DNA of 60,722 nucleotides from an uncultured Anaerolineae bacterium (GTDB lineage: Bacteria; Chloroflexota; Anaerolineae; Anaerolineales; Villigracilaceae): the NCBI GenBank assembly GCA_903822545.1, contig CAIJPN010000012.1, positions 1-60,722 on the forward strand, read 5' to 3'. Shown here piece by piece: positions 1-60,722 of the stretch; positions within the stretch are counted from its first letter, which is position 1; every line of letters starts with the position of its first letter. The notes below the pieces were generated by a model that made no database searches, was not told the origin of the DNA, and saw nothing but the letters and a program-made list of their open reading frames with translations. The translations under genes were made by a program, and so were the position numbers.

Positions 1-28
1 ATGTCAAACTGCCTTTTTGCAAGGAGTT

Positions 29-105
29 CCCTCACCCCGGCCCTCTCCCAAAGGGAGAGGGGGGTAATTCCCTTCCCCCGCCGGGGGAAGGGCCAGGGAT
101 GAGGG
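29..105. repeat. Palindromic element with two internal hairpins
   Basis: The left end (CCCTCACCCCGG) and right end (CCAGGGATGAGGG) are nearly complementary. They enclose two perfect hairpins: a 9-bp stem at 41-49/53-61 with an AAA loop, and a 10-bp stem at 70-79/83-92. The fold would be a three-way junction. The same architecture and similar arms occur at 54379-54443 and, inside a helicase gene, at 42157-42249, so this is a dispersed family and not a simple terminator. Bases 1-196 hold no convincing gene. Confidence 0.75.
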
Positions 106-196
106 CGATTGCGCCAAAGGTAGCAACTTGAGTTAATTATCACGAAAAGGATAAAGTTGTTCTTCTGTTGCAAAACTTTTGCTAGCCGGGTGGTTA

Positions 197-1399
197 TTAC
201 TTCGCTTTCGCCGCAGCGATGGCATTTTTGATTTGCTCAAGGTGCGAATAAATATGCTGGTCATTGAATAACAGCCAGTTGCCAACGCGGTAAAAACTGG
301 CTTTGTTTTGCACAAATTCATCCGGGAGGTTGGCCACAAAATAGAGCGTTTCATCCTTGGCGCGATTTAATTCATTCAGCATGGCTTTGATGCTGGAATA
401 AGTGGCTGTTGTGGCGCGAATATGGCTGTCGATGTTTCCGCCCCAATCGTCTGTGCTGCGTTCATATCCGCCCACCAGATCATCGATGAAAAAGTGCAGC
501 CCGCGCTCTCCTTGCAGGATGTGGGCAACCGTATCGAGCGCACTCCACTCATCTGGGGCCGGGCGGGCACGAGCTTCTTCATCGCTGACCCCTTCAAAGC
601 AGTCGGCCAGGGCCTTGTAAGCGGCGGCATACTTCGGGCTGGCGGCCATTACCAGTTCCCCGGCATTAAATGGCACCTGGGGCATGGGGCGTTTGCTCAG
701 GGTCATTTTGACGGTAAATTTTTCAGCGCTGCGATAATAGCTGATTTCGACTTCATCCCCACCTTTTTTGCCCGCAATGGCATTCGCCCAGCTATCTGGC
801 TCATTGGTAATGGTTTTGCCATTGACGGCCACGATTACATCGTTTTCGCGCAGCCCGGCATTGAACGCGCCCATTCCTTCCACTGTGCCGCCCAGACGCA
901 TCCCTGCGCTGATGGGGATCCCCAGTGTTTGGGCGATTTCCGCTGAAAAATCACTGGGGATGATGCCCACCATGGGCCGATCGGCGATGCGCCGGTCGAT
1001 GCCGGTTTCCAGTACCGATTTCAAGTTGTCGAGGCTCACATCCCAGTTTTGGCGAAAGCCTTCGGCCATTTTGCTCCAGGCTGGATCATCCGGTACCTGG
1101 TGGGTTATTGTGACCAGCACGCCATCCGCCTGTTCTTCAAACGTGACTGAGACTTCGGTGGGGGCCGGGTCAATGCTGGAATACCAGCGGAATTTGACCA
1201 GCTTATTCTCTTCCACAGCCAGGTAATGCCCGCTGGAGTAAAAATCGCCGTTCCACCACAGGTACATGCGCCCGCGCGGGTGCGGTGAAACAGTGGCGAC
1301 ATCACACAGCCATTCACGCAGGCTGGTGGCATTGGTAAAAGCACGATAGGCCACCGCTAGCGGGGCCTGGATAGTTTTTTGAGCAGACACATTTGCCAT
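197..1399 (-). CDS. SRPBCC-PDZ-DinB three-domain fusion protein
   Basis: The start is the ATG at 1399, preceded by GGAGGA at normal spacing, which gives 400 aa; the frame stays open further upstream but that part runs through the promoter and terminator. Residues 1-135 resemble the SRPBCC/AHSA1 START-like fold, a hydrophobic ligand-binding cup. Residues 142-240 resemble a PDZ domain (ENDVIVAVNGKTI is the typical core). Residues 250-400 resemble DinB/YfiT metal-binding four-helix proteins, with His at about 293, 382 and 386 as likely metal ligands. There is no signal peptide, so it is probably cytoplasmic. Each fold is recognised from sequence; the joint function is unknown. It appears monocistronic, with its own promoter. 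The fusion is unusual because PDZ normally accompanies proteases. Confidence 0.85.
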   Translation of the reverse strand: MANVSAQKTIQAPLAVAYRAFTNATSLREWLCDVATVSPHPRGRMYLWWNGDFYSSGHYLAVEENKLVKFRWYSSIDPAPTEVSVTFEEQADGVLVTITHQVPDDPAWSKMAEGFRQNWDVSLDNLKSVLETGIDRRIADRPMVGIIPSDFSAEIAQTLGIPISAGMRLGGTVEGMGAFNAGLRENDVIVAVNGKTITNEPDSWANAIAGKKGGDEVEISYYRSAEKFTVKMTLSKRPMPQVPFNAGELVMAASPKYAAAYKALADCFEGVSDEEARARPAPDEWSALDTVAHILQGERGLHFFIDDLVGGYERSTDDWGGNIDSHIRATTATYSSIKAMLNELNRAKDETLYFVANLPDEFVQNKASFYRVGNWLLFNDQHIYSHLEQIKNAIAAAKAK

Positions 1400-1420
1400 A
1401 AGATATTTCCTCCGCTCACC

Positions 1421-1449
1421 ATTATAAGAGCTTGATGTGCGCAAATCAA
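1421..1449 (-). promoter_or_regulatory. Sigma70-type promoter for the SRPBCC-PDZ-DinB gene
   Basis: On the minus strand the sequence reads TTGATT (1449-1444), a 17-bp spacer, then TATAAT (1426-1421), followed by GGAGGA and the ATG at 1399. The -10 is a perfect consensus and the spacing is optimal. Confidence 0.75.
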
Positions 1450-1462
1450 CAAAGTGAATTTT

Positions 1463-1519
1463 GTCACCAACAGAACAAAAATCCCCGCGCATGGCAGGGA
1501 TTTTTGTTCTGTTGGTGAC
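1463..1519. terminator. Perfect 23-bp hairpin, terminator of the 1527-2975 gene
   Basis: Arms 1463-1485 and 1497-1519 are perfectly complementary over 23 bp with an 11-base loop. The inner part has the layout A-tract, CCC, loop, GGG, T-tract, so it could stop transcription from either side. It lies 7 bases after the stop of the minus-strand gene ending at 1527 and just upstream of the next minus-strand promoter. Confidence 0.75.
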
Positions 1520-1526
1520 TTCCTGG

Positions 1527-2975
1527 CTATGGCAATGCCTGCCCGGAATCTGGATTGACCACCAGCCCGGATATATCCACTGCTTCGAAATCGTCCCCGG
1601 TGAGCACATCCAGTTGGTGGAGCATATCGTTGTTCCAGCGCTCATCGGGAGCGCCGCTGACATACCAGGGCGCGCCATTGTCAGCCAGGATGATGCCATA
1701 TTTTTTCATGGCGGTCAGGATAACCTGCAATTCAGCCGGGAAGCTGCTGATGTTGTAGGATGCTTTCAGGCGGAAGCGTGCGCCCATGGGCGGGATGCCG
1801 CTGCTGGCGGGGGCTGTCAGGTGGCGGGCTGGCCAGGTGTATCCGGCCGTCTGGCTGGCGGTGAATCGCAGGGCATGTTTGATCTCGCCTGCGGCGATTT
1901 CATCGTAGCGTACCAACCCGGGCAGCATGGGCAATCCGGCGGCATCGGCAGAGGTCCAACCGGCGGGGCGCAGGGCGTTGGAGTTCAAATTCCAAATGGC
2001 GCCAGAGCCTGCGCTCCATTGCCCGTTGGCATAGCTGGCATCATAAATTTCGTAGAGGGTGCATGTATCTGTGTCAAGCAGCAGGATGTGATGATCGCTA
2101 CCATATTCGCGCAGCGGGTTGGCGGGGATTGGGTATGGGCCAGGGTCAGATTCTTCGGGATAGTAGAAAGAAACAGTCTGGTAGCCTGTTCCAGCGCTGG
2201 AAACGATGTTAAATGGGATGCCGATTGGGCCGCCATCCCAGGTGCCGGAGCCGAAATCCATATGAAACCCGGTGTAGCGCCCAATGGAGTTGACCCAGGC
2301 GCTGGATTGGGCGTGGATGGGCAGTGTGTCGATGGGGGTGTTCCAGATATTATCGGTGGGGAAGAGTGCGCAGTTGCTGGATGACGGTGTGGGTGAGGGA
2401 ATTGCTGTGGGCGTGGGATTGTATGTTACCAGGATTGCGGCGTAATCGATTTTGGCATCGCCGCTGGCGTTGCCAGATGTCAGTTGCAGGCGGATTTCTT
2501 TGGTGGTGGTGTTGATAAAACGCAGCGGCGATGTGGCGGTGAAGGTAAGTGTTTTCCAGATGTTGGCGCGGGCGAGGCTGTTGTCGCCAATTTTGACCCA
2601 GGCGGATGTGTTCCAGTCGTACAGGAGCCAGTTCCAGGCCTGGGTGCTTTTGGCCGGCCCTTTGTAGTTGATGGTGATGCGCAGCCCGCTGACGGAGGCG
2701 CGCGTGACGGTAGGCCCTACTTTGAAGGATAGGTAGCCTCTGTAGCTGGTGCCTGGGGTTTTGAAAAGTACGTAACGCGCTGGTGTATCAGCTGTGCCAG
2801 ATTGATCCAGTTTGGCGAGCACGCCCAGGCCGGGGTTGTTGACTGCTCCCGATGTGGTTTTCAGCGCATATGGGTAGCTGTTGACGCTTGCGGCGAAAAT
2901 TCCCGAAAGCGGAATCAGCATCAGGGCGATGAGCACAGGAAAGAAGATGCGGTGATGTTGGGATTTGTGTTTCAT
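1527..2975 (-). CDS. Secreted protein of unknown function
   Basis: 482 aa. The N-terminus (MKHKSQHHRIFFPVL followed by a hydrophobic stretch ending SGIFAAS) is a typical Sec signal peptide, and AAGGAG precedes the ATG. Residues about 28-180 look like a beta-sandwich, as in carbohydrate-binding or CBM-like modules. A Pro/Thr/Ser linker (about 188-200) follows, then a C-terminal domain of about 280 residues rich in Trp, Asp and Gly. The linker suggests two folded extracellular modules. I do not recognise a catalytic motif in the C-terminal domain. It seems to be transcribed alone, with a strong hairpin behind it. Exported status is well supported; function is not assigned. Confidence 0.85.
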   Translation of the reverse strand: MKHKSQHHRIFFPVLIALMLIPLSGIFAASVNSYPYALKTTSGAVNNPGLGVLAKLDQSGTADTPARYVLFKTPGTSYRGYLSFKVGPTVTRASVSGLRITINYKGPAKSTQAWNWLLYDWNTSAWVKIGDNSLARANIWKTLTFTATSPLRFINTTTKEIRLQLTSGNASGDAKIDYAAILVTYNPTPTAIPSPTPSSSNCALFPTDNIWNTPIDTLPIHAQSSAWVNSIGRYTGFHMDFGSGTWDGGPIGIPFNIVSSAGTGYQTVSFYYPEESDPGPYPIPANPLREYGSDHHILLLDTDTCTLYEIYDASYANGQWSAGSGAIWNLNSNALRPAGWTSADAAGLPMLPGLVRYDEIAAGEIKHALRFTASQTAGYTWPARHLTAPASSGIPPMGARFRLKASYNISSFPAELQVILTAMKKYGIILADNGAPWYVSGAPDERWNNDMLHQLDVLTGDDFEAVDISGLVVNPDSGQALP

Positions 2976-3069
2976 GGGAATCTCCTTGTGCCCTTATCAT
3001 AGCCACTTCAGGATGTTTGGGGGTAGGCTTTTGGTACCAGTACCATTTCAATAGTGTAAGCACAGGTGA

Positions 3070-4929
3070 TCAGTTGGCGGCCTGAAGGTGTCTTTCGGCC
3101 TGTTCGCGCAGCCCGAGCACGGTGAAGAGTTCGGCGGCACGGCGCAGGTAGGTTTTTCCCGGCTCGGTTTGACCTTTTTTGATCAGCATCCAGCCAAAAT
3201 TGCCGGTCTGGGCCGCGATGCTGTAACGGTCGCCAATATCCAGGTAGATTTCGGTGGCAGTTTTCAGGAATTTTTCGGCAGAATTCACATCGCCGCGCAT
3301 CAGCGCGATAGCTCCCTGGGCCATGATGGTATTGGCCTCGCCCAGCCGGGCTTTGATGCGCACATAGATCAGGTTGGCGCGCAGGAAGAACTGCTGCGCA
3401 GAATCGTAAGCTTCTTTCTGGAAGAGTGTTTCTCCCATGCCGTAGAGTGCATTGGCTTCACCTAGACGGTTTTTGAGCGAATGGTAGATTTTCAGGGCTT
3501 CGATATACTGTTTTTCGCTGGTTTCATAATCTCCCATCCTGCGATGAACATCCCCAAGATGTTCAATGCAATTGGCTTCGCCCAGTCGATGTCCGAGGGT
3601 GTGAAAATAGGATAGGGCGGTCAGGTAATTTGAGCGGGCGCTATCAAGGTCACCTTGCAGCCGCTGGATGTTGCCAATGCCTTGCAGGCAGTTGGCCTCG
3701 CCGAGTTTGGCCTGGATGCTGCGGTAGATGGAGATGGCTTCCTCGTAGTAAATGTGCGCCCGGCGATATTCACCTTGCTGGAGCATGATGTCTCCCAGGC
3801 TTTCCAGGCAGTTGGCCTCGCCCAGGCGCTCGCCAACTTTGCGGAAGATGGGCAGGGCCGTTTGGAAGAATTCATTCGCTGCCGGATAATCTCCCGTTAG
3901 CAGGGAGACGTCACCCAGGCTGCGGATGCAAGCCGCTATCCCGGCCGGAGCCTCGTTCCGTTGGTAGATTTCGATTGCTGCCTGGTAGTTTTCTCCCGCT
4001 TCTTTGAGCTCAGAAAGCTGGAAGTGGATATCGCCCAACTTTTGCAAGCAGGCGGCCTCCTTGCGGCCATTTTCCATCAAGCGGTAAAGTTGCAGGGCTT
4101 CTTTGCAATCCTGTGTTGCCTGGGCATAATCATCGATCCAGTAGTCGATTTCAGCCAGGCGATAAAGTGTGTTGGCCTGTTTTTCAATCGCCTTGATTTC
4201 GCTGAAAATAGCAGCGGCCTGCCTGAAGTACGATACTGCCAGCTGGCGATCTGAGAAACCGGGCAGTTCGTAGTAGATTTCGCCCATCTCGTAGAGCACA
4301 TCACCGAGTTGGGGCCGGCGATTGAACATTCCGGTGCTTGTGAGACTGCGGCGTTCAGATTCAAGCATTTCCAACTGGTTTTGGAAGTGATCAGATTGGG
4401 ATGGTACAAGCCGGGGCGCGCCAGATGCCACCATTTCGGTGCGTGCTTCAGAGAGCCCCAGTGTATGAAAGTGGAAGGTGGCGCTGTACCAATCGAAGAA
4501 ATCGGGGGCGTTGATATCCAGCCGATCCATGGCCATATCGGTGAGGAACAGGATGACCGGCATTCGGATGCTGGAACGCAGCATGTCGCGTTCAGCGTTG
4601 AGCGCTGCCGCAAAGGGTGGACGCCCGGCCGTTGAAGAAACTGTGGTTTCGATGAGATGCTCCATGCCGGTGACGAGTAGCATGGCATTTTGCGGACTCT
4701 GGATGATCTGTTCCGCTGATGGGTGGTTTTTGATAGCCTCGCGCAAGTTCTGCGGGTGGCGATTGGATAATTCCAGGTGTAAGGCATAGATATTTTCCTG
4801 CCAGAGTTCCGCTGTCAGTCGGGTGACAATTTCGTTGCGCTGGCGTGGGTCGTTGATGCGAACAAGCCCCAGGCTAAATTGGCCCCGATGGAAGATGACA
4901 AAGCGTTTCAAGCGTTCAAAGTCGTCCAT
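3070..4929 (-). CDS. TPR protein with degenerate NTPase-like N-terminus
   Basis: 619 aa. Residues 1-170 look like a STAND/AAA-type NTPase core that has lost its Walker A motif. The segment MPVILFLTDMAMD followed by INAPDFFDW resembles the Walker-B-like strand and the APDFWSWR-type motif seen next to TPRs in cyanobacterial and Chloroflexota proteins. Residues about 205-615 form roughly ten TPR units, with the recurring phrase LGEANCLxxLGD about every 40 residues. There is no transmembrane segment. It starts 36 bases after the AAA ATPase gene ending at 4966 and is almost certainly co-transcribed with it, so the two proteins probably work as a pair. No Shine-Dalgarno sequence is obvious at the ATG, which would fit translational coupling. 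The partner or effector recognised by the TPRs is unknown. Confidence 0.85.
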   Translation of the reverse strand: MDDFERLKRFVIFHRGQFSLGLVRINDPRQRNEIVTRLTAELWQENIYALHLELSNRHPQNLREAIKNHPSAEQIIQSPQNAMLLVTGMEHLIETTVSSTAGRPPFAAALNAERDMLRSSIRMPVILFLTDMAMDRLDINAPDFFDWYSATFHFHTLGLSEARTEMVASGAPRLVPSQSDHFQNQLEMLESERRSLTSTGMFNRRPQLGDVLYEMGEIYYELPGFSDRQLAVSYFRQAAAIFSEIKAIEKQANTLYRLAEIDYWIDDYAQATQDCKEALQLYRLMENGRKEAACLQKLGDIHFQLSELKEAGENYQAAIEIYQRNEAPAGIAACIRSLGDVSLLTGDYPAANEFFQTALPIFRKVGERLGEANCLESLGDIMLQQGEYRRAHIYYEEAISIYRSIQAKLGEANCLQGIGNIQRLQGDLDSARSNYLTALSYFHTLGHRLGEANCIEHLGDVHRRMGDYETSEKQYIEALKIYHSLKNRLGEANALYGMGETLFQKEAYDSAQQFFLRANLIYVRIKARLGEANTIMAQGAIALMRGDVNSAEKFLKTATEIYLDIGDRYSIAAQTGNFGWMLIKKGQTEPGKTYLRRAAELFTVLGLREQAERHLQAAN

Positions 4930-4965
4930 GTTGTGTATGCCAGTCGTGTTTGAATGTTGTGACGT

Positions 4966-6285
4966 TCAGGATCGCAGGAACAGGCCGCGTTCGCGGCGGA
5001 TAGTTTCGAGGGCCGCCTTGAATTCGGGTGCGTCCCACAGCAGCGGGTGGACTCCAATCCAGCGGTCGGCATCATATTCCAGCGCGGCGCGTCGATAGAG
5101 CAAGAATCGCCCATCTTCATCCGGGTTGATAGTGGTATCCACATGTGTACTGGCGAGCAGGCCATAATGGCGCAGCGTCAGTTTGCGGGCCATTTCACCG
5201 CGCACCAGGCTGGCAGCGCGGTTGACGGCGTACTCGTCGATTTTATCGGTCGATTCGAGCAGGGCTTCTTTTAGCAGGCGCAACAGGTCGCGTGGGCAGC
5301 CCCCCGAAAGGTGAACCAATCGCACCGCCACAGATGGGTCGGCAAACAGGGCTGAATCCACCCGCAGGTAGATGGCATGCATCAGCGCCTCCACACTTTT
5401 CTCACGAATCGAGTACGGGTTGCCGCGCGGGTAGACTGGCAGCATCGGCAGCGTTTCTGGCTCGTAGCGATCTTCCACGGTTTCGCCCGGCGGATTGTAG
5501 AGCAGTGAAATCGGCAGGACGAAGATGGTGTGGGCGTTGATACCATTCAGCAGGTCGGCGTTGGTCAGCACGGCCTGGCTGATCATCTCTGGTGGATAGC
5601 GATCAAGATTATCCAGGATGAAGATGATTCCGCGTGGGTAAGCTTTGGCTGAAATACGGCGGGCATCGGCCAGCAGCATGTTCAGGTTTTCGCGCAACTG
5701 GTCGGGATATTTCTCTACGGCCTGTTTGATCTCTTCGCGCTGGTTGCCGGTGGTTTTGCGCAGCAGGCTCAGGCCGGAAAGCAGCTTGCCGAGCGGGGTG
5801 TCCACGCCAACCGATGCCTGTCCTGAAAACTCGATCACGCGTTCAACTTCTTTCTGCTCGATGTGCGTCACCTCGTTGAACCAGGCCGTGACAATCCTGA
5901 CAGTTTTTTCGGGCAGCGGCTTGAGCTTGGAATCGGTATCGAAGGCTTCATCCAGCAGCCGCAGCATCAGCAAGAACAGGTCGCCGAAGCCAATCTCATT
6001 TGGGTCGGCCTGCTCATTGACAACGGCATACAGCGGCAGGTAACCCTCGCGGCGGGCATAATCCATCACGCGCGCCAGTTCGGTCGATTTCCCGCAGCCG
6101 CGATGACCGGCCAGCGCAATGTGGCTGAACTTGCGTTCGGCCTCCGCGCCTCGCAAGCGGCGGGAAATACGGTCATGCAGGTTGGTGCCGCGCGCCGGGT
6201 CGAAATCGCACCAGCGCGGGTCGCCAGGGTCAAGGGGCTCATCGGGGTTGCAGCGTCCGATGGCTTCAACGATCAAATTTTTCAT
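4966..6285 (-). CDS. P-loop AAA/STAND-like ATPase
   Basis: 439 aa. Walker A is GHRGCGKST (residues 60-68) and Walker B is IIFILDNLD (about 220-228). The surrounding text (HIALAGHRGCGKSTEL) is typical of a family of predicted regulatory ATPases found beside TPR proteins. A sensor-like Arg-rich helix (SGGCPRDLLRLLKEAL) lies near residue 330. There is no membrane segment or DNA-binding motif. GAGGTG stands just before the ATG. It is the first gene of a two-gene unit with the TPR gene ending at 3070, and is divergent from the Ser/Thr kinase gene at 6450. A signalling or defence-type switch is possible but not shown. Confidence 0.85.
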   Translation of the reverse strand: MKNLIVEAIGRCNPDEPLDPGDPRWCDFDPARGTNLHDRISRRLRGAEAERKFSHIALAGHRGCGKSTELARVMDYARREGYLPLYAVVNEQADPNEIGFGDLFLLMLRLLDEAFDTDSKLKPLPEKTVRIVTAWFNEVTHIEQKEVERVIEFSGQASVGVDTPLGKLLSGLSLLRKTTGNQREEIKQAVEKYPDQLRENLNMLLADARRISAKAYPRGIIFILDNLDRYPPEMISQAVLTNADLLNGINAHTIFVLPISLLYNPPGETVEDRYEPETLPMLPVYPRGNPYSIREKSVEALMHAIYLRVDSALFADPSVAVRLVHLSGGCPRDLLRLLKEALLESTDKIDEYAVNRAASLVRGEMARKLTLRHYGLLASTHVDTTINPDEDGRFLLYRRAALEYDADRWIGVHPLLWDAPEFKAALETIRRERGLFLRS

Positions 6286-6415
6286 TCTTCACCTCACAGG
6301 AAAATGGTTTGATAGGTATGTTGCAAGTGTTGTGCCAATCAGTGAGTTTGCAAGGTTGTAAGTTATGCAGATTAATATCTCCAAAGGATGATGTTTTGGC
6401 TGGCAAAACTGGCCT

Positions 6416-6444
6416 TTGAATCCCTTCTTTGCCCGTTATATAAT
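6416..6444 (+). promoter_or_regulatory. Promoter of the kinase gene, predicting a leaderless mRNA
   Basis: TTGAAT (6416-6421), a 17-bp spacer and a perfect TATAAT (6439-6444). Only five bases separate the -10 from the ATG at 6450, so transcription should begin at or next to the start codon. No Shine-Dalgarno sequence is present, which agrees. Confidence 0.75.
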
Positions 6445-6449
6445 GATTT

Positions 6450-8306
6450 ATGCCCCCGAATGCCAATACCAGCCCTCCGCCCATCGTCCGTGACCGCTAC
6501 CAGTTGCTTGCCTGGCTTGGGCAGGGTGGCGCCGGGATGGTTTATAAAGCTCACGACAGCCTGCTTGACCGCGATGTTGCCATCAAATTCCTGAATCCGG
6601 CGCTAACCGGCAGCGAGGTTGGTGTGCGCTTCCTGCGTGAAGCGCGACTGGTAGCCAAACTGGCGCACCCCAACATCATGTCCATTTTCGATGTCGGTGA
6701 AGATCAGGGGTGGAATTTCCTCGTCCTGGAATACATCCCCGGTACAGATTTACACACCTTGATGGAAAAAAGCGGTAAAGCAGTGTCAGCCCGCGAGGTG
6801 GTGCAGATTTTGCAGGCTGTACTTCCAGCGTTGGCCTACGCCCATAGCCTGGGCATTATCCATCGTGATGTTAAGCCTGAAAACATCATGTTCACCCCTG
6901 ATGGTAAAGTTAAAGTGACCGATTTTGGCCTGGCCCTGGCTCGTAGCGATGCACGCCTGACCCAGGATGGCGGGTTGGTGGGTACGGTGCTCTACATGTC
7001 TCCCGAAGTCATCCAGGGCCAGGAAATTGACGCGCGCGCTGATCTATACTCGCTGGGTGCGGTGGCTTACGAATTGCTCTGCGGTCAGCCACCCTTCATG
7101 GGTGACCAGTTCGTGCAGATCATCTCTAAAGTGCTTTACAGCGAGCCGCAGCCGCTGTTTGAGCGCTGCCCGGGCATTCCGGCGAAGCTGGAGCAGGTGG
7201 TTTTGCGGCTTTTGTCAAAAAATCCCGCCGAGCGCTACGCATCAGCAGAAGATGTGCTGGATGCCATCTCTGGCATTGTGCTGGGAGTGGGGCCGGATCC
7301 TGCGCACGGGCCATTCTCTGTTGAAACGACCCTATCCATCCCATCAATTTTACGCAGCATCGTACGCTCCTCCAGCCCCGGAAACCTGCGCCCCGCCCCG
7401 TCTGCATCTGCCCCAGACGATGAGCCTTTGCTAACCCTGCCGCAGGGTGCCGAAATGCCTGTGCCGCTGACGCAAGAACTTCTGCTCTACGCATCTGCCG
7501 AAGATAATATTGCATCTATCGAAAGTGAGCGCCGCCGGCTGGCGGGTATGCTAAAAAGCGATATCATCGAACCGCTCAACCTGCTGCTCTCGCAAGCCGG
7601 AACGTACGAACAGACACTCGGCGCAAACCAGATGGCGCGTATGGCTGTTTCTGTGCTGGCTTCGCTGGCGCGGCAGGTGCTCCAGCAGGCGCGCGATATT
7701 GAAGGCAACCTGCACCCGGCAGTGCTTGAATCACTGGGGTTGGAAACTGCACTGGAAAACCTGGCCGGGCAATACCGGCGGATGCGCGGCACGCAAATTG
7801 ATCTTGAGCTTGTGCGCCTGCCCGAACGCCTGCCCGCGCGCATGGAGTTGGCGCTTTTCCGCCTGACACAGGATGCGTTTGCGGCGCTGGCGAGTCAAAA
7901 TCTCGAGCGCATTATTATCCGCCTGCGGCGCAAGGATAAACTGATGGAGTATGAGTTGCTTTACCCAGCCAGGGCAGGTATCGAATCGGGCGCGCTCCTG
8001 GCAGGCTTGCAGTGGTTGGAACAGCTGGGTGCCCACCTCGAGCAACGGCAGGACGGCTCAGGGGCGGTGGGTTTGTTCGTCCGTTTTGGCCTGCCCGAGC
8101 CCGTAGACTTGACTCCACGCGAGTTGGATGTCGTCCGCCTGCTGGCCGAAGGGATGAGCAACAAGGAAATTGCGCGGGTGCTTTCCATCAGTCCGCGCAC
8201 GGTCAACTTTCACCTGGATCATCTTTTTTCCAAGCTGGGGGTGCGGACGCGCACCGAAGCGGCTATTTTTGCATTGCAACAGGGTTGGGTACAGCGCCAG
8301 GCCTGA
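6450..8306 (+). CDS. Ser/Thr protein kinase / pseudo-histidine-kinase / LuxR HTH fusion
   Basis: 618 aa. Residues 17-275 are a complete Hanks-type kinase: glycine loop GQGGAG, Lys46, HRDVKPEN (138-145), DFG (158-160) and an SPE-type APE motif. After a linker, residues about 355-540 match the NarX/DegS-type sensor core: a dimerisation helix and the phrase [15 protein letters not shown], then [13 protein letters not shown]. The phospho-acceptor His is absent ([12 protein letters not shown]) and the N and G boxes of the ATPase domain are lost. Residues 552-618 are a LuxR/NarL DNA-binding domain ([22 protein letters not shown]). It is therefore likely a transcription factor switched by its own Ser/Thr kinase, with the dead core acting as a dimer or sensor module. 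It is divergent from the AAA/TPR cassette. Confidence 0.9.
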
Positions 8307-8402
8307 CCTGTACAAATTAACAGGTTCAAAACCGGTTATTTGAGCGTTTTTCGCTGAGAAGTCTCCCGGTAGAATGAGTGCAACCAACCAAAGGAGAGCA
8401 AA

Positions 8403-9479
8403 ATGTCAGAAAAAAAGGTTTACCCCATCCAACCTATCCTGGAAGATCCGGCTGTTAACGAAATTATGATCGATGGGTACGAGCATGTCTACATTGAGCG
8501 CGGCGGTAAGTTGGAAGATATTCCCTCGCCATTTGAGAGCGAATCTCAGCTGTTGGAGATGATTGATGAAGTCCTGGCATCTTGCGGCCTGCGGGCCGAT
8601 GAATCCAACCCGATTGTGGATGCGCGCTTGGCGGATGGTTCACGCTTCAACGTGGTGATGCGCCCAATTGCCATCAACGGGCCGCACGTCACCCTGCGGA
8701 AGATGTTCATCGGTAAACTGGATGAGGATGACCTGATCCGGTTTGGCGCGGTCAGTGAGCCAATGATGCGTTTTTTGCGGGCTTGCATACGCGCGCGCAT
8801 GAATATCCTGGTTTCGGGCGGCACAGCCTCTGGAAAAACCACCGTACTGACCATCCTGGCACGCATGATCCCCGATGATGAGCGTATTGTGCTGCTGCAA
8901 AGTGATGAGGTTATTCTGGATAAGCCGCGCCTGGCGCGCCTGGAAACCCGCCCGGCCAACCTGGATGGCCGCGGGCAGGTTTCGATGCAAGATTTGGTCA
9001 CAAATGCCATGCGGATGCGCCCCGACCGGATTGTGACCACCGAAGTGCATGGAGCGGAAGTGTTGGATTTGATCCAGGGAATGAATAACGGCCACGATGG
9101 CTGCCTGCAATCCATCCACGCGGATAGTGTCTACGATGCTCTTTCGCGGCTGGAACTGATGGTGGGGTATGCAAACCCGGCTTTGCCCACACTGACAGTG
9201 CGCGGGCAAATTGCCTCGGCTTTTGATCTGGTTGTGCAAACCAACCGGTTGAAGGATGGACGCCGCCGGCTGGTCAAGATCAGCGAGGTGACCGGGGTCA
9301 GTGAAGGTGTGGTGACCACGCGCGATATCTTTGAATTCCGCCAGACTGGCCTGGTGGAAAACCGGATTGCTGGCTATTTTTCTGCTACTGGTAATATCCC
9401 CGGCGCTATCAAGGATTTGCAGGATGTGGGGGTTGACCTGCCGCTATCGATTTTTACGCCGTCTGATACCTCCCAATAA
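8403..9479 (+). CDS. TadA/CpaF-type secretion ATPase, orphan
   Basis: 358 aa. Walker A is GGTASGKTT (139-147), and an Asp box/Walker B region reads MRPDRIVTTEVHG, followed by NNGHDGCLQSIHAD, which is typical of CpaF/TadA ATPases of Flp pilus and type IV secretion machines. In the family the Walker B stretch is usually GEVRG; here it is TEVHG. The N-terminal region is shorter than in many CpaF proteins. AAAGGAGAG precedes the ATG. No other tad or pilus genes are near it, so it either serves a machine encoded elsewhere or has another role. A shared terminator lies between it and ftsH. Confidence 0.88.
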   Translation: MSEKKVYPIQPILEDPAVNEIMIDGYEHVYIERGGKLEDIPSPFESESQLLEMIDEVLASCGLRADESNPIVDARLADGSRFNVVMRPIAINGPHVTLRKMFIGKLDEDDLIRFGAVSEPMMRFLRACIRARMNILVSGGTASGKTTVLTILARMIPDDERIVLLQSDEVILDKPRLARLETRPANLDGRGQVSMQDLVTNAMRMRPDRIVTTEVHGAEVLDLIQGMNNGHDGCLQSIHADSVYDALSRLELMVGYANPALPTLTVRGQIASAFDLVVQTNRLKDGRRRLVKISEVTGVSEGVVTTRDIFEFRQTGLVENRIAGYFSATGNIPGAIKDLQDVGVDLPLSIFTPSDTSQ

Positions 9480-9492
9480 ACCAGGTTAAAAA

Positions 9493-9522
9493 AACAGGCT
9501 CCCGTTCAACCGGGAGCCTGTT
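9493..9522. terminator. Bidirectional terminator between the CpaF gene and ftsH
   Basis: Perfect 12-bp stem (9493-9504/9511-9522, AACAGGCTCCCG) with a 6-base loop. An A-tract lies on its left and T-rich sequence on its right. It sits between two converging genes. Confidence 0.85.
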
Positions 9523-9528
9523 GGCTTA

Positions 9529-11394
9529 TTAAGCTACTTGTGGCGTTCCGCTCTTTTTCTCAACGGGTGCCGGGAAGATGGCTTCAAATTCATCGCGGGT
9601 GATGGTTTCCACATCGAGGAGTTTTTGGGCTACTGCATCCAGCTGGTTGCGATATTGCTTGAGAATGTTGCGAGCCAGCACATAGGCTTCATCGACAATT
9701 TTGCGCACTTCATTGTCGATTTGTTCGGCCACTGACTCAGAGTAATCGCGCTGTTCGGAAATTTCGCGTCCCAGGAAGACCAGTTCTTCCTTCTGACCGT
9801 AGACACGCATGCCCAAAGCATCACTCATACCCATGCGCGTGACCATGGCGCGTGCCATGCGGGTTACCTGTTCCAGGTCGCCCGAAGCGCCGGAAGTGAT
9901 GTCATCAAAGGCCAGTTCTTCGGCTGCTCGTCCGCCAAGTGTGCCGGCAAGTTGTGCCATCATCTTTTTGCGGGAAGTCAACATACGGTCTTCTTCAGGG
10001 CGATACATAGTGAAACCGCCATACTGTCCGCGCCCAACGATGGTGATTTTTTGCACCGGGTCGCACTCTGGGATGGCTGTCATCACCACAGCGTGACCGG
10101 CTTCGTGATAGGCGATAATGCGCTTTTCTTCGTCTGAGATCAGGCGGCTCTTGCGTTCCGGGCCCATCACAACGCGTTCGATGGCTTCTTCCAGTTCAGT
10201 CTGCCCAATGGTTTTCTTGTTACGCCGGGCAGCCAGGATGGCGGCCTCGTTAACCATGTTTTCGAGATCGGCACCAGCAAAACCGGGTGTGCCACGCGCC
10301 AATGTGCCGAGATCAACACCCGGGGCGAGCGGTTTGCCCTTGACATGAACTTTCAAGATGGCTTCGCGGCCTTTTACATCGGGGCGATCAAGGGTTACGC
10401 GGCGGTCAAAGCGGCCGGGGCGCAGCAGCGCGGGGTCAAGAATGTCAGGACGGTTGGTGGCCGCCATGATGATGACATTGGTATCGGTGTCGAACCCATC
10501 CATTTCAACCAGCATCTGGTTTAGGGTTTGTTCGCGCTCATCGTGCGAACCGCCCAACCCGGCACCACGTTGGCGTCCAACCGCATCAATTTCGTCTACG
10601 AAGATGATGCAGGGGGAATGACGCTTGGCCTGCTCGAACAGGTCGCGCACACGGCTGGCGCCCACACCCACAAACATTTCCACAAATTCCGAACCAGAAA
10701 TCGAGAAGAAGGGTACACCCGCCTCGCCTGAAACAGCCTTGGCAAGCAAGGTTTTGCCGGTTCCTGGAGGACCAACCAGCAAAACGCCTTTGGGAATACG
10801 CGCCCCAAGCTGGATAAACTTCTGCGGCTCACGCAAGAACTCCACCACTTCTTTGAGTTCTTCTTTGGCTTCTTCCACCCCGGCCACATCCGAGAATGTG
10901 ACGGTAGGATTCTCTCCGCTGAACATGCGCGCGCGGCTTTTGCCAAATGACATCGCAGCGTTATTTGAACCTTGTGCCTGCCGGAAAATCCACCAGAACA
11001 AGCCGGCAATCAGCACAAATGGCAGCACATAGCCCAAAATAGTGGCAATAGTCAACCACGAATTGGGCGGCGACACCTCGATTTTGATCTTATCGGGAGC
11101 CAGTTTATCTGGGCTAACGCCCAAATCCATCAATTGTTGCACCAGCGTGGCCGATTCTTCCTTCTGGGCCGACTGTTCTACATTTTTATCTGCGGTATAG
11201 ATCACCCGTAGACGATTATCTGTATCCACAACAATTCGGTCAACTTTCCCGGCGTTAATATCAGATGCCAGCTGGTTGATGGTTAAAACCTGCGTGCTGG
11301 CAGGCTGCTGGCTCACCTGGAAATACACCATCGCAACAATTGCGATGAAAAGCAACGCATAGATAATATATGACTGGTTACGCGAGTTATTCAC
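9529..11394 (-). CDS. ftsH: ATP-dependent zinc metalloprotease FtsH
   Basis: 621 aa. Membrane-anchored AAA+ protease that extracts and degrades membrane and short-lived cytosolic proteins. Two transmembrane segments (about 10-27 and 113-137) enclose an extracytoplasmic domain. Walker A GPPGTGKT is at 208-215, Walker B IIFVDEID at about 263-270, and the arginine-finger region is at about 325. The zinc motif HEAGH is at 430-434 and the third ligand Asp is in ASGDLEQ. The start is a GTG at 11394 with AGGAGG six bases upstream. It is a single-gene unit with its own TATAAT promoter. All catalytic elements are intact. Confidence 0.97.
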
Positions 11395-11400
11395 AAAAAG

Positions 11401-11427
11401 CCTCCTAAGTAAACGTAAGTCATTATA
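11401..11427 (-). promoter_or_regulatory. ftsH -10 box and Shine-Dalgarno site
   Basis: On the minus strand a perfect TATAAT (11427-11422) is followed about 15 bases later by AGGAGG (11406-11401). That site lies six bases from the GTG and decides this start. A -35 element is weak (TTGCGA at a 19-bp spacing). Confidence 0.6.
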
Positions 11428-11511
11428 CCAATCGGGTTCGGCGTCCTCGCAATTGCAAAGCTACCTTATTACAATTTTCTAATGAAAAACGGTCAAAAAC
11501 CATCAGATTTC

Positions 11512-12273
11512 TCACTCAATCGTCAAAACCACCGGGCAATGATCCGACCCCACCACAGAATCCAAAATTGACACATCCCTGACGCGCTCCACCAGCTTCT
11601 CAGAAACCAGGAAATAATCAATCCGCCAGCCCACATTACGGGCGCGGGCGTTGCCGATGTAAGTCCACCAGGTATATTGCACCTTCTCCGGGTACAACTT
11701 TCGGAACACATCCACGAACCCATGCTCCAGGAACTTCTCCACCCAGGCGCGTTCCTCGGGTAAAAAGCCCGAAGTGGTTTCATTCTGCTTGGGATTTTTC
11801 AAATCGATTGGCAAATGAGCCGTATTAAAATCACCGGTGATGATGATATTTTCCCCGGCGGCGAGCAGCGCATCGCAAACTTCCAGCAGGCGCGCATAAA
11901 AATTCAGCTTATATTCCACCCGGTCATGTCCGCGCTGCCCGTTGGGAAAATAAATGTTATACAACAGGAAATCTGGATGGCGGCTGCGGATGACTCTCCC
12001 CTCTACATCGAATTCTGCCACCCCCAACCCCAACTGGACTTCAAGTGGGCCGCCCTTATGGAAAGTTGCTACCCCGCTGTAACCAGGGCGCTCCGCCGGG
12101 TTCCAGGTTACAGCATAGCCCGGAAAATCCCGCTGTTCATCGGTCAACTGCTCAGGGCGAGCCTTGATCTCTTGAATGCACATCGCATCTGGGGCTTCGG
12201 CCAACACCCATTCCTTAAAACCTTTCCCCAGCGCTGCTCTAATGCCATTAACGTTCCATGTGCAAATTTTCAT
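11512..12273 (-). CDS. xthA: Exodeoxyribonuclease III (AP endonuclease)
   Basis: 253 aa, normal length for the Xth/ExoA family of base-excision repair nucleases. Diagnostic stretches are TWNVNGIRA at the N-terminus, IQEIKA with the metal-binding Glu, GDFNTAH with the catalytic Asp and Asn, and SDHCPVVL with the catalytic His at the C-terminus. AAAGGATG precedes the ATG at 12273. It is divergent from the response-regulator gene, with only 54 bases between them. Confidence 0.95.
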   Translation of the reverse strand: MKICTWNVNGIRAALGKGFKEWVLAEAPDAMCIQEIKARPEQLTDEQRDFPGYAVTWNPAERPGYSGVATFHKGGPLEVQLGLGVAEFDVEGRVIRSRHPDFLLYNIYFPNGQRGHDRVEYKLNFYARLLEVCDALLAAGENIIITGDFNTAHLPIDLKNPKQNETTSGFLPEERAWVEKFLEHGFVDVFRKLYPEKVQYTWWTYIGNARARNVGWRIDYFLVSEKLVERVRDVSILDSVVGSDHCPVVLTIE

Positions 12274-12327
12274 CGCTACATCCTTTTCATGGTAAACTTA
12301 AAAATACTTATTAAAGGATTTTTCCTT

Positions 12328-12723
12328 ATGAACGATCAAAATACCATTCGCATCCTCTGTATCGAAGATGAGCCCGAAATGATCGACCTGATGAAGCTCA
12401 TTCTGAGCCGTCGCGGGTATGACATTCACGGAGCCACTAGCGGGAAGGAAGGCCTGCGAAAAGTCCGTGAAATCATCCCCAATCTCGTTTTACTTGACCT
12501 GATGATGCCAGACCTGGGCGGTTGGGAAGTATACCAGCAAATGAAAGCCGAGGAACAGACCCGGCACATCCCGGTCATCGTGGTGACTGCTAAAGCCCAG
12601 AGCATCGATAAAGTCCTTGGCCTGCACATCGCCAAAGTCGATGATTACATTGCCAAGCCCTTTAGCCCTAAAGACCTGATCGATAGCGTGGAAAAGGTAC
12701 TCCAACGCGATAAGCGACCTTGA
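12328..12723 (+). CDS. Single-domain response regulator receiver protein
   Basis: 131 aa, consisting of one CheY-like receiver domain. The acidic pair is in CIEDEPE, the phospho-acceptor Asp is in LVLLDLMMPD, the Thr is in IVVTAKA and the Lys is in IAKPFSP. There is no output domain, so it probably acts by protein contact or in a phosphorelay. The ATG at 12328 is chosen because AAAGGA precedes it and because upstream codons would run antisense through xthA. No kinase is adjacent; the nearest orphan kinase in the window is at 44917. Confidence 0.9.
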   Translation: MNDQNTIRILCIEDEPEMIDLMKLILSRRGYDIHGATSGKEGLRKVREIIPNLVLLDLMMPDLGGWEVYQQMKAEEQTRHIPVIVVTAKAQSIDKVLGLHIAKVDDYIAKPFSPKDLIDSVEKVLQRDKRP

Positions 12724-12732
12724 ACCAAGCCA

Positions 12733-12757
12733 GGGCGGCGCGAGTCGCCCTTTTTTT
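12733..12757 (+). terminator. Rho-independent terminator after the receiver gene
   Basis: The stem GGGCG/CGCCC (12733-12737/12746-12750) is followed at once by seven Ts (12751-12757). The next ATG begins directly after the T-tract. Confidence 0.8.
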
Positions 12758-13141
12758 ATGACTATGAAAGACCACCCCATCTCCATCCACAATTCAGACA
12801 ATCCCAAAATTGTGCCCATTCGTGCAAAATGGTGCCAATCTTTCCTGTGCCGCCTGCGCGGATACACCTTCCGCAAAAAACTTGACTTGCGCGAAGGCCT
12901 GCTGTTGGTGGAAAAACGTGACAGCCGCATCGATAGCAGCATCCACATGATGTTTTGTTGGACCGACCTGGCTGTCATCTGGATCAATGCCGACATGACC
13001 GTGGTGGATGTGATCCTTGCCAAAAAGTGGGCTCCGGCCTACTTCCCCGCCAAACCGGCCCAATATACCCTTGAAATCCATCCAGACCGGGTGAACGATT
13101 TTAAACCTGGTGATAAGGTGAAAATTACGCATGAAAGCTAA
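12758..13141 (+). CDS. DUF192-family protein
   Basis: 127 aa. The spacing of conserved features (CRLRGYTFRKKL, GLLLV, then IHMMFCWTDLAVIWINADMT and VVDVILAKKW) is that of the DUF192 family of small beta-barrel proteins of uncertain role, often secreted or next to signalling genes. No signal peptide is seen. The ATG at 12758 touches the preceding T-tract and has no Shine-Dalgarno site; the ATG at 12764 is an equally good start. It overlaps the M23 peptidase gene by 11 bases, so the two are translationally coupled. Confidence 0.75.
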   Translation: MTMKDHPISIHNSDNPKIVPIRAKWCQSFLCRLRGYTFRKKLDLREGLLLVEKRDSRIDSSIHMMFCWTDLAVIWINADMTVVDVILAKKWAPAYFPAKPAQYTLEIHPDRVNDFKPGDKVKITHES

Positions 13142-14552
13142 ATTGCTGGCCTGCATCGTTGCCCTGCTGGTGCTGTTTGCTGCGCCCATTTCTGCACTGG
13201 CCCAAGATACCACGCCCGCTGCCGGTAGCCCGGTTTACATCATCCAACCGGGAGATAGTTTGTGGCTGATCGCCAGTTGGTTCAATGTCAAATATGATGA
13301 TTTGCTGGCCGCCAACAACATCACCGATCCGAATAACATATCTGCCGGAGCCAGGCTGATCATCCCGGGGTTGGATGGTATCAATGGCGTTCTGGATAAA
13401 GATATGATCCAGTTTGGTGATTCTTTTATGAGCGTAATCCGCCGCAACCAAATCCCACAGACCTTTTTACGGAAAATCAACCACATCACCAGCCCATCTG
13501 AATTGTATGCCGGGGTCAGAATCATAGTATTGCAGCCCGAAGGTGGCAAACTATCCAACCGGGTAACGCTGCAAGCTGGAGATACCTTTCTTGAAGCTGC
13601 CATCCGTGAAAACAGTGATGCCTGGACTTTAAAAGAAATGAATGGCCTGTCTGGCACCTGGGAGGCCCTGCCCGGTGATGTATTTTATGCGCCCGGCCCT
13701 GCTGCAACCGAAGATACGCAAAATGGAATGCCATCAGCATTTATTAATGTAGATGTGGAAAACTTACCCTTCATCCAGGGGCGAACGGCCAAAATCACCA
13801 TCCAGACCTTGCCTGGTGTAACCCTGGGTGGATTCCTGGTTGATAAGCCCTTGCACTTTTTCCCACTCGAAGATGGAAAACAGATTGCCCTGCAAGGCAT
13901 TCATGCCATGCTCGATACTGGCGCTTACCCGCTGAGAATCGAAGCTACCCTGCCCGATGGCAGCAAGCAGAGTTACGAACAGCTCGTCCTGGTAACCACC
14001 GGTTACTATCCAGATGACCCGCTGCTGCTGGTTGAACCCGAAACCATCGATCCGCTAACCACTGAGAGCGAACTGGCCCAGATCACAGCCATGACATTAC
14101 CGGCCAACCCCGAAAAATATTGGAGTGGCAAATTCCAATACCCGGCCTATCGCTTCCCTGAAGGGGATTGTTACACATCCCGCTACGGTAACCGCCGCAT
14201 TTACCTGGGCGCAGGCACCGACCAGCGTTACTACTCCTTCCATACCGGGCTGGATTTCTGCGGTGGTTCGGGGTTGCCCATCTATGCGCCTGCCGCCGGG
14301 AAAGTCATCTTTGCCGGGCCGCTTACCATTCGAGGCAACGCTACAGTCATTGATCATGGCTGGGGCATCTACAGCGGCTTTTGGCATCAGTCCGAATTAA
14401 AGGTTCAGGTTGGTCAGCTGGTCGCGCCTGGAGAACTCATTGGCGCGGTGGGTGGTACAGGTCGAGTTACCGGAGCCCATCTTCACTGGGAAATCTGGGT
14501 TAACGGCGTGCAAGTCAACCCCATGGAATGGCTGGAAAACTCATTCCCATAA
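13131..14552 (+). CDS. Secreted LysM / M23 peptidase
   Basis: 473 aa. A signal peptide (about 1-24, ending ALAQ) is followed by one clear LysM (YIIQPGDSLWLIASWFN) and two weaker LysM-like units at about 85-130 and 140-185. These should bind peptidoglycan. A beta-rich middle domain precedes the C-terminal LytM/M23 metallopeptidase, with HTGLDF near 370 and HLHWE near 450 giving the zinc ligands. Likely role: cell-wall cleavage or hydrolase activation outside the membrane. It is coupled to the upstream DUF192 gene. A strong hairpin ends the unit. Confidence 0.9.
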   Translation: MKAKLLACIVALLVLFAAPISALAQDTTPAAGSPVYIIQPGDSLWLIASWFNVKYDDLLAANNITDPNNISAGARLIIPGLDGINGVLDKDMIQFGDSFMSVIRRNQIPQTFLRKINHITSPSELYAGVRIIVLQPEGGKLSNRVTLQAGDTFLEAAIRENSDAWTLKEMNGLSGTWEALPGDVFYAPGPAATEDTQNGMPSAFINVDVENLPFIQGRTAKITIQTLPGVTLGGFLVDKPLHFFPLEDGKQIALQGIHAMLDTGAYPLRIEATLPDGSKQSYEQLVLVTTGYYPDDPLLLVEPETIDPLTTESELAQITAMTLPANPEKYWSGKFQYPAYRFPEGDCYTSRYGNRRIYLGAGTDQRYYSFHTGLDFCGGSGLPIYAPAAGKVIFAGPLTIRGNATVIDHGWGIYSGFWHQSELKVQVGQLVAPGELIGAVGGTGRVTGAHLHWEIWVNGVQVNPMEWLENSFP

Positions 14553-14554
14553 AA

Positions 14555-14600
14555 TAAACCAAAAGTCGGGACAAAAGTGATTGTCCCGACTTTTGGTTTA
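14555..14600. terminator. Perfect 20-bp terminator hairpin
   Basis: Arms 14555-14574 and 14581-14600 are exactly complementary with a 6-base loop. The stem has an A-rich 5' end, a GTCGGGAC core and a T-rich 3' end, so it should terminate the M23 transcript. An in-frame TTG in its right arm could be mistaken for the start of the next gene. Confidence 0.85.
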
Positions 14601-14637
14601 TGCTACACTAACAAAGATGCATACTCTGGAGGAGCAC

Positions 14638-15129
14638 ATGAATGAAATAATTACATTCCTTAAACAAGCCGATATTTTCTACCAGTTTACCCAAACCCAA
14701 CTGGAACTGGTTGCCAACCTGTGCCAGGAAAGAGTTTACGGGACAGGCGATGTCATATTTGAGGAAAATAGTTCGTATAAGGAACTTTACATCATCGTTC
14801 AGGGTGATGTTGACATCCTTGTTAATCCTGGCCTGGTAGCCGCGAGCGTAAAAGGGGATCAAAAAGCATCCATCGTCACCATGCGTCGTGGGCAATCCTT
14901 TGGGGAAATTGCTCTTGTAGATGAGGGGTTGCGCTCTGCTACAGCCCAGGCGAAGTCAAAGGAAACCAGGCTCCTGGTGATCCCACGCGACAAACTGATC
15001 ATGCTGTGCGAAACCTACCCACAGCTTGGGTACCGTTTAATGTACAACCTCGCCGCTGACCTGGCGATGAAAATCCGAAACACCGATCTGCGCATCCGCG
15101 AGAAATTACTCTACGGGAATCAGAAATAG
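14638..15129 (+). CDS. Stand-alone cyclic-nucleotide-binding domain protein
   Basis: 163 aa, a single cNMP-binding domain of the CAP/PKA type. The phosphate-binding cassette region reads FGEIALVDEGLRSATA, retaining Glu and an Arg three residues before the A-T pair, so it could bind cAMP or cGMP. There is no helix-turn-helix or enzyme domain, and the C-terminal helix (IRNTDLRIREKLL) may mediate dimerisation. The ATG at 14638 has GGAGGAG upstream and lies outside the preceding terminator. It appears monocistronic. A second such protein is at 44242. Confidence 0.85.
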   Translation: MNEIITFLKQADIFYQFTQTQLELVANLCQERVYGTGDVIFEENSSYKELYIIVQGDVDILVNPGLVAASVKGDQKASIVTMRRGQSFGEIALVDEGLRSATAQAKSKETRLLVIPRDKLIMLCETYPQLGYRLMYNLAADLAMKIRNTDLRIREKLLYGNQK

Positions 15130-15162
15130 CATAAAAAAACCATTAATGGCTAAGAATTGGTC

Positions 15163-15191
15163 TTGACCATAAAAATAAATCCCATTAGGAT
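15163..15191 (+). promoter_or_regulatory. Putative promoter of the liv operon
   Basis: TTGACC (15163-15168), a 17-bp spacer and TAGGAT (15186-15191). It leaves a leader of about 100 bases before the ATG at 15301. In that leader ATCTC and GAGAT flank and partly include the GGAGGA ribosome site (about 15281-15297), so the site could be masked. Confidence 0.5.
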
Positions 15192-15300
15192 TACATTCTA
15201 GTTAAATTGGGCATGAGGAAATACACGCCGGACCTTCTCTGTCCAATTTATTCGTATCAATTCCGGGAAACCGGAAAACCATCTCTACGGAGGAGATAGC

Positions 15301-16539
15301 ATGAAACGTTTGTTTGTTGTTCTTTCCCTGTTGGTAGCAGCCAGTATGTTGCTGGCCGCCTGCGGCCCCAGCACCCCGCCCTTTGAGTGCAAAGATGCTC
15401 TTGGCTGTGTCGATATCGCCCCCGGCGCCCCGATTCGTGTCGCCTACGCGATGGTTGTAGAAGGCCCCGATGCCTCACTCGGCATCGACTCCAAACGTGG
15501 TGTTGAAATCGCCATTGATGACAAGAAAGAACTCTTGGGCCATAGCATCGAGCTCGTTGGCGAAAACACCGGCTGTAATGCTGAAGGTGGCCAGGCTGCC
15601 GCGACCAAGCTTGCTGCTGACAAGAGCATTGTTGCCATCGTCGGCACCTCCTGCTCCAGCGAAGCCCGCGCCGGAGCACCGATTTTGAGCGATGCCGGCC
15701 TGACCCTGGTCTCGGCCTCCAATACCGCTCCCGACCTGACCGATCCTGCCAAGCATGTTGCTGGCTATGCCCGCACCGCCCACAACGACAAAGTCCAGGG
15801 CGCAGTGGCTGCTGAATTCGCCTATGCTTCTGGTGTTCGCAAGGCTGCCACCATCCATGATGGCTCCTTGTATGCCGATCAGCTCCAGCAGGTTTTCGCC
15901 AATCGTTTCAAGGAACTTGGTGGCGAGATCGTTTACCAGGCTGCGATTGCCCCAACCGACACTGATATGCGCCCTGTGCTGACCGAAATTGCTGCTGCTG
16001 GCCCCGAAATGATCTACTACCCGATCTTCGTTGCCGCTGGTGGTTTTGTCACCGCTCAGGTTCGTGAAGTTTCCGGCCTCGAAAACGTCAAAACCATGGG
16101 CGCCGATGGCATCTTCTCGCCCGATTTCATCAAAGCCGCTGGCGAAAACGTCAAGGGTATGTACCTTTCCAGCCCCGACTTCTCAGCCTTTGGCGCTGGC
16201 TATACTGACTTCCTCAAGAAGCACGAAACCAAATACGGTGAAAAACCGCTGTCCGCCTTCCATGCCCATGCTTACGATGCGGCATCCATCATCTTTGCTG
16301 CCATCGAAAAAGTGGCTGTGAAGGATGCTGATGGCACCCTGCACATCGGCCGTCAGGCTCTGCGCGATGCCATCTTCGCCACCAAAGAGTTTTCTGGTCT
16401 CACCGGCAAGTTGACCTGCAGCGCCACTGGTGACTGCGCTGACCCCAAGATCGCTGTTTACGAAGTCGTGAACCCCGATCCGGCCACCTGGAACCCCGGT
16501 GCGGCTGCCGACTCCAACCCCAAGAAAGTCTACCCCTAA
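15301..16539 (+). CDS. Branched-chain amino-acid ABC transporter, substrate-binding lipoprotein
   Basis: 412 aa. A lipoprotein signal peptide ends in the lipobox LLAAC (Cys21), so the protein is membrane-anchored outside the cell. The rest is a type I periplasmic-binding fold of the LivJ/LivK class (VGTSCSSEARAGAPILSDAGLTLVS, split around the hinge). Four Cys residues near the N-terminal part and in LTCSATGDCAD could form disulfides. A GGAGGAG site precedes the ATG. It is the first gene of the five-gene liv cluster and is separated from livH by a hairpin. Ligand specificity (Leu/Ile/Val or another amino acid or amide) cannot be read from sequence. Confidence 0.93.
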   Translation: MKRLFVVLSLLVAASMLLAACGPSTPPFECKDALGCVDIAPGAPIRVAYAMVVEGPDASLGIDSKRGVEIAIDDKKELLGHSIELVGENTGCNAEGGQAAATKLAADKSIVAIVGTSCSSEARAGAPILSDAGLTLVSASNTAPDLTDPAKHVAGYARTAHNDKVQGAVAAEFAYASGVRKAATIHDGSLYADQLQQVFANRFKELGGEIVYQAAIAPTDTDMRPVLTEIAAAGPEMIYYPIFVAAGGFVTAQVREVSGLENVKTMGADGIFSPDFIKAAGENVKGMYLSSPDFSAFGAGYTDFLKKHETKYGEKPLSAFHAHAYDAASIIFAAIEKVAVKDADGTLHIGRQALRDAIFATKEFSGLTGKLTCSATGDCADPKIAVYEVVNPDPATWNPGAAADSNPKKVYP

Positions 16540-16579
16540 ACCGGGTATTGCATAAACACCCGATTAAAATAGTGTAACG

Positions 16580-16614
16580 CTTACAGGGGCGAGTTCAGAC
16601 CTCGCCCCTGTAAG
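16580..16614 (+). promoter_or_regulatory. Intercistronic hairpin between the binding protein and livH
   Basis: Perfect 14-bp stem (16580-16593/16601-16614) with a 7-base loop and no following T-tract. Such a structure could protect the 3' end of the highly needed binding-protein mRNA, or partly stop read-through, lowering permease levels. Confidence 0.6.
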
Positions 16615-16642
16615 GTTAATACCTGAAAAGCAGGAGACAGAA

Positions 16643-17704
16643 ATGACAAAAAGCTGGCTTAAGAGAGTCTCAGCAACCGATGTTGTCATGTGGGTGGTAA
16701 GTCTTATCATTGCCGGAATTGTTATTTACGGGAGCATCTCGTCTCTGCAAAGCGGCAAATATGATGGAAACACCTGGAAAGATTTGATTGTGTACGGGCT
16801 GACCCAGGGCAGTATTTATGCCCTGATTGCGTTGGGATACACCCTGGTGTATGGTATCTTGCGCATGATTAATTTCGCCCATAGCGAAATCTACATGAGC
16901 GGGCCATTCGCCTCGTACTTCCTGGCTAGCGCCCTGTTGACCTCCGGCTTTATGGATAAACAGCCCTGGTTGAGCCTGATACTGGTTGCCCTTTTTGCCA
17001 TGTTTTCTTCCATGGTAATAGCGGTGTCAGTCGAACGAATTGCATACCGCCCCTTACGCAAAGCGCCTCGCCTCGCACCGCTCATCACTGCCATTGGCGC
17101 ATCCTTCTTCATCCAATATGTGTTCAAAGGCCTTTTTGGCGCGGGTGTCAAAAACTACCCTGAATTGGATGTGCTTAAAGGCCAGGTGAATATATTTGGG
17201 CTGGAAATGTACCGTATTCACGTTATCGTGCTTATCTCAGCGGTTGGATTAATGGCCCTGCTCTATACCCTTGTAATGAAAACAAAACTTGGCAAGGCCA
17301 TGCGCGCAGTTTCAGAAGATAAAGATTCTGCAGCGCTGATGGGCATCAACGTTGACCAGATCATCTCAACCACGTTTGCCATCGGTGGGGTATTGGCTGG
17401 CGCTGCGGGATTCCTCTACGCCATCATGTTCCGGCAAGTTTCCTGGTATATGGGTTTCATCCCTGGCCTGAAAGCCTTCACAGCGGCTGTATTGGGCGGC
17501 ATCGGGAATATTCCGGGCGCCATGCTGGGAGGCTTGTTCCTTGGTCTAATTGAATCCATCGGCCCAACGCTTTTCCTGGCCGGTCTGGGAATTCCTGCCC
17601 CCAACCAGTTGAAGGATGTGATTGCCTTCACCTTGCTGGTGTTCATCCTCATCTTCCGTCCCACCGGCATCCTTGGTGAGCGGCTGGCAACCAAGAAGGC
17701 CTAA
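16643..17704 (+). CDS. livH: Branched-chain amino-acid ABC transporter permease LivH
   Basis: 353 aa integral membrane protein of the LivH/AraH-like permease family. Characteristic stretches are GSIYALIALGYTLVYGILRMINFAHSE split over two helices, RAVSEDKDSAALMGIN (the loop that contacts the ATPases) and GGIGNIPGAMLGG. About eight transmembrane helices are visible, plus an N-terminal extension of about 40 residues with one extra helix. GCAGGAGAC precedes the ATG. It forms the translocation pore together with LivM. Confidence 0.95.
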   Translation: MTKSWLKRVSATDVVMWVVSLIIAGIVIYGSISSLQSGKYDGNTWKDLIVYGLTQGSIYALIALGYTLVYGILRMINFAHSEIYMSGPFASYFLASALLTSGFMDKQPWLSLILVALFAMFSSMVIAVSVERIAYRPLRKAPRLAPLITAIGASFFIQYVFKGLFGAGVKNYPELDVLKGQVNIFGLEMYRIHVIVLISAVGLMALLYTLVMKTKLGKAMRAVSEDKDSAALMGINVDQIISTTFAIGGVLAGAAGFLYAIMFRQVSWYMGFIPGLKAFTAAVLGGIGNIPGAMLGGLFLGLIESIGPTLFLAGLGIPAPNQLKDVIAFTLLVFILIFRPTGILGERLATKKA

Positions 17705-17714
17705 GGAGATCGCC

Positions 17715-19397
17715 ATGCAACAGGAAAAATCCTATTTGCGTCAGGCTCTTGAACAAGGGCTGGTCGGTGGTGCAATCATCGTATTGATTGCATTGCTCGG
17801 CATTGTCGAAGCATTCAAAGAACGCTCCATTGTTGGAACTGTGCTTTCGATGGGACAAACCTTTATTATCGGCACGCAATTCCTGATAAGCTATCGTACC
17901 GCCCGAAAAGCAGGAAGTGATCAGAAAATGGCGATCACTGGCGGCGCAGTTACTGGCGCAGTCAGCGGATTGGTACTGGCATTCCTTGTACTGCTTTCGA
18001 TGTTGTTCGATTTGCGACCCGTTTTCTTGAATGCATCCCCGGCCCTCTTCAGCATCCTTGCTTTTGGCCAAAGCCAGATTGTTGGTATGGTGCTGCTGGT
18101 TGTGTTCGGTGCGGGGATTGGGGCTTTGGCGGGTGTTATTGACACCCTTGCTGTTCGCATTCGAAGCACTATTCTTCAGATTGTTGCGATCGTGGTACTC
18201 ACCGGCCTGTTGGCCGAATTGATCAAGCTGGTGCTTGGTCAATGGCCTTCCATTGGCCGCGCGATGAACTGGATGTTTGCCGGAAAAGGTTTGTCGATAA
18301 TCGGCGCGGTTGTTGTGGCACTTGTTGTTCTGGTTTACAACGTTTACCAGGCTTATGCCCCTGTCGACCCCAAGAAGAAACCATTCTTTGATGCTGAAAA
18401 CTGGCGCGGATCCAAAGGCTACGTTCGTATCGCGATCAGCGTTGCCGTTTTACTCATCCTGCCTCAGATACTCGGCGTTTATATGAGTGAAGTGCTCGAC
18501 CAGGTGGGTCTCTACATCCTTATGGGGCTGGGCCTTAACATCGTCGTTGGCTACGCTGGCCTGCTTGACCTGGGCTACGTGGCCTTTTTTGCCATTGGTG
18601 CGTATGTCGTCGGCGTAATGACCTCGCCCGAAATTGCCCCCAAATTTTTTGGCATGACCTTCACCTGGTGGGAAGCGGTTATCCCGGCAGTGTTGGTCGC
18701 CACATCTTTTGGTGTTATCCTCGGCATCCCGGTGCTGCGTATGCGCGGCGACTACCTGGCCATCGTTACCCTGGGTTTTGGCGAAATTATCCGTATCGTG
18801 GCGCTCTCTGACCTGCTCAAACCGGTCATTGGTGGATCGCAGGGTATCCAGGGTATTGCCAAACCAGCCATTGGCGGGTTTGTTTTCCAGGATCAACAAA
18901 GTCTTTACTACATCATCCTGGCAGGCGTCTTTTTAGCGGCATTCGTTGCCATCCGCCTGCGCGATTCGCGCCTGGGCCGCTCGTGGATGGCCATGCGGGA
19001 AGATGAAGATGTAGCCGAAGCCATGGGCATTCACCTGGTAACCACCAAGTTGCTGGCTTTTGCCACTGGTGCAGCTTTCTCTGGTCTGTCTGGCGCGATT
19101 TTTGCCGCCAAAATCGGCTCGATCTACCCGCACAGCTTCAACCTGATGGTTTCTATCAACGTACTGGCGTTGATCATTGTCGGCGGATTGGGCAGTATCC
19201 CTGGCGTTGTGGTTGGCTCGTTTGCGCTGGTTGGCCTGCCTGAATTGCTGCGCGAATTCGCAGACTACCGCCTGCTTGTTTATGGCGCCTTGCTGGTCTG
19301 GATGATGCTTAATCGCCGCGAGGGCTTGTGGCCCGAAGAAGCGCACCAGCGCGAGCTTTATATTGATAAAGATACGCCTGCCGACGCAGAGGCATAG
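17715..19397 (+). CDS. livM: Branched-chain amino-acid ABC transporter permease LivM, long form
   Basis: 560 aa from the ATG at 17715, which has AAGGAG seven bases upstream; the reading frame continues upstream but overlaps livH. The C-terminal 320 residues are a typical LivM (GLGLNIVVGYAGLLDLGYVAF, split; RMRGDYLAIVTLGFGEIIRI; GGLGSIPGVVVGS). The first 220 residues carry about five additional hydrophobic helices not found in short LivM proteins. The gene begins 10 bases after livH ends. Confidence 0.93.
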   Translation: MQQEKSYLRQALEQGLVGGAIIVLIALLGIVEAFKERSIVGTVLSMGQTFIIGTQFLISYRTARKAGSDQKMAITGGAVTGAVSGLVLAFLVLLSMLFDLRPVFLNASPALFSILAFGQSQIVGMVLLVVFGAGIGALAGVIDTLAVRIRSTILQIVAIVVLTGLLAELIKLVLGQWPSIGRAMNWMFAGKGLSIIGAVVVALVVLVYNVYQAYAPVDPKKKPFFDAENWRGSKGYVRIAISVAVLLILPQILGVYMSEVLDQVGLYILMGLGLNIVVGYAGLLDLGYVAFFAIGAYVVGVMTSPEIAPKFFGMTFTWWEAVIPAVLVATSFGVILGIPVLRMRGDYLAIVTLGFGEIIRIVALSDLLKPVIGGSQGIQGIAKPAIGGFVFQDQQSLYYIILAGVFLAAFVAIRLRDSRLGRSWMAMREDEDVAEAMGIHLVTTKLLAFATGAAFSGLSGAIFAAKIGSIYPHSFNLMVSINVLALIIVGGLGSIPGVVVGSFALVGLPELLREFADYRLLVYGALLVWMMLNRREGLWPEEAHQRELYIDKDTPADAEA

Positions 19398-19408
19398 GAG
19401 AGAACGCA

Positions 19409-20206
19409 ATGGACACTATTTTGCGCGCAAAAGAGGTCACCAAGCGTTTCGGCGGCCTTGTGGCAGTGAACAAACTGAACATCGATATTCGTAAGGAATC
19501 CATCTCCGCGGTGATCGGCCCTAATGGCGCCGGAAAAACTACTTTCTTCAACTGCATCACCGGCTTTTACAGCCCTGAAGAAGGCTCCATCATTTTTGAT
19601 GGAAACGAAATCCAGGGTCTTTCCACCGATGTGATTACCCGTACAGGTATTTCGCGCACTTACCAGAATATTCGCCTGTTTTCCAGCATGACAGCCCTTG
19701 AGAATGTTCTTGTTGGGCAGCATCCCCACCTGACAACGGGTTGGCTGGGCGCTGTGGCTCGTACCGGCAAATTTCGGCGCGAAGAAGCCGATGCGCTGGA
19801 AGAAGCCCGCAGGCTGTTGAAATTTGTCGGCTTGAGCAGCCTGGGCAACCAGGTTGCCCGCAATATGTCTTATGGTGCACAACGCCGTCTAGAAATGGCT
19901 CGCGCCATGGCCAGCAGACCAAAACTCCTGCTGCTGGATGAGCCTACTGCCGGGATGAACCCCAACGAAACCGAAGAAATGAATGAATTCATCCGCAAAC
20001 TGCGCGGGGAGATGGGTATCACCATCTTGCTCATTGAACACGATATGCGCGTGGTCATGGGCATCAGCGAGCAGATCAGCGTCATGGATTTTGGCGAGAA
20101 GATTGCCGAAGGCACACCGCAGGATATTCAAAATAATCCGCGTGTCATCGAAGCCTATCTCGGACGCGGCGCGGCATCTGGGCTTGAGTCCGCGAAGGCA
20201 CACTAG
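19409..20206 (+). CDS. livG: Branched-chain amino-acid ABC transporter ATPase LivG
   Basis: 265 aa cytoplasmic ABC ATPase. Walker A is GPNGAGKTT, the signature is MSYGAQRRLEMARAM (the usual Gln after YG is Ala), Walker B is LLLLDEPTAGM, and the switch His is in LLIEHDM. The characteristic LivG C-terminal tail (EGTPQDIQNNPRVIEAYLG) is present. GGAGAG precedes the ATG. It lies 11 bases after livM. Confidence 0.95.
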   Translation: MDTILRAKEVTKRFGGLVAVNKLNIDIRKESISAVIGPNGAGKTTFFNCITGFYSPEEGSIIFDGNEIQGLSTDVITRTGISRTYQNIRLFSSMTALENVLVGQHPHLTTGWLGAVARTGKFRREEADALEEARRLLKFVGLSSLGNQVARNMSYGAQRRLEMARAMASRPKLLLLDEPTAGMNPNETEEMNEFIRKLRGEMGITILLIEHDMRVVMGISEQISVMDFGEKIAEGTPQDIQNNPRVIEAYLGRGAASGLESAKAH

Positions 20207-20216
20207 GAGAGACATC

Positions 20217-20927
20217 ATGACACTGCTCGAAGTCAACAACATTCATACTTACTACGGCAATATCCATGCCCTCAAAGGGGTTTCGCTCACGGTTGAAAAA
20301 GGTGAAATCGTTACACTGATTGGCGCGAACGGTGCGGGCAAAACAACCACCCTGCGCACCATCTGCGGGTTGACCAAACCGCGCAGCGGTTATGTCAAGT
20401 TGAAAGGTGAAGACCTGGCAGAATATCCGGCCCATTCCATCGTATACAAAGGTATTTCGATGGTTCCAGAAGGACGCGGTGTTTTTGCGCGCCTGACCGT
20501 GATGGAAAACCTGGATATGGGCGCTTACTCGCGCAAAGACAACAAGTTTGACGCTGATTTTGAGCGCGTATTTACGTTGTTCCCGCGCTTGAAAGAACGC
20601 CGCAACCAGGTTTCAGGCACACTTTCTGGCGGCGAACAGCAGATGCTGGCCATGGCGCGCGCCCTGATGGCACACCCGAGCATCCTGCTGCTCGACGAAC
20701 CGTCGATGGGCCTCGCGCCCGTCCTGGTAGACCTCATCTTCGATACTATCACTGCCATCAACAAAGAGGGCACTACCATCTTGTTGGTCGAACAAAACGC
20801 GTTGATGGCCCTGTCAGTGGCGAATCGCGGCTATGTGCTCCAGACCGGGCAAATCGTCCTCAGTGACGACGCCAAGAGCCTGAAAAGCAACGAAATGGTG
20901 CAAAAAGCTTATCTTGGCATGGAATAA
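20217..20927 (+). CDS. livF: Branched-chain amino-acid ABC transporter ATPase LivF
   Basis: 236 aa. The ATG at 20217, just after AGGAGAG, is chosen over the longer frame, which overlaps livG. Walker A is GANGAGKTT, the signature is LSGGEQQMLAMARAL, Walker B is ILLLDEPSMGLAP and the switch region is LLVEQNA, all typical of LivF. It is the last gene of the operon and is followed by a strong terminator. Confidence 0.95.
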   Translation: MTLLEVNNIHTYYGNIHALKGVSLTVEKGEIVTLIGANGAGKTTTLRTICGLTKPRSGYVKLKGEDLAEYPAHSIVYKGISMVPEGRGVFARLTVMENLDMGAYSRKDNKFDADFERVFTLFPRLKERRNQVSGTLSGGEQQMLAMARALMAHPSILLLDEPSMGLAPVLVDLIFDTITAINKEGTTILLVEQNALMALSVANRGYVLQTGQIVLSDDAKSLKSNEMVQKAYLGME

Positions 20928-20951
20928 AGCCAAAATATCCAAACTATCAGG

Positions 20952-20986
20952 CGCAGAGGGTAAAATATCACCCTCTGCGTTTTTTT
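20952..20986 (+). terminator. Terminator of the liv operon
   Basis: Perfect 10-bp stem CGCAGAGGGT/ACCCTCTGCG (20952-20961/20970-20979) followed by seven Ts. Confidence 0.9.
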
Positions 20987-21004
20987 ATTTGCAGACACCA
21001 GACT

Positions 21005-21024
21005 CCAAAGTCTCCTGACTTTGG
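21005..21024. repeat. CCAAAGTC palindrome (copy 1)
   Basis: The perfect 8-bp stem CCAAAGTC/GACTTTGG with loop TCCT lies about 60 bases upstream of a translation start. The same palindrome with loop AGGA is at 38107-38126, and a relative is at 28944-28994. A half copy (CAGGAGACTTT) follows at about 21041-21052. Confidence 0.7.
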
Positions 21025-21082
21025 GAATATGACCGAAGATCAGGAGACTTTCGAGCCTGAATCGCCAACATGGAGGCCTTTC

Positions 21083-22072
21083 ATGATCATCCTCAACGCT
21101 GCTGATGTTCGTAAGGCGCTGCCGATGCGCGCCGCGATTGATGCCGTTAAACGGGCTTATGCCGCCCTTTCAGATGGCCGCGCGGAAGTGCCGCTGCGCA
21201 CCCACCTGAAAGTTGCCCCCAGCGATGGGCTGGGATTGTTCATGCCCGCTTTCGTAAGCGACAGCGCAGGTGAAGCGATGGCTGTCAAAATTGTGACGCT
21301 GTTCGACAAAAACCCGGCGCGTGGGCTGCCCTTCATCCATGCCGCTGTGCTGGTGATGGATCCGCAAACCGGCAAGATGCTTGCCATGCTGGAAGGCGGC
21401 ACGCTGACGGCCATCCGCACAGGAGCGGCCAGCGGCGCTTCGACGGAGATATTGGCGCGCGAAGACAGCCGCGTGGCGGCCATTTTTGGAGCGGGTGTGC
21501 AGGCCCGCACACAGTTGGAAGCGGTCTGCACGGTTCGAAAGATCGAGGAAGCCTGGGTTTTCGACGCGGATTCTGCCAGGGCGCAGGCGATGGCGGCTGA
21601 GGTGGCCGGGAAAGGCCCGATTACGGCAAATGTGAAGGTGGCGGCGAACCCGCAGCAGGCGCTGGAAAATGCCGATGTGGTCTGTACTGCCACAACTTCG
21701 GCAAAACCGGTTTTTGAAGATAAATTCCTGAAAACGGGAGCACATGTCAGTGGGGTGGGTTCGTACACGCCCCAGATGGCAGAAGTGCCTGTCGAAACGG
21801 TACAAAGGGCACGGGTCGTAGTCGATTCGCGCCCGGCAGCACTGGCAGAGGCTGGTGATCTCATCCAGCCGATCAATGCCGGGGTGTGGAATCCATCCCA
21901 AATCCACGCCGAATTGGGCGAAATTGTGCTGGGACGCAAAAGCGGGCGCCAATCTGCCGCTGAAATTACGTTTTTTAAGTCGGTGGGGCTGGCGGCGCAG
22001 GATGCGGCTGCCGCCCAGGTGGCGCTGGCTTATGCCGCCGAGCATGGGCTGGGGCAGGTGATTGAGTTTTAG
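21083..22072 (+). CDS. Ornithine cyclodeaminase / mu-crystallin family enzyme
   Basis: 329 aa from the ATG at 21083, which has GGAGG eight bases upstream; the frame is open further 5' but only through repeat sequence. The Rossmann motif (AAIFGAGVQARTQLEAV) and the substrate region (KIVTLFDKNPARGLP, LEGGTLTAIRTGAASG) match the OCD/mu-crystallin/alanine dehydrogenase family. Members include ornithine cyclodeaminase, ketimine reductases and pyrroline-2-carboxylate reductase. A GAGV-type NAD(P) loop is intact. It sits between the liv operon and a DAO-family flavoenzyme, so a role in amino-acid or imino-acid breakdown is plausible. The exact substrate is not assigned. Confidence 0.88.
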   Translation: MIILNAADVRKALPMRAAIDAVKRAYAALSDGRAEVPLRTHLKVAPSDGLGLFMPAFVSDSAGEAMAVKIVTLFDKNPARGLPFIHAAVLVMDPQTGKMLAMLEGGTLTAIRTGAASGASTEILAREDSRVAAIFGAGVQARTQLEAVCTVRKIEEAWVFDADSARAQAMAAEVAGKGPITANVKVAANPQQALENADVVCTATTSAKPVFEDKFLKTGAHVSGVGSYTPQMAEVPVETVQRARVVVDSRPAALAEAGDLIQPINAGVWNPSQIHAELGEIVLGRKSGRQSAAEITFFKSVGLAAQDAAAAQVALAYAAEHGLGQVIEF

Positions 22073-22120
22073 CCTGTTTTGGAGACCACAAGCGCTGCTT
22101 GTGGATGATGAAATCGGAAG

Positions 22121-22137
22121 GGGCGACCCGGTCGCCC
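22121..22137 (+). terminator. Hairpin after the OCD-family gene
   Basis: The stem GGGCGAC/GTCGCCC (22121-22127/22131-22137) is followed by TTACTATTTG, a weak T-rich tail. It may be a terminator or a repeat; a shorter hairpin (CCACAAGC/GCTTGTGG) lies just before it. Confidence 0.45.
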
Positions 22138-22207
22138 TTACTATTTGAAAATCCAGAATCCGGCAGCAGAGCTACCGGATTCCAAAAATAGATCACAGGA
22201 GCAAACA

Positions 22208-23362
22208 ATGAGTATTCCAAGCAGTGCAGATATGATTATCGTAGGCGGCGGGGTGATGGGGGCAAGCATTCTCTATCATATGGCTGCCAGGGGCGTGAAA
22301 AATGTGATTTTGCTCGAAAAGAACGAGTTTTTTGGGCAGGAAGCCACCGGACGCTGCGCCGGGGGCGTGCGTTACCAGTTCAGCACCGAGATCAACGTCA
22401 AGCTCTCGCTTGAGAGCCTGCCGATGATCGAGCGTTTCAAGGAAGATTTCGGGCAGGATGTGAATTACCGCAAAACTGGCTACCTGTTCGTGCTGACGCG
22501 CGAGAAGGATGTGGAGACTTTCCGTCATAATGTGGCGATGCAGCACAGCCTGGGTGTGATGACTGAGTGGCTGGATGGCGACGAAGTGCGCCGCCGCCTG
22601 CCGCTGATGCTCCTGGATGATGTGCTGGCGGGCACATATTACCCCAAGGATGGCATTGTTGACCCCAATAGCGTGGTGATGGGCTACATCGGTGCCGCCG
22701 GGCGGCTGGGCGGCAAGTCTTACAACAAGGTCGAAGTGACCGGGGTGCGCACGCTGGGCGGCAAGGTGCAGGGCGTGGAGACCAACCAGGGCTTCATTTC
22801 TGCGCCGGTGGTCATCAACGCTGCCGGGCCGTGGGCGGGCGAGTTGGGCCGCCTGGCCGGGGTGGAAATCCCGATCGTGCCGCTGCGGCGCCAGATCATG
22901 ACTACCAACCCGCTGCCAAAACTGCCCGCCGATTTTCCTTTCGTGCTGGATTTTGCCCAATCGCTGTATTTCCACCGCGAGGGCGAAGGCCTGCTCACCG
23001 GCATGTCCAACCCTGGGGAAAAAATCGGCTTCGACGAAAACGTCGACCCAGATTGGGAACTGGTCAACCTGGAAGCCGCCATTGCGCGCCTGCCGCTGCT
23101 CGAAAGCGCCAGCCTGGCCTCACACTGGGCTGGCCTTTACGAGAACACCCCCGACGCACACCCAATCTACGGCAGCACACCGCTGGGCGGTTTCTACGTC
23201 TGCGCCGGGTTCTCGGGGCACGGCTTCATGCACGGGCCGGTTTCAGGCAAACTGATGGCCGAAATCATTCTCGACGGCGCATCCAAAACCGTCGATGTCT
23301 CCATGCTCGACCTGGCGCGCTTCCACGAAGGCCGCCAGATCCGCGAGTATAACGTAGTGTAA
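22208..23362 (+). CDS. FAD-dependent oxidoreductase of the DAO family
   Basis: 384 aa. The ATG at 22208 follows CAGGAG. The FAD-binding motif VGGGVMGAS is at about residues 12-20, and the second FAD segment ATGRCAGGVRYQFS and the C-terminal FSGHGFMHGP are typical of the sarcosine oxidase beta / glycine oxidase / dye-linked proline dehydrogenase group. It oxidises an amine or amino acid; the electron acceptor could be oxygen or a quinone and cannot be told from sequence. It lies in the same direction as the OCD-family gene, 135 bases downstream. Confidence 0.88.
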   Translation: MSIPSSADMIIVGGGVMGASILYHMAARGVKNVILLEKNEFFGQEATGRCAGGVRYQFSTEINVKLSLESLPMIERFKEDFGQDVNYRKTGYLFVLTREKDVETFRHNVAMQHSLGVMTEWLDGDEVRRRLPLMLLDDVLAGTYYPKDGIVDPNSVVMGYIGAAGRLGGKSYNKVEVTGVRTLGGKVQGVETNQGFISAPVVINAAGPWAGELGRLAGVEIPIVPLRRQIMTTNPLPKLPADFPFVLDFAQSLYFHREGEGLLTGMSNPGEKIGFDENVDPDWELVNLEAAIARLPLLESASLASHWAGLYENTPDAHPIYGSTPLGGFYVCAGFSGHGFMHGPVSGKLMAEIILDGASKTVDVSMLDLARFHEGRQIREYNVV

Positions 23363-23367
23363 AAACC

Positions 23368-23429
23368 GCCACGGAGACGCGGAGACACGGGATTTTTATA
23401 AAACTCCGTCCTCTCCGCTTCTTTGTGGC
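23368..23429. repeat. CCACGGAGAC-type inverted repeat (copy 1)
   Basis: GCCACGGAGACGCGGAGAC on the left and CTCTCCGCTTCTTTGTGGC on the right are partly complementary around an AT-rich centre. The second copy is at 49499-49542 between hisD and hisC. It lies just upstream of the cinA start. Confidence 0.6.
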
Positions 23430-23443
23430 AAATTCGAGAGCCT

Positions 23444-24592
23444 ATGCCATCTGCTGAAATCATCACCATCGGAACCGAAATCCTGCTCGGCGAAATCGTC
23501 GATACCAACTCGGCCTTCCTCGCCCGCCACCTGCGCGACCTGAACGTGGATGTTTTCCGCACATCCACCGTTGGAGACAACACCGCGCGCATCGCCGAAA
23601 TCATCCGCGAGACGCTGGCCCGCACGCAAATCATCATCACCACGGGCGGATTAGGGCCAACGGTCGATGATCCAACGCGAGAGGCAGTTGCCCTGGCCTT
23701 TGGGCTGGAAACCGAATTCCGCCCTGACTTGTGGCAGCAGATCATCGAGCGGATGCAGCGCTTTGGCCGGGTTCCGACCGAAAACCAAAAACGACAGGCA
23801 TACGTACCCAAAGGCTCCATCGCTGTCAGGAATGCGGTCGGCACTGCCCCAGCTTTTATTGTGGAAAGCGGCGAAAAATGCGTCATCTCACTCCCCGGCG
23901 TGCCCCGCGAGATGGAGTTTTTGGCTGAAACCGAAGTTTTCCCCTACCTGCGGCAGAAATACCGTTTAAGTGGCACCATCAAAGCCCGGGTTTTGCACAC
24001 TTCTGGCATGGGCGAATCCGTTATCGATGAAAAAATCGGCGACCTGGAACTACTTGCCAACCCCACGGTCGGCCTGGCGGCGCACTATGGCGTGGTGGAC
24101 GTGCGCATCACCGCCAAAGCCGAAAGCCAGTCCGAAGCCGATGCGCTCATCGCGGGCGTGGAAAACACCCTGCGCGAGCGGCTGGGCGGCGCCATCTTCG
24201 GCGCAGATGATGAAACGCTGGAAGACATCACCCTGGCGGCGCTCCAGAAAAAAGGCTGGAAACTGGCAACCGTGGAAGTCAACACCGGCGGCGAACTTTC
24301 GCGGCGGCTGGCGCGCATCCAGGGCGCGACCTTTGCCGGGGGGCAAATCCTGCCGGGGCTGGCAGAAAACCTGAAGCTGCGCGAGACAGTCCAGGCGCAG
24401 CTTCAAACATCCGGCGCAGAAACCGGCATTGGCCTGGTATCCCGCCCCATTTCGGGCCAGCTGGAAGTGGATATTGTCGTCATCACTCCCAACGGTGGAA
24501 TCGAAGAAACGCGCGGCTATGGTGGGCATCCCAAAAACCTGGCGCAGTGGGGCGCAAACACCGCGCTGGATGCTTTGCGGCAGAAACTCTAA
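23444..24592 (+). CDS. CinA-like protein with degenerate PncC domain
   Basis: 382 aa. The N-terminal domain (AEIITIGTEILLGEIVDTN, then TTGGLGPTVDDPTREA) is the MoCF-like COG1058 domain of CinA, linked to ADP-ribose/NMN pyrophosphatase activity. The C-terminal 130 residues align with the PncC nicotinamide-nucleotide amidase, but the usual ESCTGG is EVNTGG here, so the catalytic Ser is gone. The domain is also shorter and lacks the usual TGIAGP-like stretch (GIGLVSRPI instead). I infer that only the N-terminal activity remains. The ATG at 23444 is chosen to match the family N-terminus; a start at 23423 is possible. Confidence 0.85.
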   Translation: MPSAEIITIGTEILLGEIVDTNSAFLARHLRDLNVDVFRTSTVGDNTARIAEIIRETLARTQIIITTGGLGPTVDDPTREAVALAFGLETEFRPDLWQQIIERMQRFGRVPTENQKRQAYVPKGSIAVRNAVGTAPAFIVESGEKCVISLPGVPREMEFLAETEVFPYLRQKYRLSGTIKARVLHTSGMGESVIDEKIGDLELLANPTVGLAAHYGVVDVRITAKAESQSEADALIAGVENTLRERLGGAIFGADDETLEDITLAALQKKGWKLATVEVNTGGELSRRLARIQGATFAGGQILPGLAENLKLRETVQAQLQTSGAETGIGLVSRPISGQLEVDIVVITPNGGIEETRGYGGHPKNLAQWGANTALDALRQKL

Positions 24593-24654
24593 CTGGCACT
24601 TCCCCGGGCATCTCGGATTGTCTCGTGATGCTGGGGTGCTGAAAACGAGGTAGC

Positions 24655-24828
24655 ATGATCAAAAAAGTTTTGACGAACACTTATCTGATCTCTGGTGTCA
24701 TCGTCTTTGTGTTGCTGTTGGTGCTTGGCTTATGGACAGGCTTTTCGCTCGGCGAGAGCCTGTTCGGTGCGCTGACGATTGCGGTGGTTGCCGTGGTGGG
24801 TTACTGGTGGAACGAGCATGTTTTTTAG
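24655..24828 (+). CDS. Small two-helix membrane protein
   Basis: 57 aa, starting at an ATG preceded by GAGGT. Two hydrophobic segments are present (residues about 10-29 and 36-52) with a short polar turn (GFSLGES), and a Trp-rich end (GYWWNEHVF). Codon use and a close fit between its neighbours support a real gene. Function is unknown. It begins 62 bases after cinA and ends 18 bases before the next gene. Confidence 0.6.
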   Translation: MIKKVLTNTYLISGVIVFVLLLVLGLWTGFSLGESLFGALTIAVVAVVGYWWNEHVF

Positions 24829-24846
24829 CTAAAATTTCCCCCTGAT

Positions 24847-25365
24847 ATGACAATCTCTCCAAACTCCCCGGATTCCCTGCCAACCATCCTGTGCAGAGCC
24901 TGTGGGTTGTGTTGCAGCGGTCACCTGTTTATTTGGGTGAAACTTCGTCCTGCAGAGTTGAACCCTGCCGAAGCGTTGGGCATGCGTGTTTATCGCAACG
25001 ATCCCACCCAGCGCGGATTTAACCAGCCTTGTCAGCTCTGGCAGGGACAGTGTTCTATTTACACATCCCGGCATTATCCCCATGCCTGCCGGGCCTACAA
25101 ATGCAAATTGCTTAAAGAAGTTGTATCTGAAACCCGGTCTTTGGATGATGCGTTGGCGCTTGTCATCCAGGCCAGGGGGATGATCGGGAATCTGGCAGCG
25201 CTGCTGGCCCTCCAGCCGGGTGAGAACTTCCGGGAGCGGCTGGTGTCACGTATCGAGAATCCGCCAGAAGGGGAGGAAAGCCCTGTTTTCCGGCAAAAAG
25301 CTGAAGATTTGCTGCGTTTTTATGCTGAAGTATTCGGGGTGAATGATTTGCTTTCGCCACCGTAG
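24847..25365 (+). CDS. YkgJ-family Cys-cluster protein
   Basis: 172 aa. The N-terminal CRACGLCCSG, then CQLWQGQCSIY, then CRAYKCKLL, are the spaced cysteines of the YkgJ/UPF0153 family, predicted to bind zinc or an Fe-S cluster. The second half is helical with no other motif. No Shine-Dalgarno sequence is clear at this ATG. Function in the family is unknown. Confidence 0.8.
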   Translation: MTISPNSPDSLPTILCRACGLCCSGHLFIWVKLRPAELNPAEALGMRVYRNDPTQRGFNQPCQLWQGQCSIYTSRHYPHACRAYKCKLLKEVVSETRSLDDALALVIQARGMIGNLAALLALQPGENFRERLVSRIENPPEGEESPVFRQKAEDLLRFYAEVFGVNDLLSPP

Positions 25366-25712
25366 GCACAGCGGGGGGCTTTGAGCTGGCTTTCAATTTC
25401 AGCAATGAATTTTTACTGCATTCTTCCTGCTCATCCACCGCGCTCTGGGCCTGGCTGGGTCTGAGAAGGCGAAATCCAGCACCGGGTTGGCGCCAACCGT
25501 CAGCAGGATTATTTTTCCGGGTTGGAAGCTGATATTGTCCTGGCCGCACAGTGCATCGGCCCTGGTTGGTGCTGCCAACGATTGCCGCGTTTTTGGTCAT
25601 TCGCGAAAACCCCAATCGCCCGTTAACTGTGATCTTGCTCGAATCGCTGCGCGAGAAAAGCCCGCTTCTGTTGCTATGTTATCCCGCCTCGCAATAAGAT
25701 AGCGCCTTTCAT
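25366..25712 (+). other. Gap without a confident gene; possible coding remnant
   Basis: No intact gene is convincing in this stretch. One frame at about 25557-25699 reads as a hydrophobic segment followed by a charged tail (LVLPTIAAFLVIREN, then LTVILLESLREKSPLL) and ends in a stop, but it has no start upstream. This looks like the 3' end of a decayed membrane-protein gene, at low confidence. Confidence 0.25.
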
Positions 25713-25719
25713 ACAAATG

Positions 25720-25766
25720 AAACCAAAAACTACCCGGAGCCAAACGCCCCGGGTAGTTTTTGGTTT
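25720..25766. terminator. Terminator of pyrG
   Basis: An 18-bp stem (25720-25737/25749-25766) with an 11-base loop, A-rich on the left and T-rich on the right. It lies 12 bases after the pyrG stop and can work on both strands. Confidence 0.85.
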
Positions 25767-25777
25767 TTACTTTCGAC

Positions 25778-27400
<1,623 letters not shown>

Positions 27401-27439
27401 TCATCTCGGAGAATCGTGGTGGATATGTGTGAAAAATGA

Positions 27440-27492
27440 GAAGGTTGGAGGGCTAAAGGGCAAAATTGCAACCTGTTAACCTTCCAACCTTC
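27440..27492. repeat. GAAGGTTGG inverted repeat
   Basis: GAAGGTTGGAGG (27440-27451) faces CCTTCCAACCTTC (27480-27492), with one extra base. The region 27395-27696 between pyrG and xseA otherwise holds only the xseA promoter and short direct phrases (CTTCGTGGCA type). No gene is seen. Confidence 0.5.
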
Positions 27493-27659
27493 AAAGCTGA
27501 TTGTGGATTGGCTTCGCTGCCAAATTTTTTAGCGAACACCAAAACATTGATTATACTCGATGAAATGGCTCTTGTTATCAATCCACTGACCAAACGGGTT
27601 GATTGATCCCACCTCGGCGGCAATCTTTCCTTTCGTGCATCTTCGTGGCACTTTCCTCG

Positions 27660-27688
27660 TTGACATCCCTCCCATCCGCGTGTATCCT
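27660..27688 (+). promoter_or_regulatory. xseA promoter, predicting a leaderless mRNA
   Basis: Perfect TTGACA (27660-27665), a 17-bp spacer, TATCCT (27683-27688), then eight bases to the ATG at 27697. The predicted transcription start is at or within a base or two of the ATG, and no Shine-Dalgarno sequence is present. Confidence 0.7.
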
Positions 27689-27696
27689 TGCGCTAC

Positions 27697-28923
27697 ATGA
27701 CGCAACCATCCCTTTTTACCACCCCCTCACTCACCGTCACCGAAATCACACGGCGGGTGCGCCGCCTGCTCGAAGGCGATGCTGCCTTGCAGGATGCCTG
27801 GGTCAAAGGCGAAATATCCAACTTTGTGCGAGCTTCATCCGGGCATCTATACTTCACGCTCAAAGATACCGGGGCCGCGCTCAAATGCGTTATGTGGCGC
27901 ACTGAGGCTGCCCGCATGCGCCTGCCTTTGCAAGACGGACAGCAGATCGAAGCGCACGGCAAAATCGCTGTGTACGAACCTAACGGGCAATACCAGCTCA
28001 TCACCGATATCATCCGCATGGCTGGCGAGGGCGCGCTTTTTGCTGAATTCATGCGCCTGAAAGCCCTGCTCGATTCCGAAGGTTTGTTTGCAACTGAGCG
28101 CAAACGCCCGATTCCCCAGTTCCCCCGTAAAATTGGCATCATCACCTCGCCCACCGGCGCGGCCATTCGGGATATGCTGCACGCCCTGGCACGTCGCCAC
28201 CCATTGGCAGAAGTGACCCTTGCGCCTGCTCCCGTTCAAGGGGCAGATGCTCCGCCCGCCCTGGTGCTGGCCTTGCAAAAACTAAATACCCTCGTCAAGC
28301 CTGATGTAATCCTGCTGGCGCGCGGAGGAGGCTCCATTGAAGACCTGTGGGCTTTCAACGACGAGCGCGTTGTCCGTGCTGTTGCCGATTCCGCGGCCCC
28401 GGTCATTACCGGCATCGGGCACGAAACCGACTTTACCCTTGCCGATTTCGCCGCCGATTTGCGCGCACCCACTCCCACTGCTGCCGCCGAACTTGCCACA
28501 CGCATCACCATTGATGATCTACACAACATGCTGCGTGGCTATGCCCAACGCATTGCCGATGCCACCACCCGCCGCCTGGATGAAGAACACCGGCAGTTGG
28601 ATGCCATTCGCGCGCAGTTGCGTTACTTTTCCCCGGCACGGCGCGTGGCAACCGAGCGCCAGCGGCTGGATGACCTGGCTCGGCGCGTGGAAAAAGCTAC
28701 AGCGCAGGCGCTGCAACTGGAACGCTCCAAACTGGAAGGGGCGAAGCGCAGACTCAAGGCGCTCGATCCGCTCCAGGTTTTGCAGCGCGGTTATGCAATT
28801 GTGACCTTTCCAGGCACCGGCGATGTCGTTTTAACGGCGAGACAGGCTGCAGTCGGGACAAATATCCGTGTGAAGCTGGCCGAAGGGTCGTTAAATGCGC
28901 GGGTAACGGAGCGAGAGATTTAG
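27697..28923 (+). CDS. xseA: Exodeoxyribonuclease VII large subunit
   Basis: 408 aa. The N-terminal OB-fold (GEISNFVRASSGHLYFTLKD) binds single-stranded DNA. The catalytic domain has KIGIITSPTGAAIRDM, then GGGSIEDLWAFNDE and ITGIGHETDFTLADFAAD, all XseA hallmarks. A long coiled coil follows to the C-terminal RGYAIVT segment. The ATG at 27697 is preferred to the in-frame TTG at 27688, which lies within the -10 region. It is followed by xseB 87 bases downstream, across a small repeat. Confidence 0.96.
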   Translation: MTQPSLFTTPSLTVTEITRRVRRLLEGDAALQDAWVKGEISNFVRASSGHLYFTLKDTGAALKCVMWRTEAARMRLPLQDGQQIEAHGKIAVYEPNGQYQLITDIIRMAGEGALFAEFMRLKALLDSEGLFATERKRPIPQFPRKIGIITSPTGAAIRDMLHALARRHPLAEVTLAPAPVQGADAPPALVLALQKLNTLVKPDVILLARGGGSIEDLWAFNDERVVRAVADSAAPVITGIGHETDFTLADFAADLRAPTPTAAAELATRITIDDLHNMLRGYAQRIADATTRRLDEEHRQLDAIRAQLRYFSPARRVATERQRLDDLARRVEKATAQALQLERSKLEGAKRRLKALDPLQVLQRGYAIVTFPGTGDVVLTARQAAVGTNIRVKLAEGSLNARVTEREI

Positions 28924-28943
28924 CGTAGTAAAAAATCCCCAAT

Positions 28944-28994
28944 GGACTCGAAAGTCTCCTGGCTTTCGAGCAACGTCCGGGAACGTTGGAGTCC
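28944..28994. repeat. Three-arm palindromic repeat between xseA and xseB
   Basis: GGACTC/GAGTCC ends (28944-28949/28989-28994) enclose two hairpins: CTCGAAAG/CTTTCGAG (28947-28954/28963-28970) and CAACGT/ACGTTG (28971-28976/28983-28988). The first arm contains AAGTCTCCT, shared with the CCAAAGTC palindromes at 21005 and 38107. Confidence 0.65.
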
Positions 28995-29010
28995 ACATTA
29001 AGGAGACATC

Positions 29011-29244
29011 ATGCCGAAACCATCCAAAAAAGTTGAAGAACTGAGCTATGAAGAAGCCATGACCGAGCTGGACGCGGTGACGGCAGCCTTGGAAGGCGAG
29101 ACCCGCCCTTTGGAAGAGATGCTGGCGCTAAATGAGCGCGCCCGGCAGCTTTTGGCGCGCTGCGAGGCGCTGCTGGAGTCGGCAGCGTTGAAGGTGCGGC
29201 AGTTGAACGGTGAAATCCTGTCTGATTTTGAAGGGGAGGCCTGA
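29011..29244 (+). CDS. xseB: Exodeoxyribonuclease VII small subunit
   Basis: 77 aa, normal for XseB. The motif LSYEEAMTELDAVTAALEGE, then PLEEMLALNERARQLLARCEALL (split), is diagnostic. It is a helical protein that binds the coiled coil of XseA. AAGGAG precedes the ATG. The stop overlaps the next start (TGATG). Confidence 0.95.
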   Translation: MPKPSKKVEELSYEEAMTELDAVTAALEGETRPLEEMLALNERARQLLARCEALLESAALKVRQLNGEILSDFEGEA

Positions 29245-29696
29245 TGCAACTCGTAAGTTTGCTGGATAACCGCGCGCTGGAGTGTGCGCTGATTGCCTGG
29301 TTGTTGGCGCAGTTGTTGAAGCCGCCGGTGGGTTACCTGCGCAATCGCAAGTGGAATTGGGCTTCGGTGTTGAGCGCCGGCGGGATGCCCAGTTCACATT
29401 CGGCGCTGATGGTGGGTGTGACTATGGGGATCGGGTTGTTCACGGGGTTTGATACCCCGGTTTTTGCGCTGGCAGTGGCGGCGACGATGATCATCGTCTA
29501 TGATGCCGCAGGGGTGCGGCGCGAGGCCGGGCGTCACGCTGAAAAAATCAACATCCTGATTAATGAGTTGCTGGCCGGGCACCCGATCTCTGATCGTCAG
29601 CTGCGCGAGGTGATTGGCCATACGCCGCTGGAGGTTTCCGCCGGGATCGTGTTGGGCCTGGTGGTGAGTATTTTATTCTGGATCATCGTTGGATGA
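29244..29696 (+). CDS. DUF212 / divergent PAP2-family membrane protein
   Basis: 150 aa with about four hydrophobic segments. AGGMPSSHSALMVG carries the PSSH motif of PAP2 phosphatases, and DAAGVRREAGRHAEKIN is the typical DUF212 loop. It is predicted to act on a lipid-linked phosphate at the membrane, but the activity of the family is not established. It is translationally coupled to xseB. Confidence 0.88.
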   Translation: MQLVSLLDNRALECALIAWLLAQLLKPPVGYLRNRKWNWASVLSAGGMPSSHSALMVGVTMGIGLFTGFDTPVFALAVAATMIIVYDAAGVRREAGRHAEKINILINELLAGHPISDRQLREVIGHTPLEVSAGIVLGLVVSILFWIIVG

Positions 29697-29721
29697 TGCG
29701 ACCTACAAAGGAGTGACGAAA

Positions 29722-29967
29722 ATGGAAGAACTTATTGCCTTGATTACCCAAAAGACGGGCCTGCCCAAAGACCAGGCCAAAGCCGCTGCCACTGCTGTGG
29801 TAGACTTTTTGAAACAAAAGCTGCCCGCTTCCATTGCCAGCCAGATCGATGCGGTGCTGGGTGGTAAGGGTCTGGCCGGGGCAGTGGCCAATGCGTTGGA
29901 TGATGGCAAGCTGGATGCCAGCGATGCCGCCAACCTGCTTGGCGGGATGTTCGGCGGCAAAAAATAA
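29722..29967 (+). CDS. Small helical protein, DUF2267/DUF2780-like
   Basis: 81 aa from the ATG at 29722, preceded by AAAGGAG; an in-frame ATG at 29689 overlaps the DUF212 gene and is less likely. The pattern MEELIALITQKTGLPKDQA, followed by an amphipathic helix and a Gly-rich tail ending GGMFGGKK, resembles small helical proteins of the DUF2267/DUF2780 type. No catalytic residues are seen and its role is unknown. It is probably the last gene of the xseA-xseB-DUF212 unit. Confidence 0.75.
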   Translation: MEELIALITQKTGLPKDQAKAAATAVVDFLKQKLPASIASQIDAVLGGKGLAGAVANALDDGKLDASDAANLLGGMFGGKK

Positions 29968-29987
29968 GTTTTGCTGCGTTTTGTTTT

Positions 29988-30022
29988 GGCCCTTTTCCAC
30001 TGCGGGGAAGGGCCTTTTCTTT
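29988..30022 (+). terminator. Terminator after the 81-aa gene
   Basis: The stem GGCCCTT/AAGGGCC (29988-29994/30008-30014), extended by CC/GG pairs, is followed by TTTTCTTT. Confidence 0.85.
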
Positions 30023-30123
30023 GCCTGAACGCGCCTTGAACCAGATTTTTTGCGGGTCATGAGCATGTGGGTGTGGGAACTTCCCTGGCCGAATGTGCGT
30101 CTCACTACCAGGAGCATTTGAAC

Positions 30124-31596
30124 ATGAAAAAACTACTTTTTCTTACCCTGATCTTAACCCTGCTGTTGGCTGGCTGTGGCCCGGTGAGTTTATCTACCCC
30201 CCAGCAGGCCATCCCCACCCAACCGGCGGAGATTGTTCCGGCGGCCACCCCAACCCTGCCTGTGGAGCAAACCCCTGTCAGCGGTGGCGGATACCCCCAG
30301 GCTGCCTTTGCCGCCCGGGCAGCCCTGGCTGCCGAATTGAACATCCCTGAAGAACAGATCACCGTTGCCAACATTGAACCGGTTGAATGGTCAGATTCTT
30401 GCCTGGGAGCGGCTCGCGCCGACGAAATGTGCGCCATGGTCATCACGCCTGGTTACCGCGTCACGCTCGAAGTGAATGGTAAAACTTACATCTACCACAC
30501 CAACAGCGAGGGCACAGCCCTGCGGCGCGGTGACGCCAAGGGCCTGCCAGGGCAACAACAACCCAATTCTGCAATTTTGCGCTGGCAAGGAAGCGATTGC
30601 GCTGTTGCCGAATTCGATTTTGAGCGCATCGCCACCGGGGAGTGCAACCAAGCCCTGACCCAGCATCCCTGGAACGGAATCCCAGACACCTTATCAACAC
30701 TCGTCACAACCTACGGATCCTTTAACAGCCAGACCGCTGCCGGGAAAATCGCCTTCCAGGGGCATGGGCGCAACATCGCCAGCGAGGCCGAGCAGCGCGC
30801 CATCGCGGAATGGGCCAGGTTGCAGTTTGTTGCGGCCCAAACCGGCCAGGTGGATACCCTCCAGGGGCTGGCGCTTACCTATCACCGTGAGGGCGGCATC
30901 GCCGGGTTTTGTGACGATTTGATGGTCTGGCTGGATGGCCGTGTCAGCGTCTCGGATTGTAAAGACCAGGCGGTCAATCTTCGCCTGACTGCCAGCGACC
31001 TGGAACAACTTTATGGCTGGTTTGATACCCTGGCCCGGCTCGACTATGAATATACCGACCCGGCTGTTGCCGACGCCATGACCACATCCCTCTCCCTGCC
31101 TGGCACAGGCCAGCTCCAGGCTACTGATGAAAACTCCCGCCAGCTGGCCGAATTTGCCTCCAGGCTGGTGGCGCGCGCCCGGGCTCTTTCCAGCGCCCCC
31201 GCCAACCTGCCCGAGGCTGAAAAATCCCTGCGCACATTTTTCGAAGCCCTCCAGGGCGGGGATTACGCCCTCGGCGCAGCCCTATATGCTGGCGACACAT
31301 CCATGCTTTCCACCTGGAACCCCGACATCCAGAACAACTTGCCCGGGGGGCTGGAGCGCGCCTGCACCCAAAACGGGCTGCAATGCCTGCTGCCACGCTC
31401 CATCAGCTACCAGGGCCCAGATTCGCGCGGCGGCTACCAGTTCAGCGTTGAATTCAGCAATCCCGATGGCACACTCTTCCGGCAAGGCCCATGCTGCGGC
31501 GATGCAAACGGCCAGGTTTCCACCAGCTTCATTTACGGCGTACTCCAAAATGGAGAAACTTGGATGGTGCTTGATCTACCGCCCTACGTGCCTTGA
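30124..31596 (+). CDS. Lipoprotein of unknown function
   Basis: 490 aa from the ATG at 30124, with AGGAG upstream. The signal peptide ends in the lipobox LLAGC (Cys19), followed by a Pro/Thr-rich tether. Residues about 60-130 contain a module common in Chloroflexota exported proteins (a helix, then EPVEWSDSCLG and ITPGYRVTLEVNGKTYIYHT). A second similar but degenerate unit follows, with Cys pairs probably disulfide-bonded. The last 120 residues look like an NTF2-like or copper-amine-oxidase-N-type small domain with a Cys-Cys pair (GPCCGD). No enzyme motif is seen. Confidence 0.8.
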   Translation: MKKLLFLTLILTLLLAGCGPVSLSTPQQAIPTQPAEIVPAATPTLPVEQTPVSGGGYPQAAFAARAALAAELNIPEEQITVANIEPVEWSDSCLGAARADEMCAMVITPGYRVTLEVNGKTYIYHTNSEGTALRRGDAKGLPGQQQPNSAILRWQGSDCAVAEFDFERIATGECNQALTQHPWNGIPDTLSTLVTTYGSFNSQTAAGKIAFQGHGRNIASEAEQRAIAEWARLQFVAAQTGQVDTLQGLALTYHREGGIAGFCDDLMVWLDGRVSVSDCKDQAVNLRLTASDLEQLYGWFDTLARLDYEYTDPAVADAMTTSLSLPGTGQLQATDENSRQLAEFASRLVARARALSSAPANLPEAEKSLRTFFEALQGGDYALGAALYAGDTSMLSTWNPDIQNNLPGGLERACTQNGLQCLLPRSISYQGPDSRGGYQFSVEFSNPDGTLFRQGPCCGDANGQVSTSFIYGVLQNGETWMVLDLPPYVP

Positions 31597-31614
31597 GAAA
31601 TGCCCTCCGCCCTT

Positions 31615-33213
31615 TTACCCCAACCTGCGCCGGAGCACTCCCAAAACCCTTTCCACTTCGGGGATTTTGAGCAGCACCACGCCCAGGCAGTAGACCACAC
31701 CCCCGGCAGCCACCCCGCCCAGGCCGGTCATCCACGGCGGCAGACTACCCGTAAGCTGCATCCAGGCCATCAGGCTCAGACCCATCCCCAGCGCAGCAAC
31801 TGAGATTTTGACCGTTCCCCGGGCAATTTCGGCCCCGTTAATGCCGCCTAACCTGCGGCGCATCAAAAAGAAGAGCACAGCTGCCTCGAGGGCAGTAGCC
31901 AGCGAGTTGGCAAGCGCTAGCCCGCCATGCGGCATCAGGCCAATTTGTTGAAACCAGGCTGAAAAGGCGAAGCTAAAAACCACATTCAGCGTCATGGCTC
32001 CCGCGCCGACCAGCACGGGGGTTTTTGTATCCTGTCGGGCATAAAAAGCGCGCGTCAGCACTTCCAGCACCGAGTGGGCGATCATCCCGGCAGCGTACCA
32101 GGCCAGCGCCCAGGCTGTCATCTGGACGGCAATCTCATCGAAGCGTCCGCGCTGGTAAAGCATCGCCACAATCGGGTTGGCGAGCAGCACCAGCCCCAGG
32201 CTGGCCGGGATGGCGAACAACAACATCCCGCGGATGGCGGATGCCAGCGAATTGCGCATCTCATCCACTTTGCCGAGCGCAAACTGGGCCGAAAACGTGG
32301 GCATGGCGGCAATGGCGACACTCTGCGCGATGGCAGCCTGCGCCATCAGCATCAGCGCAAAGCCATAGGTCAGGCTGGTGATGCTGCCTTCTGGCATTTG
32401 CGAAGCCAGTGAGATGTTGACCCAAAAATTGAGCTGTACCACACCTGCCCCCAGTACGCGCGGCCCCATGAGGGTGATCACCTGGCGGACGGCGGGATTA
32501 TTCAACCCGAGACTAGAAATGGCGAGTGCCGGGCGGTTTTCCACTGTTTTTGGCCCTCGCTCGGTGGTCAATCTTCGTAATGTGGGCACCTGGATTGCCA
32601 GGTACAACCCCGCGCCGATCACAACGCCCCAGGCCAGGCCATAGATTCCCAGCCAGCGCGAAAGCACCAGGACGCCGAAAATTTGTCCGAGCTGGTACAT
32701 GGCGGCGGTGAGCTGCGGGATGAAAAATATTTGGTGAGCGTTGAGCACGCCAACGATCAACCCACCCAGGCCGAACAGGATGGATGAAATCAGTTGAATG
32801 CGTAGTAAATCTATGGTCAGCGAGAAAAGCACAGGGTCAGCCGAAAGCCCGGGGGTGAGGGCGTAACGGACGATTTGCGGGGCGAAAATTGCTGCCAGCG
32901 CGGCGAGCAGGCTGAGGGTCAGGGTGACGAGGTTCGCCAGCGAGTAAAACAGCCGCCAGGCGGAATCCTTATCATTTTTTACCAGGATTCCTGTAAAAGT
33001 GGGCAGGAAGGCTGATCCTAGTGCCCCGGCAGCGATGAGTGTGAACAGTGTTTCGCTGACGCGGTTGGCGGCGTAGAAGGCGTCTAATTCGGTGACGGGG
33101 AAGGCTCGCGCAACCAGGATGCCGCGCAGCAGGCCCATCATCTGGCCAAATACGATGGCAAAGGCTACTGTCCCGGCTGCTCGGGCGATTTGGTTGTTGG
33201 CTGTTTGGGTCAT
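31615..33213 (-). CDS. murJ: Lipid II flippase MurJ (MviN)
   Basis: 532 aa polytopic protein with about 14 transmembrane helices. Its start is typical of MurJ (FGQMMGLLRGILVARAFPVT, then DAFYAANRVSETLF), and the conserved Arg-rich positions of the central cavity are present. It moves lipid II across the membrane for peptidoglycan synthesis. It is convergent with the lipoprotein gene, with 18 bases between the stops and no terminator visible. The ATG lies seven bases from a TATAAT, so the mRNA may be leaderless. Confidence 0.93.
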   Translation of the reverse strand: MTQTANNQIARAAGTVAFAIVFGQMMGLLRGILVARAFPVTELDAFYAANRVSETLFTLIAAGALGSAFLPTFTGILVKNDKDSAWRLFYSLANLVTLTLSLLAALAAIFAPQIVRYALTPGLSADPVLFSLTIDLLRIQLISSILFGLGGLIVGVLNAHQIFFIPQLTAAMYQLGQIFGVLVLSRWLGIYGLAWGVVIGAGLYLAIQVPTLRRLTTERGPKTVENRPALAISSLGLNNPAVRQVITLMGPRVLGAGVVQLNFWVNISLASQMPEGSITSLTYGFALMLMAQAAIAQSVAIAAMPTFSAQFALGKVDEMRNSLASAIRGMLLFAIPASLGLVLLANPIVAMLYQRGRFDEIAVQMTAWALAWYAAGMIAHSVLEVLTRAFYARQDTKTPVLVGAGAMTLNVVFSFAFSAWFQQIGLMPHGGLALANSLATALEAAVLFFLMRRRLGGINGAEIARGTVKISVAALGMGLSLMAWMQLTGSLPPWMTGLGGVAAGGVVYCLGVVLLKIPEVERVLGVLRRRLG

Positions 33214-33220
33214 GGGCGGG

Positions 33221-33226
33221 ATTATA
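33221..33226 (-). promoter_or_regulatory. murJ -10 box close to the start codon
   Basis: A perfect TATAAT on the minus strand, seven bases from the ATG at 33213. The -35 region (about 17 bp upstream) is poor. It predicts transcription starting at the ATG. Confidence 0.5.
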
Positions 33227-33430
33227 CCTGTGGCGGTGATAAATTGCGTTCTTTTCTATGGCGGAATGGCTGGTTTGTGCAGAACCTCATGCTGTGGAAT
33301 TGCCTGGTGTTTGCGTTCGGATAGTTCTTGTCGTAAAATCTTTTTAGTGCAATCCTACCCGGGCGATGCGCAGCATGTGGGAGGCTGGTTGGTGCAACCC
33401 GTGCTGAATTGGTGAAACAGGAGAACGCAT

Positions 33431-34417
33431 ATGGTGATGTCAGATATTCGGCGATTGGGACGTGGATTCCGTCTTTTTATCCGCAGTTTGCAAGCCAGGC
33501 CGGTCAGCAATATTCCGCACCAGGTTCAGGCCACGCTTGCGGGTAGGACGATGGAGGTTTATGAGCCGCCGCGCACACCCTGGAAGACGGTGGTGCCTGT
33601 TTACGGGATGGGGCTGCGCGGGGAGCGCGATCCGCGCCTGTTTAAGTTTGTGCAGGCCTGCCTGGAAGCCGGGACGCGCGTGGTCGTGCCGAACCTGCCG
33701 GGTATTAAGCAGTATGAATTTCGCGGCGGCGATCTGGAGTCTATGCTGGATGCCATCGAAACGGTGCACAGCCGCTTCCCCGGCCCGGTCAGCGTGGTGG
33801 CCTTCAGCGCGGGTGGCAGCATCAGCCTGAGCGCGGCTGCCCACCCTCGCACAGCGGATAAAATCCACTCGCTGCTGGCGTTTGGCCCTTTGTACGACAT
33901 TCGTGAGGTCTGGCATATTCTCCACAACCAGGAAATTAATGATAGCGACCATAAAAAGCTGGATGCTTCGCTGTGGACGCAGTATGTGATTGCTTATCGC
34001 AACCGCGACCAGTTGGGTTTTAGCGATGCGGAAAAGGCCACCATCCACGATACACTCTGGAATTACGACTTTGGCGCGAGTGACCAGGCCAAGCGTGAAT
34101 TTTTCGAGTGCGTGATTGCGCCCTGCGATCTGCCGCATCGCTCCGATCTGCTGCGCGAGGATGATGTTTTTGACCTGCTTTCGCCGCGCGGCAAGCTGGA
34201 AAAGGTGCGGGCGCGCGTGGCGGTTTTGCATGACAGCACTGATATGATCGTGCCACCAGCGCACGGCCAGCGCATTATGGAAGAGCTGCTGCGCCGCCCC
34301 AACCACCAGCAGCGCCAGCTTTCCACCCCGCTGCTGACGCACGTCACGGTGGAGGCAGGGGCCAATCTGCGCGATGTGTACGATATGATCGATATGCTCG
34401 GGGAAGTATTTATTTAA
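33431..34417 (+). CDS. Alpha/beta hydrolase-fold protein
   Basis: 328 aa. VVAFSAGGSISL is a nucleophile elbow (AFSAGG, Ser at about 125), and the preceding core (TRVVVPNLPGIKQYEF) and the C-terminal VAVLHDSTDMIVPP with its Asp fit an alpha/beta hydrolase. The last acid-base residues are likely this Asp and the His in LLTHVTVE. No signal peptide is present. AGGAG precedes the ATG. It is followed 17 bases later by the beta-lactamase-like gene, probably co-transcribed. The substrate is unknown. Confidence 0.8.
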   Translation: MVMSDIRRLGRGFRLFIRSLQARPVSNIPHQVQATLAGRTMEVYEPPRTPWKTVVPVYGMGLRGERDPRLFKFVQACLEAGTRVVVPNLPGIKQYEFRGGDLESMLDAIETVHSRFPGPVSVVAFSAGGSISLSAAAHPRTADKIHSLLAFGPLYDIREVWHILHNQEINDSDHKKLDASLWTQYVIAYRNRDQLGFSDAEKATIHDTLWNYDFGASDQAKREFFECVIAPCDLPHRSDLLREDDVFDLLSPRGKLEKVRARVAVLHDSTDMIVPPAHGQRIMEELLRRPNHQQRQLSTPLLTHVTVEAGANLRDVYDMIDMLGEVFI

Positions 34418-34434
34418 CCCAAAAAGGACTCATC

Positions 34435-36027
34435 ATGGAAATAGACTCTCAACGCATCGACTCAATTTTCGCCACCTGGGACCAACCAGGCTCCCCAGGC
34501 TGCACCCTGGCTATCATCAAAGATGGTGAATTTGTATACAAACGTGGCTACGGCATGGCTGACCTGGAGCGCGGCGTACCCATCAGCGCGGATTCGCTTT
34601 TCGACCTGGGTTCCACCGGTAAACAGTTCACCGCGGCAGTTATTGCCATGCTTGCCAGCCAGGGCAAACTGGGGCTGGATGATCCAATTCGCAAATACCT
34701 GCCCGAGATGCCCGCCTGCGCCGAAAAAATCACCATCCGGCAATTGCTCCACCATACCAGCGGCATCCGCGATTACCTGACGCTCATGTATTTGCGCGGG
34801 ATGGCTTTCGAAAACAGCTACAGCGAGAATCTGCTGCTCGACCTGATCACCCGCCAGCGCGGCTTGAACTTCGCGCCAGGCAGTGAGTTCCTGTACAGCA
34901 ATTCTGGTTATTTCCTGTTGGGCATCATTGCTGCGTGCGTCACGGGCAAGCACCTCACCCAACTCATCGGCGAGATGATCCTGATCCCGCTTGACATGAC
35001 GCACACCACTTACAACATGGATTTCCGGCCCATCGTCAAAAATCGCGCCATGAGTTATGAGCCTGGCGAAGTCGAAGGCGCTTTCACGAATGACCTGGCG
35101 CTCTCAGGCGGATTTGGTGATGGGGCTTTGCTCTCGTGCGTGGATGACCTGCTCTTATGGGATCGCAACTTTTACGGCAACAAACTCAACAATGCCCAGC
35201 CCGATCTTCTTGACCAGCTGCACACGGTGGGCGCGCTCAACAACGGGAAAGCGCTCCCATATGCGCTTGGCCTGTTTATCGATCAGTACAAAGGCCAAAA
35301 ACGAGTCAGCCATGGTGGTGCGTGGGCGGGATATCGCACCGAAATGATGCGCTTCCCTGACCAGCACCTGACCATCATCTGTCTCTGCAACCTGGGGAAC
35401 ATGGATCCAACCATTTTGTGCCAGCAAGTGGCTGATGTGGTGCTGGAGGAAGGGCCCGCCCCCGAGCAACCGGCTGGCGAGGGCAGTTCCTCCGCTTCAA
35501 AAGCTGCCGCCGCCATCCGCCCTGAAGATTTTTGCGGCGTTTACCAGGGCAACCTGCTCACCTTTGAGCTGTTTGCCAGGGATGGCAGCCTTTTCTTCAA
35601 CAATGGGAGCCACGAATTCCAGCTCGTCTCATTGGGCGGTAAAAAATTCCAGCTAGGGCAATATCCCGTCTTTTTGGCGGCTTCCGGCAAAAACAACCAG
35701 AGATTGACTATCACTGAAGATGAACGGGTTTCCCATTTCAAACGCATCCTGCCGCAGCGTTACAGCCCGCCTGCGCTTACTCCCTATCCTGGCGAATATT
35801 ACAGCGCCGAACTCGACATCCGCTACAGCATCGTTGAAAAAGATGGCAAGCTGCACCTTAAGCGCACACCCTTCGACGCTCCCCAGGCCATTCAGTTTTT
35901 TGCGCCAAATGCCCTGCGCAGCGCCATCGGTGAACTGCGCCTGCGCCTGGGCAAGGATGGCAGCATAAAGGGCTTTGATCTCAACGCCGGGCGTGTCACC
36001 CACATCAAATTTCTCAAGGCGAGGTGA
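34435..36027 (+). CDS. Serine beta-lactamase-like hydrolase
   Basis: 530 aa. The class C beta-lactamase/esterase domain occupies residues about 5-345, with the SxxK motif in STGKQFTAA, the Tyr motif YSNSGYF and the HGG triad (SHGGAWAGY). A C-terminal lipocalin-like beta-domain (about 360-530) is common in this family of peptidases and esterases. There is no signal peptide, so a cytoplasmic D-aminopeptidase or esterase role fits better than antibiotic resistance. AAAGGA precedes the ATG. The gene lies between the hydrolase and a small gene in one unit. Confidence 0.88.
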   Translation: MEIDSQRIDSIFATWDQPGSPGCTLAIIKDGEFVYKRGYGMADLERGVPISADSLFDLGSTGKQFTAAVIAMLASQGKLGLDDPIRKYLPEMPACAEKITIRQLLHHTSGIRDYLTLMYLRGMAFENSYSENLLLDLITRQRGLNFAPGSEFLYSNSGYFLLGIIAACVTGKHLTQLIGEMILIPLDMTHTTYNMDFRPIVKNRAMSYEPGEVEGAFTNDLALSGGFGDGALLSCVDDLLLWDRNFYGNKLNNAQPDLLDQLHTVGALNNGKALPYALGLFIDQYKGQKRVSHGGAWAGYRTEMMRFPDQHLTIICLCNLGNMDPTILCQQVADVVLEEGPAPEQPAGEGSSSASKAAAAIRPEDFCGVYQGNLLTFELFARDGSLFFNNGSHEFQLVSLGGKKFQLGQYPVFLAASGKNNQRLTITEDERVSHFKRILPQRYSPPALTPYPGEYYSAELDIRYSIVEKDGKLHLKRTPFDAPQAIQFFAPNALRSAIGELRLRLGKDGSIKGFDLNAGRVTHIKFLKAR

Positions 36028-36032
36028 AAGTT

Positions 36033-36263
36033 ATGGAACGCCAGTCATTTTTTGACCGCATGAATCGCACCAAAAAACGGGTTTTGGATGCTATCGGGGG
36101 GCCGGATGTGCGAGCTGCCATTCGCCAGCAAGACGCTTACCTTGTTTATATCGGCCTGTGCCATGAAGCCCAAATCGCCATCGACACCAACGAACTCGAC
36201 GAAGAAATTCTTAAACAATTGGATGAATATGCCGAAAAAGTCATCTCGCTGGCAAAGAAATAG
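36033..36263 (+). CDS. Small conserved-looking hypothetical protein
   Basis: 76 aa from the ATG at 36033, with GAGG eight bases upstream. A GTG at 36024, overlapping the previous stop, would add three residues. It is predicted to be largely helical, with a charged N-terminus and many acidic residues; no known motif is seen. It begins directly after the beta-lactamase-like gene and is probably translated from the same mRNA. Confidence 0.6.
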   Translation: MERQSFFDRMNRTKKRVLDAIGGPDVRAAIRQQDAYLVYIGLCHEAQIAIDTNELDEEILKQLDEYAEKVISLAKK

Positions 36264-36477
36264 ATGCAGATGGCAGACGGATTAACAATTCGCGCCGCAC
36301 AATCCAAATTGAAACTACCAAGAAGCAAGGGAGCCAAGATTCACCGCAAATTTTGTTTTTAGGTGTCTTGTGCTATCCTTGCCAACTTGGCGGTAAAAAA
36401 GCCGGCTTTAAGAAAATCTTGCTTTTAGCGTAGAATAAGAAAAACTGACATTTTTCCCTTTTCCCTGGAGCAACCTT

Positions 36478-37893
36478 GTGATTTTCTCCAAAAACCCCCG
36501 CCCTGAATCTTTGAAAGCCCTGGCCGATGCATCCCCCAACCCTTTTTGGCTGGAACATTCCTCCAAACCCCAGGCGGCCCCGGCGCTGGAAAAATCCATC
36601 GATACCGAGCTGCTGGTGGTGGGCGGCGGTTATACCGGGCTGTGGACGGCGCTGCTCGCCGCGGAGCAGAATCCGGGCCGGGATGTGGTGCTGATCGAAG
36701 GCGGGGAGAGCGCCAGCGGCGCCAGCGGGCGCAATGGCGGGTTTGTGGCCTCGTCACTCACGCATGGCTTCCACAATGGCCTCCAGCGCTGGCCGGGGGA
36801 ACTTAATCAACTGATTGCGCTCGGCCACAAGAACCTGGAAGGTATTGAAGACACCATCCGGCGCTATGAGATTGATTGCGATTACATCCGCTCGGGAGAA
36901 ATGACAGTGGCGGTGGAACCGTATCAGGTGGAGGAGATGCGCGGGGTGGTGGATGAAGCCCGGGCGCACGGGGAAATGACGGAGTTTTGGGACAAAGAAC
37001 GGGTGCAGGCAGATGTCCACTCACCGGCTTACCTGGGGGCGTTGTTTGACCCAAATGTGGGCATGGTTGACCCGGCCCGGCTGGCCTGGGGGCTGCGGCG
37101 GGCCTGTCTCCAGCGTGGAATCCGCATTTTTGAAATGACAAAGGCCACAGGGCTGGAAGAGTCGCGCGCGGGAATCACCGTCAGCACTGAAAAAGGCCAA
37201 ATCCGCGCCCAAAAAGTGGCGCTGGCCACCAATGCTTTCCCGCCGCTGCTCAAACGGCTCTCGTATTACATTGTGCCGGTCTATGATTATGCCCTGATGA
37301 CCGAGCCGGTGACCCCGGCCCAGCGCGAGTCGATTGGCTGGCAGGCGCGCCAGGGCATCGGCGATGCGGCCAACCAGTTCCACTACTATCACATGAGCGC
37401 GGACGGGCGCATTTTGTGGGGCGGTTACGATGCGATTTATCACTGGAACAACGGTTTTGGGCCGCAGTTTGAGACGGATGAGGGCGCGTTTGGGCGGCTG
37501 GCTGAGCATTTCTTCCAGGTTTTCCCGCAGTTGGATGGGCTGCGTTTTACCCATGCTTGGGGCGGCGCCATCGATACCTGTTCGCGCTTCAGCGCTTTTT
37601 GGGGATCGCTGCATGGCGGGCGCACGGCTTATTCGGTCGGGTTTACTGGGTTGGGTGTCGGCGCTTCGAGATTTGGCGCGCTGGTGATGCTGGACCTGCT
37701 CGACGGCAAATCCACCGAACGCACCGCCCTGGAAATGGTTCGCACCAAACCGACTCCCTTCCCGCCCGAGCCGCTGCGCTCGATTGGCATCAACCTGAGC
37801 CGCTGGTCGCTCGATCAGGCCGACCAAAACCAGGGCCGCCGCAACCTGTGGCTGAAGGTGATGGATGCTTTGGGCCTGGGCTTTGATTCGTAG
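36478..37893 (+). CDS. FAD-dependent oxidoreductase, DAO/PuuB-like
   Basis: 471 aa with a GTG start at 36478, preceded by CTGGAG. The FAD motif is LLVVGGGYTGLWTA (about 44-57), followed by ESASGASGRNGGF. These and FTHAWGGAID with GFTGLGVGASRFG are typical of gamma-glutamylputrescine oxidase-like and related amine-oxidising DAO enzymes. It is likely cytoplasmic and oxidises a secondary or primary amine. It is a paralogue of the enzyme at 22208, from a different subgroup. Function beyond the class is not assigned. Confidence 0.88.
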   Translation: MIFSKNPRPESLKALADASPNPFWLEHSSKPQAAPALEKSIDTELLVVGGGYTGLWTALLAAEQNPGRDVVLIEGGESASGASGRNGGFVASSLTHGFHNGLQRWPGELNQLIALGHKNLEGIEDTIRRYEIDCDYIRSGEMTVAVEPYQVEEMRGVVDEARAHGEMTEFWDKERVQADVHSPAYLGALFDPNVGMVDPARLAWGLRRACLQRGIRIFEMTKATGLEESRAGITVSTEKGQIRAQKVALATNAFPPLLKRLSYYIVPVYDYALMTEPVTPAQRESIGWQARQGIGDAANQFHYYHMSADGRILWGGYDAIYHWNNGFGPQFETDEGAFGRLAEHFFQVFPQLDGLRFTHAWGGAIDTCSRFSAFWGSLHGGRTAYSVGFTGLGVGASRFGALVMLDLLDGKSTERTALEMVRTKPTPFPPEPLRSIGINLSRWSLDQADQNQGRRNLWLKVMDALGLGFDS

Positions 37894-37910
37894 TTTTTCT
37901 CGAAATCCAT

Positions 37911-37983
37911 CCACGAATTCACCACGAATAAACGAATCAAGGCCGCCCCATTCGTGAATTTGTGAAAATTTGTAAGGGCGGCC
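37911..37983. repeat. CCACGAATTCAC inverted repeat
   Basis: CACGAATTCAC (left) and GTGAATTTGTG (37954-37964) pair imperfectly. GGCCGCCC/GGGCGGCC (37941-37948/37976-37983) forms a perfect second stem. It is a composite palindrome without a gene. The stretch 37894-38146 otherwise shows only repeat-like sequence. Confidence 0.55.
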
Positions 37984-38106
37984 CTTCATGGCTCAAAATG
38001 GCGAAATTTTGCAAAGAATTCTGGCATAAAACCAAGATTTTCCGCGCTGGACGAGTCGCCCCTACCCATCACCACATTAAAAATGGGAGAGCCGCCATAT
38101 AAAACC

Positions 38107-38126
38107 CCAAAGTCAGGAGACTTTGG
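38107..38126. repeat. CCAAAGTC palindrome (copy 2)
   Basis: The perfect stem CCAAAGTC/GACTTTGG with loop AGGA is the exact reverse orientation of the copy at 21005-21024. It lies 20 bases upstream of the next ATG and may affect translation. Confidence 0.7.
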
Positions 38127-38146
38127 AATCCGGTAAAGGAATTCCT

Positions 38147-38902
38147 ATGAAAAACTTCTTTCTTTTTTCATCTCTCATTTTGTTAATTCTTTCCTCCTGC
38201 ACACTTCCCGCAGCGGAACAGGCCCCCGCCGCCGCCCCAACAACTTCTGGGCAACTGGAAACGATGGTGGCCGCCACTTTTGCCGCGCTGACGCCGACCG
38301 CTGCCCCCGCGACTGAGACCGCAACACCGCTGCCGCCCAGCCCCACGCTGGTGCTGCCTACGGCCTCCGTAACCCCCACATTTTCCACGCCGGTGCTGCT
38401 GGTCAGCGCAGATACGAACTGTCGAAGTGGGCCGGGGCAGAGCTACCCGGTGCTGGTGGTGCTGAAAGAGAAAACCCAGGTTGAAGTGACGGGCAGGTAC
38501 CAGAACAACAGCTATTGGATTGTCAAAATGCCCAATGGCAGCGGCGAATGCTGGATGTGGGGCGAATTTGCCACACCCAGCGGCAGCGTGGCCTCGATGC
38601 CAGAAATGACGCCTCCGCCGACCTCCACACCCGCGCCGCCCGCCCCTCCGCGCGGATTGAGCTACTCGTTCACCTGTTCTTTCTCAGATGTCACCGTCAA
38701 CTTAACCTGGACGGATGTTGCCATCGACGAGCAGGGCTACAAGATTTTCCGTAATGGTGAGCAGGTGGTGGATTTACCCGCCCAATCTGTGGGGTATACC
38801 GATGTGGCGGTGGCTTCATCTGGTTCGGCTTTTACCTACAATGTCCTGGCCTACAATGCCGCCGGGACGGGTGAAGCCTCCATCAGCTTCAGTTGCCCGT
38901 AA
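38147..38902 (+). CDS. SH3b / fibronectin-III-like lipoprotein
   Basis: 251 aa from the ATG at 38147, with AAAGGA upstream. The signal peptide ends in a lipobox-like ILSSC (Cys18). A Pro/Ala/Thr tether leads to a bacterial SH3 domain (about 85-150, core TNCRSGPGQSYPVLVVLKEK), which often binds cell-wall peptides. Residues 165-251 are a fibronectin-type-III-like beta-sandwich (YKIFRNGEQV, AFTYNVLAYNAAG). It should be anchored outside the membrane. It is a single-gene unit. Confidence 0.82.
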   Translation: MKNFFLFSSLILLILSSCTLPAAEQAPAAAPTTSGQLETMVAATFAALTPTAAPATETATPLPPSPTLVLPTASVTPTFSTPVLLVSADTNCRSGPGQSYPVLVVLKEKTQVEVTGRYQNNSYWIVKMPNGSGECWMWGEFATPSGSVASMPEMTPPPTSTPAPPAPPRGLSYSFTCSFSDVTVNLTWTDVAIDEQGYKIFRNGEQVVDLPAQSVGYTDVAVASSGSAFTYNVLAYNAAGTGEASISFSCP

Positions 38903-38977
38903 CCCTTCTTCTCCCGCCAAAAGGGCTGGGAGGCAGGAAACACGTCTAATATTGCGCCAGTTTGGGCAGTTAAGTTA

Positions 38978-39015
38978 AAAACCAGCGCCCGGTCTCATGA
39001 CCGGGCGCTGGTTTT
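38978..39015. terminator. Bidirectional terminator
   Basis: Perfect 16-bp stem (38978-38993/39000-39015), AAAACC on the left and GGTTTT on the right, with a 6-base loop. It serves both the lipoprotein gene and the diguanylate cyclase gene, whose stop codon overlaps the right arm. Confidence 0.85.
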
Positions 39016-41014
39016 AATTCGGATGACCTGCCCATACCACCACGCGGTTGCGTCCGTGGTTTTTAGCAATGTACAGGGCTTCGTCCGCTTTGCTAATGAT
39101 ATCAGTGTAATTTGTCCCGTGGACGGGATAACTTGCTACGCCAATAGAGATGGTGATTTTGGTTCTCACCTGTGCGGGTGGCATGGAATTGGCAAATAAA
39201 AGCCGGAGTTCCTCGGCGCGCTGGGCTGCCATTTCGGGTTCTGCGCCGGGCATCAGCAGCAGGAATTCCTCCCCACCAAAACGGCAGGCGATATCGGCTT
39301 TGCGGGTGGTCTGGCGCAGTAAGGTGGCCAGCATTTCGAGACAGGCATCTCCGCTGAGATGCCCGTAATTGTCGTTGATGGATTTGAAGTGGTCGATGTC
39401 GATCATCACGATGCTGAGCGGCTGCTGGTTGCGGCGCGCGCGTTCAAATTCGCGCTCAATAGTTTCGTTTAAGAATCGCCGGTTGTACAGTCCCGTCAGT
39501 GGGTCGCGGATGGCCTGTTCGCGCAGTTCAGATTCCAGCCCGGCGATTTTCTCAAGGCGGGCTTCCAACTCGCGGTTGAGCATCCGCAGCTTGGATTCTG
39601 ATTCGCGCAGGGCGGTTTCAGCTTCCTTTTGGGCTGAGATATCTTCCTTGATGGCCACAAAGTTGATAATTTGCCCCTCCCGATCTTTTACCGGGGCGAT
39701 GACAGCCAGCTCCCAATATAATTCACCGTTTTTCTTTTTGTTCAGGAATTCCCCGCGCCAGGTGCGCCCAGTCATGATCGTGTTCCACATATCTTCGTAC
39801 ACTTCGCGCGATGTTTGGCCCGATTGGACGATACGCGGATTTGCCCCGCGCACTTCTTCCAGCGTGTACCCGGTCAGGTGGGTAAACTGCGGGTTGACGT
39901 ATTCGATATCGCCAGCCAGGTTGGTGATGACTACGGATGTGGGGCTTTGTTCTACGCCCTGGGTCAGTTGCAGCAAGCGCAGCTCTTCCTTTTTCCGCTC
40001 TGTCACATCGTAAATCATAATCAACCACCCGTTAAACTGCTCGTCTGTGTTTTTTAGCGGGATATTTTCAATCTCCAGGTAACTGGTCTCCCCGTCCTCG
40101 CCGCTGACCTGGATTTCCTGGTTGGGATTACCAGCCTGGAAGGCTTCTGCCTCGACCAGGTTGAGCGCGGGAAAGGCCTTTTTAATATCCTGCCCGATAA
40201 TTTGATGCGCCGCCGACAGGCTTTTTTTTGCTTTGAGGTTGGCATCCACAATGCGATTATGTTTGTCCAGCACAATCACCCCGGCGGGGATAATATCCAC
40301 CAGCGTGTTGCGTGCCAGCGGGACGAGTTCCAGCAGGCGATGTTGGAAGATGGCAAATGCCAGCGCCAGCCAGCTGAAAAAGAGCAAAAACGGAGCAAAG
40401 TTGAAATCCGGGATAGGTGAAACGCCCAGCGTGTATAAGATATTGACTCCGACTGGCAGCGCAAAAGCGATAATGATCAACACTGTCTGCCGGGATTTAA
40501 CCGGCCCGGCTCCTGGCAGCGAGCGCAGCAGCAAATACACGCTGTAAGACAGCAAAACGTTGGCATAAAATTGCGCCAGCCAGATAAATGGCCCGCTCTT
40601 CCAGCGCAAAACCGGCAGTTCGCCAATTTTTTCGATGTAGAAATCGTAGCGCAGGAGCTGGTGGCTGCCGCTCGTCCAAACCATCCCAACAGAGAGCACT
40701 GGAATGATGGTCAAGGCCAATAGTTTTTTGCGATCGATAACGGTGGGAAGTTCGAGATGTTCGATAACAAAAAAAAGCACCGGCAGGGCGATGAAAATGT
40801 TGACACTGAAGCGGATGCTCATCCACATGATTTTTTCATTCAGATTTTCACTGGATAAATCCATGGCATAGGTAAACATCCAGGTAAAACAAATAACTGC
40901 TATGATAATCAGCGGTTTGCCGACCGCTTCCTGGCGTCTGCCCCAAATATAAATCCCCAGCATGGCCTGAAGCAGGGATGATGCTAACAAGAAGGTGACA
41001 ATAAATTCTTGCAT
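39014..41014 (-). CDS. 7TM-PAS-PAS-GGDEF diguanylate cyclase
   Basis: 666 aa from the ATG at 41014; a start at 41059 would add 15 residues. The first 215 residues hold seven hydrophobic helices of the sensor-kinase 7TM input type. Two PAS domains follow (about 225-345 and 350-465, with a PAC-like end DVTERKKEE), then a short coiled coil and a GGDEF domain with the active motif RFGGEEF. The inhibitory I-site RKAD lies exactly five residues before GGEEF, so product inhibition is expected. It should make cyclic di-GMP in response to an unknown membrane signal. The last gene product of this strand here; no phosphodiesterase is nearby. Confidence 0.9.
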   Translation of the reverse strand: MQEFIVTFLLASSLLQAMLGIYIWGRRQEAVGKPLIIIAVICFTWMFTYAMDLSSENLNEKIMWMSIRFSVNIFIALPVLFFVIEHLELPTVIDRKKLLALTIIPVLSVGMVWTSGSHQLLRYDFYIEKIGELPVLRWKSGPFIWLAQFYANVLLSYSVYLLLRSLPGAGPVKSRQTVLIIIAFALPVGVNILYTLGVSPIPDFNFAPFLLFFSWLALAFAIFQHRLLELVPLARNTLVDIIPAGVIVLDKHNRIVDANLKAKKSLSAAHQIIGQDIKKAFPALNLVEAEAFQAGNPNQEIQVSGEDGETSYLEIENIPLKNTDEQFNGWLIMIYDVTERKKEELRLLQLTQGVEQSPTSVVITNLAGDIEYVNPQFTHLTGYTLEEVRGANPRIVQSGQTSREVYEDMWNTIMTGRTWRGEFLNKKKNGELYWELAVIAPVKDREGQIINFVAIKEDISAQKEAETALRESESKLRMLNRELEARLEKIAGLESELREQAIRDPLTGLYNRRFLNETIEREFERARRNQQPLSIVMIDIDHFKSINDNYGHLSGDACLEMLATLLRQTTRKADIACRFGGEEFLLLMPGAEPEMAAQRAEELRLLFANSMPPAQVRTKITISIGVASYPVHGTNYTDIISKADEALYIAKNHGRNRVVVWAGHPN

Positions 41015-41089
41015 AAGATTATTTTTCCAATAAATCTCTGATCCACAAATATTGGACAACCCTAATGTGGCAATGTTGGCAAAAATGGT

Positions 41090-41470
41090 TCAGGTTGGTT
41101 TAAATTCCACTTGCAAGACGGTATATTGATTTCCTTGCTCACGCAGCCTGGCTTCGTATGTTTCTACCATACTGCCATACTTTTCCAGCAGCAATTCACG
41201 AACGTGCGCAAAAATGGCTTCATCGCTGGTTTCATGGGCAATTGCCGGCATCCACGTTCCCAGTGGCTCGCCGGCCACCCCGCAAGGCATAAGATTGACC
41301 CGCGGATTGGCGCGAACACGCTTGACTTTACCGGAATTTGCGGCTGTGCGGATGTAGATAACCTCCCCATCCTGCACAAACCAGACGGGGCTTGGCATAG
41401 CCTGTCCGTTTTTGCGGAAGGTTTCAAGATTTAGGTATTTTTGGTTTTCGAAAGGTTTAAGCATATCCAT
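41090..41470 (-). CDS. PPOX-class (flavin/F420-dependent) oxidoreductase
   Basis: 126 aa. The split-barrel pattern (KYLNLETFRKNGQAMPSPVWF, split, then IYIRTAANSGKVKRVRANPRVNL) is that of the PPOX class F420-dependent or flavin reductase family. In these proteins the strands bind the cofactor phosphate. No RBS is clear; the start lies three bases after the helicase stop, so translation is likely coupled. A start at 41464 is possible. Confidence 0.85.
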   Translation of the reverse strand: MDMLKPFENQKYLNLETFRKNGQAMPSPVWFVQDGEVIYIRTAANSGKVKRVRANPRVNLMPCGVAGEPLGTWMPAIAHETSDEAIFAHVRELLLEKYGSMVETYEARLREQGNQYTVLQVEFKPT

Positions 41471-41473
41471 AAT

Positions 41474-43825
41474 TCATCCTGAAAGTGCCTGGAAGGCCAG
41501 GCACGGCAGCGCCTCGCCTTTGCGGCCCGTATTCCACGTCAGCACCAGTTCGCGCCGCGCGCGCGTAATGGCTACGTACAACAGCCGCAGTCGCTCGCGC
41601 ACATAATCGACACGCGCGCGCTGGCTTTCGCCCCCCTCTTCATACCAATCATACTCGCTGTTTGAGAACAACGCCTTCAACTGGCCCAACGCCTCGGCCT
41701 CCAGGTTCAGGTTATTTTTCACAAACCACTTTTCCGAAATATATGTATCTTTGCCGCCCAAAGATGGGAAATCGTAATTATTGAGCGACATCAAGTACAC
41801 GCGATCCCATTCCAGCCCCTTGGCCTTGTGCATCGTCGTTACCACCACCTTGCCGCGGTGACTGTTGGGGTCAAACCCTGAATCGTCCGCTGAAAAGCCG
41901 ATAAACTTGCGTTCGTTTTTGGCAATCACCACCAGTTCAGCGGTCAGTTCGGGCAGCCGCCAATCTGGGTGCGTGTCGGCGGCCTGGCGCAGCACCAGCG
42001 CCAGTTTGTGCGCCAGCGCCAGTTCGGCAGGCTCGCCAAAAATATCCTGCGCCAGCGTCAGCACCAGCTGGTCAATTGGCAGCGTCACACCAGCCAGCCA
42101 GCGGCGCACGTTTTCGCGGAAATTGCCCAATTCATCCAGGATGAAGTTTTCAGATTCCCCTCTCCCGCCGGGAGAGGGGTTAGGGGTGAGGGCCTGCTCT
42201 CCTCTATTGGGCGACCCCCTATCGGGGGCAGGTGGGTTAGGGGTGAGAGCCGCCCTGACGCTTGCCAGCCAATCCCGATCTTCCGTCGGCGCGATAAAAT
42301 CTTCCACCGCCCCCAGCTTGCGCAACACCCCATACACCTGCTCAAACGGATGTTTTTCCGCCGCGCCCGCGCCGCTGGCATCTTCAATGGCCTTTTTACC
42401 CGTCCCGAAGATTTCGCGCCGCCAGACCTGGTAGACCTTTGCCAGTTTGGCTGAACTCTGCGGGTCAGCCAGGAAGCCCAGCACCAGCCCCAACGACCCA
42501 GCTACCGCGCGTGTATTGGATGTGCTCGACAGGAATTCCACCGTTTCGATGTTACGCTTTTTGAGTGCATCGATCACTTCGGTGCCGCGTGTGTTGCGTG
42601 GTACCAGCACCGCCACCGTCCAGTTGGCGTGTTCTGGCAGCCATTTTTCGATGGAATTGACCACCGCGTTGGTTTCTTCTTCGGGAGAAAACTTTGTTCG
42701 GACAAAGTTGATGCCCATCGGGTTATCTTCCGGGTTGGGCTGCGGGTCGCCTTCTGGCGCGGGGGTAATATAGGGCGGCTCCAGCGCCGAGCGGATTTCT
42801 GGGATTGGATGATCTTTCATCGTCCAATCGATCAGCCGGTTTGCCAGGCCGATGATGGCGGGCTGGCTGCGCCCCGATTCGGGCATATCCACATGCCGGT
42901 TCTCGCGGATGAATCGCCGCAGCAGTTCGGGCGAAGCGGTGGTGAATGTTTCAAAAATGGCCTGGTTAGGGTCACCAACGCGCACCCAGCCGCGCCCGGC
43001 GCGGTTGGCGGGGTCTGGCGGGGCGATCAGGCCAAGGATTTTTTCTTGCAGCTGGCTCGAATCCTGGGCTTCATCTTCCAAAATGTACGGGTAGCGGTAG
43101 CGCAGGCGTTCGAGAAATTCCTCGTCGCGCTCGAGCAGATCCAGCGAGAGCCGGATCAGATCATCAAAATCGACTGCGCCGCGATAAGCAAGCGCACGTT
43201 GATAATCAGCGTAGATGGCGCAGCCCATCTCGGCCAGTAAGACCGGCCCCGGGGCGGCATCGATCCGGGCGCGAATCTGTTCGGGGCTGAGCCGCCGATC
43301 TTTTGCCGAGCGGATAAATGCCAGGGCCAGGCTGGTCGCCATTTCGGGCAGGTCATTCTGCTCGACGCGGCGGCGCTGGTAATCGTCCAGGTCTGCTCTC
43401 AGGTAGGAATCCATCAAATCTGCATGGGAAGCCAGCCAGGCTCGCACCGACTCACGCCGGATGGAATCGGCTTCGCGCTCATCTACGATTTGGAAGCGCT
43501 CCTCCAGCCCCACGCGCCCCGGTTTCTCGCGGACGATGTCGTGCGCCAGGCCGTGCAGGGTGCGCACGCGGTAGCCCAGGTGCGGGATCAGCCCCTTTTG
43601 CTGGATAAAGCTGCCGATGCGATGGGCAAAATTATCCACAGCCGAGTTGACCAGGGTGACGATCAGCACTTCCTGATCGGCGGCCAGTTCTCCGTTGGTG
43701 ATGATTTGCGCGGCCAGGGCGCTGAGTGTGAAGGTTTTTCCCGCACCTGGTACTGCGGCAATACCCAACCGCCCGCCACGGTAGGCGAGGATTTTCTTTT
43801 GAGATGGGCGCGGGGTGAAGTTCAT
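41474..43825 (-). CDS. UvrD/Rep-type superfamily 1 helicase with repeat-derived insertion
   Basis: 783 aa. Walker A is AAVPGAGKT (about 23-31), motif Ia follows, motif II is DEAQDSS, motif III is VGDPNQAIF, motif V/VI regions are TTMHKAKGLEWD and LLYVAITRARREL. It should be a 3'-5' DNA helicase/translocase. Residues about 524-556 are encoded by the palindromic element at 42157-42249 and read as two related phrases, LTPNPPAPDRG and LTPNPSPGGRG. The frame is kept. No ribosome-binding site is evident at the ATG. It is followed 3 bases later by the PPOX gene. Confidence 0.92.
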   Translation of the reverse strand: MNFTPRPSQKKILAYRGGRLGIAAVPGAGKTFTLSALAAQIITNGELAADQEVLIVTLVNSAVDNFAHRIGSFIQQKGLIPHLGYRVRTLHGLAHDIVREKPGRVGLEERFQIVDEREADSIRRESVRAWLASHADLMDSYLRADLDDYQRRRVEQNDLPEMATSLALAFIRSAKDRRLSPEQIRARIDAAPGPVLLAEMGCAIYADYQRALAYRGAVDFDDLIRLSLDLLERDEEFLERLRYRYPYILEDEAQDSSQLQEKILGLIAPPDPANRAGRGWVRVGDPNQAIFETFTTASPELLRRFIRENRHVDMPESGRSQPAIIGLANRLIDWTMKDHPIPEIRSALEPPYITPAPEGDPQPNPEDNPMGINFVRTKFSPEEETNAVVNSIEKWLPEHANWTVAVLVPRNTRGTEVIDALKKRNIETVEFLSSTSNTRAVAGSLGLVLGFLADPQSSAKLAKVYQVWRREIFGTGKKAIEDASGAGAAEKHPFEQVYGVLRKLGAVEDFIAPTEDRDWLASVRAALTPNPPAPDRGSPNRGEQALTPNPSPGGRGESENFILDELGNFRENVRRWLAGVTLPIDQLVLTLAQDIFGEPAELALAHKLALVLRQAADTHPDWRLPELTAELVVIAKNERKFIGFSADDSGFDPNSHRGKVVVTTMHKAKGLEWDRVYLMSLNNYDFPSLGGKDTYISEKWFVKNNLNLEAEALGQLKALFSNSEYDWYEEGGESQRARVDYVRERLRLLYVAITRARRELVLTWNTGRKGEALPCLAFQALSG
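42157..42249. repeat. Palindromic element inserted in frame in the helicase gene
   Basis: CCCCTCTCCC/GGGAGAGGGG (42157-42166/42170-42179) is followed by a second hairpin CCCCC/GGGGG (42215-42219/42224-42228). The phrase TTAGGGGTGAG occurs twice (about 42180 and 42238). The first hairpin matches the one at 54391-54413 almost base for base, and the family includes 29-105. Confidence 0.8.
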
Positions 43826-43834
43826 GTTTTTTGG

Positions 43835-44127
43835 TTACTGCTTCTTAATCTTATCAAATTCTGCCAGGCTATCGGCATTCATCATGAGCAGCGAAAGATT
43901 GCCGGTCTTTGCTTTTAACCCGATTGGGCTATATTCCAGTATATCCTCATATTTGATCACAATATCGGGCGGCAGAATGCGCTTTACTACGATAGTTTCT
44001 CTAACTGGGTCGCGGCAGTTCGGAAGACAAAATACAGGAACAGCCCGGCCCACACTGGCCAGAGATACAGCGCAAAGCGCATACTGCCGTTGTATTTTGG
44101 CTTAAACACAATCATCTCCTTTGGCAT
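43835..44127 (-). pseudogene. Frameshifted small membrane protein, PH-like
   Basis: From an ATG at 44127 one frame gives 46 aa with a hydrophobic helix (MRFALYLWPVWAGLFLYFVF) and stops at 43987. A second frame, overlapping it, continues with REtIVVKRILPPDIVIKYEDI-like sequence and LSLLMMNADSLAEFDKIKKQ to a stop at 43835. The two parts read as one small membrane protein with a PH-type beta-domain, broken by a one-base loss or a two-base gain between about 43990 and 44050. It could also be a sequencing error or a recoded gene. Confidence 0.5.
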
Positions 44128-44191
44128 ATCTTCCGTGTCCTTTGGGTGTTTTGACCGGGAAATGATACCTATTTTACCCCGTGCATGACAA

Positions 44192-44218
44192 TTAACATCA
44201 TGCTATACTTCTTATAAT
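44192..44218 (+). promoter_or_regulatory. Putative promoter of the second cNMP-binding gene
   Basis: TTAACA (44192-44197), a 15-bp spacer and a perfect TATAAT (44213-44218). A second -10-like TATACT lies at 44204-44209. Spacing is short, so confidence is modest. Confidence 0.45.
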
Positions 44219-44241
44219 CAACTTCCCAGGAGGCTCCCCCC

Positions 44242-44694
44242 ATGATTGACCCGGCATTATTTACAAGATTTCCCCTTTTCCAGGATATTTCCCCGGTTAT
44301 TCTGGAAAAAATAGCAGCCATCAGCCACGAGCATGTGCTTGCCAAAGGCGAAGCCGTTTTCCGTGAAGGCCAGACGGCCCAAAAACTGCATTTCCTGCTC
44401 AAAGGAAGCGTAGCCCTGAAAGTCTCCATCATGTCCAAGCCTGATAGCGTCACGGTATCGTTCGTAGCCAAAGCCTATGAATGCTTCGGTTGGTCTGGCT
44501 TGGTGCGTCCGCATCATTACACTGCCTCTGCATATTGTGATGAAGAAACCAGCATCCTGGAGATGGATGGCGAAGAACTGGTCAAAATCCTGTCTGCTAA
44601 CCCCGAAGCCGGGTACAAGGTCATGTCACGGATCGCGGAACTGGTATCGGACCGCCTGCGTAACAGCCGGCAAGCATTGCTCAAAACCTTATAG
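44242..44694 (+). CDS. Stand-alone cyclic-nucleotide-binding domain protein
   Basis: 150 aa. A CAP-type cNMP-binding domain (LFTRFPLFQDISPVILEKIA, split, and AKGEAVFREGQTAQKLHFLLKG, split) with a shortened phosphate-binding cassette (FGWSGLVRPHHYTASAY) that differs from the usual GELAL-R-AAT pattern. It may not bind cAMP in the standard way. There is no HTH. AGGAGG precedes the ATG. It appears monocistronic. Confidence 0.82.
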   Translation: MIDPALFTRFPLFQDISPVILEKIAAISHEHVLAKGEAVFREGQTAQKLHFLLKGSVALKVSIMSKPDSVTVSFVAKAYECFGWSGLVRPHHYTASAYCDEETSILEMDGEELVKILSANPEAGYKVMSRIAELVSDRLRNSRQALLKTL

Positions 44695-44704
44695 CAATCA
44701 CCCT

Positions 44705-44736
44705 GACAGGTCCGTCAACTATCTGGCGGGCCTGTC
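44705..44736 (+). terminator. Hairpin after the cNMP-binding gene
   Basis: GACAGGTCCG pairs with CGGGCCTGTC (44705-44714/44727-44736), with one G-T pair. No clear T-tract follows, so it may only partly terminate. The stretch 44737-44916 shows a few -10-like boxes and no gene. Confidence 0.4.
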
Positions 44737-44889
44737 CACTATATCCCACAAAACAACGCTTATTAATCTCATAATTCCAGACAAGGCTTTCGCAAAGATA
44801 TAGTGCGGATAGCCAGCCTGTCAGTATACTGGTTCGTAGCAGAAATTCCGCGAGAGTCCAGGTTTGGGTGTCAAAGAGTTATACGGGTG

Positions 44890-44898
44890 TGATATGAT
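44890..44898 (+). promoter_or_regulatory. Possible extended -10 for the histidine kinase gene
   Basis: TGATATGAT is an extended -10 (TGN before TATGAT, 44893-44898). No good -35 is present. An AAGGTG ribosome site follows before the ATG at 44917. Confidence 0.3.
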
Positions 44899-44916
44899 TT
44901 TAATAAGGTGACACCG

Positions 44917-46662
44917 ATGCTTTTTCCTGCATTTATTGCGCTCTTATTAATCAGCACCGCGATTTCTGGATTGCTACTTTTGCGCCTGCTGCCTCGCCGC
45001 CAGGCGCCAGGCGCAGATGCTATGATGCTTGCCATCATCGCGGATGCTTTTTGGGCCATTACCTACGCTTTTGAAATCGCCGCGCGAACACTCGAATCCA
45101 AGCTATTTTGGGCGCAGATGCAATTCATTGGCATCGCGCTTATTCCGGTTGCGATCTTCTTTTTCGCCATTATTTTTACGGGGAATCGTCAGCATATCGG
45201 TCAAACGCGAATGGTCTGGATTTCTGCCCCCGCGCTGCTGACCCTGCTCCTTGTTTTTACCAACCCGCTGCATCATCAGATATGGAGCAACATCGAAATG
45301 CCATCCGGTGGGGGGATTGGCCCACTCCAGCTGGATCATGGCCTGTGGTTTTGGAGTATCTACGTCCCCTACACATACCTTTTGATGCTCATCGCCACCT
45401 TGTTAATTGCCCGCCTGGCCTACACAACTCAAGGAATTTATCGCCGACAGGCCGTCATCATGTTGGTTGGCCTGCTTTGCCCCTGGATCGGGAACATGAT
45501 ATACCTCAGCGGATTGGTAGGCCATATCGACCTGACCCCGCTGGCCTTCATGTTCACCAACATTATTGTGGCGATCGGCTTTTTACAGCATGGGCTGATG
45601 GAAATCTTGCCGGTGGCGCACAGCCTGGTGTTTGCCTCCATCAAAGATGGGGTCGTGGTTATCGACAGCAAAGATCGGATTGTTGAGCTAAACCCGGCAG
45701 CTTCGGCCATTTTTTTAGATAAAAATTCCGGGCTGGTGGGAAAAAACATCCAGACTCTCTTCCCTGATTGGGCTCAGTGGCAGGTGCAGGCCAATGCCGA
45801 TGGCGAATTCCAGAGCGAATACAGCCTCGATTCTGCTGGCGGCAAAACCACCTACACCATTGAATCCACGGGCCTGAAAACAAACCGCCGCCAGGCTGCC
45901 GGACGCATCATCCTGATGCACAACATCACCGCCCTGCGCAAGGCCAACGAAGATATTGAAATTGCCAACCGCCTCAAATCACAACTGCTGGCCAACTTTA
46001 GCCATGACCTGCGCGGCCCGCTCGGCGCAGTCATTGGGTACGCCGATATGCTGGGAGACGAACTGTTTGGCCCGATTAACGACGAGCAAAAGAATGCCGC
46101 CCAGGAGATCCAGGATAGCGCCAATACGGTGCTGGCTTTTGTGAACAATCTCATCGGGCAGGCACAATTCGAAACCGGGAAAATGCTGCTGCGCGAAAGT
46201 ATCTTCCCACTCTCAGACCTGATCAGCCCTTTGCTTTCCACCCTGCGTTTTCATGCCGGTAAAAAGGGGCTGGATTTCTCTTACGAAATAGACCCGGCGC
46301 TGCCTGCTCAAATGCGCGGTGATTCTTTCTGGCTGCGGCAGATCATTCTCAACCTGGTTCACAATGCCCAAAAATTCACCGACAAGGGTTCAGTCAACGT
46401 CTTCATTGGGCTAACCGATGAATCACACTGGCATATCCGGGTTTCTGATACCGGGATTGGCATCCCCGCTGAAGACCAGGAGCGGATTTTCAGGGTTTTT
46501 GAACAATCAAGCAATATTACAGACAGGCGGCAGACCGGTTTTGGGCTTGGACTATCAATCGTTGCCAACCTGACAGCGATGATGAATGGCAAAATCCAGT
46601 TGGAAAGCCAGCCTGGCAAAGGCAGTGAGTTCAAGATAATCCTGCCGTTGAAATCTGCCTGA
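44917..46662 (+). CDS. 7TM-PAS sensor histidine kinase, orphan
   Basis: 581 aa from the ATG at 44917 with AAGGTG eight bases upstream; a GTG at 44908 is possible. Seven hydrophobic helices (1-210) form a 7TM kinase input domain, like that of the diguanylate cyclase at 39014. A PAS domain (about 215-325) follows, then a HisKA dimerisation domain with the phospho-acceptor His in NFSHDLRGPLG, and an ATPase domain with N box NLVHNAQKF, DTGIGIP and GFGLGLSIV. All catalytic motifs are intact. No receiver is adjacent. Confidence 0.92.
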   Translation: MLFPAFIALLLISTAISGLLLLRLLPRRQAPGADAMMLAIIADAFWAITYAFEIAARTLESKLFWAQMQFIGIALIPVAIFFFAIIFTGNRQHIGQTRMVWISAPALLTLLLVFTNPLHHQIWSNIEMPSGGGIGPLQLDHGLWFWSIYVPYTYLLMLIATLLIARLAYTTQGIYRRQAVIMLVGLLCPWIGNMIYLSGLVGHIDLTPLAFMFTNIIVAIGFLQHGLMEILPVAHSLVFASIKDGVVVIDSKDRIVELNPAASAIFLDKNSGLVGKNIQTLFPDWAQWQVQANADGEFQSEYSLDSAGGKTTYTIESTGLKTNRRQAAGRIILMHNITALRKANEDIEIANRLKSQLLANFSHDLRGPLGAVIGYADMLGDELFGPINDEQKNAAQEIQDSANTVLAFVNNLIGQAQFETGKMLLRESIFPLSDLISPLLSTLRFHAGKKGLDFSYEIDPALPAQMRGDSFWLRQIILNLVHNAQKFTDKGSVNVFIGLTDESHWHIRVSDTGIGIPAEDQERIFRVFEQSSNITDRRQTGFGLGLSIVANLTAMMNGKIQLESQPGKGSEFKIILPLKSA

Positions 46663-46707
46663 AACTTCATCAAAATTGGTTAACCTGAAACGTGTGCGGA
46701 GGAAATA

Positions 46708-46998
46708 ATGATCGCCCAGGTGGTCTATCTTGAAGTAATCCCCGAAAAAATCTATCTTTTCCTGGCCGAGGTGGCAGCCAATGCTCGCGCCAGCCGCCAG
46801 GAGCCCGGCGTGACGCAATTTGACCTGCTCCAGCAGGCTGATGCGCCCCATAAATTTATGCTATTTGAAGTCTATCAAAATGCCGAAGCTCTTGAATCTC
46901 ACCGGCGCACCATTCACTTTCGACACTGGCTTGAACATGGTGTACCGCTGCTGACCGGCGAGCGTGTGCGCGTCTTGTATAACCTGGTTGAGAAGTAG
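46708..46998 (+). CDS. ABM-family monooxygenase-like protein
   Basis: 96 aa ferredoxin-like alpha-beta barrel of the antibiotic-biosynthesis-monooxygenase/YgiN/LsrG type (ARASRQEPGVTQFDLLQ, then FMLFEVYQNAEALESHRRT, split). These proteins are small dimeric oxygenases or isomerases acting on quinols or small metabolites. GGAGGAA precedes the ATG. It is convergent with hisA (two bases between stops). Confidence 0.82.
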   Translation: MIAQVVYLEVIPEKIYLFLAEVAANARASRQEPGVTQFDLLQQADAPHKFMLFEVYQNAEALESHRRTIHFRHWLEHGVPLLTGERVRVLYNLVEK

Positions 46999-47000
46999 TT

Positions 47001-47732
47001 TTATATCCCTATCATCCTGCATGCAGAAATTGTAACCTTGCCATCATACAATGCCCGGCCAATGATTACGCCCGCCAGCCCGGCATTTTTCACGCGGATG
47101 ACATCCTCTACGCTGGAGACGCCGCCCGAAGCGACCACTTTCAACCCGGTAGCGGTTTGCAACTCAACAGCCGAATCCACGCTGACGCCGGTTCCCACCC
47201 CGTCGCGGCGCACATCCGTCACGACGCACCATTCCAGCCCCTGGGCGCGGAAGCGCCTACCAGCTTCGAGCATGCTCAGCGGCGTCGATTCCTGCCAGCC
47301 GCGAATCATCACGTTTCCGTCGCGCACGCCAATATCGGCGGCGATGCGGTTTGCCCCATAGCGGGCCATCGCCCAATCCACCAGCGCCGGGTTCTGGATG
47401 GCCGCCGTGCCCAGGAAAACGCGCTCCACACCCATTTCGAGCGGGATTTTGATGGATTCTTCATCTCGAATGCCGCCGCCAAACTCCACCTTCAACCCGA
47501 CCGTGAGTACCGTTTCCAGGGCTTTTAAGTTGGCCGAAGCTTCCTCGCCAAAAGCGCCGCTCAGGTTGATGACGTGAACCCAGGCCGCGCCCTCATCCTT
47601 GAATTTTTGCGCCTGCGCGCGCGGATCGTCTCCGTAGGTGGTCTGGCGCTCGGGGTCGCCCTGGGCCAGGCGGACGATTTTGCCGTTGCGTAAGTCAATT
47701 GCGGGGAATATAGTAAAGGGGGTATCAGTCAT
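47001..47732 (-). CDS. hisA: Phosphoribosylformimino-5-aminoimidazole carboxamide ribotide isomerase
   Basis: 243 aa (beta-alpha)8 barrel, normal length. The N-terminal Asp is in FPAIDLRNGKIVRL, and the second is in VVTDVRRDGVGTG; the phosphate loops VEFGGGIRDEE and VVASGGVSSVEDV are intact. It catalyses the fourth histidine-pathway step. Its ATG overlaps the hisB stop (TGATG). It is the last gene of the local his operon. Confidence 0.96.
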   Translation of the reverse strand: MTDTPFTIFPAIDLRNGKIVRLAQGDPERQTTYGDDPRAQAQKFKDEGAAWVHVINLSGAFGEEASANLKALETVLTVGLKVEFGGGIRDEESIKIPLEMGVERVFLGTAAIQNPALVDWAMARYGANRIAADIGVRDGNVMIRGWQESTPLSMLEAGRRFRAQGLEWCVVTDVRRDGVGTGVSVDSAVELQTATGLKVVASGGVSSVEDVIRVKNAGLAGVIIGRALYDGKVTISACRMIGI

Positions 47733-48322
47733 CAGTTTGTCAGTGTGCCTTTGGTTGAGGGGACGGCCTGTCGTCTACCGTCAACGGTCGTGGCCGCATC
47801 GAGCGCCCGCGCCAGGGCCTTGAAGAGCGCTTCGGCTTTGTGATGGTCATCGCGCCCGTAGAGAACGCGAGCGTGGAGATTGCAGCGCGCCGTAACGGCG
47901 AAACTCTCGAAAAAATGCGGGAACAGGCTGGTGGGGATTTGCCCGACGGGGGCGCTGCCCCACTCGGCATCAATCACGCTGTAGGGCCGCCCCGAAAGGT
48001 CGAGGGCGACGAAGGCCAGGGTTTCGTCCATCGGGGCGTAAAAACTGGCCATGCGGGTGATGCCTTTGCGGTCGCCGAGTGCCTGGTCGAAGGCCGAACC
48101 GAGTACCAGGGCCACATCTTCCACGGTATGATGCACATCAATATGCAGGTCGCCGCTGGCGCGCACGGTCAGGTCGAATAGTCCATGAACAGCGATATGG
48201 GTCAGCATGTGGTCGAGGAATCCAACGCCGGTGGTGATGTCGTGCTGGCCGGAGCCATCCAGGTTGAGTTTGATGCTGATTTGGGTTTCAGATGTTTTAC
48301 GTTCAATTTTGGATGTACGCAT
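47732..48322 (-). CDS. hisB: Imidazoleglycerol-phosphate dehydratase
   Basis: 196 aa monofunctional dehydratase. The Mn-binding His clusters are visible ([29 protein letters not shown]-like and [18 protein letters not shown]-like stretches). There is no fused phosphatase, so histidinol phosphatase is encoded elsewhere. The ribosome site before the ATG is weak. It overlaps hisA by one base. Confidence 0.96.
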
Positions 48323-48339
48323 AATGATCTTTCTGTTGT

Positions 48340-48392
48340 CCAGTTTTCCGGTTTTTTTAGTTAACCGGGCAACTGGTTAACCGGATAACTGG
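48340..48392. repeat. CCAGTT-CCGG inverted repeat at the hisC 3' end
   Basis: CCAGTTTTCCGG (48340-48351) faces CCGGATAACTGG (48381-48392) with one mismatch, and inner GTTAACCGG phrases repeat. It supplies the final codons of hisC (the peptide YPVNQLPG) and the hisC-hisB spacer. Confidence 0.65.
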
Positions 48393-49485
48393 ATAATGCC
48401 GAAAGCAAAGCATCTGTTTGTTCAGGCTTGCCTACGCTGATGCGGATGCAGTCCGTCAGGCCGGGTTTGTTGAAGTAGCGGATGAAGATGCCGTGTTTTT
48501 GGGCCAAATCCGCTTTGAGTTGGGCGGCATCCACTTGCGGGGCGACGCGGCACAGGAGGAAGTTGGCGCTCGAAGGGTAGGGGGAAAGCCAGGGGAGGCG
48601 AGAAAGGCCATCGAAAAGGCGTTCCCTTTCAGCAACGAGGGTTTTGACCGTCCAATCAAGGTAATCGGGGTCGTCGAGGGAGGCAATCGCGGCGACACTG
48701 GCGGCGACGTTGACGTTGTAGGGTTGCTTGGCCTTCCACAGGGTCGGCATCAGCCAGGTGGGGAAGGCTCCGTAGCCGACACGCAGCCCGGCGAGACCGG
48801 CGAGTTTGCTGAAGGTGCGGAGGACGATCAGGTTATTGGTAGTTGGTACTTTGGTAATTTGGGAGTTCGAATATCGAGTATTCGAATATTCGATATTCGA
48901 GAATTCGATGTAGGCTTCGTCTAAAATAATCAGGGCGGGTAAGGTTAATAGTTTTTGCAAGACAGGTGGCGGGATGAGCGATCCGTCGGGATTGTTGGGG
49001 GATGTGAGGAAGATCAGTTTGGGGGAAAACTTTTCAGCAGCCTCCAAAATCCCATTTAAATCCAAAGAAAAATCGGCTTTGCGCGGCACGTTGATAATGC
49101 GGGCGTTGTTCAGGTCGGCGTCGAAGCTATACATGCCGAAGGTGGGCGGGCAATTGATGATGGCGTCGCCGGGGTTGAGTGCCACGCGCATGATCAGGTC
49201 GATCAGTTCGTCTGCGCCCGCGCCGGGGAGCAGGTTTTCGGGTGAGGTGCCGGTGAAGCGGCTGAGGGCGGCGCGCAGGGCGCGGCTCTCGGGATCGGGG
49301 TAGATGTGGCCGTAGGCCAGGGTTGCCAGCGCTTCGCGGGCGCGCGGCGACATGCCGTAGGGGTTCTCGTTGGCGTCGAGTTTGATGATTTGATCAGGGG
49401 AACGACCAACTCGCTGGGAGAGCACTTCAAAAGGCTCGATTGGGGTATAGGGCGGTAAATTGGCGATGTGTGGGGGCAGGTTCAT
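48361..49485 (-). CDS. hisC: Histidinol-phosphate aminotransferase
   Basis: 374 aa PLP enzyme (fold type I). The catalytic Lys is in [25 protein letters not shown] and TSPNNPDGS are family markers. Residues about 193-213 ([16 protein letters not shown] and following) are an insertion encoded by an AT-rich inverted repeat at 48845-48908, replacing the usual short loop before LIVLRTFSK. The last residues come from another repeat. The catalytic core seems intact. AAAGG before the ATG comes from the upstream CCACGGAG repeat. Confidence 0.95.
48845..48908. repeat. AT-rich inverted repeat inside hisC
   Basis: Repeating TTCGAATAT/ATATTCGAA phrases (TCGAATATCGAGTATTCGAA and so on) form an imperfect palindrome. 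GGTAATTTGGGAG on its left resembles the repeat in hisD. The reading frame is kept and there is no stop codon. Confidence 0.7.
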
Positions 49486-49498
49486 AAAAACCTTTCAC

Positions 49499-49542
49499 CA
49501 CGGAGACACGGAGTTTTTAATGCTCTTCTCTGTGTCTCCGTG
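49499..49542. repeat. CACGGAGACACGGAG inverted repeat (copy 2)
   Basis: CACGGAGACACGGAG (49499-49513) pairs with CTCTGTGTCTCCGTG (49528-49542) with one mismatch. It fills the hisD-hisC spacer; the hisD stop lies at its edge, so the last hisD codons may derive from it. It is related to 23368-23429. Confidence 0.75.
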
Positions 49543-49545
49543 TTT

Positions 49546-50895
49546 TTATTTGGTGCGGCAATCTGCTGAGCGGGCGTGGGCTTCGAGGCTTTCGGCGCGG
49601 GCAATGCGGGCGGCGAGCGGGGCGATTTGGGCGGTGGTGGCCGGGTTGAGGGCGATCAGGCTGACGATGTGGACAAAGTCCCAGACGTTGAGCGGGGAGG
49701 CGAAGCGGGCGCTGCCGCCGGTGGGCATGACGTGACTCGGCCCGGCGATGTAGTCGCCCAGGACTTCAAACGAGTGTTCGCCCATGAAGATGCCGCCGGC
49801 GTTGGTGATTTTTTCGCTCAGCGCCCAGGGATCGCGCACGGCCAGGCAGAGATGCTCGGGGGCGTAGGCGTTGTTGAGCGCGGCGGCTTCGTCGAGGTCT
49901 TTGGTGACCACGATTCCGCTCTGGCCGGGCAGGGATTGGGCCAGGATGTCGGCGCGCGGCAGGGTTTCCAGCTGGCGGGCCACTTCGATCTGGACTTTTT
50001 CGGCCAGTTCGCGGGAGGGGGTGAGCAGGATGGCGCTGGCAAGCACGTCATGTTCGGCCTGGGCCAGCAGGTCGGCGGCAACCCAGGCGGGTTTGGCGCT
50101 GTCATCGGCGATGACGACGGTTTCGGTTGGGCCGGCCAGCCCGTCGATGCCGACTGCGCCAAAAACCTGGCGTTTGGCGAGGGTGACGAACAGGTTGCCG
50201 GGGCCGAAGATTTTATCCACAGCGGGAACGGATTCGGTGCCGTAGGCCAGGGCCGCGATGGCCTGAGCGCCACCCATGGCGTAGACTTCGGTCACACCGC
50301 AGAGGGCGCAGGCGGCCAAAATAACGGGTGAAACGATTTGGTAATTCGATAATTCGTAATTTGTAATTCGTTGGGGAGGGGTGACGATGACAATATCTTT
50401 GACGCCCGCCACCTGGGCCGGGATGGCCGACATCAACACGGAGGAGGGCAGCGGGGCGGTGCCGCCGGGGACGTACAGGCCGACGCGGGCGTGCGGGCGG
50501 ATGAACTGGCCGAGGGTGCCACCGAGGTCATTGGTGAACCAGCTCGTCAGTGGCTGTCGGCGGTAAAACTCGCGGATGCGGGTCGCGGCCACTTCGAGGG
50601 CCTCGCGCGTCTGAGGGGCGAGGGCCGCCAGGGCGGCGGTTAAGGCTTCGGCGGGGACGCGAATTGGGGCGTCGGCGGGGAAACCATCCAGTTTGGCGCT
50701 CCACTCCCGCAGGGCCACATCGCCCCGGGAGCGGACATCGCGCAGGATACGGCGAACAGCTTCCTCGGGAGAGATCCGCTCACCAAAGGTGGCTTCAATG
50801 CGGTCGAGGACAACCGGCGGAACAGCGGTTTCGTCGGGGGGGATACGTTTCAAAATAGATTTTTTTGCAGTTTCGACATCGTAAATTTTGATCAT
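49546..50895 (-). CDS. hisD: Histidinol dehydrogenase
   Basis: 449 aa zinc enzyme that oxidises histidinol to histidine with two NAD. Family stretches are [47 protein letters not shown] and AEHDVLA, with the catalytic Glu-His in YAPEHL and the His in [11 protein letters not shown]. Residues about 174-187 ([13 protein letters not shown]) are an insertion encoded by an AT-rich repeat at 50335-50372. AAGGA precedes the ATG. It is the second gene of the operon. Confidence 0.96.
50335..50372. repeat. AT-rich repeat inside hisD
   Basis: Tandem-like TAATTCG phrases (GGTAATTCGATAATTCGTAA and onward) occur in an otherwise GC-rich gene. It reads in frame on the minus strand as a NYEL-type peptide. Base composition differs sharply from the flanks. 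Confidence 0.65.
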
Positions 50896-50909
50896 ATTAA
50901 TTTCCTTGG

Positions 50910-50961
50910 GTAGGGGCGAGGTTCTCTCGCCCCGGCAAGGGCGGGGTTTCCCCGCCCCTAC
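50910..50961. repeat. Three-arm palindrome between hisG and hisD
   Basis: GTAGGGGCG/CGCCCCTAC ends (50910-50918/50953-50961) enclose GGGGCGAG/CTCGCCCC (50913-50920/50926-50933) and GGGCGGGG/CCCCGCCC (50939-50946/50950-50957). The hisG stop codon (50958-50960) lies inside the right end. It is the same family as the tandem array at 51966-52112. Confidence 0.75.
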
Positions 50962-51953
50962 GATAACGCGGTTAACATCGCCTTGTATCTTGGCGGCTCT
51001 TCTTCGAAGATATATGTCACGGGTGCAACCACCACGCCGCTGCCGCCAATGGCGCGCAATTCGTTGATGGCGGCAAAAAGCTCGTCGCGATGGACGACAA
51101 TATGCAGGGCATACCAGTTCGGGTCGCCATCTTTGCGGATGATGTTGCTCAGGGTGGGGCCGTTCAGCCCGCCGATGGTTTTCTGCGAAAAGACGCGCGC
51201 GGCGATGGCGTCGGGGCTTTCGCCGCGCATGTTGGCGAAAATTGAGACGTTATTCTGGGCGCGCTGGTAGGCTTCGATCAGCTCTAAAAGCTGGCGGGCA
51301 ATTGCCAGCACGGCGGGATTCTCTTTGAGCGCGGCTTTGTTGGCGATTAAAACCGCCTGGGATGAGAGAATTTGTCCATCGGTGAGCAGTTTCAGGCGGT
51401 TGTCGCGCAGGGTCTGGCCGGAGGAGACCAGGTCGGTGATCAGGTCGGCGTAACCGATGGTGGGGGCAATTTCGAGGGTGCCTTCCGCTTCGATGAAAGT
51501 CACCTCGCTGAGACCGTGTTCCGCGAAAAAGGGCCGGGCGGCGTTGGGGAATTTGGTCGCCACCCGCAGGGGACGCCCGATTTCGGCCTGCATCTGTTTC
51601 AGGTCGCTCATCTGGCTGACGGCGCTCCACGCTTCGGGGACGATCACGTTCAGGGAGCAGGCGCCAAACCCCAGGGCGGTATGGATGGGCAGAATCGCCC
51701 CGTTGGGGCCGCCGTGTTCGGTCAGCACATCCAGCCCGGTGATGCCAAAATCCACCGAACCATTGCGGACGGAAATCACGATGTCGGTGGGACGCTGGAA
51801 GAGCACGCTGACCCCTGGCAGGGACGGGATGCTGGCCTCGTATTGGCGCGGGTTGGGCTTGTAGATGTTAAAGCCGCAGGCAGTGAGGAAGTTGATGGCG
51901 TCTTCGGATAGACGGCCTTTGGAGGGGAGGGAGAGACGGATGGGGCGCTGCAT
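50958..51953 (-). CDS. hisG: ATP phosphoribosyltransferase, long form
   Basis: 331 aa, so the long HisG type with a C-terminal ACT-like regulatory domain (about 235-331) that binds histidine. It commits PRPP and ATP to histidine synthesis. [29 protein letters not shown] and [20 protein letters not shown] (split) are the substrate motifs. No separate HisZ is needed. It is the first structural gene after the predicted attenuator. The ribosome site (AAGAGA) is weak, and the stop lies in a repeat. Confidence 0.96.
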
Positions 51954-51965
51954 AGTTCTCTTTCT

Positions 51966-52112
51966 GTAGGGGCGAGGTTCTCTCGCCCCGCTTGGGCGGG
52001 GTTCTCTCGCCCCGCTTGGGCGGGGTTCTCTCGCCCCGCTTGGGCGGGGTTCTCTCGCCCCGCTTGGGCAAGGTTCTCTTGCCCCGCTTGGGCGGGGAAA
52101 CCCCGCCCCAAC
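51966..52112. repeat. Tandem 24-bp palindromic repeats upstream of hisG
   Basis: A first variant (51966-51990) is followed by three identical 24-bp units (51991-52014, 52015-52038, 52039-52062), then a variant unit (52063-52086) and a GGCGGGG-AAA-CCCCGCC end (52087-52112). Each unit can form a hairpin. In the variant GCAAG faces CTTGC where the first copy has GCGAG facing CTCGC, so the pairing is kept. The array lies between the attenuator and hisG in the untranslated leader. Confidence 0.85.
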
Positions 52113-52124
52113 GAGAATAAAACA

Positions 52125-52152
52125 AAGCCCCCAGCCAGATGACCGGGGGCTT
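52125..52152 (-). terminator. Attenuator terminator of the his operon
   Basis: Stem AAGCCCCC/GGGGGCTT (52152-52145/52132-52125 on the minus strand) with a 12-base loop, followed by TGTTTTATT. It lies between the leader ORF and hisG. Its 5' part (CCGGTC region, 52146-52141) is complementary to GACCGG of the leader ORF (52196-52191), so the two folds exclude each other. Confidence 0.8.
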
Positions 52153-52162
52153 GAGATAAAAA

Positions 52163-52185
52163 AGGTTAGGTAATGAAACTAACCT
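52163..52185 (-). promoter_or_regulatory. Leader hairpin over the hisL stop codon
   Basis: AGGTTAG/CTAACCT (52185-52179/52169-52163 on the minus strand) is a 7-bp stem that includes the TAG stop of the leader ORF and is followed by five to six Ts. It could act as a pause site or a first, weak terminator. Confidence 0.55.
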
Positions 52186-52247
52186 GCGCTCCGGTCGGGC
52201 AGGGGGCAAGTGTGATGATTGTGATGCAGGGCAAAGATCAGTTTCAT
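52179..52247 (-). CDS. hisL: his operon leader peptide
   Basis: 22 aa. Residues 8-12 are His-His-Asn-His-His (codons 52226-52212), an extreme His content for a random ORF. The ATG at 52247 is about 10 bases after a -10 box, so the mRNA has almost no 5' leader and no Shine-Dalgarno sequence. The stop TAG is at 52181-52179. When histidyl-tRNA is scarce a ribosome stalled at codons 8-12 would leave the GACCGG of codons 18-19 free to pair with the terminator. When it is plentiful the ribosome would cover it. The peptide is likely only a regulatory reading frame. Confidence 0.75.
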   Translation of the reverse strand: MKLIFALHHNHHTCPLPDRSAG

Positions 52248-52257
52248 AGTGGCGGTG

Positions 52258-52286
52258 ATTTTACTGGCTGGGGGAGATTTCGTCAA
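52258..52286 (-). promoter_or_regulatory. his operon promoter
   Basis: TTGACG (52286-52281), exactly 17 bp, then TAAAAT (52263-52258) on the minus strand. The -35 starts three bases after the ppk stop. The predicted start lies a few bases upstream of the hisL ATG. Confidence 0.8.
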
Positions 52287-52288
52287 CG

Positions 52289-54364
52289 TCATGGGCGGTT
52301 TTTCATTAGCCAGTCTTGCACATCGATGATTTTATCTTCGGCGGATGGTTTCAGGCGTTTATATTTGCCGTCAGGCTGCATCAGGCGAGTGCGGGTATTA
52401 TCATGCAGGTAGCTTTCGAGCACCTGGTCGCGCAGGTAACGGATGTTGGCGGGGCTTTCGAGCGGGAAAACCACCTCCACGCGGTGATCCATGTTGCGCT
52501 CCATCAGGTCGGCAGAGCCAAGATAGATTTCTTCGCTGCCATTGTTGTGGAAGTAGTAAACGCGGCTGTGCTCGAGGTAGCGCCCAACGATGCTGGCTAC
52601 GCGGATATTTTCACTCATGCCGGGTACGCCGGGACGCAGGCAGCAGATGCCGCGTACCAGTAAATCGACTTTGACGCCAATCCGGGATGCTTCGTATAGC
52701 AGGTTGATCATTTTGGGGTCGACAACTGCGTTGGCTTTGAAGATGAGATGGGCTTTGTGCCCGGCTTTAGCGTGCTCCATTTCTCGGCGGATCAGGCCCT
52801 CCAGGCGCTGGCGCAGGTTGACGGGAGCCACCAGCAGTTTGTTGTAGTCGGTTTTGGTGGAATAACCGGTCAGGTAGTTGAACAAATCGGTGGCATCTGC
52901 GCCGATGGCTTCGTCGCAAGTGAAAAGCCCCAGGTCTTCATACATGCGGGCGGTGCTGGCGTTGTAGTTGCCGGTGGCAAGATGCAGGTAGCGGCGGATG
53001 CCTTCCCCTTCTTTGCGTACGACCAGCGCGATTTTGCTATGAGTTTTTAGCCCGAGCAGCCCGTACACCACATGCACCCCGGCCTGCTCCAGCGTGCGGG
53101 CCCAGCCGATGTTGGACTCTTCATCGAAACGGGCTTTTAGTTCCACCAGCACGGCCACCTGTTTGCCGCGCTCGGAGGCTTCGAGCAGCGCATCCACCAC
53201 CGGGGCGTTTGAACCTACGCGGTAGAGCGTCTGTTTGATGGCGAGCACGTTCGGGTCGCGGGCGGCAGCGTACAGGAAATCTACCACCGGGGCGAAAGAA
53301 TCATACGGGTGGTGAAGCAGCACGTTTCGCTCGCGGATGACATCAAAAAAGTCACCTGGCTCGCTGAGATTTTTCAGGATTTTTGGCAGGGCCGGGGTGT
53401 AGCTCTGGACTTTCAGTTCGTGCCGCTCAACGTTGTTGTAGATCTGCCACAGGTTGACCAATCCCAATGGGCCTTTGAGCACATACAGGTCGTTGCGGTT
53501 GATCTCCAGGTTTTCTACCAGCAAATCGCGGATATGGTTGGGCATGTTTTCATAGATGGCAACGTGCACCACCGACCCGAATTTCCGTTTACGGATGCTG
53601 GCCTGCATGGTTTCCAGCAAATCATCGGCTTCCAACTCCTGGATTTCCACATCGGCATCGCGGATGATGCGAAACGGATGTGCTGAGGCGATGTTCATGC
53701 CGGGGAACAGCGCCGACAGGTTGGCCGAAACAACCTGGTCGAGCCAGACAAAATAATGGTGGTGCGGAATGGTACCGTCTTTTTTGACGCTGCCGGACGA
53801 ACGCTTGATGGGCAGCAGGAAGGGCAGAGTATCGGGCATTTTGACGCGGGCAAATTTCTCGTTGCCTTTTTTGTCTTTGACCACAATCGCCAGGTTCAGG
53901 CTCAGGTTGGAAATGTGCGGGAAAGGGTGGCCCGGGTCAAGCGCCAGCGGTGTCAGCACGGGAAAAAGCACTTCGCGGAAATAAGCATCGGCTTTTTCTT
54001 TTTGGGGCGGGGTGAGCTGGGTGTAATCGAGAATGTGTATCCCGGCCTGGTCGAGCCGGCCAAGCAGTTTTTTATGATAGAAATCATAGGCTGAATCGTA
54101 CAGTTCTAACGCGGCCTTGCGGATGGCAGCCAGCACATCGGGCGGGATCATGCCGTCGATGGATTCTTTCATGATGCGGGCTTCTACCTGGCGGCGGATG
54201 CCAGAGACGCGTACCATGAAGAATTCATCCATGTTGGAGCCAAAAATGGCCAGGAATTTGAGCTGTTCAAGCAGCGGGTTGCGCTCATCCACGGCTTCTT
54301 CTAGCACGCGGCGCTGGAATTCGAGCAGGCTGAGTTCACGGTTAAGGTATGGACTGTCTGGCAT
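52289..54364 (-). CDS. ppk: Polyphosphate kinase 1
   Basis: 691 aa from the ATG at 54364, the normal PPK1 length; the open frame continues upstream across the repeat but is antisense to the next gene. It begins YLNRELSLLEFQRRVLEEA, a hallmark. The autophosphorylated His is in HLATGNYN, and the PLD-like C-terminal domains (KTHSKIALV, NNGSEEIYLGSADLM) are intact. It makes polyphosphate from ATP reversibly. GGGAG lies rather far (about 13 bases) upstream. The 5' leader contains the palindromic element. Confidence 0.96.
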   Translation of the reverse strand: MPDSPYLNRELSLLEFQRRVLEEAVDERNPLLEQLKFLAIFGSNMDEFFMVRVSGIRRQVEARIMKESIDGMIPPDVLAAIRKAALELYDSAYDFYHKKLLGRLDQAGIHILDYTQLTPPQKEKADAYFREVLFPVLTPLALDPGHPFPHISNLSLNLAIVVKDKKGNEKFARVKMPDTLPFLLPIKRSSGSVKKDGTIPHHHYFVWLDQVVSANLSALFPGMNIASAHPFRIIRDADVEIQELEADDLLETMQASIRKRKFGSVVHVAIYENMPNHIRDLLVENLEINRNDLYVLKGPLGLVNLWQIYNNVERHELKVQSYTPALPKILKNLSEPGDFFDVIRERNVLLHHPYDSFAPVVDFLYAAARDPNVLAIKQTLYRVGSNAPVVDALLEASERGKQVAVLVELKARFDEESNIGWARTLEQAGVHVVYGLLGLKTHSKIALVVRKEGEGIRRYLHLATGNYNASTARMYEDLGLFTCDEAIGADATDLFNYLTGYSTKTDYNKLLVAPVNLRQRLEGLIRREMEHAKAGHKAHLIFKANAVVDPKMINLLYEASRIGVKVDLLVRGICCLRPGVPGMSENIRVASIVGRYLEHSRVYYFHNNGSEEIYLGSADLMERNMDHRVEVVFPLESPANIRYLRDQVLESYLHDNTRTRLMQPDGKYKRLKPSAEDKIIDVQDWLMKNRP

Positions 54365-54378
54365 GATGAGTTCTTTCT

Positions 54379-54443
54379 CCCTCACCCCAACCCCTCTCCC
54401 GGCGGGAGAGGGGCCCCCTGTGGGGGAGGGCGGAGGGTGAGGG
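54379..54443. repeat. Three-arm palindromic element in the ppk leader
   Basis: CCCTCACCC/GGGTGAGGG ends (54379-54387/54435-54443) enclose CCCCTCTCCC/GGGAGAGGGG (54391-54400/54404-54413) and a CCCCC/GGGGG hairpin right after it. It belongs to the same family as 29-105 and 42157-42249. It would be transcribed in the ppk 5' leader. Confidence 0.8.
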
Positions 54444-54454
54444 TAATATCGCCG

Positions 54455-54460
54455 ATTATA
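54455..54460 (-). promoter_or_regulatory. ppk -10 box
   Basis: A perfect TATAAT on the minus strand, about 90 bases upstream of the ppk ATG and beyond the repeat. The -35 region is weak. Confidence 0.5.
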
Positions 54461-54489
54461 GGGCAAAAACCGGCTGCGCGGGTGAGTTT

Positions 54490-54498
54490 TGATATACT
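54490..54498 (+). promoter_or_regulatory. Extended -10 promoter of the ygjP-like gene
   Basis: TGATATACT (extended -10 TG plus TATACT, 54493-54498), with seven bases to the ATG at 54506. No Shine-Dalgarno sequence is present, so a leaderless mRNA is predicted. It is divergent from the ppk promoter. Confidence 0.6.
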
Positions 54499-54505
54499 TT
54501 GGCGC

Positions 54506-55186
54506 ATGTCCATCCCCAATGTTGATGAAATTATCCGCACGCGGCGCAAGACGATTGCCATTATCGTGCAGCGCGGTGGCAAGGTGGTGGTGCGCGCGCC
54601 GGTACGGGCAACGGAAGTGAGCATCCGCCGATTTGTTGAATCCAAAAGCGGGTGGATTGCCGAGAAGAAGGCTCAGGCGGCCAAAATGCCGCTGGTAACG
54701 GGGAAAAGTTTCCAGGGCGGTGAGATGTTCTTGCTGCTCGGGAAGGAGTATCCGCTCAGGCTGGTGGAAAGCCAGAAAACCGCGCTCACTTTCCAGGATG
54801 GATTTTTCCTGAGAAAAAATACCGCGCTGAAAGCGAAATCCGCTTTTGAGAAGTGGTACAAAACCCGGGCGCTGGAAATCCTGACCGAGCGGGTGGATTT
54901 CTTCGCCCGCAAGTTTGGCCTGCGCTACGAGAAAATCCGCATCAGCTCGGCGCGGACGCGCTGGGGCTCGTGCAGCGCGCGCGGGACGTTGAGCTTTACC
55001 TGGCGGTTGGTGATGGCCCCGCTGGATGTGGTTGATTATGTAGTCATCCACGAACTGGCACATTTGCGCGTGCGCAATCATTCGGCGGTTTTTTGGGCCG
55101 AGGTGGCGCGGATGATGCCGGATTTTAAGCCACGCCTGGGCTGGCTGCGCAAAAACGGGCAATTCCTGACGCTGGATGGTGAGTGA
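54506..55186 (+). CDS. YgjP-like (DUF45/M48-type) metallopeptidase
   Basis: 226 aa. The zinc motif is VIHELAHLRVRNHS (HELAH with a further His), preceded by RISSARTRWGSCSARGTLSF, both diagnostic of the YgjP/DUF45 metal-dependent hydrolases. No signal peptide is seen, so it is cytoplasmic. The ATG at 54506 is chosen over a longer frame that runs through the repeat and promoter. Its stop overlaps the next ATG (TGATG). Confidence 0.92.
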   Translation: MSIPNVDEIIRTRRKTIAIIVQRGGKVVVRAPVRATEVSIRRFVESKSGWIAEKKAQAAKMPLVTGKSFQGGEMFLLLGKEYPLRLVESQKTALTFQDGFFLRKNTALKAKSAFEKWYKTRALEILTERVDFFARKFGLRYEKIRISSARTRWGSCSARGTLSFTWRLVMAPLDVVDYVVIHELAHLRVRNHSAVFWAEVARMMPDFKPRLGWLRKNGQFLTLDGE

Positions 55187-55698
55187 TGAGAACCGGGTTT
55201 TTATCTCCAAAACTGGAAGTGCGTATGACGCCCGAAAAAGGCGGTTTTGCGGTGTTTGCGTGCCAGTCTGTGGCAAAAGATGAGCTGCTGGCGATGTGGG
55301 GCGGGCGTGTCTCATTGCTGGAGGATGTGCTGGCATTGCCGCGCGAGCAGCAGGGGCACACCATCCAAATTTACGATAACCTGTACCTGACCCCTGAAAC
55401 GATGGACGAACCCGCTGATTATGTCAACCACTCTTGCGACCCTAACTGTGGATTGTGGGGACAGGTGGGGCTGGTGGCGATGCGCGCGATTGCGCCGGGC
55501 GAGGAAATCACGTTCGATTACGCCATGGCGGATAGCAGTTCGTTCGATGAGTTCGAGTGCGCCTGTGGTACGCCAAGCTGCCGGGGGCGGGTGGCTGGCA
55601 GCGATTGGACGCGCCGCGAGCTTTGGGCCCGTTATGATGGCTATTTTTCGGCCTATTTACAGCGCAAAATCGATCAGATGCGCGGTAGGGTTGAGTAG
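55186..55698 (+). CDS. SET-domain protein lysine methyltransferase-like
   Basis: 170 aa from the ATG at 55186; a GTG at 55183 would add one residue. The SET motifs are present: GGFAVFACQSVAKDELL at the SAM side, YVNHSCDPNCGLW (NHSCxPN), GEEITFDYA, and a post-SET CxC-type cluster (CACGTPSCRG). These are normally found in eukaryotic histone methyltransferases but also in some bacteria. The active-site Tyr and the Cys cluster are intact, so it is probably active. The protein substrate is unknown. It is coupled to the YgjP peptidase. Confidence 0.9.
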   Translation: MRTGFLSPKLEVRMTPEKGGFAVFACQSVAKDELLAMWGGRVSLLEDVLALPREQQGHTIQIYDNLYLTPETMDEPADYVNHSCDPNCGLWGQVGLVAMRAIAPGEEITFDYAMADSSSFDEFECACGTPSCRGRVAGSDWTRRELWARYDGYFSAYLQRKIDQMRGRVE

Positions 55699-55851
55699 GA
55701 CTGGTTTAACAACCTGATACTTTGCGCAACACAGCCAAACCATAACGCGAATTGCGCAAATTTGGCAAATTACGCGAGTAAATTTCTGGACAGGCAAATC
55801 GCCAGATGTTGGGAAGCAGGATAAAATTGATGTTAGAAAAGGAGAATTTTT

Positions 55852-56277
55852 ATGGAAAAAAAGTTGTTACGCACCCTCGATCCGACCACGAAGGGCGGCA
55901 GGGAGTTCAAAGCCCCCAAGCATACTGCCCAGCAAAGCAAAAATGCCGATAAAAGCCAGGAAATTGCTATCGTGCTGCCCGATGGGCTGGATGTATCTGA
56001 TGTGTCGGTGGAGTTGTTGAGCCTGGATACCCTGCCTGGGGATATGAATATTACCTGGGTAAACTTTTTTACTGTCAAAAAGAACAACAAACCACTTGAT
56101 GGGGTAAGTTATTCAGTTTTCCTACCGGATGATTATTTTAAGGCCGGGCGCAAGTTTTTTGCACATGATGGCAAGACGGTGCGTGATGATATTGAACTTG
56201 AACGCAGCGAGCGCACTGGCACAGTGAAGGTGACTTTTAATTTTGGTGATCCCGCAACGGGCTGGGGCGAGCGTTAG
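55852..56277 (+). CDS. Hypothetical protein
   Basis: 141 aa. The ATG has AAAGGAG upstream, and the next gene stops directly against its stop codon. The sequence starts with a basic stretch (MEKKLLRTLDPTTKGGREF), then alternates short beta-like segments with charged residues (DVSDVSVELLSLDTL, VKVTFNFGDP). I recognise no family and no transmembrane or signal sequence. It is preceded by about 150 bases without features. Confidence 0.7.
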   Translation: MEKKLLRTLDPTTKGGREFKAPKHTAQQSKNADKSQEIAIVLPDGLDVSDVSVELLSLDTLPGDMNITWVNFFTVKKNNKPLDGVSYSVFLPDDYFKAGRKFFAHDGKTVRDDIELERSERTGTVKVTFNFGDPATGWGER

Positions 56278-59200
56278 TTAACCTCCAGCCAAATCACGAA
56301 TAGCCCGGCGCCAGGGTACGTTTTCGATTATCCTGCGCCGGGTTTCTGCATCGGTGATGGTGACGAGGCTGTTGGTGAGGTAATCGTAGCCGTTTTGGGC
56401 GATCCATGCGGCCCGGGGGTCTTTGACTTTTTCCAACACAAGGTAACAGGTGTGGAATATGCGCAGGGGTTCTTCTGCGCCGTCGAATGTGCCGCCCGCT
56501 GCCCAGTGGGACAGAATGGTTTCGGTTTGTGCCAGGGCTTCATCGATGTCACCAGCTGCCAGGGCGGTTTGCGCCAGCCCGGCCAGGGCCTCCATGCGCA
56601 GGTTGGGCTGGCCGGTTTCTTGCCGGATGGCTGCCGAAGCGTTGAAGGCTGAGCGGGCCTCGTCGAGTCGGTTGTCTAGCAGCAGGCCAAATCCCATGAA
56701 AAGCTGGGCCCAGCCTTCTGCGGGTTGGTCATTGAGGCTGCGGGCCAGTTCCAAACCCTGGCGGGCATATTCAATGGCCGGGGTCGGCTGTTGTTCGTAC
56801 CCGGCGATGGCGCTCAGGTTGATGAGTGTGTAGGCTACAGGGTAGCGATTGTCAGTTTCACGGGAGATTGCCAGGGCGCGCAGCTGGTATTCGCGGGCTG
56901 CACTGAATTCGCCCAGCAGGCCAGCCACCCAGCCGAGGTTACCGAGCACCAATCCCTGGCCGGGGCGATTGCTGATCTGGCGGGCAAGCTCATAGGATTG
57001 TTCAAAATATGCGCGGGCTGCCAGGTATTGCCCGCTGGCGGCTGTCAGTTTGCCGAGGTTGTTGAGTGCCTGGGCCTGGTAGTAGTGATTTTCAGTCTGG
57101 CGGGCAATTTTGAGCCCGCGGGAGTAATGACGCATGGCGGTTTCGATATCACCCGGACCGGTGCGTTCGGTGTAGATTAGTCCCAAGCCGTTGTTTAGCA
57201 ATGCTTGCTGGTCGATACTGGCAATTTTTTCGGCCAGTTTGAGCGCCTGGTGGCCTATGGACAGGGCTTCTTCAAACCTGCCGAGCCGCGAAAGCGCCTG
57301 GGCGGCGGAATGCCGGATTTCTACGAGCAGGTTATCTTCGCCGCTGCTGTGCGCCAGGGGTTCGGTCAGTTTAACCAGGGCGATAACATCATCCCAGCGC
57401 GCGGATGAATGATAAAGGTCAATGCGCTGGGAAAGGGCCTGGGCTTTTAGCGCGTTATCTTGTAGTTTTTCGGCAAGGTCGGTTAGGGTATCAATATCGG
57501 CCAGGCGCAGATCTGGTTTACCCTGCCAGGCATAGACCCGGACGCGGTTTTTGAGTAGTTGGTATTGACTGCGCAGGTCTTGAGCGGGGGTGAGGGCCAG
57601 GGCGCGGGTGAAGTAGTCTTGGGCCTGGGTGAGCTGGTAGGTGTTAAGGGCTTCCTTGCCGGCCAGCTCAAGATATGTGAGCGCTTTTTCATCCAGGTGA
57701 CCCTGTTCGGCATGGTAGGCCAGCTCACCAAAGTGCGCATTGAGATCGTCAGCGTAGACGTTTTCCAGGGCATCGAGGGCGATGGCATGCAGTTTGTTAA
57801 TGCGATTGCGCATCTGCATGGAGTAGGCGGCATCGCGCAGCAGGGCGTGCTTGAAGATGTAGCGGATTTGGTTGACTGGCTGCCAGATGGCGGCTTTCTC
57901 GGCTTCGGATACTTTCTGGTTGATTTCGGCATCCTGGCTGAGCATGTGCGCCAGGATGCTGACCTCGAACTCTCGCCCCAGCACCGAGGCTGTCTGAATG
58001 ACTTCTTTTACCTGGTGGGTTAATTGGTCGAGACGGGCGATCAGCACGGTGTTGATATCAGATGGAAGCAGGGTTTTTTGCCAGCCTGGAACCAATCCCC
58101 AGCTGCCCAGCTCTTGCTGTACCAGGTGTTTTTCTTCCTGGAGATAACGCAGGAGTTGTTCGGCAAAGAATGGGTTGCCATCTGAGTTTTCTTGCAGCAG
58201 GTCGCGCAAGCGGTTGTCGACGGGGCCATTGAGAATGGATTGTGCCAGGGTTTCGAGTATTTTGCCTGGCAGCCCGCCCAGGACAATCGTCTGGTCGGCC
58301 AGGGCGATGGAGCTTTGGGCATCGGGGCGAGTGGCAAGCAAGATGGCGACCGGGTAGGCGATGTGTTCTTCGGATGTGAGTGCGCGCTTCAGGTAGGTGA
58401 TGAAGATACGCGAATCGTCATCCAGGTAGTGGGCATCTTCAATCAGCAGGATGATTGGGCGGCGCAGGCTTTCGGCTTTGATGAGGGCGATCAGGGCGGC
58501 GCGGGTGCTGTTGTAACGGTTGGGGGCATCCAGTTTTTCGTAGAGAGAATCAGGCCAGTAGATATCGAGCAGGGCGGCCAGGAAGGATGTGGCGTGATGC
58601 AGCTCGTCGATCAGATCACTGTTGGGGGTGATGCGAATGAGTTCTTGCAGCAGGGTTTCCAGTTTTTGGCGAGCTGTTTCGGGGCTGGTGGCTGGGTCAA
58701 TATCAAAGTAGTGGCGGATGGCGTACCGAAAGGGGTTGAAGGAGTGGCGTAAAATCTGGTCAGACTGGCAGCGCAACCATTGAACCGGGTTTTTCTTGAA
58801 GATGGGGGAGCGCCGGAATTCGTAGAGCAGGCGGCTTTTGCCGATGCCTGGTTCGCCAATGATGGCCGTCGCCCCGGCGAATTTCTTTTCCCAGATGGTG
58901 GTGATAAATTGTTCCATCTGTGACAGTTCGGTGGCGCGCCCGAGCATTTCTCCCTGGAAGAATCGTTCGGGCTCGGGTTTGCGCCCGCGCAGGGTGTAAA
59001 CGGTTTGTTTTTGGGAAAAGCCTTTGAAGCTGAATTCCCCGGTTTCTACCAGGTCGAAGTGCTTGTAAACGCGCTGGTAGATACGCTCATCAACCCAAAA
59101 CTGCCCGCGTGGGGCGCGGATCATCAGGCGGGCTGCCAGGTTGATGCCGCGTCCGTAGCAGGTGAAAAATTCAGCCAGTTCACTGCCGATGTAGCCAGCA

Positions 59201-60183
59201 TTAGCGATGTAGTAGGTGATCCCGGCGGTGATGGTGTGGGGGATAAGTTTCTGGAGTTCGATGACGAAGTTGAGCGCCCGGCCAATGTCGTTTTCGTAAG
59301 TGACAGGTGCGCCCCAGAAGAGGATGATATTGCAGCCTTTGTCTCCAAAGTCGATGCGTCCGATCAGCCCGGCATATTTTTGCTGGAGATCGAAGATGTG
59401 GTAGATGATCTGGCGCAGGTCAGGGTCGGGCAGGTCGGGGAGGCTGAGAAACAGGTTGACGGCGTAGCGAAATTCTGAGCGAAGTTCCTGGCGAAGCAGT
59501 TCGGGGTCGAAAACTTGTTGGATTTTTGGGTCAACAGCGTCAGGGCGGATGGTGCGGGGAGTCGCTGCCGGGACGAGCAGGGATTTGAGCAGGTGGTAAT
59601 TGCCCAGGGGGGTGACATCCAAAAATCCCTGGAATTGTTGGTAGAACGCTGTATCGAGGATGACCTGCCCGGCGCTGGCGAGATGTTCCGCTTTGGCAGC
59701 ATCTTCCACCGGGCCGCCGCGAAAGTAGTAGGTGGCGCGCCGCTGGTCACGCGATGAAAGGATGCCCCATTCGGCTGTGCCGCTCGAAATGCCAATTTTT
59801 GCGGTGATGGGAAAGTCGCCGTAGGCGGTGTGGTAGGTGGGGTTCTGGCGCAGGTGTTGTTGGATGAGCATGGCGGCGGTGAGGGCGCGCAGCGCAGCTC
59901 GGTCTGGGTTGTTGCGATGCGGGAACAGGGCGGTGAAGGCATCTCCTGCGAAGGAGGCTACAAAGCCTTGTTGGGCAAAGATGTGGCGCAAGATTGGCTC
60001 AAAAACCTGGCGCATGAGAATGGCCAGGGCTTCTGACCCATGCTGGCTGTGACGCATGAGGGTGTCGGTGATGGTGGAGAAGCCGCTGATATCGAGGAAT
60101 ATGCCAACCGCATCCAGGCTGCCCTTGTAGCGGCCTGCGCGGTAGTTTTGGGTGATGATTTTGGGGGTAAGGCGGTGTGCCAT
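56278..60183 (-). CDS. Tandem class III cyclase / AAA ATPase / TPR protein
   Basis: 1301 aa. Residues about 24-170 are a class III nucleotidyl cyclase domain with both metal Asp (FLDISGF at 31 and FAGDAF at 81). Residues about 235-390 are a second, more divergent cyclase fold. Residues about 410-800 are an AAA_16-type ATPase with Walker A GEPGIGKS (about 442-449) and Walker B ILLIEDAHYLDDD (about 577-589). The last 480 residues are TPR repeats. The order cyclase-cyclase-ATPase-TPR is that of animal soluble adenylyl cyclase. It has no transmembrane segment. It is convergent with the hypothetical gene, the stops touching. Whether it makes cAMP or is only a signalling scaffold cannot be told from sequence. 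Confidence 0.9.
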   Translation of the reverse strand: MAHRLTPKIITQNYRAGRYKGSLDAVGIFLDISGFSTITDTLMRHSQHGSEALAILMRQVFEPILRHIFAQQGFVASFAGDAFTALFPHRNNPDRAALRALTAAMLIQQHLRQNPTYHTAYGDFPITAKIGISSGTAEWGILSSRDQRRATYYFRGGPVEDAAKAEHLASAGQVILDTAFYQQFQGFLDVTPLGNYHLLKSLLVPAATPRTIRPDAVDPKIQQVFDPELLRQELRSEFRYAVNLFLSLPDLPDPDLRQIIYHIFDLQQKYAGLIGRIDFGDKGCNIILFWGAPVTYENDIGRALNFVIELQKLIPHTITAGITYYIANAGYIGSELAEFFTCYGRGINLAARLMIRAPRGQFWVDERIYQRVYKHFDLVETGEFSFKGFSQKQTVYTLRGRKPEPERFFQGEMLGRATELSQMEQFITTIWEKKFAGATAIIGEPGIGKSRLLYEFRRSPIFKKNPVQWLRCQSDQILRHSFNPFRYAIRHYFDIDPATSPETARQKLETLLQELIRITPNSDLIDELHHATSFLAALLDIYWPDSLYEKLDAPNRYNSTRAALIALIKAESLRRPIILLIEDAHYLDDDSRIFITYLKRALTSEEHIAYPVAILLATRPDAQSSIALADQTIVLGGLPGKILETLAQSILNGPVDNRLRDLLQENSDGNPFFAEQLLRYLQEEKHLVQQELGSWGLVPGWQKTLLPSDINTVLIARLDQLTHQVKEVIQTASVLGREFEVSILAHMLSQDAEINQKVSEAEKAAIWQPVNQIRYIFKHALLRDAAYSMQMRNRINKLHAIALDALENVYADDLNAHFGELAYHAEQGHLDEKALTYLELAGKEALNTYQLTQAQDYFTRALALTPAQDLRSQYQLLKNRVRVYAWQGKPDLRLADIDTLTDLAEKLQDNALKAQALSQRIDLYHSSARWDDVIALVKLTEPLAHSSGEDNLLVEIRHSAAQALSRLGRFEEALSIGHQALKLAEKIASIDQQALLNNGLGLIYTERTGPGDIETAMRHYSRGLKIARQTENHYYQAQALNNLGKLTAASGQYLAARAYFEQSYELARQISNRPGQGLVLGNLGWVAGLLGEFSAAREYQLRALAISRETDNRYPVAYTLINLSAIAGYEQQPTPAIEYARQGLELARSLNDQPAEGWAQLFMGFGLLLDNRLDEARSAFNASAAIRQETGQPNLRMEALAGLAQTALAAGDIDEALAQTETILSHWAAGGTFDGAEEPLRIFHTCYLVLEKVKDPRAAWIAQNGYDYLTNSLVTITDAETRRRIIENVPWRRAIRDLAGG

Positions 60184-60274
60184 GGATTCCTGGGTTTTAT
60201 CGTGCCTGCGCTCAAAAATTGCGTTTTTAGCCCGGGGACTGTATGCTCTTTTGAATTTGCGGGTATAACATCTT

Positions 60275-60299
60275 AAGGCTGGTAAATTTTACCAGCCTT
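60275..60299. repeat. Perfect 12-bp palindrome upstream of the carotenoid gene
   Basis: AAGGCTGGTAAA (60275-60286) and TTTACCAGCCTT (60288-60299) form a perfect inverted repeat around one base. It could be an operator or a hairpin. The gap 60184-60408 shows no gene. Confidence 0.55.
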
Positions 60300-60408
60300 G
60301 TCTGTATGTGCCGGGCTTTTTGCAGGAGGGCTGGGGCTGGTGGATTTGCTCCCGGGCCTTTCTATTTTGGATAGCAACTGATGGCCTTTATCCCGTTTAA
60401 TCGAGGCT

Positions 60409-60722
60409 ATGAAACAAGCCTTTCATGCCATCCGTTACCCGCGCTCGACGCTCGCTCCAATTTTTTCGTGGGTGCTGACGATGATTTCACTGCCAATCTT
60501 GGGGTGGATCTTGGGCGAGGATTATCTCTTGCGCGGGATGTCTTTCGGCGTGCTGATGCAGGCTGCTGTGGTGCTGTTGGTTTTGTACTACGCCTGGGGT
60601 TTTTGGCGCACGCTGAAAACTTTCTCCATCGTTGTGGTGCTATCTTACCTGGCAGAGCTGCTCGGATCATCAACCGGTATCCCGTTTGGGAAATATCACT
60701 ACACTGACCTGCTCCAGCCGCA
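60409..60722 (+). CDS. Carotenoid biosynthesis (CruF/DUF422-like) protein, 5' part
   Basis: The frame runs off the window end after 104 codons. Hydrophobic helices follow MKQAFHAIRYPRS; the phrase LAELLGSSTGIPFGKYHYTD is the hallmark of the DUF422/CruF family of membrane C-1,2 hydratases of carotenoid pathways. GAGG precedes the ATG. The rest lies outside the window. Confidence 0.75.
   Translation, partial: MKQAFHAIRYPRSTLAPIFSWVLTMISLPILGWILGEDYLLRGMSFGVLMQAAVVLLVLYYAWGFWRTLKTFSIVVVLSYLAELLGSSTGIPFGKYHYTDLLQP

Follow-up and report, generated by a model that had tools for sequence, protein, structure and literature searches.

The histidine leader of enterobacteria, hisL, is led by a Shine–Dalgarno sequence. 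In the passages on hisL cited here (PMC3896937), it combines a run of seven consecutive His codons in a short leader ORF, a terminator before the his genes, and mutually exclusive pairings; the locus described below has the same three elements, but its His run, like that of its relatives, has at most six consecutive codons. In the Firmicutes, comparative genomics has predicted histidine attenuators in three lineages, and the Rfam family RF00514 has no match in the phylum (PMC9413887). His-rich leader ORFs have also been described there at hisS/hisZ, by authors who knew of demonstrated leader peptide systems in Proteobacteria and Actinobacteria only and who added the Firmicutes (PMC2965389). 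The predicted attenuators likewise consist of a His-rich leader ORF with a terminator and an antiterminator, but the Firmicutes are another phylum, and leaderless starts are not described in the passages cited from either paper. The Chloroflexi are named in the former, as far as its cited passages go, only in a reference title, and "Chloroflex-" does not occur in the text of the latter. As for the Actinobacteria, Corynebacterium glutamicum AS019 is stated, in the passages cited, to be without a His leader ORF before hisD (PMC3896937), and His leader peptides in this phylum are the subject of a conference paper of 2015 (an entry in the reference list of PMC4833913).

Leaderless leader peptides form a second group of relevant systems. 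In C. glutamicum, the leader of ilvBNC is leaderless, and its first hairpin blocks leaderless initiation while sparing the terminator (PMC11857589, passages cited); that system concerns branched-chain amino acids in the Actinobacteria and has been tested by mutation, whereas the one described here concerns histidine and is known from sequence. In Streptomyces lividans, leader ORFs likewise lie at the 5' end of the mRNA, with leaderless leader peptides for Leu, Trp, Ile/Val, Met, and Thr and, among the eight leaders listed in the passages cited, none for His (PMC8079986). The polycysteine sORFs of mycobacteria (Canestrari 2020, via the cited passages of PMC9031893 and PMC13236596) are also located at the 5' end, but for Cys; in both cases, the ORF is enriched in its amino acid or senses it. 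Finally, the trpL mRNA of Sinorhizobium meliloti begins with the leader ATG, there for Trp, and its peptide and RNA also act in trans (PMC7298713, passages cited). Separately, both ribosome-mediated attenuation by histidine and leaderless leader peptides have precedents. The present case would add a histidine attenuator whose leader is predicted to be leaderless, from a phylum for which our search turned up none; indeed, no report of a Chloroflexota his leader was found in the literature covered, which took in few subscription papers.

The window, that is, the whole stretch of 60,722 nucleotides that was analysed, carries on its minus strand the cluster hisGDCBA, which is preceded by the features collected in Table 1. 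In all likelihood, these features make up an attenuator of transcription that works through the ribosome, responds to charged His-tRNA, and has a leaderless or near-leaderless leader mRNA; its His-rich ORF and two competing hairpins very probably switch the his genes on when histidine is short. The locus has a short ORF rich in His codons (HHNHH) before hisGDCBA, an intrinsic terminator between this ORF and the first gene, and a conserved antiterminator that is exclusive with the terminator. The initial annotation of this DNA had described the promoter, the 22-codon ORF with four His codons within five (codons 8, 9, 11, and 12), a hairpin over the stop codon, a GC-rich terminator with its T-run, and the complementarity between GACCGG and the CCGGTC of the terminator 5' arm, and all of these were found where it had placed them. 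This description can be extended by a predicted near-leaderless start and by two further pairings, one joining the leader start to the leader end and the other joining GCCCCCUGCC to the terminator 3' arm.

Table 1. Features of the his leader and of the genes that follow it (positions in the window).
Feature	Positions	Strand	Basis
Sigma-70-type promoter, TTGACG-17-TAAAAT	52258..52286	minus	Promoter scan
Predicted 4-nt 5' UTR (CACU), near-leaderless mRNA, without Shine–Dalgarno sequence	52248..52251	minus	Prediction from the -10 position
Leader ORF, 22 codons, MKLIFALHHNHHTCPLPDRSAG, stop TAG	52179..52247	minus	His ORF conserved upstream of hisG
Putative sensing codons 8-12, His-His-Asn-His-His	52212..52226	minus	Sequence and stall model
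Segment A (start codon through codon 6), partner of B	52231..52247	minus	A:B permutation test
Predicted partner of terminator 3' arm during His stall, GCCCCCTGCC	52198..52207	minus	Window fold and AT2:T3 test
Antiterminator core GACCGG, codons 18-19	52191..52196	minus	Covariation with terminator 5' arm
Segment B, leader end and stop codon, GCAGGTTAGTTTCAT	52173..52187	minus	Pairing tests and window fold
Segment C (CTAACCT), partner of AGGTTAG at the stop codon	52163..52169	minus	Close relatives only
Terminator 5' arm, contains CCGGTC (52146-52141)	52141..52152	minus	Terminator scan
Terminator 3' arm, followed by tail TGTTTTATTC (52124-52115)	52125..52136	minus	Terminator scan
hisG, long form, first gene of the cluster	50958..51953	minus	TIGR00070 and TIGR03455
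hisD, hisC, hisB, hisA	47001..50895	minus	NCBIfam

The promoter is the sole promoter-like site found by the scan between 51900 and 52500 (shuffled sequences average 0.3). Transcription is predicted to start at the seventh base past the -10 hexamer, and the leader start codon (52247) lies only 10 nt downstream of this hexamer. The terminator (52152-52125), a 12-bp stem of the form AAGCCCCCGGTC-ATCT-GGCTGGGGGCTT with a T-rich tail, is likewise the only one found by the scan in this interval, which is unremarkable because shuffles give 0.9 on average. The stop-codon hairpin consists of AGGTTAG (52185-52179) paired with CTAACCT (52169-52163). The gene behind the terminator is hisG, as the initial annotation had it, with 172.1 bits for TIGR00070 (cut-off 75.75) and 58.7 bits for TIGR03455 (cut-off 40.05); the score of hisA, 227.1, is marginally below the NCBIfam cut-off of 228.95. 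The gap between terminator and hisG contains a tandem array (51970-52097) of 5.3 copies of a 24-bp GC-rich unit. This unit recurs as a partial copy between hisG and hisD (50910-50958) and, at another place in the genome, as a 22-bp match. Because of this array, the terminator-to-hisG spacing of 169 nt in the window exceeds the 17-145 nt measured for the 60 other leaders.

The conservation of the leader was assessed upstream of hisG. HisG matches were obtained in 38 of 61 genomes of the relatives sample, 136 of 199 of the class, and 151 of 251 of the phylum, and at 18 loci of named genomes. The class and phylum hits were sampled in part, most short-form or weak class hits and some phylum hits being left out. 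The 165 upstream regions that resulted comprise 40 from relatives and named genomes, 45 from class and phylum loci, and 80 fetched by place; duplicates of other loci (L032-L036 and L044), loci with no upstream sequence (L037 and L048), and one at a contig edge (L052) were dropped. A His ORF was defined by at least three His in five codons, a start codon upstream, and a stop 55-300 nt before hisG. Such an ORF was present in 64 of the 165 regions, whereas control scans of the same regions yielded three (reverse complement) and two (reversed sequence); 62 were kept after two, L066 and L170, were dropped as likely chance. The leaders contain 3-7 His codons in all, and a terminator lies 19-58 nt past the leader stop in 61 of the 62.

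In the relatives sample, the leader was found in 36 of the 37 genomes examined, the window's own counted and one further genome, with its HisG match at a contig edge (G043), excluded; the single exception is G058 (L101). Two loci counted as negative, L050 and L056, have by eye weaker two-His leaders with terminator-like hairpins. The nearest named relatives, as judged by HisG, are MAGs of Anaerolineales and Anaerolineae. Further away, the leader is mostly lacking next to hisG: an Anaerolineae family (L060-L067, three of the eight also viewed directly), with a HisG about 56% identical, has no His leader ORF directly before hisG, and the 55 loci from other Chloroflexota classes (L079, L081, L083-L095, and L136-L175) gave a sole positive, the dropped L170. 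Since hisG need not be the first gene in these distant groups, the absence holds only for this place.

A covariance model, R1, built from 14 leaders matched 51 of the 151 genomes of the order at E 0.01. Among the matches listed, 30 loci were considered, 21 of them with hisG nearby, and a His ORF is visible in 20 of these 21 (not in L190). The 14 strongest matches include 13 with hisG alongside, two of which are members of the model. Nine of the listed loci are without hisG: L198 is among the 14 strongest, and the other eight, with E-values of 1.6e-4 or weaker, are likely to be chance matches, the weaker matches being increasingly so.

That the leader mRNA is leaderless or nearly so is predicted from the spacing of the -10 box and from the scarcity of Shine–Dalgarno-like sites. 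The distance from the -10 box to the start codon is 6-11 nt in 56 of 61 leaders (the contig of L030 was too short for the scan) and exactly 10 nt in 31, and 55 leaders have a predicted 5' UTR of 0-5 nt. The best promoter scores average 8.51 before the 61 leaders, as against 5.93 in 56 control stretches further upstream. A Shine–Dalgarno-like energy of -4 or lower was found at 3% of 61 leader starts versus 85% of 61 hisG starts, the latter figure being somewhat flattering because it uses the best of the candidate starts. The automatic scan gave a different spacing for L012, L027, L038, L039, and L054, the first of which has by eye an ATG 9 nt downstream. A TA-like signal some 10-12 bp before the start is described as a mark of leaderless genes, which average 4.7% of genes in the 4 of 12 listed Chloroflexi genomes (passages cited from PMC3160421). 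Another mechanism could be attenuation with a Shine–Dalgarno-led leader and a transcription start further upstream, as in the enterobacterial hisL. In favour of such a start, the leaderless reading is a prediction from promoter position; however, both the -10 spacing and the rarity of Shine–Dalgarno-like sites at the leader starts argue against it, and we consider it improbable.

The pairings that the near-leaderless attenuator would use were examined by comparing the duplex energy of each leader's own segments with that of segments swapped between species (5000 permutations); these controls account for phylogeny only via thinning, and L053, for which no terminator was found, was left out. The A:B duplex has a mean of -18.97 kcal/mol, compared with -14.89 when permuted (z -9.2, 61 leaders). 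With A taken from the predicted transcription start, the values are -19.06 and -14.25 kcal/mol (z -10.6, 0/5000, 55 leaders), and after thinning to 18 dissimilar leaders the pairing gives z -6.5 (0/5000). The antiterminator pairing, between the leader 3' part and the terminator 5' arm, has -13.46 versus -10.99 kcal/mol (z -7.7, 0/5000, 61 leaders), and z -3.0 (19/5000) in 18 dissimilar leaders. For comparison, the two terminator arms give z -20.7 and a negative control, A with the terminator 5' arm, z 0.1 (61 leaders each). In the same test, the pairing between leader and terminator 3' arm (AT2:T3) gives a fainter signal that still holds from species to species (z -3.7 over 50 leaders; z -2.2, 101/5000, in 14 after thinning). 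The stop-codon hairpin, B:C, was rejected as a general element (z 0.6 in 61 leaders; its control, A:C, gave z -1.9, 144/5000) and is kept for the close relatives only, where 83.7% of the cells are paired in 14 sequences.

Covariation was sought in alignments of 14 and 35 leaders, the members of which were hand-picked as alignable. Among the 14 close sequences, the helices are maintained but covary little: A:B has one double-change pair and a covariation score reached by 30 of 500 shuffles, and for the GACCGG helix the score was reached by 96 of 500. Consequently, the wide sets became the main tests. In the 35-leader alignment, the six-pair GACCGG:CCGGTC helix is paired in 92.4% of cells, with 15 double-change cells versus 3.8 in shuffles (0/500) and 11 further pair types versus 7.5 (1/500); double changes occur in 4 pairs versus 2.5, which is not exceptional (81 of 500 shuffles reach this count). 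The comparison with relatives that the initial annotation had proposed as a check thus reveals both the conserved His runs and the compensatory changes that it looked for. L004 and L008 carry G-C in place of a U-A pair of A:B; this double change abolishes the TAG stop and gives a longer peptide, so that the RNA pairing is kept at the expense of the peptide end. On this sequence evidence, two alternative pairings are held by matched changes, one between leader start and leader end, the other between leader 3' part and terminator 5' arm. The start codon itself is within A:B in 26 of 55 leaders, and hiding of the AUG is therefore not general.

These pairings suggest the following mechanism. RNA polymerase would start about 4 nt upstream of the leader AUG. 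When His-tRNA is ample, the ribosome would reach the stop codon and mask GACCGG and the leader end, whereupon the terminator would form before hisG. When His-tRNA is scarce, the ribosome would stall in the His run (at codons 8-10 in the model) with A masked, and the freed downstream leader would pair with both terminator arms, GACCGG with CCGGUC and GCCCCCUGCC with GGCUGGGGGC; the terminator would then be absent and hisGDCBA transcribed. A third state is proposed tentatively for the untranslated leader, in which A:B might form, including the start codon in the case of the window, and leave the terminator intact, so that transcription would be off by default.

When the window's RNA is folded computationally from its predicted start, the full untranslated form contains A:B and the terminator (-41.6 kcal/mol), with the start codon within A:B. 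For a ribosome stalled at His9, with an assumed footprint of 14 nt past the first P-site base, the optimum (-37.4) pairs GACCGG with CCGGUC and GCCCCCUGCC with the terminator 3' arm; once the ribosome is at the stop codon, the competing upstream structure is insubstantial (-0.6). At equilibrium, the terminator has a probability of 0.004-0.009 while the ribosome is at one of codons 2-10, of 0.95-0.97 when it is at one of codons 11-23, and of 0.75 in the untranslated RNA. The initial annotation had the ribosome stalling at codons 8-12; in the model, codons 8-10 bear this out, since a stall there prevents the terminator, whereas codons 11 and 12, two of the four His codons, lie beyond the switch between codons 10 and 11 and no longer do so. 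Over the 61 leaders, the probability of the terminator averages 0.64 for the His stall, 0.97 for a ribosome at the stop, and 0.89 without translation; the value at His is lower than that at the stop in 56 and lower than that of the untranslated RNA in 46, and it falls below 0.5 in only 23.

A kinetic version of the model considers the probability that the terminator 5' arm is sequestered before the 3' arm is made. The means for the 61 leaders are 0.75 at the His stall, 0.34 at the stop, and 0.59 untranslated, and the corresponding values for the window are 0.74, 0.34, and 0.69. Dinucleotide shuffling of the stretch between ribosome and terminator lowers the sequestration at the His stall from 0.75 to 0.52, the real value being higher in 58 of 61 leaders; taken by itself, the window is equalled in this respect by 10% of its shuffles. 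The third state is conserved as a pairing and only partly borne out by folding, and may be retained tentatively. Indeed, in the window, the untranslated RNA sequesters the 5' arm nearly as much as the His stall, which argues against this state, and when the untranslated RNA ends before the terminator 3' arm, its best fold is the antiterminator rather than A:B. Since folding speaks against the third state, our confidence in the attenuator as the best explanation is slightly lowered.

Alternatively, the hairpin might do no more than terminate transcription, for instance that of the polyphosphate kinase gene upstream, the His ORF being a chance frame. This gene is on the same strand and ends just before the leader promoter, and a terminator would be sensible there; however, the promoter sits between the gene and the hairpin, and the His ORF, the promoter spacing, and the pairings recur in relatives far above the controls, which makes this explanation very unlikely. 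Control of hisG by a T-box or another tRNA- or metabolite-binding riboswitch, with an incidental ORF, is hardly credible: the genome does have eight T-box matches, seven of them before pheS, trpE, ileS, a trpB-like gene, thrS, valS, and leuS, but none of the eight is at the his operon, no Rfam family, T-box RF00230 included, reaches its gathering threshold anywhere in the window, and the stretch from promoter to terminator is mostly filled by the leader ORF and its pairings.

The genes behind the seven T-boxes were named from their best NCBIfam matches, the stretches of ileS, valS, and leuS being cut by the locus end, with scores under the cut-offs; the eighth match is unassigned. Four of the eight matches (L179-L186, on G000 contigs 100, 41, 22, 181, 213, 24, 135, and 114) are over the gathering score. 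A trp leader peptide was also sought and rejected: no ORF of 6-45 codons with at least two Trp lies in the 500 nt before trpE, where there is a T-box match. The gene ilvB is directly behind another gene and is uninformative about leaders. As for the Rfam model of the histidine leader (RF00514 His_leader), its match in the window, with 19.3 bits and E 0.85 against a gathering score of 49, was one of 30 mostly chance matches in 501 bases (E up to 10) and was rejected; in 10 relatives scanned, this model has no match at E 0.01.

The attenuator proposed here would place translation-coupled attenuation in the Chloroflexota, the passages cited above covering Proteobacteria, Actinobacteria, and some Firmicutes, and would therefore imply a coupling of transcription and translation in this phylum. 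It would also offer, for histidine, a leaderless leader peptide that is conserved and open to experimental test. Because T-box matches precede trpE and several aminoacyl-tRNA synthetase genes, the genome offers a natural comparison of two sensors of tRNA charging. Moreover, an RNA family could be built directly from the 61 leaders. The evidence seems evenly balanced as to whether these leaders represent a distinct and broadly conserved Anaerolineae lineage of leaderless histidine attenuators, unmatched by the proteobacterial model, in which the leader 5' end (with the start codon in about half of cases) would be sequestered by folding if no ribosome loaded promptly, and the leader 3' part would mimic the terminator and capture both of its arms at the His stall.

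Two other observations were made in the window. On the plus strand, a 249-codon ORF (54437-55186) with an HELAH motif resembles by eye a metal-dependent hydrolase; it has no NCBIfam match at E 0.001. Within hisC, a short tandem repeat, TTCGAATA / TTCGAATATTCGATA (48866-48909), resembles by eye the intergenic repeats past the terminators of L003 and L005.
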